A DNA stretch of 64,000 nt from Microbotryomycetes sp. JL201 (Eukaryota; Basidiomycota; Microbotryomycetes): NCBI GenBank assembly GCA_033819885.1, contig JAQYUZ010000004.1:512928-576927 (forward strand). Reading direction: 5' to 3'. Each line of letters begins with the position of its first letter. Within the stretch, counting starts at the first letter, position 1. Shown here one piece after another: positions 1 to 64,000 of the stretch. The notes under the pieces were generated by a model, which ran no database searches, was not told the DNA's origin, and worked only from the letters and a program-made list of their open reading frames with translations. Position numbers and translations under genes: made by a program.

Positions 1-257
1 CTGTTCTGCTGCCGTGTGGATTGTTCCAGGCAGCTTTGGGTGTGGTTTGTCACTGTGCAAGTGCGAATGGTTATGTTTAAAATGCGATGGTGAGCTGAAG
101 CTACTGTCGTCTGGCGGGGCCCCGCTCGGCGCTGCACTCACGTCTTTGCCGCGATCGTCACGTTTGCGCCGGCACTGGCGAGCTTTGTAGCAATTGCTAG
201 ACCGATCCCTCGGGATCCACCAGACACAAACACGGTCGGCGCGCGTGCGAGCGACAT
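1..257 (-). CDS. HSDL2-like short-chain dehydrogenase, 5' part (runs off the window)
   Basis: Two exons are visible on the minus strand, 257-142 and 52-1, joined across an 89-nt GT-AG intron; the gene continues beyond base 1. The start Met at 257 is followed within 10 residues by a Rossmann fold with the SDR cofactor motif (FVSGGSRGIG). A conserved IAAKT stretch then leads into D-K-P-H-P-K-L-P-G-T-I-H-T-A-A, which is characteristic of the hydroxysteroid dehydrogenase-like protein 2 group. The splice falls inside that IAAKT segment, so the family match confirms it. Members are peroxisomal or mitochondrial NAD(P)-dependent oxidoreductases, often with a C-terminal SCP2 domain. Only about 56 residues are present here, so substrate, catalytic Tyr/Lys and any SCP2 domain cannot be judged. 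Confidence 0.8.
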
Positions 258-753
258 TGCCGGCGTCTACAATCGCCGGTACTAGTCAAGCAGGTGTTCT
301 GCCGACACACCCTCACTGCAGAAATGCTGAACGCGCCGCTGTCGGGACTATATAGGCAGCCCGAGATCGAGGAAGAGGCAGGGACCAACTGTTTGATTCG
401 CTAGCGTCGAATCACGTGCCGCTGCCCAAAGGCAGCACGACAAATCTCGATTCAAGCTGGCTTTCAGCAAACTTTGACTGAAAAAAAAGTATTCTTTTGA
501 CCTCTGCATCAAGCGCGCATTGATAACGAACGGTTCGTAATAAAGCACAATTTTGCGCTCTCGCGACGAAGGCCCTCAGGAGGTCGTCGACCTGGTGTGC
601 ACAGCTTTTCGAGAAGCTGTGCTTTCATGTGCTTGGCTCGGCCTGCCGAACAGATAGCGGTGCGACGAGCGTGCACGAGGTTGACTCCTCGCGGAGTTGG
701 GACCGTATCTTCATTGTGCAGGCAAACCTTCTCGTCTCGTTCCGATCACCCAC
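258..753. other. Intergenic, divergent promoter region
   Basis: About 500 bases separate the dehydrogenase (leaving leftward) from the first gene of the paralogue trio (leaving rightward). Short open frames occur on both strands but none shows family similarity or a supported splice. I see no RNA gene or repeat. Confidence 0.6.
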
Positions 754-2272
754 ATGGCGCCGCGTTCTCGGTCGAGCTCGAGAAGGAGAGGTGACGCGAA
801 GCCTCAGGACAGCCGGAATCTGTCGGTCCCCGGACACTACGACCGGACGGTTCGTGATTGAGGTTTCGACCAAAACCCGGCTGTGTGCTGACAGTCTTCC
901 TGCCTCAGCAGTCCGCTTTGATATCGAGATCTTTATCTCAAGAAGATCTATCAGTGGCTGCGAATGAAAACCACTCCGAGATTTGGTTGCCCCTCACCAA
1001 GCTTAAGGAGCAGGATGAACGCAATCGTCAGGCTTCGAATCATAGGGCAGTCCTCGCGTACGAGGCGGTTCTCACTGCTCAATTTCGCGCTCGAGAGCTG
1101 AATAATCAACAGAGAATTTCTAGTGCGTCATATCGGAGGCGGAATTTCAAGTCGAGGCGAAGGCACTGATGCCCACCCCCTTCCACAGAGCAAGAATATA
1201 AGGAGGCGCTCGACCTTCTTGTAAGGCTCTCTCATGAGCTCGCAGACATGATCCGATTGGCTGTGCAACGGAGCTTTCAAGAAGGATCTGGGCAAAAGTT
1301 GACTAAGTTCTGGCGAGACGTCGCACGCCACGATACTAGTGTGAGTCTTTCGGAATATTCACAGAACCCAGGACCACGAATATAAGCCAACCTTCCCCTA
1401 TGTTTCCAGGCGGTCCGGCTCCTGCACCAGGACTCGAATCTCGCCTTGCCTGCCGAGCGAGTTAGAGATCTGCAAGACATCTGGCTGCCGTTGATCCTAC
1501 ACGACGAGATGCCAGGCATCGATAGACTTGCTCAAAATATTCAGCACTGCGCGGAAGCCTTGCACAACGGTAAATCCGTGAATTGGGAAAAAATGTCACA
1601 TTGCTGACGATCACCCTCCAGACGCCTTTGATTTTTCAACTCGCAACACGCTTATTTCTAAGCTTCAGAAAGAGCGTGATCTCTGGGCCAATGGTATCAG
1701 GGAGTTTTGTCCGCGAGAAGAGTCATTCTGGCAGCGGCTGTCGAACGACGAGCCCGAGGCGAGTGCAGTCTCTGGAACTTGACCTGCACCAGCTCACAAC
1801 TTCGTGACAGGCTGTGGCAATGTTTCGAGCTGCAGTGCTTGGAGCTCAGAATGCACACAACAATCAGCGAGCCTCGAGACTGTTCCAGGCGCCTCCACCG
1901 CTTCCCAAAGATGATGGATATGTGCCGAGAGCACGTGTGAGTCCCGGTTGGCGAACATGCAGTGATTGAATGCAATGGCTTAGCTTATTCCTTCCTTTGC
2001 CCAGTCCCCGGGGATGGCCATCAATCCCGGAGCCCTACTTCATCAGTCGCAGCACCCACCGCGCATGTCCTCGTTCAATACAGACGTCTCCCTTCCGCTT
2101 CGTGGGCGGCTCGTACACCGAGAAATTGAAAACGCTCACAAATCGCGTCGCAACTCATCAGTAAGTCATAGCAAGCAGGTATCAGGAGCTTCTTGTTTTG
2201 ATTAACACATCACTCGACCAGTCTGATCACGATCAATACCGAGATGTACACGAAAGAAACCTGTTCGGCTAG
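754..2272 (+). CDS. Unknown protein, paralogue 1 of a tandem trio
   Basis: I do not recognise this protein. The model has eight exons: 754-849, 909-1122, 1189-1340, 1410-1569, 1622-1762, 1836-1936, 2005-2160, 2222-2272, giving 356 residues. It opens with an Arg/Ser-rich stretch. Two copies of a helical unit follow, each starting with a W-x-P-L motif (EIWLPL, then DIWLPL) and ending near an F-W pair (KFWRDV, then SFWQRL). The intron inside each unit is phase 1 and the intron closing the first unit is phase 0. The protein ends in a separate 17-codon exon, S-D-H-D-Q-Y-R-D-V-H-E-R-N-L-F-G. The next gene shares the two units and that terminal exon, so they are duplicates. No signal peptide or membrane segment is seen. 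The acceptor of the fifth intron (1835) is the least certain splice. Confidence 0.65.
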
Positions 2273-2511
2273 TGTCTGGCCTGTTGACAGTCCCCGCTCT
2301 TCCTGTGTATTCTATCTAGAGATTTTGTCCGAAGCCATAAACTCTTATTTTATCTCAAATGATGACTGATGGCCGAGTGAGCAGGATCGCAGCTGGTACG
2401 CAGTAAGATTTTCGTGCGGTGCAGCTCTAAACTCCTCGAAATTGATCCCGCGGAGTTTGGCATACCTCGCCAGAAGCAGGCTCAGCACTTTGGCTTGAGC
2501 CATTCAAAGCC

Positions 2512-4290
2512 ATGTCGACTCTCCACACGAGCGGTCGCAGGAAATCGCATCACTACCACCATGTGAACCCGCTTAGCTCCCATCCTACTTTTCGGGTAGG
2601 GTTTCTCTCCCTCCGTATCGCAGAGGCAGTCGAGCAACAGCACGAAACGAACAGGGGCAGGAGTCGTGAGGGCGAAAAGCCGTCACATGGCCTCATCACT
2701 GGGCATCATCACCTTGTATCAGAGCGAAATCATAGCGCAGGCGAGGCTTTCCACAAGAGCGACAAAGTAGAGTCCAGCTGAGTGGAACTGTTGAGTTGTC
2801 TTGAAACTGAGCACGTAACCACACAGGGCATTTCGCGATTGAATCAACTCAGGAAGGACGAACAAGAGGTTTGGCGTCCGCTCGAGCGGTGGCGCATGCC
2901 CATGGTTGAGGAATACGTCACCTTGTGCATGGTCTTGTCGATAGCAGAGAACGAGCTCCATGCGCACATACTTGACGGTAAGACTGACCGCGCCATCAAT
3001 AATCAGCATAAAGCTGATGTACTTCCGCAGACAACAAGTGGCGTGTGCTATGTAGGGCAGCACTTGCGTACGCCATCGAGTACGCACAAGACATTCGTGA
3101 TCGTGTCCAATTGCCCGAGGGGATCAAGTGGGACGCTTACTGGCTCCTTGTCCAGAATGGAGATGAGAAGGCAAGTTCAGGTGCACAGAATGGCCCATCC
3201 TGCGGCCGGAACGTTCCCAACTGATATTGAGATTTTATGTGGGAAATAGTGCAGGCTATCGCTTCTCGATGCCGCTAACAGAGCTCCTAAGCCGCAGACA
3301 TTTGGTCCTCACTGGACCGATGACTACGAAACCGTTTGGGGGCCTCTTGCGAGCCGCAACGCTGTGCCGTCGCAGCTCATTGATACGTTGGACCAGTTTG
3401 CACTCGCCGAAACCACGACCATGGATGGCAAGTCGAGCTGCCCTTCGTCAGAAGTGGACTGTGCCAACTGTTGACCTCTTCCAAACAGCTACTGTGCAGC
3501 GCAGAAGGACATTCGAGCTACAAGACGCGCTTCATGATCTTGCGGAAAAGATTATCTCCCATGTAGACATGGCATTCAAGACTCGACCCGTATTCTGGAA
3601 GGCCGTCAGAGGAAATAAAGCCCAAGTTAGTGGTGAGCACGAACGGCGCGCTGTCTTCTTGCTGACAGCGATTCATCAGGCTGTCAATGAGATTGTTCGA
3701 GCCTCGATCAAAGCGTGCGGTCACCCGCCGCAGTCGCCCCGGTTCGTCAAAGAGGATCAGGCTGTCGACTTGAGTCGAGTTTCGCCAAGGAGCAAGCCTG
3801 ATAAGGAAAACAGGTCCAGCGCATCGCTCCATCAATTGCATCACGATGACGGAAAGTTCTCGGGCAATTACAGCGACCACGAGATCGCTCAGGCGCGGGA
3901 ACGACAAACTTCGAGCGCGCCAACCTCGCCGTCTGTGTTGGACGACGACTTTGGTATGCATTTTACGCAACCCCGCGGAAGCGTGCGACTGGACCCGCGC
4001 CAGTCAATAGTAGACCGTCTTACTCCTGCGAGCCTCCCTCACCTCACACAAAATGCCACTGCTCGGGGTTTCTCTACTAGACTCGGCGACGCCACTCGGT
4101 CCCACAAGCCCGACAGACCGACATTCACACAGATTAACTGGTCCTCTAGCGCGCGAAGAGCTCACGACATGACTGCGGTGAGTTTATCAATGAACTGACA
4201 CTGTTCTCAGAATTCTGACTTCCCGCTTCGTATTTGTAGCCTGACTCCTCAGCTTACAAAGACTCGCACGAAGCAGACTTGTTTGAATAG
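2512..4290 (+). CDS. Unknown protein, paralogue 2 of a tandem trio
   Basis: Function unknown. Proposed exons are 2512-2766, 2827-2977, 3031-3170, 3298-3427, 3489-4177 and 4240-4290, about 471 residues. It repeats the architecture of its left neighbour: a basic N-terminus, a first W-x-P-L unit (EVWRPL), a second one (TVWGPL) closing with V-F-W-K-A-V, a long polar low-complexity region, and a separate 17-codon last exon P-D-S-S-A-Y-K-D-S-H-E-A-D-L-F-E matching the neighbour's tail. Unit-internal introns are phase 1 and the unit-closing intron is phase 0, as in paralogue 1. Two introns need GC-AG donors (GCAAGT at 3171 and 3428). The second is well supported by frame; the first spans 127 nt and is weaker. 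An in-frame 54-nt intron at 3626-3679 is also possible. Confidence 0.6.
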
Positions 4291-4424
4291 CTTCCTTGTA
4301 AATTGATCTCATCACATTTGTCATGCCTGTATATCGCCCTGGGGTTTGTGCTTTGAGATAGACAATCTTTGATGCAATACCGACCTGTCTTCTGGAGGGC
4401 AAGCTCAGCTGCAGGCTACATATT

Positions 4425-5885
4425 ATGGAAGCCGGACCTGCACTGCGTCCGCCCCATTTGGTGCGAAAGTGGCTGCGCAGAAGAGTCCGAGGATCCGAGG
4501 ACTTGGAAGAAGGCCACTGCCCCAATATAAGAAGGCCAGGGCGGTGGCCTTCTTTCTCTTTCCTTCTGTTTCAGACCGCATCAATATGCCACAAATCAGG
4601 TAGAAAACAGTTGATCAAGAGACTCTGGCTAAGCTCGATCCGCATGGATCTGCCACGAGCTTACAAGTATGAATCCCGAACTATTGACTCCTGACTCGTA
4701 GCGGCGAAAGGCCAGTGCTGACTTTTGTTGAGCAGAATAACGGCTTGACGTATTTCAAGACTCCGAGCATCATCACCGAAGATTTCAGAGTCTTGTGGCA
4801 ACCGCTGAAACTCGCGATGGGTCACAAGCCTGTGCACGAGTGGGACATGTTTGTAACGCTGAGCGCCCGTCTCGACTTGGGGCGACAGCTCGGGTTATGG
4901 CAGGGTCAAGGTGAGTGATTCGTGTCAGCAGGAATGCATTTCTGACCACGCTGCCGTAGAATTAGGCTGGGATCGAGCTTGCGACAACCTATGCGATTTC
5001 CTGCACGATCTCGCGAATTCGATCCGTCTTGAGCTTGACGCTCGCCTGAAAGCGATCAATCGTCCTGTAGCGGCATTCATGGAGTCGATAAACATTGCAA
5101 AATCCGAAAGGCGGACCATCCTCGGCGCCGTCGTTACGCGCGACCTTGCTAGCCTCCGCGAGGCGTACGTGAGAGTTGCCGGTTGGTGGAAAATGGACTT
5201 TTACCAGGTCATCCAGCATCTTGAAGGCAAAGGTGTCTTGCCAAAAGCGATCGTCAATCAAATCAAAATCTGCCGTACGGCGGACATCATGAAATCTTCT
5301 GACGGGCCAATGCCGAATGACGTAAATTACGACATATTAAATCTTCAACGCTCGTACAGTGCTAGCTACAAGATCCACATGTTTGCGCAGGAGGTGGTGG
5401 CAGCCCTGACCAGAGCAAAGGGTTTTGATGATGAAAACTTCTGGAGTGGGCTCCGTGCGCGGCGATCCCAGGTGAGCTGAGAGAAGCGTAGATGCAGAAC
5501 CACTTTGCTGACATCCCCTTTCAAGGCCATTGAGGCGCTGGTGCAGGCGGCGAAGACAGTCGCAGCTTCAACTGAGCACGACTTGGTGCATCGTGTCCGG
5601 ACTCGAGCGGCTGGCGCGCGTCCTCCTGTTGTCTTTGCGCCTTCGGCGTCGAATGCAGCACAAGCTGTGGCCAAGTCACACCTCCGTAACAGCGAAGGTC
5701 CATTATCGACAGTGCATTCGGCTCCGAATCTGAGGATAAGCTTCTCGAACGGTTTCGTGTTGCCTCCTCTCGAGCTGCCGACGTCTCCAACCCGCAGCTC
5801 AACCTGGCCTGAGCAACAGAGCCAAACTCGTAATCCACGACGACACGGCATGAATGTCGGGCAGATGCTGGGCTGCGGACCGTGA
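4425..5885 (+). CDS. Unknown protein, paralogue 3 of a tandem trio
   Basis: Function unknown. Exons are 4425 (or 4644)-4666, 4702-4910, 4960-5471 and 5526-5885, giving 440 or 367 residues depending on which in-frame ATG starts the protein. The first unit has the family motif as V-L-W-Q-P-L, followed by a phase-1 intron and a helix with N-L-C-D-F-L-H-D-L-A, which aligns with D-A-L-H-D-L-A in paralogue 2. The second unit is degenerate (G-W-W-K-M-D-F-Y) but still ends with an N-F-W motif before a phase-0 intron. The conserved 17-residue tail exon of the other two copies is not evident; the frame simply ends at 5885. Copy 3 is therefore the most diverged, or its 3' end is mis-modelled. Confidence 0.55.
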
Positions 5886-6332
5886 CCACGTTCACGCCGC
5901 CTCGTGAAGTTTGTCAAGCGTATGATCCGAGGCAGCGAGCTCGGCTCCGCTTTTACCTGAAATTTGCTTTGATTTCTGTAGCAGACGCTGTTACTACTTC
6001 TGTACTCAGTTCTCTCTATATTCTCCTGAACCCAATCCATATTGTCCTGCAGGCGCTTTGGCTGCGGAATGTCTCGCTCTCTCTCGTTCAACGTAACTCG
6101 GACTCACGCGCGACGCTCTCGAGGGCGAGAAACAGGCCGGGCAGGTCTTCCGGAGCTCATATCTCAGTGAAACAAGGTCCGACCGGCCTCGGGTGGCCTG
6201 TACGAGGATGGAGCTGCCGAGGTCAGGGAGGCGCGCCTCAGCGTCCGGCGGCGAGGCTCTGCGTGCGTACACTGCATGCGCGTGCGCGCGTTCAACTGAC
6301 AAGTGTCGTCTGACCTTTCAGCATCACCGCGC
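5886..6332. other. Intergenic between paralogue 3 and CAP10 gene 1
   Basis: About 450 bases. A CTGAC-then-TTTCAG pair at 6310-6330 looks like an intron end immediately before the CAP10 start codon, so an untranslated first exon of that gene may lie here. Nothing else is supported. Confidence 0.5.
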
Positions 6333-9111
6333 ATGGCCGACGGCGGTCTGTTTGGGAGCAGCTCGAGCAGCGCCGTACCCGCCTCGCCACGGATCAGCTA
6401 CAGCTCGCACCAGAATCCGTCGGCAGACCGTGGACCGCAAGCTGCTCGGATCGCAGGCTCGTCAGGCCGACAATTGACACGCAGAATGTCTGGCTCGACG
6501 CCAGGCGCAAGCTTGCCCCAAAAGGTTCGCAACTCGTGGCTGAGCAGGCTCATCGGCTCAAACACGTCAAGTACGCCTCCACCAGTAACTCCGGGCAGCA
6601 GTGCGTTCCCGAGCAACCCGCTCCGCACACCGCGACCGTTCTACGACGCCAGAACGTATGATGGCCGGCCCGTATCGACCTTGGGACTGGTCAGAGACAT
6701 TCTCTTGCGACCGTTCATGCTGTTGTTTCGCAGAGGACCGCTGCTGCCCCTGGTCATGCTTTTGATGACGCTCGTGCTCATCCTCACGTACTCGACTCAT
6801 CCGTCCACGCAGTCCGTCAAGCGCAAGGTTCAAGGCGCCGTCGGACCGTACATCCCTCAGCGTGCCGCAGATGCCATCAGCTGGCGCAGCTCGCGGTGGA
6901 GCCAGCAACAGCCTTGGAAGGCCGGGAACGGCCTCGTTCCAGACCCTGACGAAGATGACTTGTCGGACCTGAGTGGACCAGGCAAGAAACCGACCAAGAT
7001 TACAGCTGAATCTGCCTCTCTGCCATCGCCGCGCAAAGATGGACGTTTGATTCTTGAACCAGGCAAGAAGCATCCTATCCCTGTGCTCATGGAACGGGCA
7101 AAAAAGGAGTGGGAGAGGCTCAAGGCGAGGCAGAGTAAGACGTTTGCTCAGGCAGTACGCGAGTACGAGCGTCGTTACGGCCGCAAACCACCGGAAGGTT
7201 TCGATCAGTGGTCAGTCCGACTCTTTTTTGATTCTGATTAGGCTCCACTCATCGATCGAGAGTGCAGGTACGCGTTTGCAAAAGCCCACAAGGTCTTGAT
7301 GATCGACGAGTTTGATATGATCGACAAGGATTTATTGTTATACCGAGCGTTTGCCCCGCCGACATTTCGAAAGCGCGTCAACCATCTCAAAGACACATTC
7401 GACACAATCTGGACGATCGAAGTCAACAAAGGCAAAATCGTTCGCGGGGGACAGCTCAAAGACCACGACCGAGCGAAAGGCGTTGAAAAGCTCATGGAAC
7501 GATTCCTCAAGCATTTGCCGGACCAAGTGCTTGTGTATAACGGCCACGACAATGCCAGGATAGCCATCGCCGCTGACGAGAGGGATCGACTTGAGACGCT
7601 CGCTCGCAAGGGAGAATGTAAGCGAGAACCATCTTGAACAGGAAGGGTGTCAAGCTGACGCAAGCTACATTCGACAGACGACACCGACTCGGAACCGCCG
7701 TTCGAGCCAAAGCTGAAAGGTCAAGAGCCGCACTGGGGCATGCCTGTCTTTTGTCCGCCAGGCTCGGCCGTGCGCGAGCCCACGTTTGATTACGGCTGGG
7801 CATCCATGGAATCCACTGGTCTTGAGATGCCCGACGTGGAGGAGGGCACTATCGGCTCGCTTGTCGACAATTTCAAGTCGTACATGAATATTTGCGAAAA
7901 CCCGCAGTATCGTCATTTCCACTGCACCTCGTCGTGGGTGTACCAACACCATCCTACGCCCGTACTGCCACTGATCACGCCAGGCGTGCAAGCGACTCTG
8001 GCCGACATTCACGGCCTGATTATTGAGCAATTCGACCTCGACAATCAGCACGACCCAACTTGGGAGGAGCGCGCGTTCACGTCCTTGCAATGGCGTGGTC
8101 AAACAAGTGGACCTTTGTGGGAAAAGGTCGTGCCCTGGCGATCGACCCAACGCGCTCGCTTGCATTTGTTGTCCCACCAAGAATCTGGCTCGCGCACGAT
8201 TGTCTTGACAGACGGTAACGACGTCATGAGAACGGAAGAGGTTCCGAACTATAGGCTCAACCCGTTGTTTTTGGACGCGGGCATGGTCGGACCGGCCGTG
8301 CAATGCGTCAAAGAAGACGGCACTTGCGACGAAATGGAACGAGTGTTTCAAGGGTACGACAAGCGGATTAGCTTTGATCGCGCTTCATTGTACAAATATG
8401 TTCTCGGTCAGTACTGTTCTGCCGCTGCACAATGACGTCTCAATGGCTGACTGCCAGCGCGACAGACATTGACGGCAACAGTTGGTCTGGACGATTCCGG
8501 CGGTTGATGATGTCGAACGCGGCCGTAGTCAAGGCGACCATCTTTCCCGAGTTCTGGACGGTGAGCTGAGCTTCTTCTTTGCTGACAAGAGATCGGCGCT
8601 GACACTGAAGGTGTGGCTTGTAGGATTGGATCGTTCGTATGTCTACTGGCAGCGTTTCTGATATCGTTCCGAGAGCTGACGCGGACTTTGCGCAGCCTGG
8701 CTCCATTTTATTCCAATTCAAGTCGACTACAGCGACATGTGGGACGTCATGGCATTCTTCAGGGGCGGCTTGCAAGGCGAAGGCGCGCACGATGACCTCG
8801 GTCGACAAATTGCCGAAGCTGGCAAGGACTGGGTCAAGCAATGCTTCAGATGGGCAGACTTGGAGGCATATCAATTTAGGTCAGTGCGAGATTCGTGGTT
8901 GTGAGATTGATCTTAGCTGACATTCGTGATCGCTCAGGCTCAATCTCGAGTACGGCAGGCTGTACAACGATGAAAAGCTTCCCGGATCGAACGACTTTAC
9001 TGGAGATCCGTAAGTTGTATTGTTGTCTAATGAAGACCACTGCTCACCCACCGAACGTTGCTCGCGAACAGCTCTATCGAACCAAAATGGGACGGAACGA
9101 TCAAACTCTGA
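6333..9111 (+). CDS. CAP10-like type II membrane glycosyltransferase 1
   Basis: Eight exons (6333-7210, 7268-7617, 7678-8406, 8466-8560, 8624-8636, 8696-8879, 8938-9009, 9072-9111) encode 786 residues. A Ser/Pro-rich cytosolic tail precedes one hydrophobic anchor near residues 137-155, giving type II topology. The lumenal part from about residue 245 is a CAP10/POGLUT-like domain. It shows [17 protein letters not shown], then L-Q-W-R-G-Q-T-S-G with R-A-R-L, then [11 protein letters not shown], and finally [12 protein letters not shown]. The family includes Cryptococcus Cap10 (capsule) and xylosyl/glucosyltransferases of the Golgi and ER; the donor sugar cannot be read from sequence. A 13-nt internal exon (8624-8636) is required to keep the frame. 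A second homologue starts at 21241. Confidence 0.9.
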
Positions 9112-9338
9112 GCGTCATGTTTTACGAATCTCATCACTGGTTCTGTTCTCGCATCTCTGGTCTGGTTTCGCATCTCCAATCGAATTTCTTTGCATCCCAC
9201 AAATACCCGTATTTTCATTGTGTAGACTGGCTAAGTGTTTTCATCTCTCACTTTTGTAGAACGAACCAAACTGAAATACATTCAACAACGTGATTGCGAT
9301 ATTACAATGAGATTAGTGCGAGTGTAGGTGCATTTGCC

Positions 9339-11363
9339 TCAACAGACGACAAGGTCCTCGATCTCGACAATGATGGTTTCGCCAAGGTCGACGACGCCCA
9401 TTCGACCTTTGTCGGCGCTCGGACCATCGTGGGCCAAGTCGTCTTCAAGTTGAGCGATACCTTCTGCCGTACACGCTTCGTTGAGTTCGATGACGGCTTC
9501 GAGCGATTCGTTTTCGGCGCCAATGAACGTGCCAAAGTGAACGCCTGACAGCAACTTGACCTGTCAGCCCGTCGATTCTCCGATCGCGAAGTGAAAGAAT
9601 AAAGTGCGCACCTATAGAGTTGCGAGATTTGGTTTCGAGGTGAATCGAAACGGCATCCGTCGGTGACCCGTGCAGTCCAGAGGGTATGTTTTCGTGGTGC
9701 AACTGTGAGCCAAAGTCGATGAATCAGTCGTTTCTGTTGCACTCCTGATGTCGACACTTACGCGCAAGCCTAGCCACGATACGAAACTCAGCGAACCGCC
9801 GCGCCAGATCGGAATGAATGACAAGTCAAAAGGTCCAAACTTTTCGCCGATCGCTGTCTCGACATGTCAGTACTCAGCCCGACCTCTCCGAATGGTTGAC
9901 ACTCACTTCTGAAAGCAGGGCAAACGGCCTTTGACATGCGATGTCGTCGGTAGCCAGTGTCACTGCGAAAAAAAAAAACGGATTAGCTCTCGGCAATTCG
10001 CAGGAGCGACCCGAGAAGCGCTCACCCGGCAAAGTACAGGGCTCCGCGCCTCGTCTTTCGTTTACCTTTAGTCTCACTGTCGCCTTGAGCGTTCTCCTGT
10101 ACCTGCTTCGTATCGATAAAGTGCTCGACGACCCAGCCACACCACAATGTCGAGCCAGAATCGATGCCTGTGCGACCAGAGTTGTGCTGTGCTGGTACAC
10201 AAGTAATCTTCATCGTCGAGCTATTGCTCATGGTCATGGTCGATGACGTCGACGCGGCGTCTGTGATGGTGGCGAGCTCCTGGCCGACGTCTGACGGCGT
10301 AAGCTCAACCGACTCCCACCAGTCCATCTCGAATATGTTGTCTTCTGGCACTCCGGTGGCTGTGAACCAGGGTTTGTTGCCTATGATACACAATGCATGA
10401 ATGAATATCCGAGGCAGCAAACACGAAAGCAGGTTCGACTGACCCAATGGCACAAAGTATTTGCAGTTTGGATATTCTTCAATGACGGCCTGAATGCTGG
10501 ACAAGTCCAGGTGGTCGTAACTGGAGGATTGAGTTTGGATTCAGTTTTGAGAGCGCGCGATCTCGACGGTCTGGTGCTGTGGCGACTGACTGGTTGTGCG
10601 AGATGAACAGTGCCTCGCAGCCGGGCAAGTCTTGCACCTCGCACGGACTAGGCCTGTACCTTGCTGGTCCGGTGTATTGAGTCGGACCTGCCCTGCCGCT
10701 GAATATAGGGTCGAACAGCATCTTGAATGTGTTTTGGTGGCGTTTCAAGCCGTCGTGTCCCCAAGGCATCTCGACGAACGCGCCGGCGTGTCCGAGCCAA
10801 GTGCCCATCATGAGCTGTCCGCGGTGATTTGGGTCGTGCGTGGTGCGCGTGAACCTGTCTCCGCGGTCACTCCTGGCTGTCGCGCCTCTGCCCTCGCCCC
10901 AGTCTGGCTGTACGACTTGAATCTCTCGTGCGCGCCTGTCACTCTCAAGCTTGTGGCGAGGCTTGGCCCATCCGACAACTGAGCCACCTGACCACATCTC
11001 GTGCAAAGTCGGGACCTGGGCAGATGGCCATGGGTTCTTGAATGCTGTGCCGTTGTCGTTGGCCCAGTGGCTTGGCTTGTCCTTGACGTCGTCCTGTCCG
11101 TCCTGAGCACCGTCTGTCGCAGCGCCATTGTCGTCTTCGTTGTTGTGCTCCTCCTCTCCGCTCTTGGGCTGATGATGCTTGCTCTTGTGCAACCTGAGGT
11201 GCCTGCGGCGATGGCGATGCGCGCTCATCGTCTGCTCGCGCGCCGGCATCGCACCCAACGCCTCGTCCGCCTTGACTTGTTCGGCCGTAGCTTGTCCACA
11301 GCAGCTGTCGCTGCGGTCTCGCACGCACGGCAGTGATGGCATGGGCTGCAAAAGCGAAATCAT
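9339..11363 (-). CDS. NAPE-hydrolysing phospholipase D-like metallo-beta-lactamase protein
   Basis: Seven exons (11363-10591, 10520-10444, 10380-10026, 9962-9907, 9853-9762, 9702-9612, 9544-9339) sum to 549 residues. The metallo-beta-lactamase signature S-H-N-H-Y-D-H-L-D lies near residue 255, with its second His codon split by the first intron. Downstream are G-D-T-G-Y-R, F-D-L-S-F-I-P-I and a C-terminal G-V-H-F-G-T-F, matching N-acyl-phosphatidylethanolamine phospholipase D and yeast mitochondrial Fmp30. The reaction expected of the family is zinc-dependent release of N-acylethanolamine from NAPE. The first 100 residues are His/Arg-rich and acidic and probably disordered. The gene converges with CAP10 gene 1 (227 bp between stops) and diverges from the transporter at 11543. 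The 772-nt first exon supports the start at 11363, but an upstream exon is not excluded. Confidence 0.88.
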
Positions 11364-11542
11364 TCCGCTTGCCCGGGAATGACCTCATCGATCATTTCCA
11401 AAGAACAGCCACTACAGATCATGCGCAGAGCAAGCTACCTACCACCTTGATTCGTATGCTGCGGGCGTGCACACATGTTTTTGATAACTGCTCTCGAGGC
11501 AGCAACTTTCGAATTTCAAAGGTTCGCTTTCGACGAGAAACC

Positions 11543-13292
11543 ATGTCGCTACCGACGCACCAGGGCGGCGACCTGGGCGTGCCATCAGCAGCAGCAGCTA
11601 GTTCAGATCCACAGCAGCAGCAATCGTCTGGGTTCGAGTTTACGACGTTCTTCAAAGAGACGGCGCAGCAGCTGCCGTTCAACCAACGCCCGACGCCAGC
11701 ATTTGAAGCGCAGCGTGTCGAGCGCAAGCGGCAAGATGATGTACCAGAGATTGATCCAATGTCGAGGCCATTGTGGCAACGCCTGCCTGCGTGGATTCCG
11801 TCAGTCTGAGTTTCGCTCGGAACGGGAACAAGCGCCGTCGCGGCTGACCTGTCGAAACAATCAAACAGCATCGTATGCTGGATAGCAACTTCATCCTTTG
11901 TCATTCTACAAAACAAGTACAGTCAGTCACCGAGACAAACGTACCCTTTCGGCGCACGCGACTCACGCCTTCAAAACAGTCCTGTCGGATCTCGGATTTC
12001 GGCACCCTGTCGCTTTGACTACAATCCATCTCGCATTCCAAACATGCGCAACTCGCTTGCTGAGAAAATATACTCCCATGGTCGACAAGGCAAAAGAGCT
12101 AGAGGCGACAAACAAGATGAACAAGGACGCGTTCTTGACAAAGATCGTGCCCGTTGGCTTGTTGTTCTCTGCAAGTCTCGTATTGTCCAACTGGGTTTAC
12201 CTACGGCTCACAGTGGCATTCATTCAAATGTGGGCCGGTCGCTGTTCCATCTCGTCGAGTCTGACGGTCCTAATTGACCAAACTGTCCTATTCCAGGATC
12301 AAAGCATTCACGCCAGTGTCGGTTTTACTCGTATCGGCCGCGTTTGGTCTCAAGCAACTGAACCAGAAGGTAGGCGGTGACGATTGGACGTATCTTGCAC
12401 GGCTGACGCCGCCTCGCTTGTAGATCCTGAGCATTGTCGGCGTCATCTGCTTTGGTGTAGCTATCGCATCGTATGGCGAGATTCAGTTTGAGCTCATCGG
12501 CTTCTTGATTCAAGTCGGTCACGCGGGGACAGAGATGCACTGATGTACGCTGACGATGACGCCGCAGCTTCTCGCCATTGGCATCGAGTCCTGCAGGCTC
12601 GTGCTAGTCCAGATCCTGCTGCAAGGGTTTGGCCTCGATCCCATGTCGTCACTGTACTACACTGCACCTGTCTGCCTTGTCGTCAACGCGTAAGTAGCTC
12701 TGAATCAGATGACGACGATACGATGCTGATGTAGCTTGGCGACAGCCTGCTACTGCTGCCGGTCGAAGGCACCCAGGTGTTTTACAACGCCGTCTATCAG
12801 GTCGGCCTACCGACGCTGTTCGGCAAGTGAGTTAGGTATTGCATCAAAGGATCAAAATGCTCGCACTTGTTGACGTCGAGAGTTGTTGACCAGCGCCTGC
12901 ATGACGTTTGCGCTCAATCTATCGTCAGTTTGGCTCATTGGCAAAGCGAGCGGTCTCGTACTCACGCTCGCTGGGGTCTTGTGAGTTCAACAATCGGAGG
13001 CCTTTCTGTGAACGCTGACAGTGATCTGCGCCTCACAGGAAAGATGTGCGTCAGAGATCTCGAAGACCTTCTGCCATAAGGCATCCCTAACTTCTGATCT
13101 ATTTCCAGATTCTTATCATTGCCGGCTCATACTTTGTGCTCGGCACAGAGGTGACGCGAATTCAGATCTTTGGCTACATGGTTGCATTGGCAGGTAAGCG
13201 ACCGCTTCGTTCCTGGCGGTGTGCGCCCTGACACTCTCTGGCTGAACTTGGTTCATATCGGCACAGGACTGATTGCTTTCAAGATGCAATAG
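11543..13292 (+). CDS. Triose-phosphate/nucleotide-sugar transporter family protein 1
   Basis: Eleven exons (11543-11799, 11869-11921, 11980-12229, 12297-12369, 12424-12513, 12568-12689, 12746-12826, 12894-12980, 13039-13045, 13109-13193, 13267-13292) give 376 residues. A soluble 85-residue N-terminus is followed by about ten hydrophobic helices of the drug/metabolite transporter fold. The TPT-family landmarks are present: N-K-Y-I-L then [19 protein letters not shown] at the centre, and L-K-D-I-L-I-I-A-G-S near the end. Relatives are Golgi/ER antiporters exchanging nucleotide sugars or phosphorylated C3-C6 compounds. The ninth exon is only 7 nt and encodes the K-D of the L-K-D motif, which is why I trust it. 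The neighbouring gene at 13695 is a diverged paralogue in the same orientation. Confidence 0.9.
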
Positions 13293-13694
13293 ACGTTGGA
13301 TTGTGTCACGGACATATATTGGCAAGCGTGAAAGCGCGAAAGGCGGGAATCATTGGGGCTGGTAGGCTGCGATGGACGTGCGGCCAAGACGACATGAATC
13401 ATGTAATAACGAACATACGATTTGAGCATCAATCTGAGCAGGCTCTGCCTATCCTGCAGATGGATTGCGATCGAGCGCGTCGACGAAATTTGAGCCGAGC
13501 TGAGCGCCCTCGTCGATTTATTAGTGTGTGCACCTTGAAAAGCAGTCACAATCATAAAGTTCTGAGGGAACGTGTCTTGCATGCCAGCGATGAGGACTGC
13601 CAAGTCGAAGCGGGAAAGATTATTTCTCCGCACGGGCGCGGGCGCGGGCGCGGCTCGAGCGCGCTTTGGTCTCGCTTGTGCGCGTCGCCCAAAC
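13293..13694. other. Intergenic between the two transporter paralogues
   Basis: About 400 bases holding the 3' flank of transporter 1 and the promoter of transporter 2. A GC-rich GGGCGC tandem stretch lies at about 13634-13655, directly upstream of the second start codon. No other feature is supported. Confidence 0.55.
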
Positions 13695-15241
13695 ATGGCA
13701 TCGGCAACCGACGCAGCGCGTGACGCGTCTGCAGAGGAGCAGGAGCACATGCTGTACTCGAACGGCTCTCATATGTCGGTCGACGATCAGCAGCGGCCGG
13801 CAAAGGCGGCAACAGGCGAGGACGAGCGCAAAGACGACGACGGACAGACACGGGACGGCGCAGCAGGCCTCAACTTTCCACCTTGGATGATCATCATTAC
13901 GTGGATATCACTCTCGACAGCCGTCATCTTTTACAAGTTGAGGATTCGCGCCGGGAACGGGGCTGTACCGGACATGGCAGAATCTGACCCAAACCCCTAC
14001 AGTCGAGACATCATGGTCAACAGACATTTCAAGTATCCAATCACTCTGACGACGCTGCACTTGCTATTTCAAACGATCGGCAAGTGCTTCGAGCCAAACT
14101 CTTTGCACTTGGCTCATCGCAGAGCTGACGCGAAAATCTCTGCACTGTCCTCAACAGCAACACGGATATTGCACAGGTTCACAGACCTGATATCGGGCAC
14201 AAGCACCGGCACATCACAGTACACAGCCTTGCCAATGACAACCTCTGATGACAGGCAATCGTCGCCACTTACGTCTGCAAACACACTTGCTGGCGTCAAA
14301 CCCGGCTTCTCGCAGGACGAAGAGCGGAGAAGGATCAAAGACGCGAGCGTCAACATGTCGTTCGACGACTGGAAACTGCAAATGTGAGGAGGGAACAGGA
14401 GAAAGCCTTGAACCTTGAGCATTGCAGCTGACATGAATCGAAACAGTCTTCCTCCAGCCGTCATGTTTTCAGCCAGCCTCTGCCTCTCTAACTGGGCATA
14501 CTTGTACCTCAGCACCGGTCCGTCCGCTTTCCGTCCTTTGAACAACCCCATACGCTAAAGGATATTGGCATTGCAGCGTATATTCAGATGCTCAAGGCGT
14601 TCGGGCCTGTAGCATATCTTTTGGCAGCGTTCGCGCTTGGCACAAAGGCCTTTTCTCTTAAATTGCTCGGCATCGTCCTCGTCATCTCATCCGGGGTTGG
14701 CATGGCGTCCTACGGAGAGGCCAATTTCAACCTGACCGGGTTTCTGATTCAAGCTACTGCGATCGCCATCGAAGCCACCCGAGTGACTCTGATCCAGATC
14801 TTGCTGCAATCAGGTGGTGGAATGTCGCCTCTCAAGACGTTGTACTGTACGTCCAAAACCATAGTTCTCGGCTCAGCCAAGACTATCTTGCCAATACTGA
14901 GATTTGTTCTCATTTCCCCCGATCCAGTCTTTGCACCCGTGTGCTTTTGCGTCAACGCCGCGCTCATCATCCCGTTCGAAGGTTTCGCCGCCCTGACCGC
15001 CATCCCTCGACTCGGATTGTTCACAATCTTGAGCAACTGTACCTTGACATTCCTGCTCAACCTCAGTGGAGTGTACCTTATCAGTCTGTCTAGCATGGTC
15101 CTAAGTTTGACCAAAGTCGTCAAAGACATTCTGTTGGTAGCCGGATCGGCTCTCATTCTTGGAGACGCGTTGACGTTGTTTCAATGTTTTGCGTACGGAG
15201 TCTCGACGGTTGGATTGTTTTGGTACAAAACGAGCTCATGA
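13695..15241 (+). CDS. Triose-phosphate/nucleotide-sugar transporter family protein 2
   Basis: Six exons (13695-13936, 14003-14079, 14158-14383, 14447-14517, 14577-14846, 14928-15241) encode 399 residues. It is a paralogue of the preceding gene: T-L-H-L-L-F-Q-T-I then A-T-R-I-L-H-R-F-T aligns with [28 protein letters not shown] and V-V-K-D-I-L-L-V-A-G-S are also shared. It differs by a hydrophilic loop of about 60 residues after the second helix. The second intron (14080-14157) uses a GCAAGT donor. It is 78 nt long and open in frame, so retention would insert 26 residues at exactly the point where the paralogue has none. Substrate cannot be assigned. The start at 13695 is the ATG nearest the conserved region; an in-frame upstream extension is less likely. 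Confidence 0.88.
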
Positions 15242-15371
15242 GTAAGGCGGACAAAGGGGAATTCAAGCGTGTGCTGGCATATAGATCTTCATGGCTGTTG
15301 TAAAATAACCTTCCGGTTGAGACTGTTCCTACATTGCAGTCGAGCGACGCTCGTATTGCTAGAAGCACATT

Positions 15372-18300
15372 TCAAACGGACGTTTTTGACATGTCTACGT
15401 GCGAAAAGCGTGCAGAATAGTGCACATGTCAGGCAAAGCGATTCCTAGAAAACAACTGAACCAACTTACAATAAGACAACAAGTTGATCTGATCTTTGTG
15501 CAACGTCGTTCGACCGACCAAGTCGTACACTTTTTCTTGGTCACGCAAGACGCTATGAGCGTCAACGAGGCATTGCACGCTCGCTCGACGCAATTCAGAG
15601 TGCGAGTCGTTAAGTCCCTGAAATACGTCGACATCGGTCAGACGTAGCACAGGTTAGGTTGGAGATGAGCGGAAACTGACCCTCTTGACGAGCTCTGCCC
15701 TCTTTGGCAACTCATCCTCGAGTATCTCTTTCGGCAACTTTGCAAACAGCCTGCCGATCAATCTCAAACCCAAAGCGAAAGCACGTGCGATCTCAGGTGT
15801 GATGTGACCGTCATTCTTGAAATCGAGGTACTGGACCAATGCGGATGATAAGAGTCCAAGCGTCAAAAGAGGTTCGGACCGGTCGGTTACAGTTCTGCCA
15901 ATTTCCTCAGTTGCTGCAACGATCTGCCGAGGGATAGGTCGATCAGCAATCAAGTGAGTAGACTGGCATCACCCAAACGCTCACCGAACGGGATGAATCC
16001 TCGCGCAAGGAGAGCAGCAGCTCGAACAGGGTAGTCTCTTCACCTGCAAGACAAGGCAATTGATGCTCGACGAGGCTAGCAAGGAGTCTGAGAGCCGTTT
16101 CATGAGTCGTGGGGTACTGCGAGACCAAGCGCAGGTCAGTCGTCAGACTTGTTCAAGATCCGCGCTCGCTCACATCTCCCGTTTTCTTCGAGAGCATCTC
16201 TGTCAATGCTGCAAATGCTTTGGCGAATGTTTTGTCTCGGGTCCAAAAGTTTGCGTCTGACTCTTCTTGCCGTCTTTGAGACGGTGACGCTTCACTCTCG
16301 TTTTCATCGTCTTCGACAACCGGATATCTTCGCGACAGGTCCATGAGCTGTTCGAGCTCTTCGGCAGAGACGGTCTGACTCATGAGGCGCGCGATCAAAC
16401 CGTCTGCATTTTGTGCGTCTGCGTTTGATTCTGCCGCTTGACCTTGTGTTCGCACTATCAGTGGATAATAGCATCGATCGACGCGTGAAGCTCACTCTGA
16501 CTTTTGACTGTCCACCAGTCGCTGCCTTTGTCCGACAGGCCAAAGGTCTCGACATTTCTTCCATCCGGACTATCATTAAACACGTCAGATTGCCGGACAG
16601 AGGCGACATGCCTCGTTGCAACCGCTGGAGTCGAAAGCTGACTGGCGGGTATGGGTCCATGTTCTGTATTCGCAAGCGTTCCTACATGGAGGTCATGATG
16701 AGACTGAGAGGAGCCGTCCGGTGACCTGTGAAGACGATGCGCGCCGATGGCGACGGGTATGTGAGACGTTCTTCGGCTCGCTGTCGGAGACGAAGGCGAA
16801 GATTGCAAATGAGGCCGTTCCTGTTTGAACAAGGGCGTGGATGCCGACGAGCTCGGAGTTGCTTGTGTATTGCGTGGAGATGAGCTTGTAGCTCGTTCTG
16901 ACGACGGAGTCGATACCGTCGCTGCAGCGACATCTTTGATGGTGTCTGCAGCTGCGTGAGCAGCCAGTTGGGCTTCCATTTCTTGCTCCTTCTGAGCCTT
17001 TTCTCGCTTCGCCTGCAACATCATCTCACGAACACTCGGACGAGTCGTCTTGACCGGTGCAGATGCACTCTGTGCTCTGGACACTGCCGGCTTCGGATCG
17101 TTGGCTGATGTCGAGCTCGATTGCTTGCGAGGATCGCTCTTGTCTAGCTGTTTGCGACTTGTCGAGTCGAGCGAGCAAGAAATCTTGTCTGCCAATCTTG
17201 ACCAAATATCTTGGACGAGCCAAAACGTCGTCCGGCTCGTCTCTTTGACGCCGCTATTGGGGTCCGACAGGCCACGCTTGAGCATCTGTTCGATCTCGCC
17301 CAGCCCGCCTGAAGTCTCAATGGCGTGCTGACTGTGTTCGCCGTGGACCTTGACGAGCGTTTGCAAGTGTGCGGCGGCGTATTGGCGGGCAGAAGCGTTC
17401 TTGTCCTGCATGACTAACGCGAGCTGCTGTATCGTTTGGAAATGGTACCTCGAGTTGGTGATCAGGGACGTGACAGTCGCTTGTGAAGCAGTCGCAACGA
17501 TCTTTTTCGTCTGTCCTGCCATGCCCAGACAGTGGCAGAGAAAAGGCTCAAGAAAGTGGTGGTCCAATGCAGAACCAAAAGCGTCCGACAGCTCGGCCAT
17601 GAGTTGAAGTGCAGAAATGGCCAAGGTCGTCCTGAGCGAGGACGACTGATGAAGACGATCAAGTCAGTCCGGATTCCAACAGAGCCGTTGCTCCACAGAG
17701 CTCACCGTCTTGATCATGCCCTCTTCTACTAAGCGCAAATCGGCCAGGAAGGCGTCCTTGAACTGCGTTGGAGCGCCGCCTTTGATCAAGCCTCGCAACC
17801 GAGCTACACTCTTGTCTCGTGAGACCCAGTTGTGCTCCGTTTCTTTGCCTTCGAAGCAAGGTCTCATCTGCTCGATTTCTGAATGTAGATCTCGCTCGTT
17901 TGCAACGTATACAGGACCTATTTCTGCCGGTTGCTGATGGACGGCGGCAGGATCTGTCGGGAATGCGGCCGCAGGAAGGTTTGCAACGAGTGACGCGGGA
18001 GACGGCGGCCGTGGTCGAGGGCGTGCGTCCTGGGAGCTGGTATCTTGTACAGTACTGTTCATCTCATTGTCTGCGCTCAGCGTCTGTTCGCCACCGCCGA
18101 GAACGGCGGCCAAGATCGTATCTTGGAGTTTTTTGTTGACTTCTAACTTGAGCATTAGCTTTTTCAGGTCTGCTCTTGCTGCAGCAGACACTGTTGGCGC
18201 GCTAAAGATTGATATAGTTGAGGATAAAGCGAGAGAGCGTACAGTCGGATCCGGGTCGCCGAGCAGCGGCAGCAACAAGGGCGTGAATGGTCGCAAGGGC

Positions 18301-19105
18301 GTGATAAGGCTGCCATCCTCGCTCTGCCTGATTGTCACAAGAAACAATATAGCCTGGAGACTCGGACTGTGAGCTGAGCGTACGAGTATGTGCGAGGTGG
18401 CGAGCGAACGGCTGACCTGTTCGCGCGCTTTAGCGTTCTTGCTCTGGAACGCATGCTCCTGAATCCGTTGCTCCACGAGTTGCCAGGACGTATCTTTGAG
18501 CTGTTGATGTGGCGCCGGCGGTGCGAGCTTGGCCGTCAATAGCAGACTGGCCCTCGCTGCGGCTACGATAGCTTCTCTGGCTGCGTCCCTTACGCCCTGT
18601 TTCGAGTCTGCTAGCTTTTCTGTTGGTAGTAAGGTAGCGAGAGTCGATTTGAACTCGTGGTCGAGCCTGGCGGCGTGGTGGACCGAGCTCGGCGGCCTGT
18701 GCTCGCCATGCGTGCCGTCGCCCGTGCCAACGTCGACATGCGCAGCGCGACTGAACAAGTGAGGTAGTGTTTGAAGTGCAGCGGATACGACGTGTTGGTT
18801 GTTGTGGCGCAGGTGCGGCTTGACGAGTTGACTGAGTCGGTCGAGGTCCTCGTCGGTGAGCGCCTGCACGTGAGACGTCGGTCACGGCCAGCGTCTCGGC
18901 CTTTGAAGCAACAACGTACCTGCTGCCTGTCGCCAAGCAAGTCGCGGATGGCGTGCAAACCCTGTATTCGCCGCTCGTTGTCTGCGAGCGGATCGGAGTG
19001 GTAAGAGTGGAACAGCAGTGAGCATGCATCGTATACAAAGTCAGGGGCAAGGTCAGAGCCCTCACCTTGGGACGCCAACTGCTGCTCGAGGCTGGCGAGG
19101 TCCAT
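15372..19105 (-). CDS. CLASP-family microtubule-binding protein (Stu1-like)
   Basis: Nine exons (19105-18920, 18863-18417, 18353-17706, 17645-16496, 16454-16174, 16116-15985, 15923-15681, 15617-15470, 15394-15372) give 1085 residues. N-terminal HEAT/TOG repeats come first (D-L-D-R-L-S-Q-L-V-K-P-H-L-R and following). A central CLASP_N TOG domain begins near S-S-L-R-T-T-L-A-I-S-A-L-Q-L. A long Ser/Pro/Arg-rich linker with T-R-P-S-V-R-E-M-M follows, then a C-terminal HEAT domain containing H-S-E-L-R-R-A-S-V-Q-C-L-V-D-A-H. CLASPs bind tubulin through TOG domains, rescue microtubules at plus ends and support spindle and kinetochore function. The final exon is 23 nt and was placed because CLASPs end in a short Tyr-rich tail. 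The gene diverges from ARG8 across 114 bp. Confidence 0.88.
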
Positions 19106-19219
19106 TGTCCGCGCCCGTGTGGTCGATGCGAGGTCACGTGCTCGCACGAGGCAGAGCAGAGCCGCGCCCGCCAAACCCGCAAAAGCGCAAGTTTGACTCC
19201 TCGAGTCGATAGCGCACGA

Positions 19220-20975
<1,756 letters not shown>

Positions 20976-21240
20976 TTTTTTTTTTTGAATGTCGCAAGGA
21001 TGAGGTTGTATTCCCTCGAAGGAGGAGTCCATTGAGCATGATAGACTAGTTTGCGTGCATTATAGCAGACGTTGAAATGATGCGTAAGACCTGTTATGAG
21101 CGGTGCGTCGATCGCCTTCGTGACCTCGAACCGGTCAAAGACTGGTTTACGCGACACCACCTTGCCGGAGAGAAGAGAGAGGGCGCGCACGGCAGGCCCG
21201 TGAAGAAACTGTGCCGACTGTGTGAATTGGGGACGCTGGG

Positions 21241-23946
21241 ATGCGGAGTGCGTCCTTGGGTCGGTCGCTGTCGGCTCAGTCGAGTCGGTCGAGCCTGAGC
21301 GCTGGCCAAGGGCAGCAGCCCCGTCGCGCTTCGAGTCACGTCAGCTTGTACCCGTACTCTGGATCATCGTCTGCGTACACGAGTCACCCGCGTCTGTCGA
21401 TCAGAACGCCAGTGCTCGCGCCAGAGTACCCGTCGACGTTCAGCATCTTGACGAGGCCGTTCACGAAGGGAAGGACTTCTAAACGGGCAACGTTCACGCT
21501 CATTGCTTGCATTCTCGTCCTGTTCATTATATGGGGCCAGCTGCCGTCAAGTCGGAGAGGGTCTCTGACTTCAGCTCGGGGCGCAAACGGTCCTTTCGAC
21601 CTGCTTCACTTTCAACGCAAGGGAGGGTGAGCAGCGCCCGTTGTTTCCATCGACATAAATGTCCGACTGTACGCTGACCATGACGCCTGACCTCCAGCTT
21701 CCTATACTACCCTGGCCACGCCACCAAAGAGCGAGAGAAGCCGAACGGGGTCATCGAGGAAGTCGAATATGTACCGGAACAGCCTCATCCGATCCACCTC
21801 TTGATCGACAAGGCAAAGCGTGATTGGGACAAAAAGCTCAAAAGGCAAAGCACGAGCTTGGCAGACGCCGTGGACGAGTACGAGCGCAGATACGGTCGCA
21901 GACCACCGAAAGGGTGAGCTCGCGTTGATCGTACCAATTCGAACGAATGAGACTACGCTCATACGCTTTGATTGTAGCTTTGCCGAATGGTGGGATTTCG
22001 CTCAACAGGTCAACTTTCAAATGCCAGACGAATTTGACAGCCTGAACGAAAACCTTTTGCCGTTTCTCGCCCTGCCGCCGTCAAAGAACCAAGAAAGATC
22101 GGAAAAGATTCAGTTTGACAAAGACTTTTGGATTCAAGTGAGTCCCATGTCCTTTGTTCAAGTGGCAGGCAAAGACTGACGAGCTCATCTTTCAGGACAA
22201 GGCCTTTACGATTCAAATTCAAGATGGCGCGATTTCAGTGCACGGACCAATGGCTCGGTCCTTGGAGAATCCAGACGAGAGGAGCACTCAAGCACATAAA
22301 ATGATCAAAGACTTGGCTGGGCGGTTACCCGACATGAACGTGACCGTCACCGGACACGACAACCCCTGGGTCGTCTTGTCAGGAGAAGCGAGGAGCCGAT
22401 TGAAATCGCGAGGGAGAGGCGGTCTTTGTGAGCTGGAATTCCTTTCCGCACAACTTTTCAGAATCAGATCTCTGACGGATGGTATCGAGCAGTAATTGAA
22501 AAGGAGGAAGAGGACGAGGTGCATGATAATTGGGACTATGACGGTTGGGCGGTCGCATGTCCACCTCATTCACCGCTTCGGTCCGAACCTCGCTTCGATG
22601 AGCGGGTCAAAAATATAAGAGCGTGAGTCTGGCAATCGCTGATGACGTTGACACAGACCGACATGCAAAATTCACAGCGTCCCTGAGCGGCACCCGAGCT
22701 TTATCCAAGACCATGTTGCAGCAATGGACCTGTGTGACCACCCTACCTTTCAGCCTATTCATGGTTTCAGCGCCTGGTCAGTCATCAGTGACGCTGCCCG
22801 GATCTTGTCACTCATAGAAAGTCATTACTGTGCAGGCCGGGTCCTCGTCCGGGTTTGCTATACCCCCTCTTCACTTTTACGAGAACAGCTTGGCACGCCG
22901 ACTTGCTGATGCCGCCGATTGACCAGTACGATCGACCGATTGGCAACGACCCAGACTGGGAGGACAAGAAGCACGACAAGATGGTGTGGCGGGGGACGAC
23001 GACCGGTGCTGATTTGACGATTAAGCACATGCGAGACCACAGTCAGAGGATGCGACTTGTCCGATGTGAATGCGACTCGCTGCAAGCTAGTGACCGCCGA
23101 AGCGCTGACAAACTACTTCATACGTCATATCTAGTGTCTCAGCAGAGTGGCAATTTGACGCTACAGGTTGCTGCCAAAGACAAGGACAGCATGCTCGGCC
23201 CCGTCGAAGACTTTGACGCCTCTGCGCAAGAACTTGCCGCATCGTACTTTGACGTCAAGTTCCTCGGCAAGCCCCAGCAATGTGGTGACGCTTGCGACGA
23301 GATTCAACGCGAGTTCGAGTGGGACAAGTGGATGTCTGCGGACGAGCAGAACGAGTACAAATACGTGATTGACGTGGACGGCAACGGCTGGAGCGGCCGA
23401 TTTCACCGATTGATGACTTCAAAGTCGCTCGTTTTAAAATCGACCATTTTTCCAGAATGGTACGCCGACCGGATACAACCTTGGCTGCAGTACGTTCAGG
23501 CTCGATTCTTGCGGCGGGAGAGCCAACCCCAGTGTTGACCGAGTCACCCTATTCTTTGTGCAGCTATGTTCCGATCGCTCCAGACTATTCCGATTTGTGG
23601 GCAGCGATGGCTTTCTTCAAAGGCGACTTGGCAGGGCGAGGTGCCCATGACGCAATGGCCAAGGAGATTGCATATAACGGCAGACAGTGGGCGGCAGAGT
23701 TTTGGCGGTGGGAAGATATGCAAGTCTGTGAGTGTTTGACAGTTTCAGTATTTGTGGAGATACTGCTGTCTGACATGGTTTCTTGGGCCAACGCAGATTT
23801 GTACCGGCTGTTGCTAGAGGTGAGTGGTCATGGCAGGAGCACGGCGGACGAGTACACGACTGACTCGTGCGTTGTTTCACGAATGCTTTCAGTACGCTCG
23901 CATCATGTTGCGGTCTGAGGACAACTTGTACAGCATGGACATGTAA
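21241..23946 (+). CDS. CAP10-like type II membrane glycosyltransferase 2
   Basis: Ten exons (21241-21626, 21698-21913, 21978-22137, 22196-22427, 22493-22622, 22678-22776, 22836-23489, 23564-23727, 23797-23819, 23893-23946) encode 705 residues. A Ser/Arg-rich cytosolic tail is followed by a membrane anchor near residues 85-101. The CAP10 domain shows [35 protein letters not shown] with Q-R-M-R-L-V, D-V-D-G-N-G-W-S-G-R-F, and Y-S-D-L-W-A-A-M-A-F-F-K. It is a diverged homologue of the gene at 6333, with the same order of motifs but few shared intron positions. A putative secretory-pathway glycosyltransferase; acceptor unknown. An in-frame intron near 23068-23136 is possible but not required. Confidence 0.9.
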
Positions 23947-24114
23947 CCCGAGCCGAATCTCTAGTCCGAACCGACAGAGGCCCTTTTCTGGTGATAATAA
24001 TTGGCATCGCATATTGGTGTAATTGCGTATTTTGGCACGAACAAATTGCATACGACTTTGACCCGTGCATGGATCTGTGTCTGTTTTGGGACGCCTCTCT
24101 CTTTCTCGTCAACG

Positions 24115-25708
24115 ATGGCCGCGCCCGTGTTTTCTGTGCCGCCGGTGGCTGTGCCGGCTGAACCTTCGTACAAGGACTCGTTGCCATCGTTCCTGAGCCC
24201 CATTGGCTCGCTGATGGACCGACTGCAGCGGGCTCGCGATGGCCTGGCGCTGCCCGAGCCGGGCAAGGCAGAGGACCTCGGCCGCGAAGTCAAGAGTGAG
24301 TCGCAGCAGCAGCAGCATCAGACAGACACGACGGAGCCAGGCTGCTCGCTCGCGCTTGACGCCGGTCTCCAGGCTGTCTCGGGCGCGCGCGTGCGTTTTC
24401 CTCGCGAGCTCGAGTGTTCAAGACACTGACGGCAGTTTTGATCGAGCTTTTGATCATGCAATAACAACGCTGACTTGTTTTGTCGCTCCCGCCGATGCAG
24501 TGACGCACTTGACCAACTACACGTTCGACGGAGCGCGGGCCGACTTGTCAAAGGTCTTGTCACAAATGCCGGCCTTCCAAGTCCAGCACTCGTTCACGGC
24601 AGGCGCACAGGGCCAAATGGGCCCATCCCCAGGCACCTACTCGTTTGGCGCAGTGTACGCCACCGCACAGGTCAGTCGCGTTCCGTTGCCGCCGTCATTA
24701 GCGCTTCGGTTGCGGAACTGACATCTGGTCAAATTATTTGCGCTCAGACATTCATGCAAGGCAACATTGACAACGAAGGTGGCGTCACTGGACGGTTCAA
24801 TCATGCATGGTCGCCCGCCAACCTATCAAAGCTGTCTGTCCAGGCGAGTGCAGCAACCATAAACCAGTGGCCCGTGTCCGAACGAGGCTGACAGGCCGAG
24901 CTTGCTTGTTCTACAGCTCGGTGCCGACCCGTCCAGCCAGTCCGTCTTTTCATACGAGCAAGACCGTGTTGGACAAGACTACACCCTCTCGTTCAAATCC
25001 ATCAATCCGTCGCCAACAGATTTTACGGGCACCTATCTTGCATCCTACTTGCAATCGTTGACGCCGCATCTTGCTCTCGGTGCTGAGGCATTGTATCAAC
25101 GACCCACGCCAGACCTCGAGGACTGCTCACTCGGATACATGGCAAAGTACCATAACGTCAAAAAGGACGAGCAAGGACAGCCAATCAAAGACTCGTACAT
25201 TGCTACGGCCCAAATCATGCCCCAAGGCATGTGGCAAGCGACGTACTGGCGAAAGTTGGCAGAACGCGTAGATGCCGGCGTCGACCTCGTTGTCATGCCC
25301 GCACTCGACCCGAGGCAGCGCAAGGCGATCGCGACCGCAGGCGTCAAATACGAGTTCAGGACATCGACGTTCAGGGGTCAGGTTGATTCAGAGGGCAAGG
25401 TGTCTGCGTTGCTCGAGCAACGCCTCAGTCCGGCGTTCGCATTCCTCGTCGCGGGTGAAATGGGTCAGTGGCGCGTGGCAGGCTATTCGCGCACCGACAG
25501 ACTCTGACGTTACGTGTGTGAATAGACCACAAGCTCAACAAGAGCAAGTTTGGTGTCGGTATCATGTGAGCACTGCCGACTGGTTGTGTACGTTTCACCA
25601 TGGAAGCTCACTCGCGTGTCTCTTTCCTGCAGGGTCGAGTCGGCATCCGAGGAAGCCATGGAAGCAGCACAAATAGCAGCCACCCAACCTGTCGTCCCAC
25701 CTATGTAG
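24115..25708 (+). CDS. TOM40: Mitochondrial import channel Tom40
   Basis: Six exons (24115-24295, 24501-24670, 24748-24843, 24917-25463, 25526-25565, 25633-25708) give 369 residues, the usual length. Tom40 is the beta-barrel pore of the outer-membrane TOM complex through which nearly all mitochondrial precursors enter. A Pro/Ala-rich N-terminal segment leads into L-T-N-Y-T-F-D-G-A, then repeated beta-strand sequences (G-T-Y-S-F-G-A-V-Y-A, F-M-Q-G-N-I-D-N-E-G) and the C-terminal L-N-K-S-K-F-G-V-G-I. The third intron (24844-24916) has a GCGAGT donor. Alternative GT donors would break the S-V-Q-L-G-A-D junction expected in the family. Confidence 0.93.
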
Positions 25709-26252
25709 AACTCGCCACAGTGTCGATCGTACCGCGTTACTGTCATTCTTTTTAGTCTACTCACTCGCCCCGCTCTCCGATTTGTACACCTCTCCCTCTC
25801 CTGTTTCTCTACTTGTCTCGTTAGCACCGCCACGCCTTGCGGAAAGATGAGAATGTATGCCATGACATGCAAAGCAAGAATGAAAAATGCTCTGATAGTC
25901 TGATGTGGACGGAAGCCACCGGGTGGCCAGTGACACACGTTCGTTCGTTCCCTGTTCAAAGATCCGAGACTCTCCATTCCAATACAATCAAAAACAGGAT
26001 GCCATCCCGTCCCACATACGACCATCCGCGTCTCTGGCCTCGAGAAGAGAAACAGCCAACGAGAGGCAGGCAGAGCGCGCGAACAGAAAAGAGGGAAAGT
26101 GGGAGAAAAAAGATTGTGATTCTACATAACAACAGACTGATTCCAGACGATTTCGAATGAGAATGACCCTTGGAAACGTCGAAACCTGGTCAAGTCGTGA
26201 AACGAGGACGAGAGGCCATCATGCAAGTGTATCAGATCTGTGGCGAGGCTGT
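25709..26252. other. Convergent intergenic region
   Basis: About 540 bases between the stops of TOM40 and the S21 gene. It is pyrimidine-rich near 25750-25810 and purine-rich near 26040-26120, consistent with 3' untranslated and terminator sequence of both genes. Open frames here show no family similarity. Confidence 0.55.
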
Positions 26253-26737
26253 TTACTTCGAGTATGACCATGTGTTGGCAAGCACTGCGTGCGCAAGGCC
26301 GTGTCAGCGCAACATATCCTTGACAACGTGATTCGCTTTCAGAAGTCGTATCAACGTACAGCCCTCCTTCGTTGCCAGCCTGTTGAGCGAATCGTCCGAG
26401 TCACCGTTCTCGCGGACGGCGCCCGAGAAGGCAAAGGTGACGTTCGAGCCAGTCATCTTGCCCTCCTCGTTAACGTCGGCGACGTTGATTTGGACAGAGG
26501 CGTGGTCCTTGGCCGTGATCAATCGGTTCGTGGCCGAGCACTTGCGCGGGACGTAGAGGTCGACGATTTGGCCCTGACGACGTAGATTGACACCAGTCAG
26601 TGCCACTTGTTCGACAGAAAACGTGCCTTTAGTCGCACACGCGCGGGCGTGTAGGATGCGCGACGAGCTTCTGCAGTCGGCTACCATACATCCCACGCGC
26701 CGCTCCTGTGCATCCCGCTCACCTGGTCGTTTTGCAT
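26253..26737 (-). CDS. RPS21: Small-subunit ribosomal protein S21e
   Basis: Three exons (26737-26723, 26573-26360, 26284-26253) encode exactly 86 residues, the family size. The first exon is only 15 nt (M-Q-N-D-Q) and joins [17 protein letters not shown], the hallmark of eS21, a beak/platform protein of the 40S subunit. The last exon gives [10 protein letters not shown], matching the conserved C-terminus, so the second intron (donor GTACGT) is required. Reading straight through it would produce an atypical tail. The start sits at the usual distance for this family. It diverges from SPT8. Confidence 0.95.
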
Positions 26738-27263
26738 TTTGAATAGAGAGCTGTTGGACGAGACGAAATAATCGTCAGCGCTGCTTCGTGGTACAATCTC
26801 GATTGCTTGCTCGGTCCTTCGAGTCGCCTCGTCGCAACTCATGGCGCGTCGAACACCGTCCGACGAGCGGTCATGCCGTCTAGACTTGGTTCAAGTTGCC
26901 GAGTCGCATTTCACAGTCGTGCATGCGGTATCGCTGCCGCGTGTGCGCCGCCTTGACAATTTTTTCCTAGCCGGCGGTGCCGTGCGGCTGCAGTCGATGC
27001 CCGCTGTCCAAGAACATGACCATTGCCAGCGGGTCGTTCATCCTGATGCGATGACGCGGCGTGGCGAGCTTACGTTTGACTTGACTGGGGTGGTGGTCGA
27101 GTGAAGGCCGACGTCGACTGCGCGCGGCGCCCGCCGTGGCCGGGCGCGACGTTAGAGGCCCGAGCTCATTCGAGCCTTTGCCCAGGGTCAGCGCAACCGC
27201 ACACGCGCGTCATTCTGCTTGTCCCAGTTGTACCGCCTCTTGTCTGATTCTGCGCCTTCGGGT
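26738..27263. other. Divergent promoter region between RPS21 and SPT8
   Basis: About 525 bases, long for this gene-dense window. An 87-codon frame on the plus strand (26841-27104) has no recognisable family. The region most likely holds the RPS21 promoter with any 5' leader intron, and the SPT8 promoter. Confidence 0.5.
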
Positions 27264-29614
27264 ATGGCGCCAGGGACGCGCTCGGCACAGAGCACGGCGC
27301 CGTCGACGCCTGCAGCGCAGCCGAGCCGCTCAAGGCGTGGCTCGGCAGTCGCGCTCGAGGGTACTGCTGCATCGTCAACGCGCAGAAGCACCAGACAACA
27401 TCATGAAGGTGCCGAGGATGGTCACCCAAACGACGAGCACGATGCAGGTGGTCGTGATGATGTACGGCCGAGGCGGCGAGCAAGGCGGACGGCATCGGCA
27501 GAGCGGCCGCTCTCTGCTGACAGACCACAGGACCACGACGCGATGGATGACGATGATGAGGCGTCTGCCGCACCTCTGCCGCCGCTCAAGAATTACGCCG
27601 AGGCTGTGGCCCGACGGCGCGCATTGTTTCAACGAGTGCGGCATGGCACGGATGTATCGTATGCAATCGAGGCCGTTTTTACCATCCCGCATTCCACTCA
27701 GGTGCATGCTATGGCAGCAGCGCCGTGCTCCTCGCACATTTACACAGGTCAGGCCCAGGCATGACCACTGCGCTGGCCGATGCTCACGCTCGACTGTACA
27801 GGTGGAAGTGACGGCTTTATTCGAAGATACGCAACGTACCCAACCTTGAATGGCTCTGGATTCGACAAGCCCCTGTTCCTCAATCTGTCAATGAAAACAG
27901 GAGCACAAGCATCCGCCACTGGCTCGTATCAAGACACGAGGCAGCCCGTCCTCGTCGGATACTGGGAGAATGAAGAGGCAGGACCGTGGTGCACTGATCT
28001 GTTGCCGCCGGCTGTCGCGCCAGCGGACGCAAATCCGGAGGCAGACGGCGAACCATCTGATTCGTCATTCGCAGCAAGAGCAGCAAAGGTCAAATGGGGA
28101 CCGAAGACGGGCTCGTTGGGCAGTCAAAGCATAGTTCACAGTCTGGCAATACAGCAAGAGGAACTGTGGGGCTTAAGCGGCACTGGCGTGAGTGGTTCAG
28201 TCGCAAATGTCAAGCAACGTTCCAGTCTCAAGTCTCTGTCTCTGCAGTCTGGAACTATTAATATGTTCACAATCCGGCACGACGAGGGCCAGATCAGGCA
28301 TGTCTTTCGTGCAGCAGAAGGCGACTCTGGCGCAGGGCACCGATCACGCGCAGCAGTATCTGTATTAAACTTGATGGCAGATGAAACGTCCTTTTTCAGC
28401 GGCGGCTGGGACGGCCGGATACTCGTGAGCTAGACAAAAGTGTATTCTGGCAGCGCGACCGTTCGCTGACTCGCTTTCTGACAATAGCGTTGGGACTTGA
28501 ACATTGGTACGGCCACGCGGAGCTTTGTGGGGCACGGTGGCCAGATCTCCTCATTGGCGTTTCGACCGACGCACAGCTCTGCTGCAAGTGGTTCTACGGC
28601 TGATGATGTCGACATGGACGCGGGAGGTGTCAACAACGGCCAAGGGGAATCAGATGCAGACAACGACCCTGAAACTTCTCCGCTCTCGTCAGCCTCTTCA
28701 TCAACTGGAGTAGCTGCAGCGCTCGTCAAGGCGGTCAACGGAGAGGCAGACGTGAATGACAAAGCAGATGCAGATGCAATCGCAGCGAACGGCGACAGCG
28801 ACGCTGACGCCGACGGCGAGATTGATGACGACGCCAACTTTGACGCTTCGGCTCCGTCAAATGGCCACACGAATGGCATTGCAGCCAAAGAGCACACATC
28901 AAAAGCGGTTCCCGTAATTGGATCTGATGCAGCAAAAGACCTGCCCGAGCTGTCGCCAGACGTCTTCATGTCCACGAGCATCGATGGGCAATGCATGCTT
29001 TGGGACATGCGGGCGGAAGGCACAAGTAAGGGAGTTGTACGACGTTTCGACACGAGTGGCAAGAGTAGTCGGTGGGCGACATCTGTCAGTAAACGATCAT
29101 TGAGCTCATTTAGTCTCGGGAACTTATCGCTCTCATCTATGTAGGCCTGCTGGTCATCATGCGGTAACGAGGTATATGTCGGTCGACGGTCGGGTATCGT
29201 TCAAGTCTACGACATTCGTCATTCGACGCCGAGCTCGCCGACCGTGGACACGTTGCGCATGCCTGCGGCGAGCGGGTCTGTCTCTGCCCTCGCCATGCTG
29301 CCATCGGGTCAGCATCTGGTGACCGCGTCCCAAGACTCTCTGCGTCTATGGGATTTGCGCAGAGCTCGGGCAGGCGACCGCAAAACCGGTGGCAAACCAG
29401 CGTATTCCATCATTCCAAGTCATCACACCGGCAGCGTGTCCCAATTGAGTGAGCTTTACTTGCGTGTTTCGTTATGTGGGATGTCTGACTTTTGCTTGTT
29501 GTTGCAGTCATTGATCCAAGGGCGCATTTCCTTCTGTCTGCATCTGGCAATCGAGGCTGGGAGGGGTCAAGTTCGGAGAATGTTGTTATCCACCAGATCA
29601 AGGTTATCCGGTAA
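27264..29614 (+). CDS. SPT8: SAGA complex WD-repeat subunit Spt8
   Basis: Six exons (27264-27747, 27802-28187, 28248-28424, 28488-29084, 29145-29448, 29508-29614) encode 684 residues. Spt8 is the SAGA subunit that contacts TBP. An Arg/Asp-rich disordered N-terminus is followed by A-I-E-A-V-F-T-I-P-H-S-T-Q-V-H-A-M-A and G-G-S-D-G-F-I-R-R-Y. WD repeats come next (F-S-G-G-W-D-G-R-I-L-R-W-D-L; D-S-L-R-L-W-D-L), and the protein ends with S-A-S-G-N-R-G-W-E-G. A very acidic Ala/Asp-rich insert of about 130 residues (28600-28920) lies between WD repeats, where the yeast protein also carries an acidic stretch. All phases agree across the five introns. The start is the first ATG after the upstream spacer. 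Confidence 0.9.
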
Positions 29615-29755
29615 CTCATCTGGATTGAACGTTTTGTTGTAAATTCCGCAGCCAGTTCTAGAACATGTCGACGGCCTTTGGCCGTGGCCTGACTCCTCGC
29701 GGCGTTGGTGCATCTGCCCCCACGCGGCCTTGTCAGAACGATCCGACTCGGTCTC

Positions 29756-31073
29756 ATGGCTGCCAATATCACGTACATTGACGATGTGGCGGTCGACAGA
29801 ATTGAATGGTCGAGTGCATGGACGCCATACACAGACTTGAACCAGACGAGTGGCGGCGTTTCGAGGTTCAAAAGTGCGTCTTGCGCCTTGAACTCTAGGT
29901 TATGACTCCTTCCAGCTGACTTTTGTGAGCAGACACTCTGCACTGGTGTCGAGCTGGAGTAACTGAAGGGGCTCGTCAATGCACCGCCACCGTTTCATTC
30001 ACCGGGACGAATATCGCTGCACATGGCGATTTCAACAGCAAGCAGGGAAAGTACTGGTGCTTTGTGCTCGAAGGACAGGGCCGGGTAGGTGAAGCAGATT
30101 TTTCGCAAGGATATCCGTGGCGATGGTTCGATGGCGGTCAAATGGCACAGGGACGAACGCAGGGTTCATATATGAACAAGACTCGTTGCGCGTGAGTAAG
30201 AAAAAGCCGATCCTCAGCCTCTCCGGGCCGACTCATGTCCAATCAATCGTACTAGGGTCAGAGGCCTTTCCTCCGGTCGTCACCGCCTCGTCATCGGTCA
30301 AGACAGCGTGTCAAGCGGCGAGTATGGCCTCACGATTGACTACTTTCAGATCAACACATCGGTTCCAGCGGGTGGAGCTCAAATTTGGGAGTGAGTTGGC
30401 TGCTGGTGGCTGCGGCGTGCGAATAAAGAGAGCAGGAGCTGACCGACGCTTGCAGTTCTGACTTTGCGTCAAGCACTCCTCAGATTAGCTGGGAGTATAC
30501 GCTCCAGCTTCCTGGCAGTGGTAACGACACGTCGACCTCCAAATTTCTGCTCTCGCCCACTTCTCCACCGACTCAATCAGCCATTCCTCCGAGTAAAGAC
30601 AGCTCCAAAGCTATCGGTCTCGGTATCGGTCTTGGCGTCGGTATAACTGCACTCCTCGCAGCCGCAATTGCATACTGGCTGTGGCGCCGTCTCGCAAGAC
30701 GTCAGACGACTTCGTCTGTTGAATCAGACGAAAAGTCGCGCAGCTTTGCCCCGAGCGATTTTGACGGTTTGACGATGAGGTCGGTGCCGATGACTTTTGG
30801 CTACGACAAGAGCTATAATGCAGGTGAGCAGGCTCTGGGAATTCGTTAAAAAGTTCATAAATGTCGCCGCAAGGAAGCAGGATCTCGAGCTCCAGCTGAT
30901 TGCTTCGTGTCAAACCCAAAGGAATGTCACCCAGCCACGCGAGTGCTCCCGAATTGCAGCAAGAAGGAGACCATGCTCTCATCGACAGTATACATGCAAC
31001 GTTTGCCACTCCTGCTCCCGGAATGAGCACGATGCGACTCGACAGTCCAGAAACGTTCTCGGCTCGCGGTTGA
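29756..31073 (+). CDS. Single-pass membrane protein of a basidiomycete family, function unknown
   Basis: Exons 29756-29873, 29933-30191, 30256-30390 and 30456-30823 are well supported; the last exon is less sure but probably ends at 31073. The N-terminus has no signal peptide and opens Y-I-D-D-V-A-V-D-R-I-E-W-S. The predicted outer domain has the beta-rich pattern T-L-H-W-C then C-T-A-T-V-S-F-T-G-T-N-I and Y-W-C-F-V-L-E-G, which I recognise from many basidiomycete surface proteins with one transmembrane helix. The helix is Gly/Ile/Leu-rich (I-G-L-G-I-G-L-G-V-G-I) at about 30610-30680 and is followed by W-R-R-L-A-R-R as a stop-transfer sequence. A cytosolic tail of about 90 residues follows. 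No enzyme motif is visible. Confidence 0.72.
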
Positions 31074-31452
31074 ATGCCTTTGTAGACCATAAGCGCTCTT
31101 GGCAGCATTTGATTTTGACTGTAACGACTGCTCATCAGTGCTTCATTCGTGATTGTCGCGACCGGCTCTCGTATCCTCGAAAAGGGAGACTGCATGTCAC
31201 GAAATGCAGATACAATGTCACGAGAAAGTTTTTGCCATCAATCAAATACATTCAGAAAAAGAGACCAAAGTGGACAAGGTCGACGACGCTAATGCTGGTA
31301 ATAGGAAAGACAAAAAGGAGAAAAAAAAAATGATGCAATTGATGAAAAGCGGGCAAAGTGAAAAGCAAAACAGAGCCTTTGCAAAGTGCTTGCGTGCGGT
31401 AGGGTCGTAGAATCAAAGTGTCTGTTGGGTTCAATGTCGGCACAAGCGCCGG
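31074..31452. other. Convergent intergenic region
   Basis: About 380 bases between the membrane-protein stop and the kinase stop. It contains an A-rich run around 31318-31340. Probable 3' untranslated sequence of both genes; no gene seen. Confidence 0.5.
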
Positions 31453-34400
31453 TCATGCTCTCGACATGGTCGTGTCATCCTCCCATTCGTCATCATCGTC
31501 ACCCCTATGTCTCGACTTGTCGTCGGGCGTGGGCGGATGAATATGCGTATTGGCGAAGAGCCCTGCTGCATGTTGGATCATGCTGTCGCCTTCACCAGAA
31601 AAGGTGAAGCCGCCTATTGAAAGAAAGGCAGCATCAGCGATCACGCATCGTCGAGTTGTGTCACGGCCATGCTCACGAAAGTTCTCTTGCACACTATTAG
31701 TCAGAGGCGCGGGTGCAGGCGGCGGTCTTCGAGGCTTGTTGATTTCGAGTGGGGCCGCAGTGCCTTGATCCTGTCTAGCATTATCGAGCCATGCATCCGA
31801 ATGAGGGTTACCGAACGTGACGTCAACAGGTGCCTCATCGAACAAGTTTGCTTCCGTGAATTCCGGGTCGAAGTTGGCAACAGACTCATCCGAATCGACG
31901 TAGGGCTTGAACGGCGGAGGAATCTGTCGGGCCGCGAGCAGTTCCCAGTTGATTGATTTGAAGAACGGATGTTCCTTGAGCTCGGCGGCATCTCGTTGAG
32001 CGCCGAGGCGATGCTTTGGATTGCGATTCAACAGCTGATCAAAAAAACGAAGGCGTTAGATTCCGAGTACACGTCAAGCGTGACAGCGGGTACGCACCCC
32101 TTTTACAAACTGTTTGCCGTCTTCTCCAATGACGCCGCGCGGGAATTTGACCTTGCCGAAGCAGCTGTGAAAGCTGTACCGTAAGATGCGAGTCACCGGA
32201 ATGGAGGGAGAGCGCAAGAACTACGCACATGAGCTTGTACATTTGTTGCGTGTCTTCTGCGTAAAATGGACTCCAACCGCAGCACATTTCAAACAGTAGA
32301 ACACCAAGGGACCTGAACCCAATGTCAACTCGAAGCCTTTTGCGCTCGGGCGGAAGCTACTCACCAAAAGTCGACGAGTTTTGAATATCCATGATCGTCC
32401 AGAAGCACTTCTGGTGCGAGATACTCGGTCGTTCCGCAAAATGTGTTTGTAAGCGCATCACTAGGTAGATCAGGTTTGGATAAGCCGAAGTCGCACAGTA
32501 CGACGTGTCCGTTTGCGTCAAGCAAAATGTTTTCCGGTTTGAGATCGCTGCGGCCAGAAAAGTCAGCTGTGCGTTCATGCAAGGAAGCTCGCTCCCAGCT
32601 CACCGATAGACGATATCAAACTTGTGCAGATGCTCGAAAGCCAGAACGATCTCGGCCGTGTAAAAGCGAGCCCGATCCTCGGTGAACCTGCCCTCTTTTT
32701 GAAGATGATGGAACAGCTCGCCTCCACACTTGTAGTCCATGACCAGATACAAGTCGTGATCCGTCTGGAAACTGAATTTAAGGCCAAGCAGGAAAGGGCA
32801 ATCTGACGATCGCTGCAAGATTTTGCGCTCTCCGATTGTATGGGCAACCTCCTTCTTGGCAACGATTTCGCGCTTCGAAAGGACTTTCATAGCGTAGATA
32901 CGCTGTGTATCCTTTTTGCGCACTTGGAACACGCGTCCGAAAGTTCCTTTGCCAATCATCCTGAGAAAATCGAAATCATTCGGACCAAGACCCTTCTTCA
33001 CCTGCAACGACCATGAAACTGTCAGAGGCGCTTTCATCGCGACATTTCGCTAACCAACTGACGTCGAACTTTTCGTAACGAATCTGTATTCTGATCTCAC
33101 CAGTGATGGTCTCGTCTTCGCTACGAGCTTCAAGCCTGCGCGAACATTTCTGGATGAGCACTGACAGCGCTCTGCAAGCAAGTACATGCGTGCTTACGGG
33201 AACCATTGATCGACAGTATAGCCGTTGACGAGTTTCGGCCGGACTTCAGTCAAGCCCAGAAACATCTCGTCCTCGACCGAACGGTCGTAAATCTGCACTT
33301 GAATAACGCTTTTCTCGTTCATCACGTCGCTGCAGGTCACGTGTACTTCAGTCATCAATGCAGTCGACTTCTGACACGTCGATCGCCACTCACAAGACGA
33401 CTTCGTGCTTCCACGTTGGGTTATACGCGCATGTATCGAACAAGTTTGGCGTCCGTTGCGGCTCAGTCGTGGCGGGAAGCTCTGTCGAGTCAATCTTCAT
33501 AGGAGATGTGGCAGGTGACGCAGCAGAGCCGCCCGGTGCGAGACTGCCGTTTTGATTTAGAGAGCGCTTCAAGCCCGAGCCGTCCACGTGCGATGTTGAA
33601 GGTGATGTCGTCTCTGCGTTGCCATTGAGATCACCGTTTTGAGTGTGACCATTATGGATAGGAGTGTTGGCGCCGCTTTTACTGCGGGAGGAAGCTCCTG
33701 GTTTAGGCGATGCTTCACCCCTGACTTGCGGCACGCCGAGTGCCTCTTCCCCCTCTTCGTGAATCGGCTCGCGGCTGACAAACTCGTTCTGATCAAAGGT
33801 GACGACGACGTACGGTCGTGATGCGCTCGAAGGTGCGGATAGACTGCGAGCCGAGATGAGCTTGACCGAGAGCGTGCCCTTCGGAGCGGACCCTTGGTCG
33901 CGACGCCTAGCTAATGCTGAAGGTTGTGTTTTGAAAGAGAAATCCGGCTCTTGACGCGAGATGGCTATGGACGGAGGCGAGATGGAACAGACGGACGAGG
34001 TTGCGGACCGTGGAGAGCCCGACAACCAAGACGAGATCAAATGTGGCATTGTCCGTTGTGACGGAAGATGGTTCAAAGTTGTCGCAATATGTCCGGCCAG
34101 ATGCGAGAGGGGTCGACAAGCGCGCGAGGTTGCCGTGACAGTTGGAACGTCCCAATGACGAGCGCCAGGGGTGAACGAGGCGCGCAGCGGGATACCGAGC
34201 GGGACCGAAGTCGAGAAAACCGAGAAGTGAGCAGATCCGTCGGAAAGTAATCGGAAGCGAAAGCATGGTAACAAGAGCGTGTGGCAAAAAATTACATGTC
34301 AGCGCTCTGGTGTGGAAGGGCGATCCGTTGCAAGAAAGAACGTGGCGTTGACGAGAATTCAATGCTGTTGAGCAAAACACAGTCGACGAGATGAGATAAG

Positions 34401-34913
34401 GATGAGACTGCTTGGCGCGAATGTGACGCCGGTGCCAGTACGGTGGAGCTCGCTGGTGTGCGGCAAAGGCGTCATTCGTAAACGCGCAGCGTCTGGGCGG
34501 CCCTCGTGTGGGTGGACAGGTGCACGAGATGTCGTAGAGGACAGAGTTACAATAGAAGAACGTGACTGACCTGTAGTGGGCAGGCCGCCCGGCGTAACGG
34601 GTGCGGCGCCGCCTGGTGTGACCTCGCCTGGGCTTGTCGGCGCCTGCTGGTGCTGCGACGGCTGACTGAAGAAAGCGCCGCCAGGCGGCCCGCTGTGCGA
34701 CGCGCTGGACGGATTTGACCTGACTGTAGGCGTCTTTGCACCTGACGGCAGCAGGGCTGCGAGCGACGCGACTGAGCTCGTCCGTTGCGGCGTCGAAGTG
34801 GCGGCGGCTGCGAGCGCCGACGGCGACAGCGCATCAAACGGGTTGGCCTGCGCGGAAGCCTTTGGCGTCACTTGATCGGACGGCGGTTGTACGCCCCCGA
34901 ACAGCTTGAACAT
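31453..34913 (-). CDS. SCH9: AGC protein kinase with C2 domain, Sch9/Sck type
   Basis: Nine exons (34913-34571, 33910-33394, 33329-33198, 33135-33063, 33001-32604, 32547-32365, 32312-32229, 32164-32098, 32034-31453) sum to 792 residues. Sch9 is the TORC1-activated, S6K-like kinase controlling growth, ribosome synthesis and stress. A Gly/Pro/Ser-rich N-terminus precedes a C2 domain ([13 protein letters not shown]), interrupted by a low-complexity insert. The kinase has [30 protein letters not shown] and the activation loop [12 protein letters not shown]. Near residue 740 the hydrophobic motif G-G-F-T-F, the usual TORC1 target, is present. The first intron is about 660 nt, some ten times longer than others here; its ends were chosen because only they restore the frame into the C2 domain. 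Confidence 0.9.
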
Positions 34914-35716
34914 GGCGTAGTGCGGCAGCGGCGGAGGTAGGCGGCGAAGCGAGCAGGAACCAACCGTACAGAGCTACAGACACGACGGCGCGCCGAATGT
35001 ACAGGTTCAATGGGCGACAACAAGCGCGGGAAGCTGTATACACGGACAGCGTACACTGGGTCGGGGGCCGCCGAAGCGCGCAGCGGAAAGAGTCAGCGCC
35101 GACGACATCGTACGCTTTTGCCTTTAAACTTCAAGAGCGTCTAGCTTGCGTTGCTTTCCAGCGGGATAGTGTCATGTACTTTCAAGGATGACTCCTCTCT
35201 ATCCCCTGACACAGCTCAAAAAACAGCGAAAACATGAGTCTACTCGTCGTGGCAGCCATGCCATAAGTCTACACTTTGCCAACCTGCCAGCTCATCACAT
35301 CTGTATGCCGCTCTTTGCCTGTGCACAGTCTCGCGCAGGTAAGGAGAGCACAAACGAAAATCTTTTCGGTCACTGTCATTCCCTGAATTTGGTCAAGCCG
35401 CGACGTTGCTTTCAATCATTCGAGGCTTACTTCCAAAGTTTACAGACGTGTCATGCAAGCTTTGTCTCTCGCCATTCGAAGGGCCGAGCCTGGTCACTGC
35501 CCAGCGATGATCATGAGTGGCGTCTGGCGTATGCTTCACACTGGCTAAGTAGCTGACAGATATCCAACGCATTGGAAACGCTTTCAAACAACAGAATCCG
35601 GGTCTGACGAGGGCTGTTGGTGTCGAGTCTTGAGCTAGACAGGAGCAAGGTCACGTGCTCGGGTCGCGTTCGCCCAGTCGAACACACTGACCGTCACTCC
35701 TCTCGTCAACTCAAAA
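34914..35716. other. Long divergent intergenic region
   Basis: At 803 bases this is the longest gene-free stretch in the window. It separates the Sch9-type kinase from the gene at 35717. Frames up to 122 codons occur but none shows conserved motifs. Large regulatory regions are plausible for both flanking genes. Confidence 0.55.
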
Positions 35717-37419
35717 ATGAGCGCACGTGCGCCGCCCGCGCCGGGACAAGGCTCACAAGATTCCCTGATATATACCTCTACGAGTGACGACCGGACCTTG
35801 GCCGGTCGCATGCACGCTGATTCGGCAGCAGCGGTCGTTGACGTCGACCGCCAACGCAGCCTCACGCCAGAGCCACTCGTGCACAGTCAGACGTACGACG
35901 ACGAGGTCCGGCGATGGGTCGCATCCGCTGTTGGTGGATCGCAGCTCGCGAAAGCGCACGGAAAGGCAGACGCCGATGACGAATCGAGCTTCGAGCACCG
36001 CAACATTCAGATCCAGTGGCCAAAACACGATGCAACATCACGGGAGGCAGGTGCTACTCGACAGCAAATACGGCAGCAAAGACATGCGCAGACACTGGCT
36101 GCCACAGTGAGCAGCGTGATCCACCGCTCCTACTCTGCGCCACCTCCTCACTTTGGCACTTGCCTCAAACAGGCTGCATCGCGCTTGCAGGCACGTCTCT
36201 CTCTCGCCAGATTTAAACTGGACCATGGTTGGGTCAAGCAAAACCTAGAGGAAGTCGAAAATCTCTGTTTCAGGTATGGTAAAGGCGACGGGCAGACGTT
36301 TGAGTCGCGAGCAGACCGGACTGAACGGTGTCCCTCACCTGCAGCAAGTTCAGAATGCAAGCCCAAGCTCGGGTTCGAGCACGGGAGCGCGAACACCAGA
36401 GTGATATTGTCAGAAGACGGGCGAACGCCAACAAGCCAGACGAGCTTTTCGTCACGATGGTCTCAGAAAGTACAAACGTCGGCTACGGCGATCTTCGCTA
36501 CATGAACGCACACGCTGAGGGGACTAGTGCTCCCCCAAGTCAGGTGGCGCTGGGCAAGCGCAAAGAAGACGCTGTCACCTCGTCGTCTAGTCCCGTCCAT
36601 GCCGGCGAGGACGCCAAGTCTCATAGACAGAAGCGCTCACGTATCGATTCAAACTCGGAAGGCGGTCCACACAGCCCGCCGCACCGCAACGGTAGGAAGG
36701 TTCTGCCGCAATCGTACGACGATTTCTGGGCGAGGATCAACACAACAGCGATGTCTCCTCCAAAAGCACCGGGCCGACTACGAGGCCCTGGTTCACCAAT
36801 GGGTTGGACAGCATCCGGGGCGCCGGGGAGCCCCAACGTGCATTTGACGGACGCGGCAGGCCAAACGCTGACACCTGCAGCACATGTGCCATCACATGTA
36901 ACCCAACGTCACTCAGCAGTAGCAAGTACCTCTGCGCCTATGCTGCCAATAGATCGGGAACAGGCACTCGCACCAACCGGAACCGGAAAATCCTTGGGCG
37001 CCACCGCTTCATTTTCATCTTTGCCGCCGCCACCACCGCTCGAGTTCGGCCATCCGCCGTCTGATGGTGCGGCGACTTCGTTGGATGATCCAGGCGACGA
37101 AGTCTCGATGCAGGACCGGCTCGATCATCGGCAGATGCCGACGGAAACGAAACAAACAACACAGGATACAGATCGACGGCAAGAATCGCCTTACCGACCG
37201 AGAAACCATTTGACTGGTCACCTGACAGCGACTTGGCCGCAAGCGAGTGCCAGTCAGCAGGAAGAAATTTCAGTGGACGCGCTCGACGCCATGTTTGACG
37301 AGTCGCAAGGACAGTCCGGCGAGTCCCCAAGCACACAGCAAGAGGAAAATGCTATAGACAAGGCAGAAGCAATGCCCAGCAGCAGCAGCCAGCAGAGCAC
37401 AGATACGGTTCTGGCATGA
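35717..37419 (+). CDS. Disordered basic protein, possibly a Whi5/Nrm1-like repressor
   Basis: Two exons (35717-36273, 36345-37419) encode 543 residues, mostly Ser/Pro/Gln-rich and disordered. The one compact segment spans the splice, near residues 155-210: A-S-R-L-Q-A-R-L-S-L-A-R-F-K-L-D-H-G-W-V, then K-F-R-M-Q-A-Q-A-R-V-R. Its L-x-L-A-x-x-K-x-x-x-G-W pattern resembles the GTB motif by which Whi5 and Nrm1 bind G1/S transcription factors. That link is inference from a short motif. A basic cluster K-R-S-R-I could be a nuclear signal. Proline-directed Ser/Thr sites are frequent in the second exon, as in CDK-regulated repressors. If the motif is coincidental the protein is simply unassigned. Confidence 0.6.
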
Positions 37420-37552
37420 TTGCGCTTGTTTTTGGTGTCAGAAAATGGCAATGAATACATTTACACACAAGCGGTACCAATCAGGAAGAAAAAATACACG
37501 GACATGACCAGTCGTTTGTGACAAATCTGAATCGGATCCCCCGCCAGAGTAC

Positions 37553-39035
37553 TCAGTGCTCGGCTTGCGATTGTTGCTCCGTCTGTTGCTGCTGCCGCTC
37601 CTCATCAAACTCCTCACTTATAGCCAGTAATCTCCTGAGTTGTTCGTTCTCCTGTCTCAATTGCTCTAGCTGGATTTCCCGCTCGAGGGCTTCGTCAACA
37701 GGCCCTTTGAGCAGCTTGTCAAGCAACTCTTGGTGCTCAGCCGTCGAATGAGCATGCGTGGACGGTTCCTGTGTGCCTGCAGAGTTTGGCGCCCGCAAAG
37801 TGGGATTACCGGCGCCATTGGTTCCGGATGGCGCTGATGGTAGGACAACATTGTTCGAGTTTGGCGAGCTGACGAGCGATGAGGTTGAAGTCGTAGGAAT
37901 ATAGTGAGGGTCAGTTGATGCAGATCGCCCAATGTATCCGCCTTCGGAGAGATCTCGATCGTGAGGTCGCGACATTGAGGCGCTTCTGTCGCCATCCTCT
38001 AGGCTCGACACTTTCGAGCCATCTGCGTTGTGCTTGAAGTATAGGTCGGCCTCGCGGGCACTTGAAGGCAGCAACATTGGAGAATTTGTGTCGTCAGGGT
38101 CCTCGCCTTGGATTGACCTTAGAGCCTTGCGAATGAGCGAACCAAGGTGCAGTAGCGACATGTGAACTTGAACTGGGTCCAAAGGCTCTGCAGAGGAGGG
38201 CGAGTCAAGTGCTCTTGTAGAAGATGCACCGACATTCGAACCTGCCGCCGCTGCGTCCAAATTAGGCATTGCGAGCAGCATGTTCTCGTAATGCCGAACT
38301 AGATCAAGATGGTGTTGCTGCGTGGCGAACTGTTGCACGACTGTGGTCAGCACACGCCCAACGTAGCTTCAGTTGTACATAATGTGTATGTCACGCACTG
38401 CATACGCTCTGAATTTGGCCATAACCGTATCGAGCGTGCTCTCGTAGTCCTTGAGCAGGGCCGACAGCTGACGATTCTCTTGCTGCAAGTTTTGATTTTC
38501 GAGCACCAGTTGCACGTTCAAGCGTTCGAGTTCGGACTCGAATTCCTCTGTTCAAGGAGCTCGTTGGCTGCTGCTGTGTCATGATCTAGTCGTCACGAGC
38601 TCACCTTGGCTGACGTCGATGTTGAACCGTCTGAGCGTGAATCCCGTCTGCGTGTGCACAGCTTGATTCTGTTTAATCAGCGATGACAAGGTACACAAGC
38701 ATCGTCAGTGGACTAGATCGCGAGCATGGACTACCGCCAACACCCAAGCCCAAGCTGGCGCTCGTGAGACTCGCCTTGAGCTCTTCTGCGCGCTGCTGCA
38801 GCTCTTCGGTCTGCAGCCTGTTGTGGCTCAATTGGGTACTTAGCTCGCCAAGAAGAGCCCACAGCCGGTCGAGCTCGCTGCCGCCGCCCGACGCCGACGA
38901 CAGAGGTGCAGCAGCGCCAGTATTCATTGTGTAGTGTCCATCCAGTAGGGTCATTTGGACGCTCTCCGAGCCGCGTCGTTTGTCGCGAACGGCGTGATCA
39001 AAGACAAAGCTCAGGCTACCTCGCGCTCGGGCCAT
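37553..39035 (-). CDS. SIKE/FGFR1OP2-family coiled-coil protein (STRIPAK-associated)
   Basis: Four exons (39035-38775, 38668-38605, 38547-38399, 38329-37553) give 416 residues. The conserved part is a coiled coil with [15 protein letters not shown], then [17 protein letters not shown]. This closely follows the central helix of FGFR1OP2 and SIKE, whose fungal homologues sit in STRIPAK/SIP-type phosphatase complexes regulating septation and cell fusion. An N-terminal helical segment (L-L-G-E-L-S-T-Q-L) precedes it. The long C-terminus is Ser/Asn-rich and ends in another short coiled coil and a Gln-rich tail. The first intron uses a GCGAGT donor (38774), which joins two phase-0 exons. Confidence 0.75.
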
Positions 39036-39155
39036 CTTCTATCGGATTTCAAATCAAAGAGACTCCATGTCTGCACGTGGAAGTGCACGTCGCAATTGCA
39101 CCAAATTTTAATTTAGCGTGAGCTTTTAATGTCGATTCCCAGCGCACGGCACGAT

Positions 39156-40131
39156 TCAGTTCGCGTCCAAGATGGCCTGTACGATATCCCCGCCAGTCGT
39201 CTTGAGTGCCTTAATAGCTGTGAGAGTATTTGTCAGCGACTTGCTTGCGATTCAAACGAGGTGCATTGGCGACGCACCTTTCGCTCTCGAGCATTTAGCC
39301 TGGTGGCGGTTTGTCGTTGGGTCAGTTAAAGCGTGAACCATGCAAGTCGATGCTTACCTGTTGCATGACAACTTGGACTGAACATGAATGAATGTCAGCT
39401 TGGTTGTGCGACATTGGAAACGATGAATGTTTCGGGATAAACTCACTGTCGTCTTCTTCTACGCCAGTGCTGTCTTCCTCGCCGTCCTCATCGTCAGCCT
39501 CGTCGGCCTTGGCCTTCTCTGCTGCTCCACTGGTCTCCCCCTCGCCCTTTGCTTCTGCCTCACGTGCCTGACGCTCCATCTCGGCTTGGGCCATGGCGTG
39601 CGCTTGCAAGAAGTGGTTCTGGGCGGCATTGTCATCCGTGCGTGCCTCGCCAAACACGACATAGCAGTCAGAGATCGGCCTGCCAGTTTGCCGCGTTAAT
39701 GGCTTAGCTCGAGCAGCATGCAGAAGCGCTGTTGCTCACGATTTGTACACTTCGGGTTGAGCGATGACGACGAGTTGCTGACGGCATTTAGAGCTTGTCA
39801 GTACGCATGTGCCACAGCTGTCCGCATGCTATGCACGTCGATGCGGGTATTCGGCGCCGGCCACGCGACCACGACGGGCGACTCACTCCGCGAGGCCGTC
39901 TCATCACGACACGGGTTACGCCATCAACCTGCTTCAGGCCGAGCTTGCTGAGAGCTGTCAGATGTGCCCAGATTGGAGCCAGCCCGCAATATCAGCGTTC
40001 GCTGCGTCGAGGATTATACGGCGCGCGTGAGCCTGCGTACCTTTGCGGCTCTTTGTCTCGCCACGCGAGCGCGAGCCTTCGACCGTATCGATTGTGACAG
40101 TTCCTTGTTGGTTTGACCCGTCGTCCGACAT
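39156..40131 (-). CDS. EGD2: Nascent polypeptide-associated complex subunit alpha
   Basis: Seven exons (40131-40041, 39954-39887, 39777-39740, 39679-39447, 39377-39358, 39299-39278, 39217-39156) encode 177 residues, normal for NAC-alpha. NAC binds ribosomes and shields emerging nascent chains. The NAC domain reads A-L-S-K-L-G-L-K-Q-V-D-G-V-T-R-V, then Q-P-E-V-Y-K-S and D-C-Y-V-V-F-G-E-A. After an acidic linker comes the UBA domain: I-Q-V-V-M-Q-Q-A, C-S-R-A-K-A-I-K-A-L and D-I-V-Q-A-I-L-D. The UBA domain is assembled from three tiny exons (20, 22 and 62 nt), so automatic annotation could easily truncate it. It diverges from the polyphosphatase gene across 247 bp. Confidence 0.93.
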
Positions 40132-40378
40132 TGTTGTGCGGGATGTGGATGGCTGAGGGCGAGGACTCGACGCCGCCCGCGCGTTTTCCAGGTCGATCGC
40201 GAACTCGCCCCCCACCTTGCCATCCAACCCAATCACTGAAGTCACAACGTCAATCTCGCGCGTCATCCACGCGCTTCAAAAGAGCAGGCTCCCCTTTGTC
40301 GCGTGCTTCTTGGCAGTCATTCTCATCGCAACCGTCTCGGTCGAGCAACTCGCACGTGACTTTGGCCTCTCGCGGACC

Positions 40379-41779
40379 ATGGCGAGCGGTCGCCAGGATG
40401 AGCTCGCGACATTCCTAGAACGAAGCAAGAGAGACTTTATGCAAGATCTGAATGCTGGCCACCCGCTTGTCAACTGGACAGTCAGTGTCGGCAACGAGGC
40501 TGGTGGCAAGTTGGTTGACGCCGGCAGCATGTGATTGCATCTACTGATGCCGCTACGGTCCCCCTCCAGATCTCGACTCTCTGGTCTCTGCGGTGGCGTA
40601 TGCCTACTTTGCTCAACAGATCAGTCAGGCGACGACTCGCTTCGTTGCGCTCGTCCAGACTGCTCGAAGTGACCTCGCTTTGCGCCCCGAGAACGAATTT
40701 GCGCTTTCGAACGCACAAATCGATGCTGAAAAGCACCTTCTGTGCCTCGACGACTTGCCCAATGGTACACTGCCACAGCTGGGCGCGGTCAGGCTCGCTC
40801 TTGTCGACCACAATGCCATGCTCTCTTCCGTGTTCGGGCCGGATGACACACGGGTAACAGCAGTCATCGACCATCATGCGGACGAAGGCCGTCACATGCA
40901 CGCTTCGCCAAGGTTGATTCAAATACCTACAGGCAGCTGCACCTCACTCGTCGCGACCTACTTCTTACCTCTTTTGCCCGCGACCGCACACATGTCCTCA
41001 TCCCTCGCAGACTTGCTCTTAAGCGCAATCCTAATCGACACCAACCTGAAGCCCTCGACTGCAGGCGGAAAAGCGACAGATACGGACCTTCGCGCCGTGA
41101 GACTCTTGTCGCCCTTCTCGAGCTTTGTCGACGGCGCCGAGGGCAGCGCTGCTGCTGTCGGAGGCGACGTGACGGCGACCCTACTGCAGGTTGGACGCTT
41201 GCTGCAAGCGAAAAAGTCTGACGTTGCATGGATGTCGGGTCGGGACTTGCTCCGGAGAGACTATAAAGAGTATCAACACGACGCGCAGTCGCTCAAATAC
41301 GGTTTGGCTACAGTCCCGGTCAGTTTCCGTTCTTGGATCGACAAAGATGACAAGAGGTATGGCTGGGAGGGAGTCGAGCGAGACTGTCGGGCGTGGATGG
41401 AGGAAAGACATCTAGATTTTCTCGGCGTGCTGACATCGTTCGAGGAGGTGGCGCCGGCGGGAAAGAACAAGGGTGCAAGGGCACGAGAGCTATACCTACA
41501 CGTTGGCGGCAATGACTCGACGAGCGAGCGATTGCGCAACATTCTCTACCCGGGTCTCGAGGCGGATGCAGATTTGCGACTTGGACCCTGGTTTGGCGGA
41601 GATCTGTCGGGCGAGCCTGGATTTGACAAACGATGGCGCCTCTGGCAGCAAGGTGAATTAAATACTTTGTAAGAACGTGGGCTTGCGCTGACTTCTCCTG
41701 TCGCTCCGAAACAGTGAACGCGAAAGCAACTCGAAAACAGGTGGCACCAGCGATAAAACACTTGCTAGATACGGCTTAG
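40379..41779 (+). CDS. PPX1: Exopolyphosphatase (DHH family)
   Basis: Three exons (40379-40502, 40570-41652, 41715-41779) encode 423 residues. Ppx1 hydrolyses terminal phosphates of inorganic polyphosphate in cytosol and mitochondria using divalent metals. DHH-superfamily motifs are S-V-G-N-E-A-D-L-D-S-L-V (motif I), V-D-H-N (II) and V-I-D-H-H-A-D-E-G (the DHH itself, near residue 142). The DHHA2 part ends in N-A-K-A-T-R-K-Q-V-A-P, matching the conserved C-terminus of the yeast enzyme. That ending requires the second intron (41653-41714); without it translation stops at 41672 with a shorter, atypical tail. The Met at 40379 was chosen because it directly precedes the conserved helix E-L-A-T-F-L. 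Confidence 0.93.
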
Positions 41780-41918
41780 ACAATTCAGAATAGATCATAT
41801 TTAGTGTATCTATTGTAAATCATTACTGGCCGAGGTTGACGAGTCTATCGGTGACATTGTCGACATCACGGTGGACAGCGCCACTTGCTCTCTTGCCATT
41901 CTTCAAATCGACCCACCT

Positions 41919-42348
41919 ATGTCGTGCGCAAGCATCAGGCAGGCGCTTGCAGAATGCCTGCAACGGACAGACTGTGTGCTCAAGCATGACCGGACGCCGC
42001 AAGATTGCCTGCAGAATCACGCCAGCGAGCTACCGATCGAGTGCCAGCAGCTGCGCAAGGCCTACTTTGAGTGCAAGCGGGGAATGGTATGTACACATCC
42101 AGACAGCGGAGCAGTCGGCATGTCTTGGCTGGCGAGCGCGAAGCAGCTTCGGGCTGACAATGAGCTCATTCTCGTGGCTTCACACAGCTCGACATGAGGT
42201 AAGTCCTGGCCACATCTTCACGCGACACATTGCTCAACGATTGACAACGTCCGCTAGGAAACGATTTCGGGGTTTGCCTGGCAAGGACAAGGGCAGCAAG
42301 CCGGCCGAGGCGTCTGCACCATTGGACGATGTCGCAGCCCAGGCTTGA
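41919..42348 (+). CDS. PET191: Cytochrome c oxidase assembly protein Pet191 (COA5)
   Basis: Three exons (41919-42086, 42188-42198, 42258-42348) encode 89 residues. The twin Cys-x9-Cys pattern of the family is visible: C-A-S-I-R near the start, C-L-Q-R-T-D-C, then D-C-L near the middle, I-E-C and F-E-C-K-R-G-M. Pet191 is an intermembrane-space protein needed for complex IV assembly. The middle exon is only 11 nt and completes L-D-M-R, which continues into R-K-R-F-R-G as in other family members. No presequence is expected, in line with Mia40-dependent import. Confidence 0.93.
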
Positions 42349-42621
42349 ACGCTGGCAGTAGGTCGACTTTGAGGTGCTCTGCCTACAAGCAAGACATGTC
42401 CTGCGGGGAATTGGATGCAGAGTCGTCAGCTGTTAGCACGCCTCAGGCTCGGCGCTCGGCGATGAGCTTGAAACGATGTTCCGTGTTGTATTGCAACTAG
42501 ATCGCTGTCAGTGAGATCTTTAATGGAACACGAGAATCGGATTGACCGAAAGGTATATTGCTCGGCTGAGCATTGCGTCACGCTTCTGATCTGTTTCTCT
42601 CTGCCCACAGCTTCGAGACCG

Positions 42622-44034
42622 ATGGCACTCCGGCTCGTTGCACGCCCATGGAACGGCCAGTGCACATGTCGGAGCAGTCCAATTGCAAGTTCGTCGCGCG
42701 CGCTGTCATCGACAAGCGTGGCGCGAGCGCCTTTCATGTATACGAGCTTGTCCGAACGCCGTGCCGTTCGAATGCATGGCGCAGACACGCTCAAGTTTCT
42801 TCAAGGTCTCATTTCAAATGATGTGTACAAGCTACGACACGATGATAGTAATGCAGTGTACGCCATGATCCTTAAAGCCGATGTAAGTGACATCGCAGGC
42901 CGGAGCCTACGAGAACATGCTGATCTGGTTTCTGCCAAAGGGTCGCATGGGACACGACGTCTTTGTGTTCAAAGACATTGAAACGTCCGTAAACACTGCC
43001 TCGGATGCGGTCGTCGTTGACCATCCAGAGACGGCTACCGAAGAGCTTCTGACATACTTCAAGCGTCACAAGCTCAGGGCCAAGGTTGTCATCGGCAAAT
43101 CTGGTAGCATCGCAGATAACACTGTCTGGGCGGCATGGAGGAATAGGAACGAAGACGCAACGTCGGACCAGCTCGACGCTGTCGCTCAGATGCTCCGAGA
43201 GAGGGGCGCCACCACCGACAACAGGGTGACGGGCATGGGCTATAGATGGATCGGCAGGCCGCATGATGCGCCATGTTAGTATCTGATGGGAAAAACATGG
43301 CTGCACGAAGGAGGGCGAGCTAACGATCATTCGCAGTGCCAGCCGAGCTGTTTGAACCCGTTTCGGCCGCTCACTTCCACCTTCACCGTCTGGCCCACGC
43401 TGTCCCGGAAGGACCAGCAGACTTTCCTCAGCTCGGGCTCGAGGCCAACATTGATTTTATGGGCGCGGTAGACTATCGCAAAGGCTGTTACGTCGGTCAA
43501 GAGCTTACAGCGCGAACGCACCACAAGGGCGTCGTTCGAAAGCGTGGCGTCTCGTTGAGGTTGTTCAGGGAGGGAGAGGAGTGCGTGCATAGGCGTCATG
43601 GTTTCTTATATGTTGCGCTGACTACCGACGTCCGTTTTAGCATTCCGCACGAGATCCTGCCCGAAGGCAACCTCGTTCCGTACCCGGACCTGTTTCCTCT
43701 GCCGCCTCCAGGGTCCACTTTAACTTTGCTCAACTCGCCTGCCGGCCGACCTCGACCGTCAGGAAAGCTAGGCTCGTCCCTGCCCGTTCTAGCGAGGGCT
43801 GGCTTGTCGACAATCACGCTTGGCTTTGGTAGTGTTCGGACGGACCATGTCGGGGGCCCAGAAGCGCACGACAGCGTATTTGTTGTCAAGCCACCTGTCG
43901 TGGAAGGTGCTGAAGTGGGTAACGGTGCGGGTGAAAGCGACGAAGAAGGTGGACGATGGCTTGCAAAGGCATTCAGATCGGAATGGCTCGATGCAAAGCT
44001 GGCGGAAGAGAGCGAAAGGAAACAGCAGCAGTAG
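42622..44034 (+). CDS. IBA57: Iron-sulfur cluster assembly factor Iba57 (CAF17)
   Basis: Four exons (42622-42882, 42941-43274, 43337-43580, 43641-44034) give 410 residues. Iba57 belongs to the GcvT-like, folate-binding family and works with Isa1/Isa2 in mitochondrial [4Fe-4S] assembly. The N-terminus is Arg/Ser-rich without acidic residues, a likely presequence. Conserved features are [26 protein letters not shown] and the signature [17 protein letters not shown]-terminal R-P-S-G-K-L-G-S is also present. The first intron (42883-42940) ends in AAG rather than CAG/TAG; it is the only choice that restores D-G-R-M. Confidence 0.93.
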
Positions 44035-44148
44035 ACGAACATTTTCATGCAACAAGTCTGTTGTTGTGATGCTGCGCATTTCGTGAGCGAAGTTGAGGCT
44101 CGAGCGCTTGAGCTCCGGCCATTCCGAGCAACCACCGTCTCTCGCAGT

Positions 44149-46057
44149 ATGCCGCCTGTTCAGTATGGCGGCGATGAAGGTGAGCTGCTTGGCGTCATCT
44201 CTGCCGCCGAGTCCCTTACGCTCGCCCTGTGTTTCCGCAGTCGGCGCTGTGGTTCTCGATATTGGCAGGAGCTCTGTCCGTGCAGGGTGAGCACCAGCGT
44301 ACGCCGTTCTCATGCCGGAAAAAGAAATTCATGCGGCATGTGAATGTTGTCTACGCAGGTATGCCGGAGAGGACGCGCCAAAATGCGTGTTTCCGACGAC
44401 GTACGCAACCGTGCCGGCCGATGCGGGATCACAGGACGGACCAAAGTACATCCACGGCATTGGTGCGAATCTGTATCGTCCGAACGCGGTGCTGTCCAAT
44501 CCGATCATCGACGGCATCGTAACAGACTGGGACGCGCTCAGCCGGACACTCGATCATGCCTTCAAGGATCGCATGAGGCTACAAGACTTGAGCGAGTACC
44601 CTTTGCTTGTCACAGAACCGTGCTGGAACACTAAAGAGAACAAGGAGCGCATGTGTCAACTCGCCTTTGAGGATTGGAAAGTGCCTGCGTACTATGCAGT
44701 TGACAAGGCAGTCATGAGCGCGTGAGCTACAACCTTGTGCTTTGCTTGAAGCGTCTGGTAGAGGTCTTACAAGCTGGATACGTTCCTCGACAGTTTTGCC
44801 ACCGGCAAAGGTTCGGCTGTCATCGTCGACATTGGTGACGAGCTCACTACCGTCACGCCTGTCTATGATGGTTTCGTTCTTCGCAAAGGTATGCTACAGC
44901 CTACAAATGTACATCTGATCGACGCTCACAGTCGTCTCAACCTTTCTCCAGCGGTGCAGAAGCAACCTGCGGCCGGAGCGCTCTTGTCCGAAGTCTTGCT
45001 GTCTGCACTCGAATCGCAGCAGCCGCCAATCACGGTCAGACCGCAGTACCTGGTCAAGACGAAAGAAGCCGTTCCGCCGAATGAGCCTCCCAAGGCTGTC
45101 CTGAGGTCAGCTTTTAGCTCGTCTACACATGCGCAACGAGATGGCTGAAGCAAGATCTTGATTCGGCAGAGAGGAGCGTTTGCCAAACCCTGAAGACGCT
45201 TCCTGTCCGACCACGCCATCGTACCACAAGGCTCAGCTCATGAGGGTCATGCACGAAATGAAGGAGAGCGTTTGCGAGGTCAACGCCGCTCGGGATTGGA
45301 ACGACGAGTGAGTTGCGACGCATGGTTTGTATCGATTGCATGGTTCTCAGCATGACGCGTTCATTTCAGACAAGTGGCTGCCAAGGGCACCAGATCGTTC
45401 GAATTTCCTGACGGCTTCAACACGTACTTTGGCCCGATGCGTTTGCGCACTCCCGAAGTCTTGTTTAACCCATCGCTGCTGCCGCAAGAAGTAAGCGTCG
45501 AGTGTGTCTCGTGTATCTGCTGCTGGCTCACGGTGGTACTCCCTTTTCAGTTCACATCGAGGACTCTGCCGTCATCGGCTAGCTCGATCGCTTCGCATCC
45601 TTACTCGGCACTGCAGCCGGTGCAGAAATTATTCACAAACTCGCTCATGCAGATTGACCCCGATCTGCATCCGACATTGTACTCGAATGTGGTGGTGACG
45701 GGTGGCGGCAGCCTTGTGCAAGGTTTCGTCGACCGGTTGCAGATTGAGCTTGCGGCAAGTGCTGCCAGCATGAAGCTCAAAATCCGTGTGTAGTCGTTCT
45801 ACCGTTACAGGACTCGTCTCACGTGCTGATTTGTTTCTGGTGCAGATGCGCCTGCAACGCCTGCTGAGCGTTCGCAAACATCGTGGCTCGGCGGTTCGAT
45901 TTTAGCGTCACTGGGCACGTTCCACCAGGTAAGGCTTGCGCTTTGCACAGAGACCCGCAATTAGCTGATGCCTCGTGCGTGCTTGATGCAGCTGTGGATT
46001 GGACGCGACGAGTGGGAAGAAGTTGGCAGCAGCATCGTTCACCGCCGCATGAAGTGA
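44149..46057 (+). CDS. ARP4: Actin-related protein 4
   Basis: Ten exons (44149-44179, 44241-44286, 44359-44721, 44764-44888, 44952-45105, 45170-45307, 45370-45490, 45551-45785, 45846-45928, 45992-46057) encode 453 residues. Arp4 is a nuclear actin-like subunit of NuA4, INO80 and SWR1. It has V-V-L-D-I-G then Y-A-G-E-D-A-P-K at the phosphate-1 loop, V-I-V-D-I-G-D-E at phosphate 2, V-V-T-G-G-G-S-L in the adenosine motif, and the C-terminal W-L-G-G-S-I-L-A-S-L-G-T-F. It ends W-E-E-V-G-S-S-I-V-H-R-R-M-K. The opening P-P-V-Q-Y-G-G-D-E is typical of Arp4 rather than Arp3 or actin. The eighth intron is needed because reading through stops at 45793 and loses the actin C-terminus. Confidence 0.93.
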
Positions 46058-46412
46058 ATTGCGCAAGCGGAATGACGAAATTCCAAAAGGCAGACTGAAA
46101 TGGTGTGGATGAAAACAGCTGTTTGAGAAGAGGCGCTTGTGTTGTAATTGTTTTGGACTGTGCATGCCAAGGGGGCGGCGCTGACGCGCCAAGGCGCCCG
46201 AGCGGCGTCGGCCTTTTGACGCGCACGCCTGATCGCCTCGGTCCACTCGATCGTGCCAAGGTCAGTCGCTGACAGTGCAGGCGATTGCATGCCGCTTTGG
46301 CTTGTTGGTCAGAGCTCGGTCGACTGCAACGTGGCATGCACGCCTGCACGCGAGAATCGCATGCGCAACTGACGTCCCGCGTCTGGCTCGGTCGCAGGAG
46401 GCCGCGCGCACC
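46058..46412. other. Intergenic upstream of the disordered membrane protein
   Basis: About 355 bases. An in-frame ATG at 46275 could extend the next protein by 46 Arg/Ala-rich residues, but no signal peptide results, so I left the region untranslated. Nothing else is seen. Confidence 0.45.
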
Positions 46413-48387
46413 ATGCCGAGCACGGCCGGGTTCCCGACGCTCGGCGCCATGTCGACAACGACGCTGGGCGTGACGGCGACAGCGTACAACAGCTTTGTGA
46501 CGCCTGCGATCAGCGTGCCGTGAGTGTTTCGCGGGGTTTTTGTTTTTCGAGAGTCGAGCGCGCCGCGCGCGACACACGACCAGGGCTAGCATATCGTAGA
46601 CGCCGACAGCTGACTCGTGACGCTGTTCATGCAGGTTTCCGTCGTATTACGGCGGCCAGACGCAGGTCGCGTTCCAGTGGACAGACATGCCTTCGCTCGA
46701 CGGCGCCCAGCCGACCCAGATCGGCGGCGCGCAGGCCACCAACGGCGTTCAGTCCATCATGCGAGAGTTTCGCGCGACCGCAATCAACCCGACACCCAAC
46801 AAAGGTGACGCCAGCAAGGGATTCGAGTGGCCGACGTGGGCCACAGCCGTCATCGCCGGCTGCGGCGGCGCAGCATTGATCGCGCTCGTCGCGGGCACAT
46901 GCTGCTGGCGTCGCGCACGCAAGCGCAAGCAACGAGACCGACAGCAGGCTCAGCGCGTCGATGACCTCTCGAAACGCGCGAGCGCGTACCTGTCGCACGA
47001 GCAGCAAGCACGCGACGGCTTTGCGGGCACGGGCGCCGCGCTCGGCGACAAGCAGAGCAGGCGCAGGAACAGGAAAGGCGCACAGCCACTGCCAGAAAAG
47101 AACGGTTTTGCCGACGACTATGCGCACGGCAAAACTGAAGGCGGCGCAGACGCGCCTGTTGCTGCTGCCGCTGTCGGCGCGCTCGCCGCCGCACATTCCC
47201 ACAAGGCGCCTCACAAGGGCAAGCGACTCAGCAAGCAGTACGCACACGGTCAGAAGCCTGCAACGCATGCAAACCAGATGCACGACTACGACTACCCGCC
47301 GTACCCAATGCCGCCACCAGCCGTCGCACCGTCACCGACGACAAACACGCCCGTCAACTCGCGCGACATTGACTATCGCGCAGGGACAACAGGGTACAGG
47401 CCAGTAGCGATGAACGCTTCGACTTACTCGCTCAATAACGACTCGAGCGCAGCCGTCCACCACCAGCATTACACTCCCGGTTACGGACAGCCTGGCATGG
47501 TGTATCCGACCGACGATCACGGCAATCCAATCATGCCTGGTCTCAGAGGTCACAGACGTGTCGCATCGGACGATTCTGGATACAATACACCTACAACGAT
47601 GGGCGCTGGCAACGATTCATACTCGCTTCAAGGCAGTCCCGCCCGCCTCTTGGCTAATGCAGCTCCTCTGTCGTCGCGGTCACGCAACGCAAGTGGCAAC
47701 TCGGAGCAATGGACGTCGCCTGGCGGAAATGCAACTGCCACTGAGCACGACGCAGGCATGGCCATCGGTGGCGCCATGCTGGGACACGCTGCTGGTCGCC
47801 ACCACGACGATGTCGATCTGGCGCCGCCTGTGCCTGTCGCCATGCTTCCACCTGGTCAGCGCCTGGGCACGCCAGAGCGGAAGAGAAATCAGCCGCGCCA
47901 ACGAGCAGACACTGGCGAGAACCGCTCTTACGCCCAGGATGACGTGCGCAATCGGCAGATGGCGAGGCAGCAAGCTTATGTTGAAAACAGCCAACGTCTG
48001 AACGACGGTTTGCGCGACTCGGCTCGCCTCAGTCGGCAGCCTTCGCCGACGTACGCGCTGCTAGGAGGATACACAGATGACAACAATGCTGCTCCTCGAG
48101 CACGGTCGGCGCAATCAAACTATCGCGATGCACGATCCGCGCCGTCTGATACAGAAGAGCGCAGTCAGTCGGCGCAGTCCTTGCGAACTGGCAAGCGATA
48201 CGGACGCAGGCCGGCCGACGTTCAAGTGCCGCCTCCGCGACTCTATGATTCGAGTCATAACGTACCTCTTTCGCCTTCTGTCAGCTCTCCAGCGTACGCT
48301 TCGTCCAGTGGCGACGCGTCCTCCCCTGGCTACACGTCAGAGGATTATCGTGACGCTCAACAGGCCGTTCCCGGCCAGGCTCTGTAA
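46413..48387 (+). CDS. Single-pass membrane protein with long disordered cytosolic tail
   Basis: Two exons (46413-46519, 46635-48387) encode 619 residues. I do not recognise a named family. A short Thr/Ala/Ser-rich outer segment of about 90 residues (with Y-Y-G-G-Q-T-Q-V-A-F-Q-W) precedes one hydrophobic helix near residues 92-113, A-T-A-V-I-A-G-C-G-G-A-A-L-I-A-L-V-A. Next comes a stop-transfer cluster of Arg and Lys (R-R-A-R-K-R-K-Q-R). The remaining 500 residues are Ala/Gly/Pro/Ser/Tyr-rich and low in complexity. The architecture is that of many fungal cell-surface or cell-wall sensor-like proteins, but there is no cleavable signal peptide. Start could instead be the Met 12 codons downstream. 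A similar domain layout is seen in the gene at 29756, without sequence similarity that I can detect. Confidence 0.75.
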
Positions 48388-48676
48388 GCAGGATACATAT
48401 ATTGTTGTAGTACTCGATACCCTCCCAAAGACACTCTTGCGTCTTGACGGCGCTATTTCCTTGCAACGCATTCCGTTTGACAACTTCACGCGTCTCGACG
48501 CGTCGGTACCGGTCTTTCTTGCGTCCATTTCCGAGCGCAAGCAGCCATCTTCGCTTTCGAGCCCAGTATGTTCATGTGTCGTTTGTGGACGGTATCAATT
48601 TGCGTGCGAAATTCTGAAGCGATCATCTCGAGCTTACGCCGCCGTCGTTGCTTTCCTCAATTTCCGGTTCTCGGCC

Positions 48677-50202
48677 ATGTCGGCCCGCTCAAGTGCACGC
48701 GCCGACATATCACAGAGAGCGACGCGGTCTCGGACAGCAGTTGCAGGGGTGCAATCAAGGCCGGACGCTAATGACGTACAGCGGTCCGTGTCAGCCGACA
48801 GGGTCGACAAAGGACGCGTACGCAGTGGGTCAGTTTCCCATGCTGTGCACCCAGCTGGGGTCTCCTTCTTCCTGCTAGTCATATGGGTTCGGGCTGATCG
48901 ATAGCTTCCATACGCAGGCTCGAGGTTAGTGATTTGTTTGCGCGTACGCGCGTGCATGCCATACGTCATGACGACCGGCTTCAGAGTGACATTGCACGCT
49001 TGAAACAGATTCCTCGCAAGTTGCTCCATACGTCCATCTCAATCCTCGTTGTCAAGCTGTGGCTAAGCCATCCCGATGTCCGATCGCTCTTAAGAGTCCT
49101 GTGCGCTGCCCTCGGCATCATTTCTGCCGCGGACGTCCTTCGGTTCAACTCGCCCGCCTTTGAAGTAACGTATGAAAAGTATTTGGGCTATTTCATGGTG
49201 CGCAAGGGCATTCTTTCCTCGAGACGGCTCGACAAAGCACTGACTCGCTGAAATTGCTCGTAGCGCGAGTCTGAACGAGGCAAGCTGCGTGCCACTCCTG
49301 CTATCGCCTTGGGCGGCCAAGCAATTGACACAGGGTGCTTTGTTGTCACACAGAGACAGTCAACGGAACAATTTACTACCTCGTCGGCACCATCTTTTGC
49401 CTGACGCTGTATCCACGAGGTGAGCAGGCGTCTTTCGCTCATTCAAGCCGAATGTTGACTCGGAAGCCCCGATCTGGTAAACGGCACAGACATTGCCGTT
49501 TTATCAATTATTGTCCTGAGCGTATGCGACACAACAGCTAGCGTGTTTGGTCGATTACTGGGCAGGCATACGCCCCGGCTACCCCTCTCGGGAACGCTGT
49601 TTGGCGCCAAAAAATCACTGGCAGGAACAATAGCTGCCACGATTGTCGGAACTGCAGCCAGCTACATTTTCTGGTCGCAGTACGCCGCGCTCGGGGACGA
49701 GGGCGATCTCAGTTGGATCCCTGGACGGATGGCGTCTCCTTGGACAGGGCCGCGTTGCAAACCTCCCACAAGCTTGCCTCAACTTCCAAGCCCGGACAGG
49801 TCAGTTTTGGGAACCTTTTCCCTTTTATAATTGACCCATTGACGAGATTACTGTGGCGACAGTACGCTGCCTGTCGCTACCCTAGCCCTCGTCCATGGCC
49901 TGGTTGCCGGAGTGGCTGAAGCGTTTGACGTGTACGGCATTGACGACAACTTGTCTTTGCCGGTCCTTTTCGGTCTTGGGTGAGTATGGGGCTTGGCTCT
50001 GTTCGCCACACTGGAAGAACTAACGCAGCGCATGTTTGTATCGTCGTCGTCGCAGAGCATGGTCCATCATGAAAAGTGAGGGAGGCAACGTGAGGCGACC
50101 GCTTGTTGCGTTGACACGTCTTTGTTCTTGCAGTTCTCGGCTGAATACCACGCCTTGGCCAACTCCAGATATCCCAACACCTGGCGCTGGCAGAGGCACT
50201 GA
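48677..50202 (+). CDS. DGK1: CTP-dependent diacylglycerol kinase (Dgk1-like)
   Basis: Nine exons (48677-48828, 48918-48924, 48985-49197, 49264-49279, 49354-49419, 49490-49799, 49863-49979, 50029-50086, 50134-50202) encode 335 residues. Yeast Dgk1 phosphorylates diacylglycerol with CTP at the ER and nuclear envelope, opposing lipin. An Arg/Ser-rich cytosolic N-terminus precedes I-P-R-K-L-L-H-T-S-I, R-E-S-E-R-E-T-V-N-G and S-V-C-D-T-T-A-S-V-F-G-R. Further on are G-A-K-K-S-L-A-G-T and E-A-F-D-V-Y-G-I-D-D-N, the CTP-transferase (polyprenol kinase-type) motifs, set among hydrophobic helices. Two very small exons (7 and 16 nt) and one GCAAGC donor (49280) are needed to join R-E-S-E-R to E-T-V-N-G. 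The last two exons are less conserved. Confidence 0.87.
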
Positions 50203-50552
50203 ACTTTTACCTCATCGCACGTATGAAAACTATTTGCGCTTCCATTACATCGGCGTCTCGTCATCTCTAATCGACGCTGGGTCTTGTTGTAATTACCAGA
50301 AAAGAAGTGCCCAGCAAACATTCTTGCGGCAGCTGAGGTGGGACAGAAATGCATTTTGCAAGAATGTTAATGTCAACAAAGGGCAAAATAAGAAAGCCAC
50401 AGCCGTACAGAGGAGCAAGCAAGAAGAAATGATGAAGTAGGGATAAAAGCAATGAGCATCTGCCAAGAGCGAGACTGACAGACGTCGGCAGGGTGTTTGC
50501 CGCAGAGCGAATGCGCTCATGTTCCATGTGAGAGAGGTCAATGCGGCGATGA
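50203..50552. other. Convergent intergenic region
   Basis: About 350 bases between the DGK1 and RAD6 stops, A-rich around 50380-50440. Likely 3' untranslated sequence of both genes; no gene seen. Confidence 0.5.
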
Positions 50553-51395
50553 TCATGCGTCGTCATCTGGGTCGATCCACGAAGCTTCGACGGTTGATCG
50601 CACGCGTTTGACATATTCCTATGTCGAAATGAGAGGTCAGCGGGCGGCATTCATGTTGAATTCATGTTCACACAGGCGCACCTTCATATTGTCTCTAAAA
50701 AGCTGCGCTGCTTCTGCATTGGCAGGACTGTTCGATCGTGTTGTCAGCAACGTCCGAGTCACATTGACTAGCAGACCAAAGCCTTCCAAAGACATGATAG
50801 TAATCTGTCACTGTGATCTAGAAACCGCAAATGCGTACCTATTTGGGTTGGGATCGTGTAGAAGACTTTGAATGCTCGTCAGAATGGCGGCAACGTCATA
50901 CGTCGGGCTCCACCTGTTTTGCAAGATGTCGAGGCACAATTCGCCATTGGCATACACGTTAGGATGAAACATTGTGCTGATAAACTTGACTTTGGGAGGC
51001 TTGTTTGGGTATGACTCGTCGAACGTGAGCACGAGCCGAAACGTCCCGTCCTCGAAAGGCGTGTCGGCTGAATTGGACGCATTGCACAGCATGTCAGTCA
51101 GTCAGACTATGCGCAGTCACGTGGAGGCCTGCAGTATTGTCGGTCGACGTCGTTGTCGTCAGAACGGCAGGCGACCGAAAGGTGGCGGCACGCGACCGAC
51201 ACACGGCAACAGCAGAACAGGCAGGACAAGTACACGACTGCTAAAACAGACTTGATCGGACGCACCTGGACCGAATATGACGGCGTTCCAGACCATGATG
51301 TCTTCGGCGTTGGGTGCGGCAGAGATGCCCCCAGGTGGATCCGTCGACATGCGCTTGAAGTCGCGGATGAGTCGACGACGTGCGGCTGTCGACAT
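50553..51395 (-). CDS. RAD6: Ubiquitin-conjugating enzyme E2 Rad6 (Ubc2)
   Basis: Four exons (51395-51266, 51067-50839, then [16 protein letters not shown] near 50730-50685, and a last exon ending at 50553) encode 156 residues. Rad6 mono- or polyubiquitinates PCNA (with Rad18), H2B (with Bre1) and N-degron substrates. It starts [15 protein letters not shown] with the Rad6-specific D-P-P-G-G-I-S. The active-site Cys is in [12 protein letters not shown] near residue 88, preceded by the H-P-N tripeptide. The length resembles fission yeast Rhp6; the long acidic tail of budding yeast Rad6 is reduced to D-P-D-D-D-A. Confidence 0.95.
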
Positions 51396-51574
51396 CTTTG
51401 AGCGGGCGAGCTTGTCGACGGCAACCGGAAGAGAAAGGCTAGAGGCTGCCGTGGGCGGCAATAAAGGGCGAGAGCGCGAGTCAAGGCAACAGTATCCACA
51501 ATGAGACCTCAGATAGATAGATTCAGCCAATGAGATCATATTGTACAAGCATACCTGAAAGACGCTACGGGCTA

Positions 51575-53029
51575 CTATGAAATTCTGTAAAAGTTTTTGG
51601 CGTTGAGACAAAAGATCCGGTCCAAACCGACACCGTCACATCCGATCTCGACCAGCGCCGACCGATAGAGTTCCATCTCAAAAATCCAAGCAGCAGCTTC
51701 TTCTGGCGGAGCGCGCTGTCTCTGCTGGAAACACGTCTTTGCACGGAACATCGGCCAGTCACTGCCGACAAAAATCCGAGTGTCACCAAACGCTTCCAAG
51801 GCAGGCTCGACGTATGTCAGGATGCGGCGGCGCAGTTCGGAGAAAGCATTGTTTTTCTGTGTCTGCCTTTTGTTTCTGAAATTGTCGAAGGCGTCCTTGA
51901 CAAGATCAGGTGGCGCACAATCGAGTAACCCTGACAGCTTGAGGTAGACATCTGGGAGCAGAGACAGTTCGAAGAGTGATTGAATGTACGCGGATTGATG
52001 AGGCGCAGGCGGGTTCAATGGTTCGAGTAGCAGATTGGGTTTTGCAAAGTGGTCCAGCACTATCCGAGTGCGAAGTTTGTGCCCATCGTTCCCTGCCTGG
52101 CGCTCTTCTTCGAGCTGTCTGAGGCGTGAGATGGTGTCTGTTGCGTCATCGAGCACACCAGGGACTTTGACGACATCGAGTGTCATTTCGAACGCAACGT
52201 TATGCTGCCCCAGCCACAAGAGGCCATCGACAAATCGCTCGTGGAGCATGAAGCCGCGAGGACAGTCCTGCAGCAGGAACCGACACGATGTGACGTTTTC
52301 GAATGATGCTTTGACTGGTGGCAAAGTCGACATGAGTTCAAAATATGCTGCCAAGCTCATCGGACCTTGATGCACCGGTGCCTATAGACCTGTTTAATGA
52401 GTGGAATGTTGTGACAATAGCAGCTACAGACTCGCCCAGGGCGCGATTGCCAGAATCGATACGGACGAGTCGCGCGCGGCGTTGCAGACTCTATTGGTCG
52501 AGTTTGAGAGCTTGAGTCAGCATTCCGAACAGAGAGCATCTCGAACGAGTGTGCTGACTCTACGATCTCGTTCAAAGCCGCGTCCCATCCGCCATTTGAG
52601 CCATCCAGCTCCGAGTCGTCGTGTTCAACCTCGGCTGTAGTGAGATGATGTGCGATGAGCGTGTTGCAAATAATAGTACGAGTCGTGACGGTGGCTCTTG
52701 CCTTGAACAAACACTGCACCAGTCATTGGACCCCAATTCGCGTCAGAGGCCAAAGCGTCGGCCGTCAGTCGCGCGAAGTGTTTGAGAGTGTGCGCGGCGC
52801 GCAATTGCTCAGGCGCGCTGTCAAGTGGCCATTTAATCTGACCACGATCGAGCTGCGTCTGCGTCCACAGGTGGATGTGTGTGTCGAGGATATCGCGCGG
52901 GTACCGGCGGCGCTGTTTCGCGTCCGTTGCCTGGTCATTTGCCAGCGCTGCAAACAGGCTCTTCGGAAGCGTCGGACGAGGCTTGCCAGCCTTGGAGCTG
53001 CCAACACTGGCGGAATCCGCCGATGCCAT
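51575..53029 (-). CDS. Amidohydrolase-family lactonase-like protein
   Basis: Four exons (53029-52702, 52634-52559, 52490-52436, 52381-51575) encode 421 residues of the Amidohydro_2 TIM-barrel family. Metal-binding D-T-H-I-H-L-W lies at residues 49-55. Other landmarks are G-A-V-F-V-Q-A-E-V near strand 2, I-A-P-W-A-P-V-H-Q-G-P, D-H-F-A-K-P (the conserved His) and V-G-S-D-W-P with the catalytic Asp. Relatives include L-rhamnono- and L-fucono-lactonases and 2-pyrone-4,6-dicarboxylate hydrolases; the substrate here is not deducible. Two of its three introns appear to use GC donors (52701 GCAAGA and 52435 GCGAGT). Both were chosen because they alone rebuild family motifs at the junctions. Confidence 0.83.
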
Positions 53030-53201
53030 GCGTTGCCGGCGATTGTTGAATTGGAGTGTGGCCTGAGCTCAAAGGTTGCGCTGGCGAAAGCGAGGAACGC
53101 CACACCGGCATTGACGGCGTGAAAGGATGAATACAAAACAAGAGACAAAGAAATACACGGAAGCATACAAGAACCCAATAAGTGTAAAAGCGAAACAGCG
53201 T

Positions 53202-53971
53202 TCACCGTCTTCGCTTTGGTTTGCAACCCATGCGCTTGGTTTCGCCGCGAGCCTTGAACACTGTCTTTGAAGGCAGTCGGACTTGGAAGCGCTTGTCTGT
53301 TCTGTATTGTTCTCGGCGAGACAGGCGCGGACCTGACGTTGAAATTTTTGCCGGGGTTTGATCCTTGGACTCGTCGGCCTCGCTACCGTCGATATGCATT
53401 CCTGTAGGCGCACGGTGAGAGTGTATCAGCGGCAGGGGCCAGCGAAGCAAGTAGCGTGCGAACTTGTGCGCGACAGGACCGAGGGTTGCGAGGTCGACAG
53501 TGAACAAGGAGACTGACCTGCGCTGCTGGTGGCGACGTCGCCCCCGTCGCTGCCTGCTTGCGGCTCGTTCACGACTGCGACAGCGTCTTCATTATCGTCC
53601 GTCTCGAAACCGTCTTCTTTGCGTTGCCGCTCTTCTGCGTCTGTGAGCGCGCGCGGTTTGAGAGACGACTGTTTGAGGCGGGCGTTGAGGCGCGCGAGGC
53701 GCAAGTCCTCTGCGAGCTTGAACGCCGACCTGTACGGCGACGAGACGGTGCGTTAGTCCCGGTTGGAGTGTAGCTGCAAGAACCAACTGTTGCGAGTCGC
53801 ACTTAGGATCTGTACGTTTGACATTGCGGTTGTGCCGCTGCGACTTTGAGCGGAGCGACTTTGCCTGTCAAAGCACAACGCGGACGCGGGCGTCAGCAAC
53901 GACAGGTGGTCTCGGAGTCGAGGTTAGCGGAGGCGCATGTGCGGCAGCCCGCGCGTTGACAGACTGACCAT
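53202..53971 (-). CDS. UPF0642 (DUF2423) nucleolar protein, yeast YBL028C homologue
   Basis: Exons 53971-53969, 53864-53803, 53729-53518 and 53401-53202 encode 158 residues. The N-terminus M-A-K-S-L-R-S-K-S-Q and K-R-T-D-P-K, then L-A-R-L-N-A-R-L-K, and near the C-terminus K-I-S-T-S-G match the small basic YBL028C family, nucleolar proteins associated with pre-60S particles. The initiator ATG forms an exon by itself: the A-K-S-L codons begin immediately after an acceptor and the only ATG positioned to serve it is at 53971, ahead of a GTCAGT donor. A middle acidic region is specific to this protein. It diverges from EBP2 across 115 bp, suggesting shared ribosome-biogenesis regulation. Confidence 0.75.
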
Positions 53972-54086
53972 GGCGTGGTGTGGTGAGCGGCGAAAGCTCG
54001 GCGCTCGCCTCGCCGCGCCTCGAGACGAACCTCTCAAAAAATCCGAAAACGCTCGTTCGGCTCTGCACACGGGCGCGCACGCCACG

Positions 54087-55520
54087 ATGCCCGCTCCCAA
54101 ACGTCACTCGAAGCCGTCTCGCATTGAGCCGGCCAAGCCAACCACGAACGCGAACGCGCCAGAGCGCCGACGAGCGCCGCCAGTCGCAGCCGCAAACGGC
54201 TTCGACAGCAGCGACGACGGAACCGACGAGGACGATCGAGACGACTCTGCCTCGGATGCGTCAGAAGATAGTCAAGACGTGACCGAAGAGGCGCTGGAGC
54301 GCATGATGGCCCTGCTCGGCGACGTTGACGCGCGCGAGCTGGGTCTGCTCGGCCCAGACGAAGACGAACAAGACGACGAGGACGAACAAGACAATGGCAG
54401 CGAGCAAGAGCAACAAGACGACGACCAAGACGACGATTCAGATGCCGAAAACGCACAAAGCGACCAAGACGCTGGTCACTCCGCGCTCGAACCCGACGCT
54501 GTTTCGGACGAGGACGATAGTGCAGATGAGCATGACCCGGACGCAATCAACAAACAAAGGAACGTCGTCAACGACAAGGTTCGCCACAGTTCTTGCTCTC
54601 TCTGCCCCTCGCTGATTCGTTCATTGACATGTTCTTCTCGCTCGTCCAGGTGGCGCTCGAGCGTGTCCTTGCAAGCTTTCAAGCACAAGCAACCTTCTTT
54701 GACACTTTGACTCTCGCCAACCCGAAGCCTTTGAATGTCATCGACCCGGATAACGACCTCGATAGGGAACTGGAGTTGTGCGTCAAAAGGAGTGCTGAGC
54801 GTGCCGTGCCAGTGCTCGTTTCCCCGCAGCTGACATGCCTGCTCCACCAACAAACCCTTCCAATGACGCGCGAACTTAGCTACAAGCAAGCTCTTTGGGC
54901 AGCACAATATGCCTCTGATTTGTTCAGCAAGGCAGACTTGCCGTTCCATAGGCCGTCAGATTACTTTGCCGAGATGGTCAAATCAGATGCGCACATGTCG
55001 ACCGTGCGCCAGTCGCTGCTCGACGAGGCCGCCTCAATCAAGGCGAGCGAGGACGCACGCAAGTTGCGCGAGGCAAAGAAGTTTGGCAAAAAGGTTCAGG
55101 TTCAGCGCATTCAAGAGCGCCAAAAGGAGAAGGCAGAGATGGGCAAGCGCCTCGAAAGTCTCAAAAAGAGTCAGTCTGCGCGCCACATGATGGTCGGACA
55201 CGTTCGTGCACTGGTGCTGAACTATCTCCTTCCCTCTTCACGCAGAGCGCAAGAACGGTGAGGGTTTCGAAACAACCGAAGACTTTGATGTGGCGCTCGA
55301 GGACGCGCTCGCGGGCGCGCCCAAGAAGCGCAAGCTGCTTGAGAGCGAGCGACGGAAGGGAAAGATGTCTCGAAGGGGTCGAGACAAGAAGCATGGCTTC
55401 CCAACGTCTAGTCGGCGACCGAAGGAGAACAATGCCAAGGCTGATGGCGACGGTTTCCGCGGCGGCAAGTCCAGCAGAGGTGGCCGCGGCAAGCGACCGG
55501 GCAAGAGCAGGAGACAATAG
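54087..55520 (+). CDS. EBP2: rRNA-processing protein Ebp2
   Basis: Three exons (54087-54578, 54650-55169, 55246-55520) encode 428 residues, almost the same length as the yeast protein. Ebp2 acts in the nucleolus in 27S pre-rRNA processing and 60S assembly. After a basic start and a long Asp/Glu/Gln-rich acidic domain come the conserved V-A-L-E-R-V-L-A-S-F-Q, R-E-L-S-Y-K-Q-A-L-W-A-A and D-Y-F-A-E-M-V-K-S-D-A-H-M. A Lys/Arg coiled coil follows (K-K-F-G-K-K-V-Q-V-Q-R-I-Q-E-R), and the C-terminus is Arg/Gly/Lys-rich with K-M-S-R-R-G-R-D-K-K-H-G. An in-frame ATG 39 codons upstream exists, but the family start fits 54087. Confidence 0.93.
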
Positions 55521-55633
55521 TTGCGAGCTTGTTGAATGTTTTGTAACATTGTACCGACAAGCCATCTTCTGGCCTGTCTCTATTTCCTTCCTTCTTACCC
55601 TTTCAACTTCTCAGCCTTTGCTTGCGCTTCAAC

Positions 55634-58586
55634 ATGGCTGGTCGGCGTCCAAGACGAGTCGCGCCAGTGTCCTACGCGCATCTGTACAAGCCGATCAAGC
55701 TGCCGGACGATGACAGCGACGATGACGCGGCGTTGGCACGTGATCGTTCAGGCGCTGCGCCTGTATCGAGCGCGTCCCGTCCGGGATCAGCGGCGGACCA
55801 AGATGGTCATGGCGAGGGAGAGGATGACGACGACGAGACGAGTGTGTCCGAGTACGATGCGAGTGTGGCCCGCAGTGAAGAGCAGCAGGAATCGGCCGAC
55901 GACTTGGCGGACGAAGCAGTTCCGAGCGACGCCTTGGGCGAGACATCTGCAGGCGATGACGACGACGACGCGACGCATGAGCACGACAAAAAACATTCAG
56001 ATCGCCCTCATCAAGTACGAACAGGTCGCGCCTCTGGCGCACGTACGATGGTCACTAAGACAATACCGACAGCAAAAGCATCCCAGAGTCGCCATAAACG
56101 GGCACGATTACACAACTATGCTGCGAATACGGGATACCACACTTCCCTGCTCGCGCTCGCCCCTCAGTTCCAACCGCCAGTGCGCAGACTGGCTCGAGCG
56201 GATCAAGCAGACTCGAGCCCGCCACAGGTGAAGGTTGGTCCAGCTCTAGACGACATTCAGCGCAGCAACGTGCTTGAGGCCTGGACATTGACACCATACG
56301 GCCCCGAGACCGAGCTAGTCCACGACGCCGGATGGTGGACAAGCAAATGGGACTACTCACGAGGCGACATGCATTCGCGATGGGGAAAATGGCATACCCC
56401 CAAGTCTTTGAGCCTTGACTCTCAAACCATACCGGCAGAGTCAGTCGCAAGCTGTCAGTCGGACGAGACATGCAACTGACCAGTCAAAAGCAGGCAACGC
56501 CGTAAATTCCTTCCGTCGCAAATGTTTCCAAGCCAACCGGAAAAAATGGACGAAATTGCCGCCGGAGCATCTGTGCCAGAGATCCGAGCGGACGTGGATG
56601 CAGACGGCGCAAACGCAGATGCCGCATCCGGTGATAGCACGACCACGCCTGGTGGCAATGTGCTGAAGGTCTGGATACCCAAGCGTGATTGCTCGGGTCA
56701 CGAATTGATCATTTTGAAACGGAGCCAGACTGTCCGACTAGGTATTGCTTTGGTGCACGCCGGCCGTCATCAATGAGCTGACTCGACTGATCTCTGCAGA
56801 ACCCTTCGCCCTCGAGCGACCCAGCTTTATCCTCAACGTGGGAGGCATGATCAGTGGTCTCGACTGGTGCCCACAGCCGGACTCAAACAAGGCTCGACCT
56901 GGTCAGTGTCGTGACGTATCACGTAGTGGATTTCTGACACGGCCTTCTCTGCAGACTACCTTGCTATTGCCACATTATCTGCTCCGGGGTCAGCGATCGC
57001 TTCGTCAGCTCAAACGAAACCCTCGTGCTTGCAGATCTGGCAGCTGAAGGCAGGAGCTGACGATGCCAAGAGCAGCGCCAGCCACTTGAGACTGCGATTC
57101 GGCATGTGCATAGAGCACGAGGTTCTCGATCTTAAGTGGTGTCCGCAAGGTGGCACAGAACCCTACGATTCCTCTAATACGCACCGAAGCATTGGCACGA
57201 TTGCATGCGTTCTATCTAATGGGACGATTGCCATATTCCTTGTGCCGCAACCTGAGACAGTGGGTGTGGACGACAATGAGCATTACTGTGCGTCTTGCCG
57301 ATACCAGCTTGGATTTGACTGACACGCTTCGCGCAGTCCTTGCTAGACCAGTGCGTGAACTCCGACTACCCGACACGACTGTGGTCTCACTAGCGTGGGG
57401 CAGTCACACGCGCATAGCAGGCGGTTGCGAAAATGGTTGGTCCCCTATCGCCCTCAATTGTGGATAGGATTATGGCTGAAACTAGCTCTCGGAAGGCTAT
57501 GTAGCCGTATGGGATCTCATCGAGACAGATGTCGAAATCGAAGGTGGTTAGTTACTCACGTTGCCGCTCTCTCACCTTCGATTCTGATTAAAAACTGCAG
57601 CTCCTCGTCCAAAATTCTACATCAAATCAAATCTCGCGTCAATTCGGTCGCTCGCCTTCGTCCGGTCGCCGCCAGTATCGACCGCTATGGACGGAACACT
57701 CGATAGCGATGCACAGCCCGTGATATTGTCGACTGTCGGATACGACGGGAGCGCGATGCTCCTCAACCTGTCTGATGTGGCAGTTCCAATCGCCATTGCG
57801 CACGAGCGAGGCGAGTACCTAGGCCAATTACGCTTGAGGCTGAATCGCGCATGCGCTGACGCAGTGCTGAGCATAGGCGTCATGATGACCACGACATATT
57901 TGCCCCACGTTAACGCAGTTGTCTTCGCTGAATCTGATGGTGCCGTACGGTTTGCTGCCCTTCGACCGAACGATTTTCTCGCCACTCGCGCACTTTCCAA
58001 GGCCGCAGGAGCAGTCCAGGTATGTCGTGTCAGTGACCATGCATGACACGCAAATATCGTTGACAAGTTTAGCATAGTCGTTGGCCGCTTCGGACTTTCA
58101 TCCGTTTATCGCTGTTGGTTCGGCAGACGGTAGCTGCGTATTCACCAATTCATGCCGAGCTGGCAAGCGAAAAGCTCACAAAGTTAGTCTGTTCGGGTAA
58201 GAAAGGCTTCGATCGAGCGATGACAGCAAACACTCTCTTCCTTCACTGCAGGGTCATTTTGTTCAAACCGTCTTCCGCCTCGAGTTTGAGCGTCAATCTG
58301 GCGATTTTCGGATGCTTGATCATTTCCACACTACAGTAAGAACAGCCGCACGTGTGCACGATCGTGACTTGATCCTGAACGACTGCAGGCAGCCGAAGGG
58401 GTGGAGAAGCTCTTGCGGGGCTCTAGTAACGTAGCAGGTGCGCCTTTTTGCGGCGCATGGCACCCGGGCGTGGGCATCACGCGTCTGGCATGGCATCCAG
58501 ACATTCAGTCTTTCGGCTATCTAGCCTCCGGCACAGCAGCGGGCCTCGTGCGCATAGACTGGATCGAGGGCGGAGATGCGCTATGA
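55634..58586 (+). CDS. TFIIIC WD-repeat subunit (Tfc6/Sfc6-like)
   Basis: At least ten exons. Firm ones are 55634-56439, 56494-56741, 56800-56901, 56955-57287 and 57337-57435; later ones end at 58586. TFIIIC recruits RNA polymerase III to tRNA genes by binding the B box. An acidic disordered N-terminus of about 200 residues is followed by a beta-propeller. Its landmarks are F-I-L-N-V-G-G-M-I-S-G-L-D-W-C-P, V-L-D-L-K-W-C-P, V-S-L-A-W-G, G-Y-V-A-V-W-D-L, A-A-S-D-F-H-P-F-I-A-V-G and A-W-H-P. That spacing matches the tau-60 / GTF3C2 group. One junction after 57435 does not splice cleanly: the phase-1 donor there cannot be joined to the next recognisable exon without a shift, so the model near 57436-57500 is uncertain. 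Confidence 0.8.
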
Positions 58587-58694
58587 CACTTCGTGTGCAA
58601 TGCATACCAATTTTTCTGCTTCTGGCGCGAAATGCGTGCTCGTCATCCTCAGTCAATCCCCATCGCAAATTAGGCAAGCCGGATCGTCTTCATT

Positions 58695-59652
58695 TCAATC
58701 TTGCAAAGCATCATCCTGATCGAGTCCCACGCCCAGGCCAATAACGGCAGGGCCAGACATGAAAGCAGCTCGCTCGGCAGCCGAATGACGTAGCGCTTTG
58801 ACCGCATGCTTACGCGTTCGTCCAGACCAGTTTCCTGCCAGGTCTGATTTCGGACCCCGGGGTTGTCTGATCGCTGTCGCAGTCCCAGAAGCAGAAGACG
58901 GGCGCGGTGAGGACATCAAGGTGTGTGGGGATCCATTCTGAAGACAGGCCGGCGATCCTGGCATTGATGACGAGCGGATGTAGGCAGCTTCGTGGTCCGA
59001 AACAGAGTTCGGCGTCCTCAAGACAGCGCTTCGTGGTGTCATATTGCTCGGTCGATAATGTGAAGTCATGTCAAACGTCTCGCAAACGCGTGCTGCTGGC
59101 TCGTCGAACGCGAGTGACCCAGACGCGACTGGACTGGACGAAATGAAAGGTGGTTGCAGCTCCGTCGACCTTCAATATTGTCAGTGAAGCTGAAGATTAA
59201 TCTATGACCACGCACCATACATACATGCTCAGTCTTTGTATGGCGAGAGCAGAGTCATCGAACGACGCTGGTCTCGTCGCCTGCTGTAACGAAAAGAGCT
59301 GTCGTCTCGCGAGGACCGATGCCACTAGAGGATTTGACCTGGCTTGATGATAAACAGCCGCATCCAGCAAGACGTCCTGTACCCCGCTCTGAGCATTCGA
59401 TATTGGTGGCAAGAGAGTCGGGACGATCTCTTGTTGCGCAGACTCGAGCGCGGCGCTACCTGGCACTGTGGCAAGGAAAGTGTCGAGTCTTGTATCTGCA
59501 GGTGGGCGGACAGGAATGGATGCAGTCGCCGCGGGAGCTGACCGCAAGCCGGCCAACAGCTGTCGCCGTGCAAGTTTGACTACCTCCTGCTTGTCTATTG
59601 GCCCAGTCCGTTGTCGCTGCACGTCATGCCTGGAACCTTCATCATCGTGCAT
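58695..59652 (-). CDS. Unknown protein
   Basis: I do not recognise this protein. Two exons (59652-59225 and 59133-58695) joined by a GTATGT...GTCCAG intron give 288 residues. The first exon has a helical N-terminal part (Q-E-V-V-K-L-A-R-R-Q-L-L-A-G-L) and an Ala/Leu-rich middle. The second is Ser/Pro/Arg-rich with M-T-P-R-S-A-V-L-R-T-P, resembling proline-directed phosphosites. Base composition and codon choice look like the neighbours. A second reading frame within 58795-59050 is also open and looks protein-like, so the C-terminal frame is not certain. An upstream exon before 59652 is possible. Confidence 0.5.
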
Positions 59653-60013
59653 ACGTGATGTTCGCTGTCAGCTTGCGTCGGGTCCTGACGACCTTGGAGT
59701 GCGCAACACAGAAGCGTGCGCGTGCTTGGCGCCCTCTCTGTCGAAACACGCATGAGCTCGTGTGCTGTAGTTATTGTTCACAGCCTCGCCTTAGGCTCGC
59801 TCGCAGGCGACAAGCTCACCCGGTCCTTTCGTTCGACGCCGCGCGCCAGTGGCGGCTATGCACGAAAGGCGACCACAGGTGTAACGTCCCTATTTCACTG
59901 ATCTTCCAGGGTGGCTTTGTCCCCGTTTGACGAAGAGTGGAAATTTGCGAGAATCTGAAAGCAAGCTGCCGGGATTTACAACAAGGTCGCGCAAATTGTG
60001 TATTATCTATCTC
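59653..60013. other. Intergenic between the unknown gene and PRP31
   Basis: About 360 bases on the upstream side of the unknown minus-strand gene and downstream of PRP31. It may include an untranslated or small coding first exon of the unknown gene (CTGACAG at about 59666-59672 on the minus strand). No independent gene seen. Confidence 0.45.
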
Positions 60014-62024
60014 CTACTGCTGCTGACTCTCCGATTGCACAGGTTTGCCGATGCCCTTTTCCTTCGGGATATGTGTGAAGGCGCCATCTTGGAACCACCG
60101 TGCATTGGCATCTGCGACCTTGTTTCGAAGCTTGCTAGGATCGACGAGCTCGAGACCTGCGCAAACGTTTCCTCACAAATCTCAATAATCGTGCCTCAGC
60201 AGCCTGTGACAAAAACCAACCTTGAACTGGCGTGAAGGCCAGCGAAGTGGCCAGGCCAGAAGTAGCAGCCGTCGTGCTCTTGATTGAGGCGAGCCTTCCT
60301 TTGGCCATCTTTGAGAGTTTCGCTGGAGAGGTCAAGTCAATATCAGTTCACTATGCTATACCTTGTTCGCAGGCCAATCAAACCCACCTTTGCTCTTTGC
60401 TTCGCCTGTTTCTGCGCGCACGCGCCCGCTCGAGCTGCCAATCATGCCCAGACCTCGCGTCTCGTCAAGTGCTCCCACCTCTTCTTCCGCTTCGCCGAAT
60501 GCCATGCGGTTTTGCTGCTTGCGAAGCTCGGTCATCGCATATGCTTCCTTTGCTTTCCGGGCCCTGTTGTACGACTCAGCCAGCTTTTCCTTAGTTTGTG
60601 TCTCATAGGACAGACCTTTTTCCGCCTCTGTGTGCTTTCTTCTTCTCATCTGGGCGTGGAAGAGCCTTCGTAACCTTTTTTGGAGCCGGCCGTGCCAAGC
60701 GCTCGAATTCTCGCTCGAGCTTTTCCACCATTTCTTCGCCAAATGAGCCATCAGAACATGAGCCTGCAGCATCCACCCGAGCGGCTAGTGCCACCTTGGC
60801 ACCAACTTTTCTTTGCGCCTTCATGCGATCCTCCTTCCGAGTGGATTGCACTAGCGGGCAATGGTAAATGAAGCCAGTGTGCAGCCGGTCAACAGAGTGA
60901 GATGCCGTTGAGAAGCCAGTGCTGGCCCTTTTGCTTGCTCCGAGCAGCTGATCGATGGTGCAATTAGCAGAGCTGCAAGCGGCAACATCGACCTCAGCTC
61001 ACATAGACGTTTGCATGAGGGATGCGAGTGAGACCCTGTAAGCCGCCTGCGATTCCGAGTACCTTTGTCGCTGTTTGGGTACCAAGGATGGCCGATAGAT
61101 TCGGGGCAAGAAGTGAGATGCGCGATTCGACGTATTCAAGGATCTTGGGATTTGGAGTGAGCCCCGTTCGCAGCATGAAGGTGTTGCTAATGGACTGACT
61201 GTACGCTTGGCATCATCTAATTGGAACATCATGTTGCATGCGTCCACAACTGTTTTCCATTCATCTGGCTCGAGCGGTCGACCTTTAGTCGTGGCGGCGG
61301 TGACTGTAACAGCCATGACTGTGCCTGAAGTGAGTATGCCAGACAAGTCCCCGCGCAAATCGTTGCCGTTGCCGAGCGCCAGGATGACACGACAGTATTG
61401 CAAAGGACCGGAAACGAGGGAGTCGAGTTCTGGAAACCGAGTGAGATAATGGTCTCGAATGAACTGTTTGTTGTGCGAAGTCAGCTCCTTGCGAAGCCAC
61501 CCCTGCACAGACGCAGAGCTCGCCTTGTGCACAATCAACATCTCATTGTCAATCTCAACGCTGATATTGTTGGCTTGGACGATGAGCTGGTACTCGGCAT
61601 TGTCGCTTTCTGTCAGGTTCGGGTCCGGATGCTCTCTGTAGTAGGCTATACGCTACACGTCCACCGCAAATCAGTTCTTGCTGATATAACAGAATGCGAC
61701 AGGCCACAGAGAAAATATGCAACATACCTTGAGCACGTCGCGTAGCGTTGGACTGTGCGCAAGTTTGGCGACCTTGGCGACTTCCGTGACGTCGCCCAGG
61801 GCCATGTTGTTGACTGATTGAGGATCCAGTTCTGCAGCTGGCTTGACTCCCCCTTCTGGCACATGGACCTCGTTGCTTTCGCCGCCGTTGTCGCCGTCAC
61901 CGTCGAGGCCGGCGTGACCGCCCTGTAGTGCAGGGCCAGCCTCGTCATGCGCCACTTCTGAGTCACTGGCACTGCCAGCATCGCTGTCGAGGTCGTTCAT
62001 GAGCTCATCCGCCAGAGATGTCAT
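60014..62024 (-). CDS. PRP31: U4/U6 snRNP splicing factor Prp31
   Basis: Seven exons (62024-61728, 61652-61200, 61143-61003, 60947-60616, 60563-60362, 60308-60221, 60156-60014) encode 551 residues. Prp31 binds the U4 5' stem-loop with Snu13 and holds the U4/U6.U5 tri-snRNP together. It has the NOSIC region ([15 protein letters not shown]) and the Nop domain ([18 protein letters not shown] and G-I-A-G-G-L-Q-G-L). The Prp31 C-terminal domain follows, with [17 protein letters not shown] and [10 protein letters not shown]. Two introns end in AAG (at 61144 and 60309) rather than CAG or TAG; both junctions restore family sequence in frame. Confidence 0.92.
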
Positions 62025-62129
62025 GATCGCGAGAGGGCAAGTCAGTAGCAAGACTCCGTCAACTCAAACAGATACAACACGCAAATAACTACGGAGGTTA
62101 TCATAATACGCTTTTGTCGGTGATCTGGT

Positions 62130-63460
62130 TTAGCTTGGCCCACTATCACTTCGAGCAGCGAAATTTCTTCGATTCAGCAGAGCCCCTTTGACGTCAAAAC
62201 TTCAGCAAATTGCCTGAGTGAGGTCCGGTGACAGAGCACGCACCTTTGACAGAGCGGATTTCAGCCTTGAGGGAAGAGACAGCATCGACCAGCGGTTTTC
62301 GTTCATCAGAGACGGTGCTAGGCGAGCCGTACGGGCGATAGCTTGAAGTCACAGCAGCATACGTCTCCGTCTCGATATATGAGACCAATTCGCTGAGGGA
62401 TGCCACTAACCTTGTTGAGCTGTCAACAGCAGAACTTTGCCCCTCGTCCAAAATGAGGGCGCCGACTTTCTTTGGCAGAGACGTTGAAGTGTTAGTTTCT
62501 GGGAGATGCTTGATGAGGCCCATTAAAGCTTGTTGAATCGGTTTCAAAATGTGGGGTGCAGCATTTTGAAGAATGTCACCCTTGTGCTCCTCTGGAACCT
62601 GAATCGCCACTTCTCTCGCCTGGTCATGCAATTTGCCGGTCTCCAACTCCTCTGAGCTCCCCAAGCTCTGAGTGGACCCCTTTTTGTCGATTGTATCGGG
62701 AACCTTGTCTACGGCATGCGCACATATGGCGGTACAGCCAGGTGCAGCTCGCAGGGTCAAGAGCAAGTCCGTGAACCGGTAATACAGTGAGCTGTGAGTC
62801 GAAAAAAGCTGGCGCCGAGCTTGCAAGCCTCTGAGTAGCCGGGGATAGATGAACATCTGATTGATCAAGATGTTCAGCGAGGCTGCCTTCGCGCCGGAAG
62901 AGATATCGTACTTTGAATACGAAGGCGACTGCGGCGCTCAGGGTACCTCCGATTATAAACACGAAGAATGCGAGTGATCTTATGAAGCTTGGAACTGTAG
63001 AATTGGGTGCATAGGCTGGCGGCAGCGCAAGCCCGGTCGTTGACGGCGCCTGCGCGCCGGCAGAGTAGTCACGAGGCGGCAACGAGAGGGCACCGGCATT
63101 GCTCAGCCCCTTCTGCAGCTATTGGGGGGCGCATGAATCAGGGATTGCTAGTCGGATGGTACCGCGCAAGCTCACGGGGGGTGGGGCCGAATCGCTCGAT
63201 TGCTGTTGAGACTCGTTGACGGGCGGCTGCAGCGAAAGTGCTGTCATCTCTGAAGGCGTCTTCGAGGAATCCGACATCGCAGTGACGCAGAAGGCGCGCA
63301 GCTGCGTGTCAAGAGAAGACTCCGGCGACCGCTTAACTTGAGCTCCGGCAACTGCGCCAACTAGTATTTGCTGCATACGAGATTAGCAGCTTTGAGCCCA
63401 AGCATTGAGATGACGAATTAAAGAAAGCAGAACTTACGTTGCGGCTGTCCTGATATCATG
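62130..63460 (-). CDS. PEX14: Peroxisomal docking protein Pex14
   Basis: Preferred exons are 63460-63439, 63301-63163, 63101-62912, 62856-62244 and 62185-62130, giving 339 residues. Pex14 docks the Pex5 receptor at the peroxisomal membrane. The N-domain reads G-F-L-E-D-A-F-R-D-D-S-T-F-A-A-A-R then F-G-P-T-P-R-E-L, a diverged version of the F-L-x-D and K-G-L-T-x-x-E-I pattern. L-P-P-R-D-Y, a membrane helix (A-F-F-V-F-I-I-G-G-T-L-S) and F-I-Y-P-R-L-L-R-G-L-Q-A-R-R come next. The end is E-I-R-S-V-K-G-A-L-L-N-R-R-N-F, typical of fungal Pex14. The C-terminal half is secure. The N-terminal exons are uncertain because the overlapping frame (63376-63176) is also open and splices more conventionally. 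Confidence 0.78.
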
Positions 63461-63924
63461 CATGGCTTGTTCCCGCGATGCAAGCCTGTGTCCAAGTTTT
63501 GGAGCTTGTGGCAGGATGACCCTAGTTGATATGGACTGATGCAGTCAAACAGACTTCCCTTGTGATTTGCTGGCTATTCGTGCAGCTGCTGAGAAGTTGT
63601 ATCACTGCAGTGGATCTTGTAGGATGAAAAAATGAGAAATGGGGACATGAAGCTCACTCTGAATCTTTGCCACTCACTTCTACATGTACCTAGACTGATG
63701 CTTGGATGAGAGGAGGGAATGTCTGTGGACAAGGCAATAAGAAATGGACAGAATGGCGCAAACTAGTCAAGTTCCTTCTGGATGCTTTAGATATGTCAAA
63801 TACTTAGCCAATCATGCACATGAAGCAAACAGTGCACCACAGGTTGGAAAAACTGACTTGCACTCCCTATAGTCTGAGACCCCCCAAGAGTTGACGCAAC
63901 AGGTTACGCAATGTCACCATTTGT

Positions 63925-63926
<2 letters not shown>
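63461..63926. other. Upstream region of PEX14, no gene seen
   Basis: About 465 bases. It is more AT-rich than the rest of the window and has no long frame on either strand. It presumably carries the PEX14 promoter and, beyond that, the edge of the assembled sequence. Confidence 0.5.

Positions 63927-64000
<74 letters not shown>
63927..64000. repeat. Homopolymer run of 74 G
   Basis: An uninterrupted G run reaches the end of the window. Runs of this length are not found elsewhere here and are a known artefact of base calling or of assembly at read ends. A genuine G-tract is possible but less likely. It is not a telomere: fungal telomeres are short mixed repeats, typically TTAGGG-like. Confidence 0.9.

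Follow-up and report, generated by a model that had tools for sequence, protein, structure and literature searches.

The 64,000-nucleotide stretch of contig JAQYUZ010000004.1 that we analysed from Microbotryomycetes sp. JL201 (the window, in which all positions are given) carries three tandem genes, all on the plus strand, at 754-2272, 2512-4290 and 4644-5885. Gene 1 has eight exons (754-849, 909-1122, 1189-1340, 1410-1569, 1622-1758, 1811-1936, 2005-2160 and 2222-2272) and encodes 363 aa; gene 2 has seven (2512-2766, 2827-2977, 3031-3170, 3250-3427, 3489-3625, 3680-4177 and 4240-4290) and encodes 469 aa; and gene 3 has four in the model used (4644-4666, 4702-4910, 4960-5471 and 5526-5885) and encodes 367 aa. 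The introns are 35-79 nt long. The first exon of gene 3 is uncertain, 4586-4599 being an equally open alternative to 4644-4666. Three introns require GC donors, at 1759 in gene 1 and at 3171 and 3428 in gene 2; a GT donor at 1763 breaks the frame of gene 1, and the GC donor at 1759 was used instead. The neighbouring genes look ordinary, with CLPTM1 and SDR genes upstream and a GT90 gene downstream.

We considered the possibility that these models are wrong, the open stretches being accidental and the motifs selected by eye. The three GC donors and the uncertain start of gene 3 would fit such an error, as would the last exon of gene 3, which taken alone has a negative codon log-odds (-4.6, still the best among its three forward frames), and the deposited JL201 proteins, among which there seems to be no such model of similar length. 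Nevertheless, we regard this explanation as highly improbable: the spliced frames are coding-like, all 1199 codons are open, and the modelled frame is the best by codon usage in every gene. Its log-odds are +27 in gene 1 and +59 in gene 2, where the other five frames are all negative, and +25 in gene 3, where one antisense frame reaches +9.9. The shared intron phases and the exon similarities described below argue against it as well.

The original prediction was of a duplicated unit opening with W-x-P-L and closing near F-W, and genes 1 and 2 each contain two units with W-x-P-L and F/Y-W. In gene 1, unit 1 (909-1340) consists of an A exon with EIWLPL, a phase-1 intron (1123-1188) and a B exon with FWRDV, followed by a phase-0 intron; unit 2 (1410-1758) repeats this layout with DIWLPL, a phase-1 intron at 1570-1621 and FWQRL, and is followed by a phase-0 GC-AG intron from 1759. 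Unit 1 of gene 2 (2827-3170) has EVWRPL in its A exon, a phase-1 intron at 2978-3030, AYWLLV in its B exon and a phase-0 GC-AG intron from 3171, and unit 2 (3250-3625) has TVWGPL, a phase-1 GC-AG intron at 3428-3488, VFWKAV and a phase-0 intron from 3626. Gene 3 departs from this scheme: unit 1 (4702-5108) opens with VLWQPL and has a phase-1 intron (4911-4959), but its B part has F-M where F-W is expected, and the phase-0 intron after it is missing, while unit 2 (5151-5471) is intronless and ends with NFWSGL ahead of a phase-0 intron. The W-x-P-L opening stands in five of the six units and is degenerate in unit 2 of gene 3.

The predicted repetition of intron phases holds for genes 1 and 2, in which all four units have the phase-1 intron within and the phase-0 intron after, and holds only in part for gene 3, in which two of the four expected introns are present (phase 1 in unit 1 and phase 0 after unit 2). 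The complete phase series are 0,1,0,1,0,0,0 in gene 1, 0,1,0,1,0,0 in gene 2 and 2,1,0 in gene 3. The pattern [FYILV]-W-x-x-[LVI], which was chosen post hoc after the proteins had been inspected, occurs four times each in genes 1 and 2, a count reached by 1 and 0 of 5000 shuffles, respectively; it occurs twice in gene 3, as it does in 339 of 5000 shuffles. A repeat of half-unit size is possible, in that one alignment set the W-x-P-L heads on the F-W-x-x-V heads; intron positions give it no support.

Outside the units, the matching last exon expected in genes 1 and 2 was recovered (z 7.2, 0/20000 shuffles). It lies at 2222-2272 in gene 1 (YRDVHERNLFG) and at 4240-4290 in gene 2 (YKDSHEADLFE), measures 51 nt or 17 codons (16 aa and the stop) in both, and is not present in gene 3. 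A basic N-terminus had also been proposed for all three proteins; we found a net charge of +4 over 30 aa in genes 1 and 2 but of 0 in gene 3, whose first exon is uncertain. The N-terminal segments of genes 1 and 2 have hydrophobic fractions of 0.18 and 0.20, and the units of the trio 0.29-0.35. By eye we saw no signal-peptide-like or membrane segment, which suggests soluble, intracellular proteins.

Genes 2 and 3 are only 21-22% identical to gene 1, and BLASTP among the three was weak, with a best E of 0.005 for one pair only. Nonetheless, their description as three tandem paralogues, adjacent and on the same strand, was upheld by comparison of the exon sets, which gave z 6.2 for the A exons and z 7.1 for the B exons against shuffles; among control sets of unrelated contig pieces, taken as one piece per ORF, 0 of 400 reached the similarity of either set. 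An earlier control, in which the pieces overlapped and the pools were small, gave inflated values (122/150 and 51/150 sets at z >= 6) and was discarded. The starts of the exons following the units had no significant similarity (z 1.0; 78/500 shuffles). When each gene was held out of an HMM in turn, genes 1, 2 and 3 ranked 4, 1 and 1 among 2876 sequences, but their HMMER E-values were no better than 1.3, 0.079 and 0.4. Scans of the contig with the same leave-one-out design (about 565 scan windows, 283 kb) varied with the aligner and are weaker support than the exon-set test: the numbers of scan windows outscoring genes 1, 2 and 3 were 0, 0 and 3 with globalpair, 9, 0 and 6 with genafpair, and 0, 10 and 103 with localpair. 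Taken together, the sequence comparisons indicate that the trio is a genuine tandem family whose members have diverged very far, and that it is an orphan one at the sensitivity of the searches made.

An internal duplication followed by gene duplication, the order originally predicted, is favoured by the intron layout repeated within genes 1 and 2; the exon pair scores point both ways. Among the A exons, the best pair is formed by the two units of gene 1 (z 3.5). For the B exons, pairing the two units of one gene gives some of the lowest scores (z 0.8, 0.6 and 0.35 for the three such pairs), and unit 2 of gene 2 scores strongly with both unit 2 (z 5.8) and unit 1 (z 5.5) of gene 3; the B part of the latter also matches unit 1 of gene 1 (z 4.0). 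A Ka/Ks ratio between the copies would not be meaningful because their identity is so low.

The statement that no named domain is known with this layout was supported: the trio had no Pfam, NCBIfam or PDB match beyond chance level. In Pfam-A no family exceeded its curated cut-off; SGS (PF05002) and HH_signal (PF01085), both confined to gene 1, and FhuF (PF06276), confined to gene 3, gave E 0.07-0.16 at 10-11 bits under their cut-offs and were taken as chance. PDB sequence profiles gave chance-level matches only (E 0.8; E 0.2 and 1.6). A profile of the three genes likewise had no match at E <= 10 among 5.8 billion proteins, and gene 2, the only one also searched alone (genes 1 and 3 entered within the three-row alignment), had none at E <= 1. 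As a positive control, the adjacent GT90 gene found 274 proteins in the same collection, the best 120 of which include relatives from strain JL221 (90% identical) and from Rhodotorula and Sporobolomyces species (71-74%). Given that the GT90 gene was found while the searches with the trio were negative, all three genes are seemingly missing from the deposited annotation, or modelled differently there, which is the practical upshot of the analysis. The 20 kb upstream of the trio contained no family member (best E 0.83). A literature search found no paper on strain JL201 and, among the matches listed, no description of such a family.

The original prediction had further called the family lineage-specific and perhaps fast evolving. 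This cannot be read off the isolation of the trio, because failure of homology detection would give the same picture. A less likely alternative to our preferred reading is that the genes belong to an older, possibly widespread fungal family that changes too fast for word-based searches, in which case they would be neither lineage-specific nor a new domain. In protein searches of their own genome the three copies did not retrieve one another, so orthologues equally distant would be missed too, and the part of Weisman et al. cited here speaks in support. On the other hand, the collection includes JL221, Rhodotorula and Sporobolomyces and still yielded no match at the thresholds above, although the genes may be unannotated there.

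We judged it very unlikely that the trio is a captured remnant of a mobile or viral element, such as a Gag-like helical protein. Two capsid-named weak matches (6lnt, E 1.6; 8ere by Foldseek, E 9.1) are at chance level, and the only other point in its favour is that no catalytic family was found. The many introns at common places argue against such an origin, as does the presence of the trio at a single genomic place by protein search (for gene 1 also by DNA). Furthermore, no viral or element family was found in Pfam, the best PHROG match had E 0.054, and two peptide patterns gave 41 matches in viral contigs, 0 of them confirmed.

The units are probably helical. AF2 predictions from single sequences were all-helical but of low confidence for exon 3 (pLDDT 47, pTM 0.29) and unit 2 (pLDDT 54, pTM 0.40) of gene 3; they took in parts of that gene only and are not strong enough to establish two bundles. 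At that confidence the best Foldseek match (E 2.6) means little. The tails differ in composition from the units, with an S/P/G/Q/N/T fraction of 0.39-0.48 versus 0.25-0.27.

The reading we prefer, with a probability of about one half, is that the three protein-coding genes descend in tandem from a single ancestor that already carried two copies of a ~100-residue, probably helical unit, each with a phase-1 intron inside it and a phase-0 intron behind it, and that their products are soluble, non-enzymatic scaffolds or adaptors. The scaffold or adaptor role is a guess. The two units, with a phi-W-x-x-phi helix at the start and end of each, might form a binding module, the Ser/Pro-rich tail may be disordered, and the 10 residues Y-[RK]-D-x-H-E-x-x-L-F near the C-terminal end of the first two copies could be a docking motif for a partner. 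As copy 3 is without this motif, its partner or its regulation would be a different one.

More doubtful is a bolder version, in which an undescribed helical domain of this size with paired phi-W-x-x-phi helices was duplicated in-gene and triplicated in tandem; it would occur only in a small subset of the Microbotryomycetes, and conflict or co-evolution with a partner would drive its divergence while the intron frame stays fixed. Diversification driven by self/non-self recognition or by some other conflict (allorecognition, mating-linked or antiviral) could itself account for extreme divergence of tandem copies with a kept gene structure, and the array, the exon architecture retained at such low identity to gene 1 and the failure to find an orthologue are consistent with it; with ordinary-looking flanking genes and no Pfam family of these kinds matched by the trio, we consider it unlikely.

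As an analogy in how it might work, the trio resembles HEAT/TPR-like helical-repeat scaffolds in its repeated, probably all-helical units and lack of a recognised enzyme domain. It differs from them in its ~100-residue unit with phi-W-x-x-phi segments, and no Pfam repeat profile matched it at E <= 10. Lineage-restricted (orphan) tandem gene families occur in fungi, and the trio is like them in its adjacent same-strand paralogues, common gene structure and lack of detected relatives, with no specific family matched. If a series of orthologues from related yeasts were obtainable, it would test new birth versus rapid divergence as the origin of orphan families. Unlike such families, the copies here are strongly diverged and contain an internal duplication in which the intron phases recur. 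The trio is a clear case in which common descent is still legible in intron phases and exon layout once protein similarity is almost gone.

Three consecutive plus-strand genes, gene 1 (754-2272), gene 2 (2512-4290) and gene 3 (4644-5885), are a real gene family, and the original prediction of a trio built from a duplicated W-x-P-L unit holds in its essentials and exceeds chance expectation. The models were built manually on the sequence, with introns allowed only as GT...AG or GC...AG and the reading frame kept open throughout, and comprise 8 exons and 363 aa (gene 1), 7 exons and 469 aa (gene 2) and 4 exons and 367 aa (gene 3). The first exon of gene 3 is uncertain: placed at 4644-4666 it leaves a 35-nt intron, the remaining fifteen introns of the trio being 49-79 nt long, and an alternative lies at 4586-4599. 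Under a codon-usage model trained on five parts of the window, the frames of genes 1, 2 and 3 after splicing scored +27, +59 and +25 bits, above all alternative frames (one gene 3 antisense frame reached +9.9); the last exon of gene 3 scored -4.6 alone. GC donors occur in 3 of the 16 trio introns (GCGAGT at 1759, GCAAGT at 3171 and 3428) and seem to be imposed by the reading frame. PMC7072748 puts GC-AG introns below 1% in model organisms, and all six introns in our model of the adjoining GT90 gene are GT-AG.

In a MAFFT alignment identity to gene 1 was 21% for gene 2 and 22% for gene 3, and the best between-gene BLASTP E-value was 0.005; we therefore tested exon sets jointly, separating the part of each roughly 100-residue unit that carries W-x-P-L (A exon) from the part that closes with F/Y-W (B exon). 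Sum-of-pairs z-scores against shuffles were 6.2 for five A exons and 7.1 for six B exons, above all 400 control sets from other ORFs of the contig (maximum 2.6 and 4.0, respectively). These ORFs were called mechanically and some are not genes; B controls were helix-prone, amphipathic pieces (pool of 140), and A controls random ones (pool of 339). When each gene in turn was left out of the profile, genes 1, 2 and 3 ranked 4, 1 and 1 among 2876 sequences, at E-values of 1.3, 0.079 and 0.4. The same approach over 283 kb of the contig (about 565 scan windows) was aligner-dependent, with 0, 0 and 3 windows outscoring genes 1, 2 and 3 under globalpair, 9, 0 and 6 under genafpair, and 0, 10 and 103 under localpair. 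In single pairs, the B parts of gene 3 gave z of 5.5, 5.8 and 4.0. From these sequence comparisons we take the kinship of the three genes as real, for gene 3 mostly through its B parts.

The predicted layout was found in all four units of genes 1 and 2: an A exon, a phase-1 intron, a B exon ending in F/Y-W-x-x-V/L and a phase-0 intron. It does not extend fully to gene 3, where the phase-1 intron within unit 1 and the phase-0 intron following unit 2 are kept, the two between them are missing, and W-x-P-L is degenerate in the second unit. The pattern [FYILV]-W-x-x-[LVI], picked after the proteins had been inspected, occurs four times each in genes 1 and 2 (equalled by 1/5000 and 0/5000 shuffles) and twice in gene 3 (339/5000). 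Copies 1 and 2 do end, as proposed, in a matching 17-codon exon (51 nt, phase 0; Y-[RK]-D-x-H-E-x-x-L-F) with z of 7.2, a score reached by 0/20000 shuffles. A MAFFT misalignment over 909-5471 pairs W-x-P-L with F-W-x-x-V, and because of this overlay each unit might possibly comprise two half-units, each opened by a phi-W-x-x-phi helix.

As for the proposed order of events, internal duplication followed by tandem gene duplication, the intron layout speaks for it because it repeats within both gene 1 and gene 2, but the sequence data are indecisive. Weak within-gene B pairs (z of 0.8, 0.6 and 0.35) and a strong pair between the second units of genes 2 and 3 (5.8) are what is expected if internal duplication came first. 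Against this signal count the nearly equal pair of gene 2 unit 2 with gene 3 unit 1 (5.5) and the closest A pair, both of whose members come from gene 1 (3.5).

The absence of a named domain was borne out in searches for relatives, with no Pfam family above cut-off and no NCBIfam family. PDB sequences gave nothing above chance and PHROG nothing below E 0.05; two short peptide patterns in viral contigs (41 matches) and one in prokaryotic contigs (16 matches) yielded no confirmed case. Against 5.8 billion proteins, gene 2 had no match at E <= 1 (6153 candidates), and the three-gene alignment, through whose rows alone genes 1 and 3 were searched, found nothing at E <= 10 among the 7995 candidates with most shared words. 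As a positive control, the GT90/CAP10-like gene on the 3' side of the trio (6333-9009, spliced) retrieved 274 proteins, and the best 120 included JL201's own copy, that of strain JL221 (90%) and those of Rhodotorula and Sporobolomyces species (71-74%); the collection therefore includes fungal proteomes. The main competing explanation to a novel, possibly lineage-specific family is homology detection failure, by which relatives would exist but escape such searches (cf. Weisman et al. 2020, PMC7660931). As that paper states, essentially every lineage has lineage-specific genes. The deposited JL201 proteins appear to hold no trio model of comparable length. Searching the JL201 genome with each trio protein returned its own exons only; the copies thus miss one another, and the family has at least three members. 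A profile trained on the three genes themselves scored the places of genes 3 and 1 at 212 and 142, and from 294 kb to the contig end no fourth copy stood out (next score 14.6).

Folding covered contiguous exon translations. Models of gene 3 exon 3 (pLDDT 47, pTM 0.29) and gene 3 unit 2 (pLDDT 54, pTM 0.40) were all-helical, as expected, at low confidence; they are too weak for structural comparison (best Foldseek E 2.6), and the two similar bundles per protein are a prediction. The trio matched no catalytic family, and inspection by eye showed neither an obvious signal peptide nor an obvious membrane segment. Hydrophobic residues are commoner in the units, Ser/Pro and similar residues in the tails, and a C-terminal peptide is common to two of the copies. 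Tentatively, and with every functional step inferred, the proteins may be non-enzymatic scaffolds or adaptors, with the C-terminal peptide as a putative docking motif.

JL201 is placed among unclassified Microbotryomycetes (Pucciniomycotina). On its other side the trio is flanked by a short-chain dehydrogenase gene (L009:8566-9312, minus strand; Pfam adh_short). The GT90 neighbour model (773 aa, 3'-incomplete) is identical to the deposited OIV83_001064 of JL201 (786 aa) across residues 280-773, the part searched. Its GT90/CAP10 name comes from the precomputed PF05686 of its matches; when exon 3 by itself was compared with Pfam, no family came up at E <= 0.001. Cryptococcus CAP1-related proteins are among its listed relatives. 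Further along lie a CLASP-like gene (16458-18881, minus strand; CLASP_N, E 1.7e-40) and, directly past it, a class-III aminotransferase (19022-20074, plus strand). The window ends with the contig, whose terminal stretch (63927-64000) is a run of 74 consecutive G, probably an assembly or sequencing artefact rather than a telomere.
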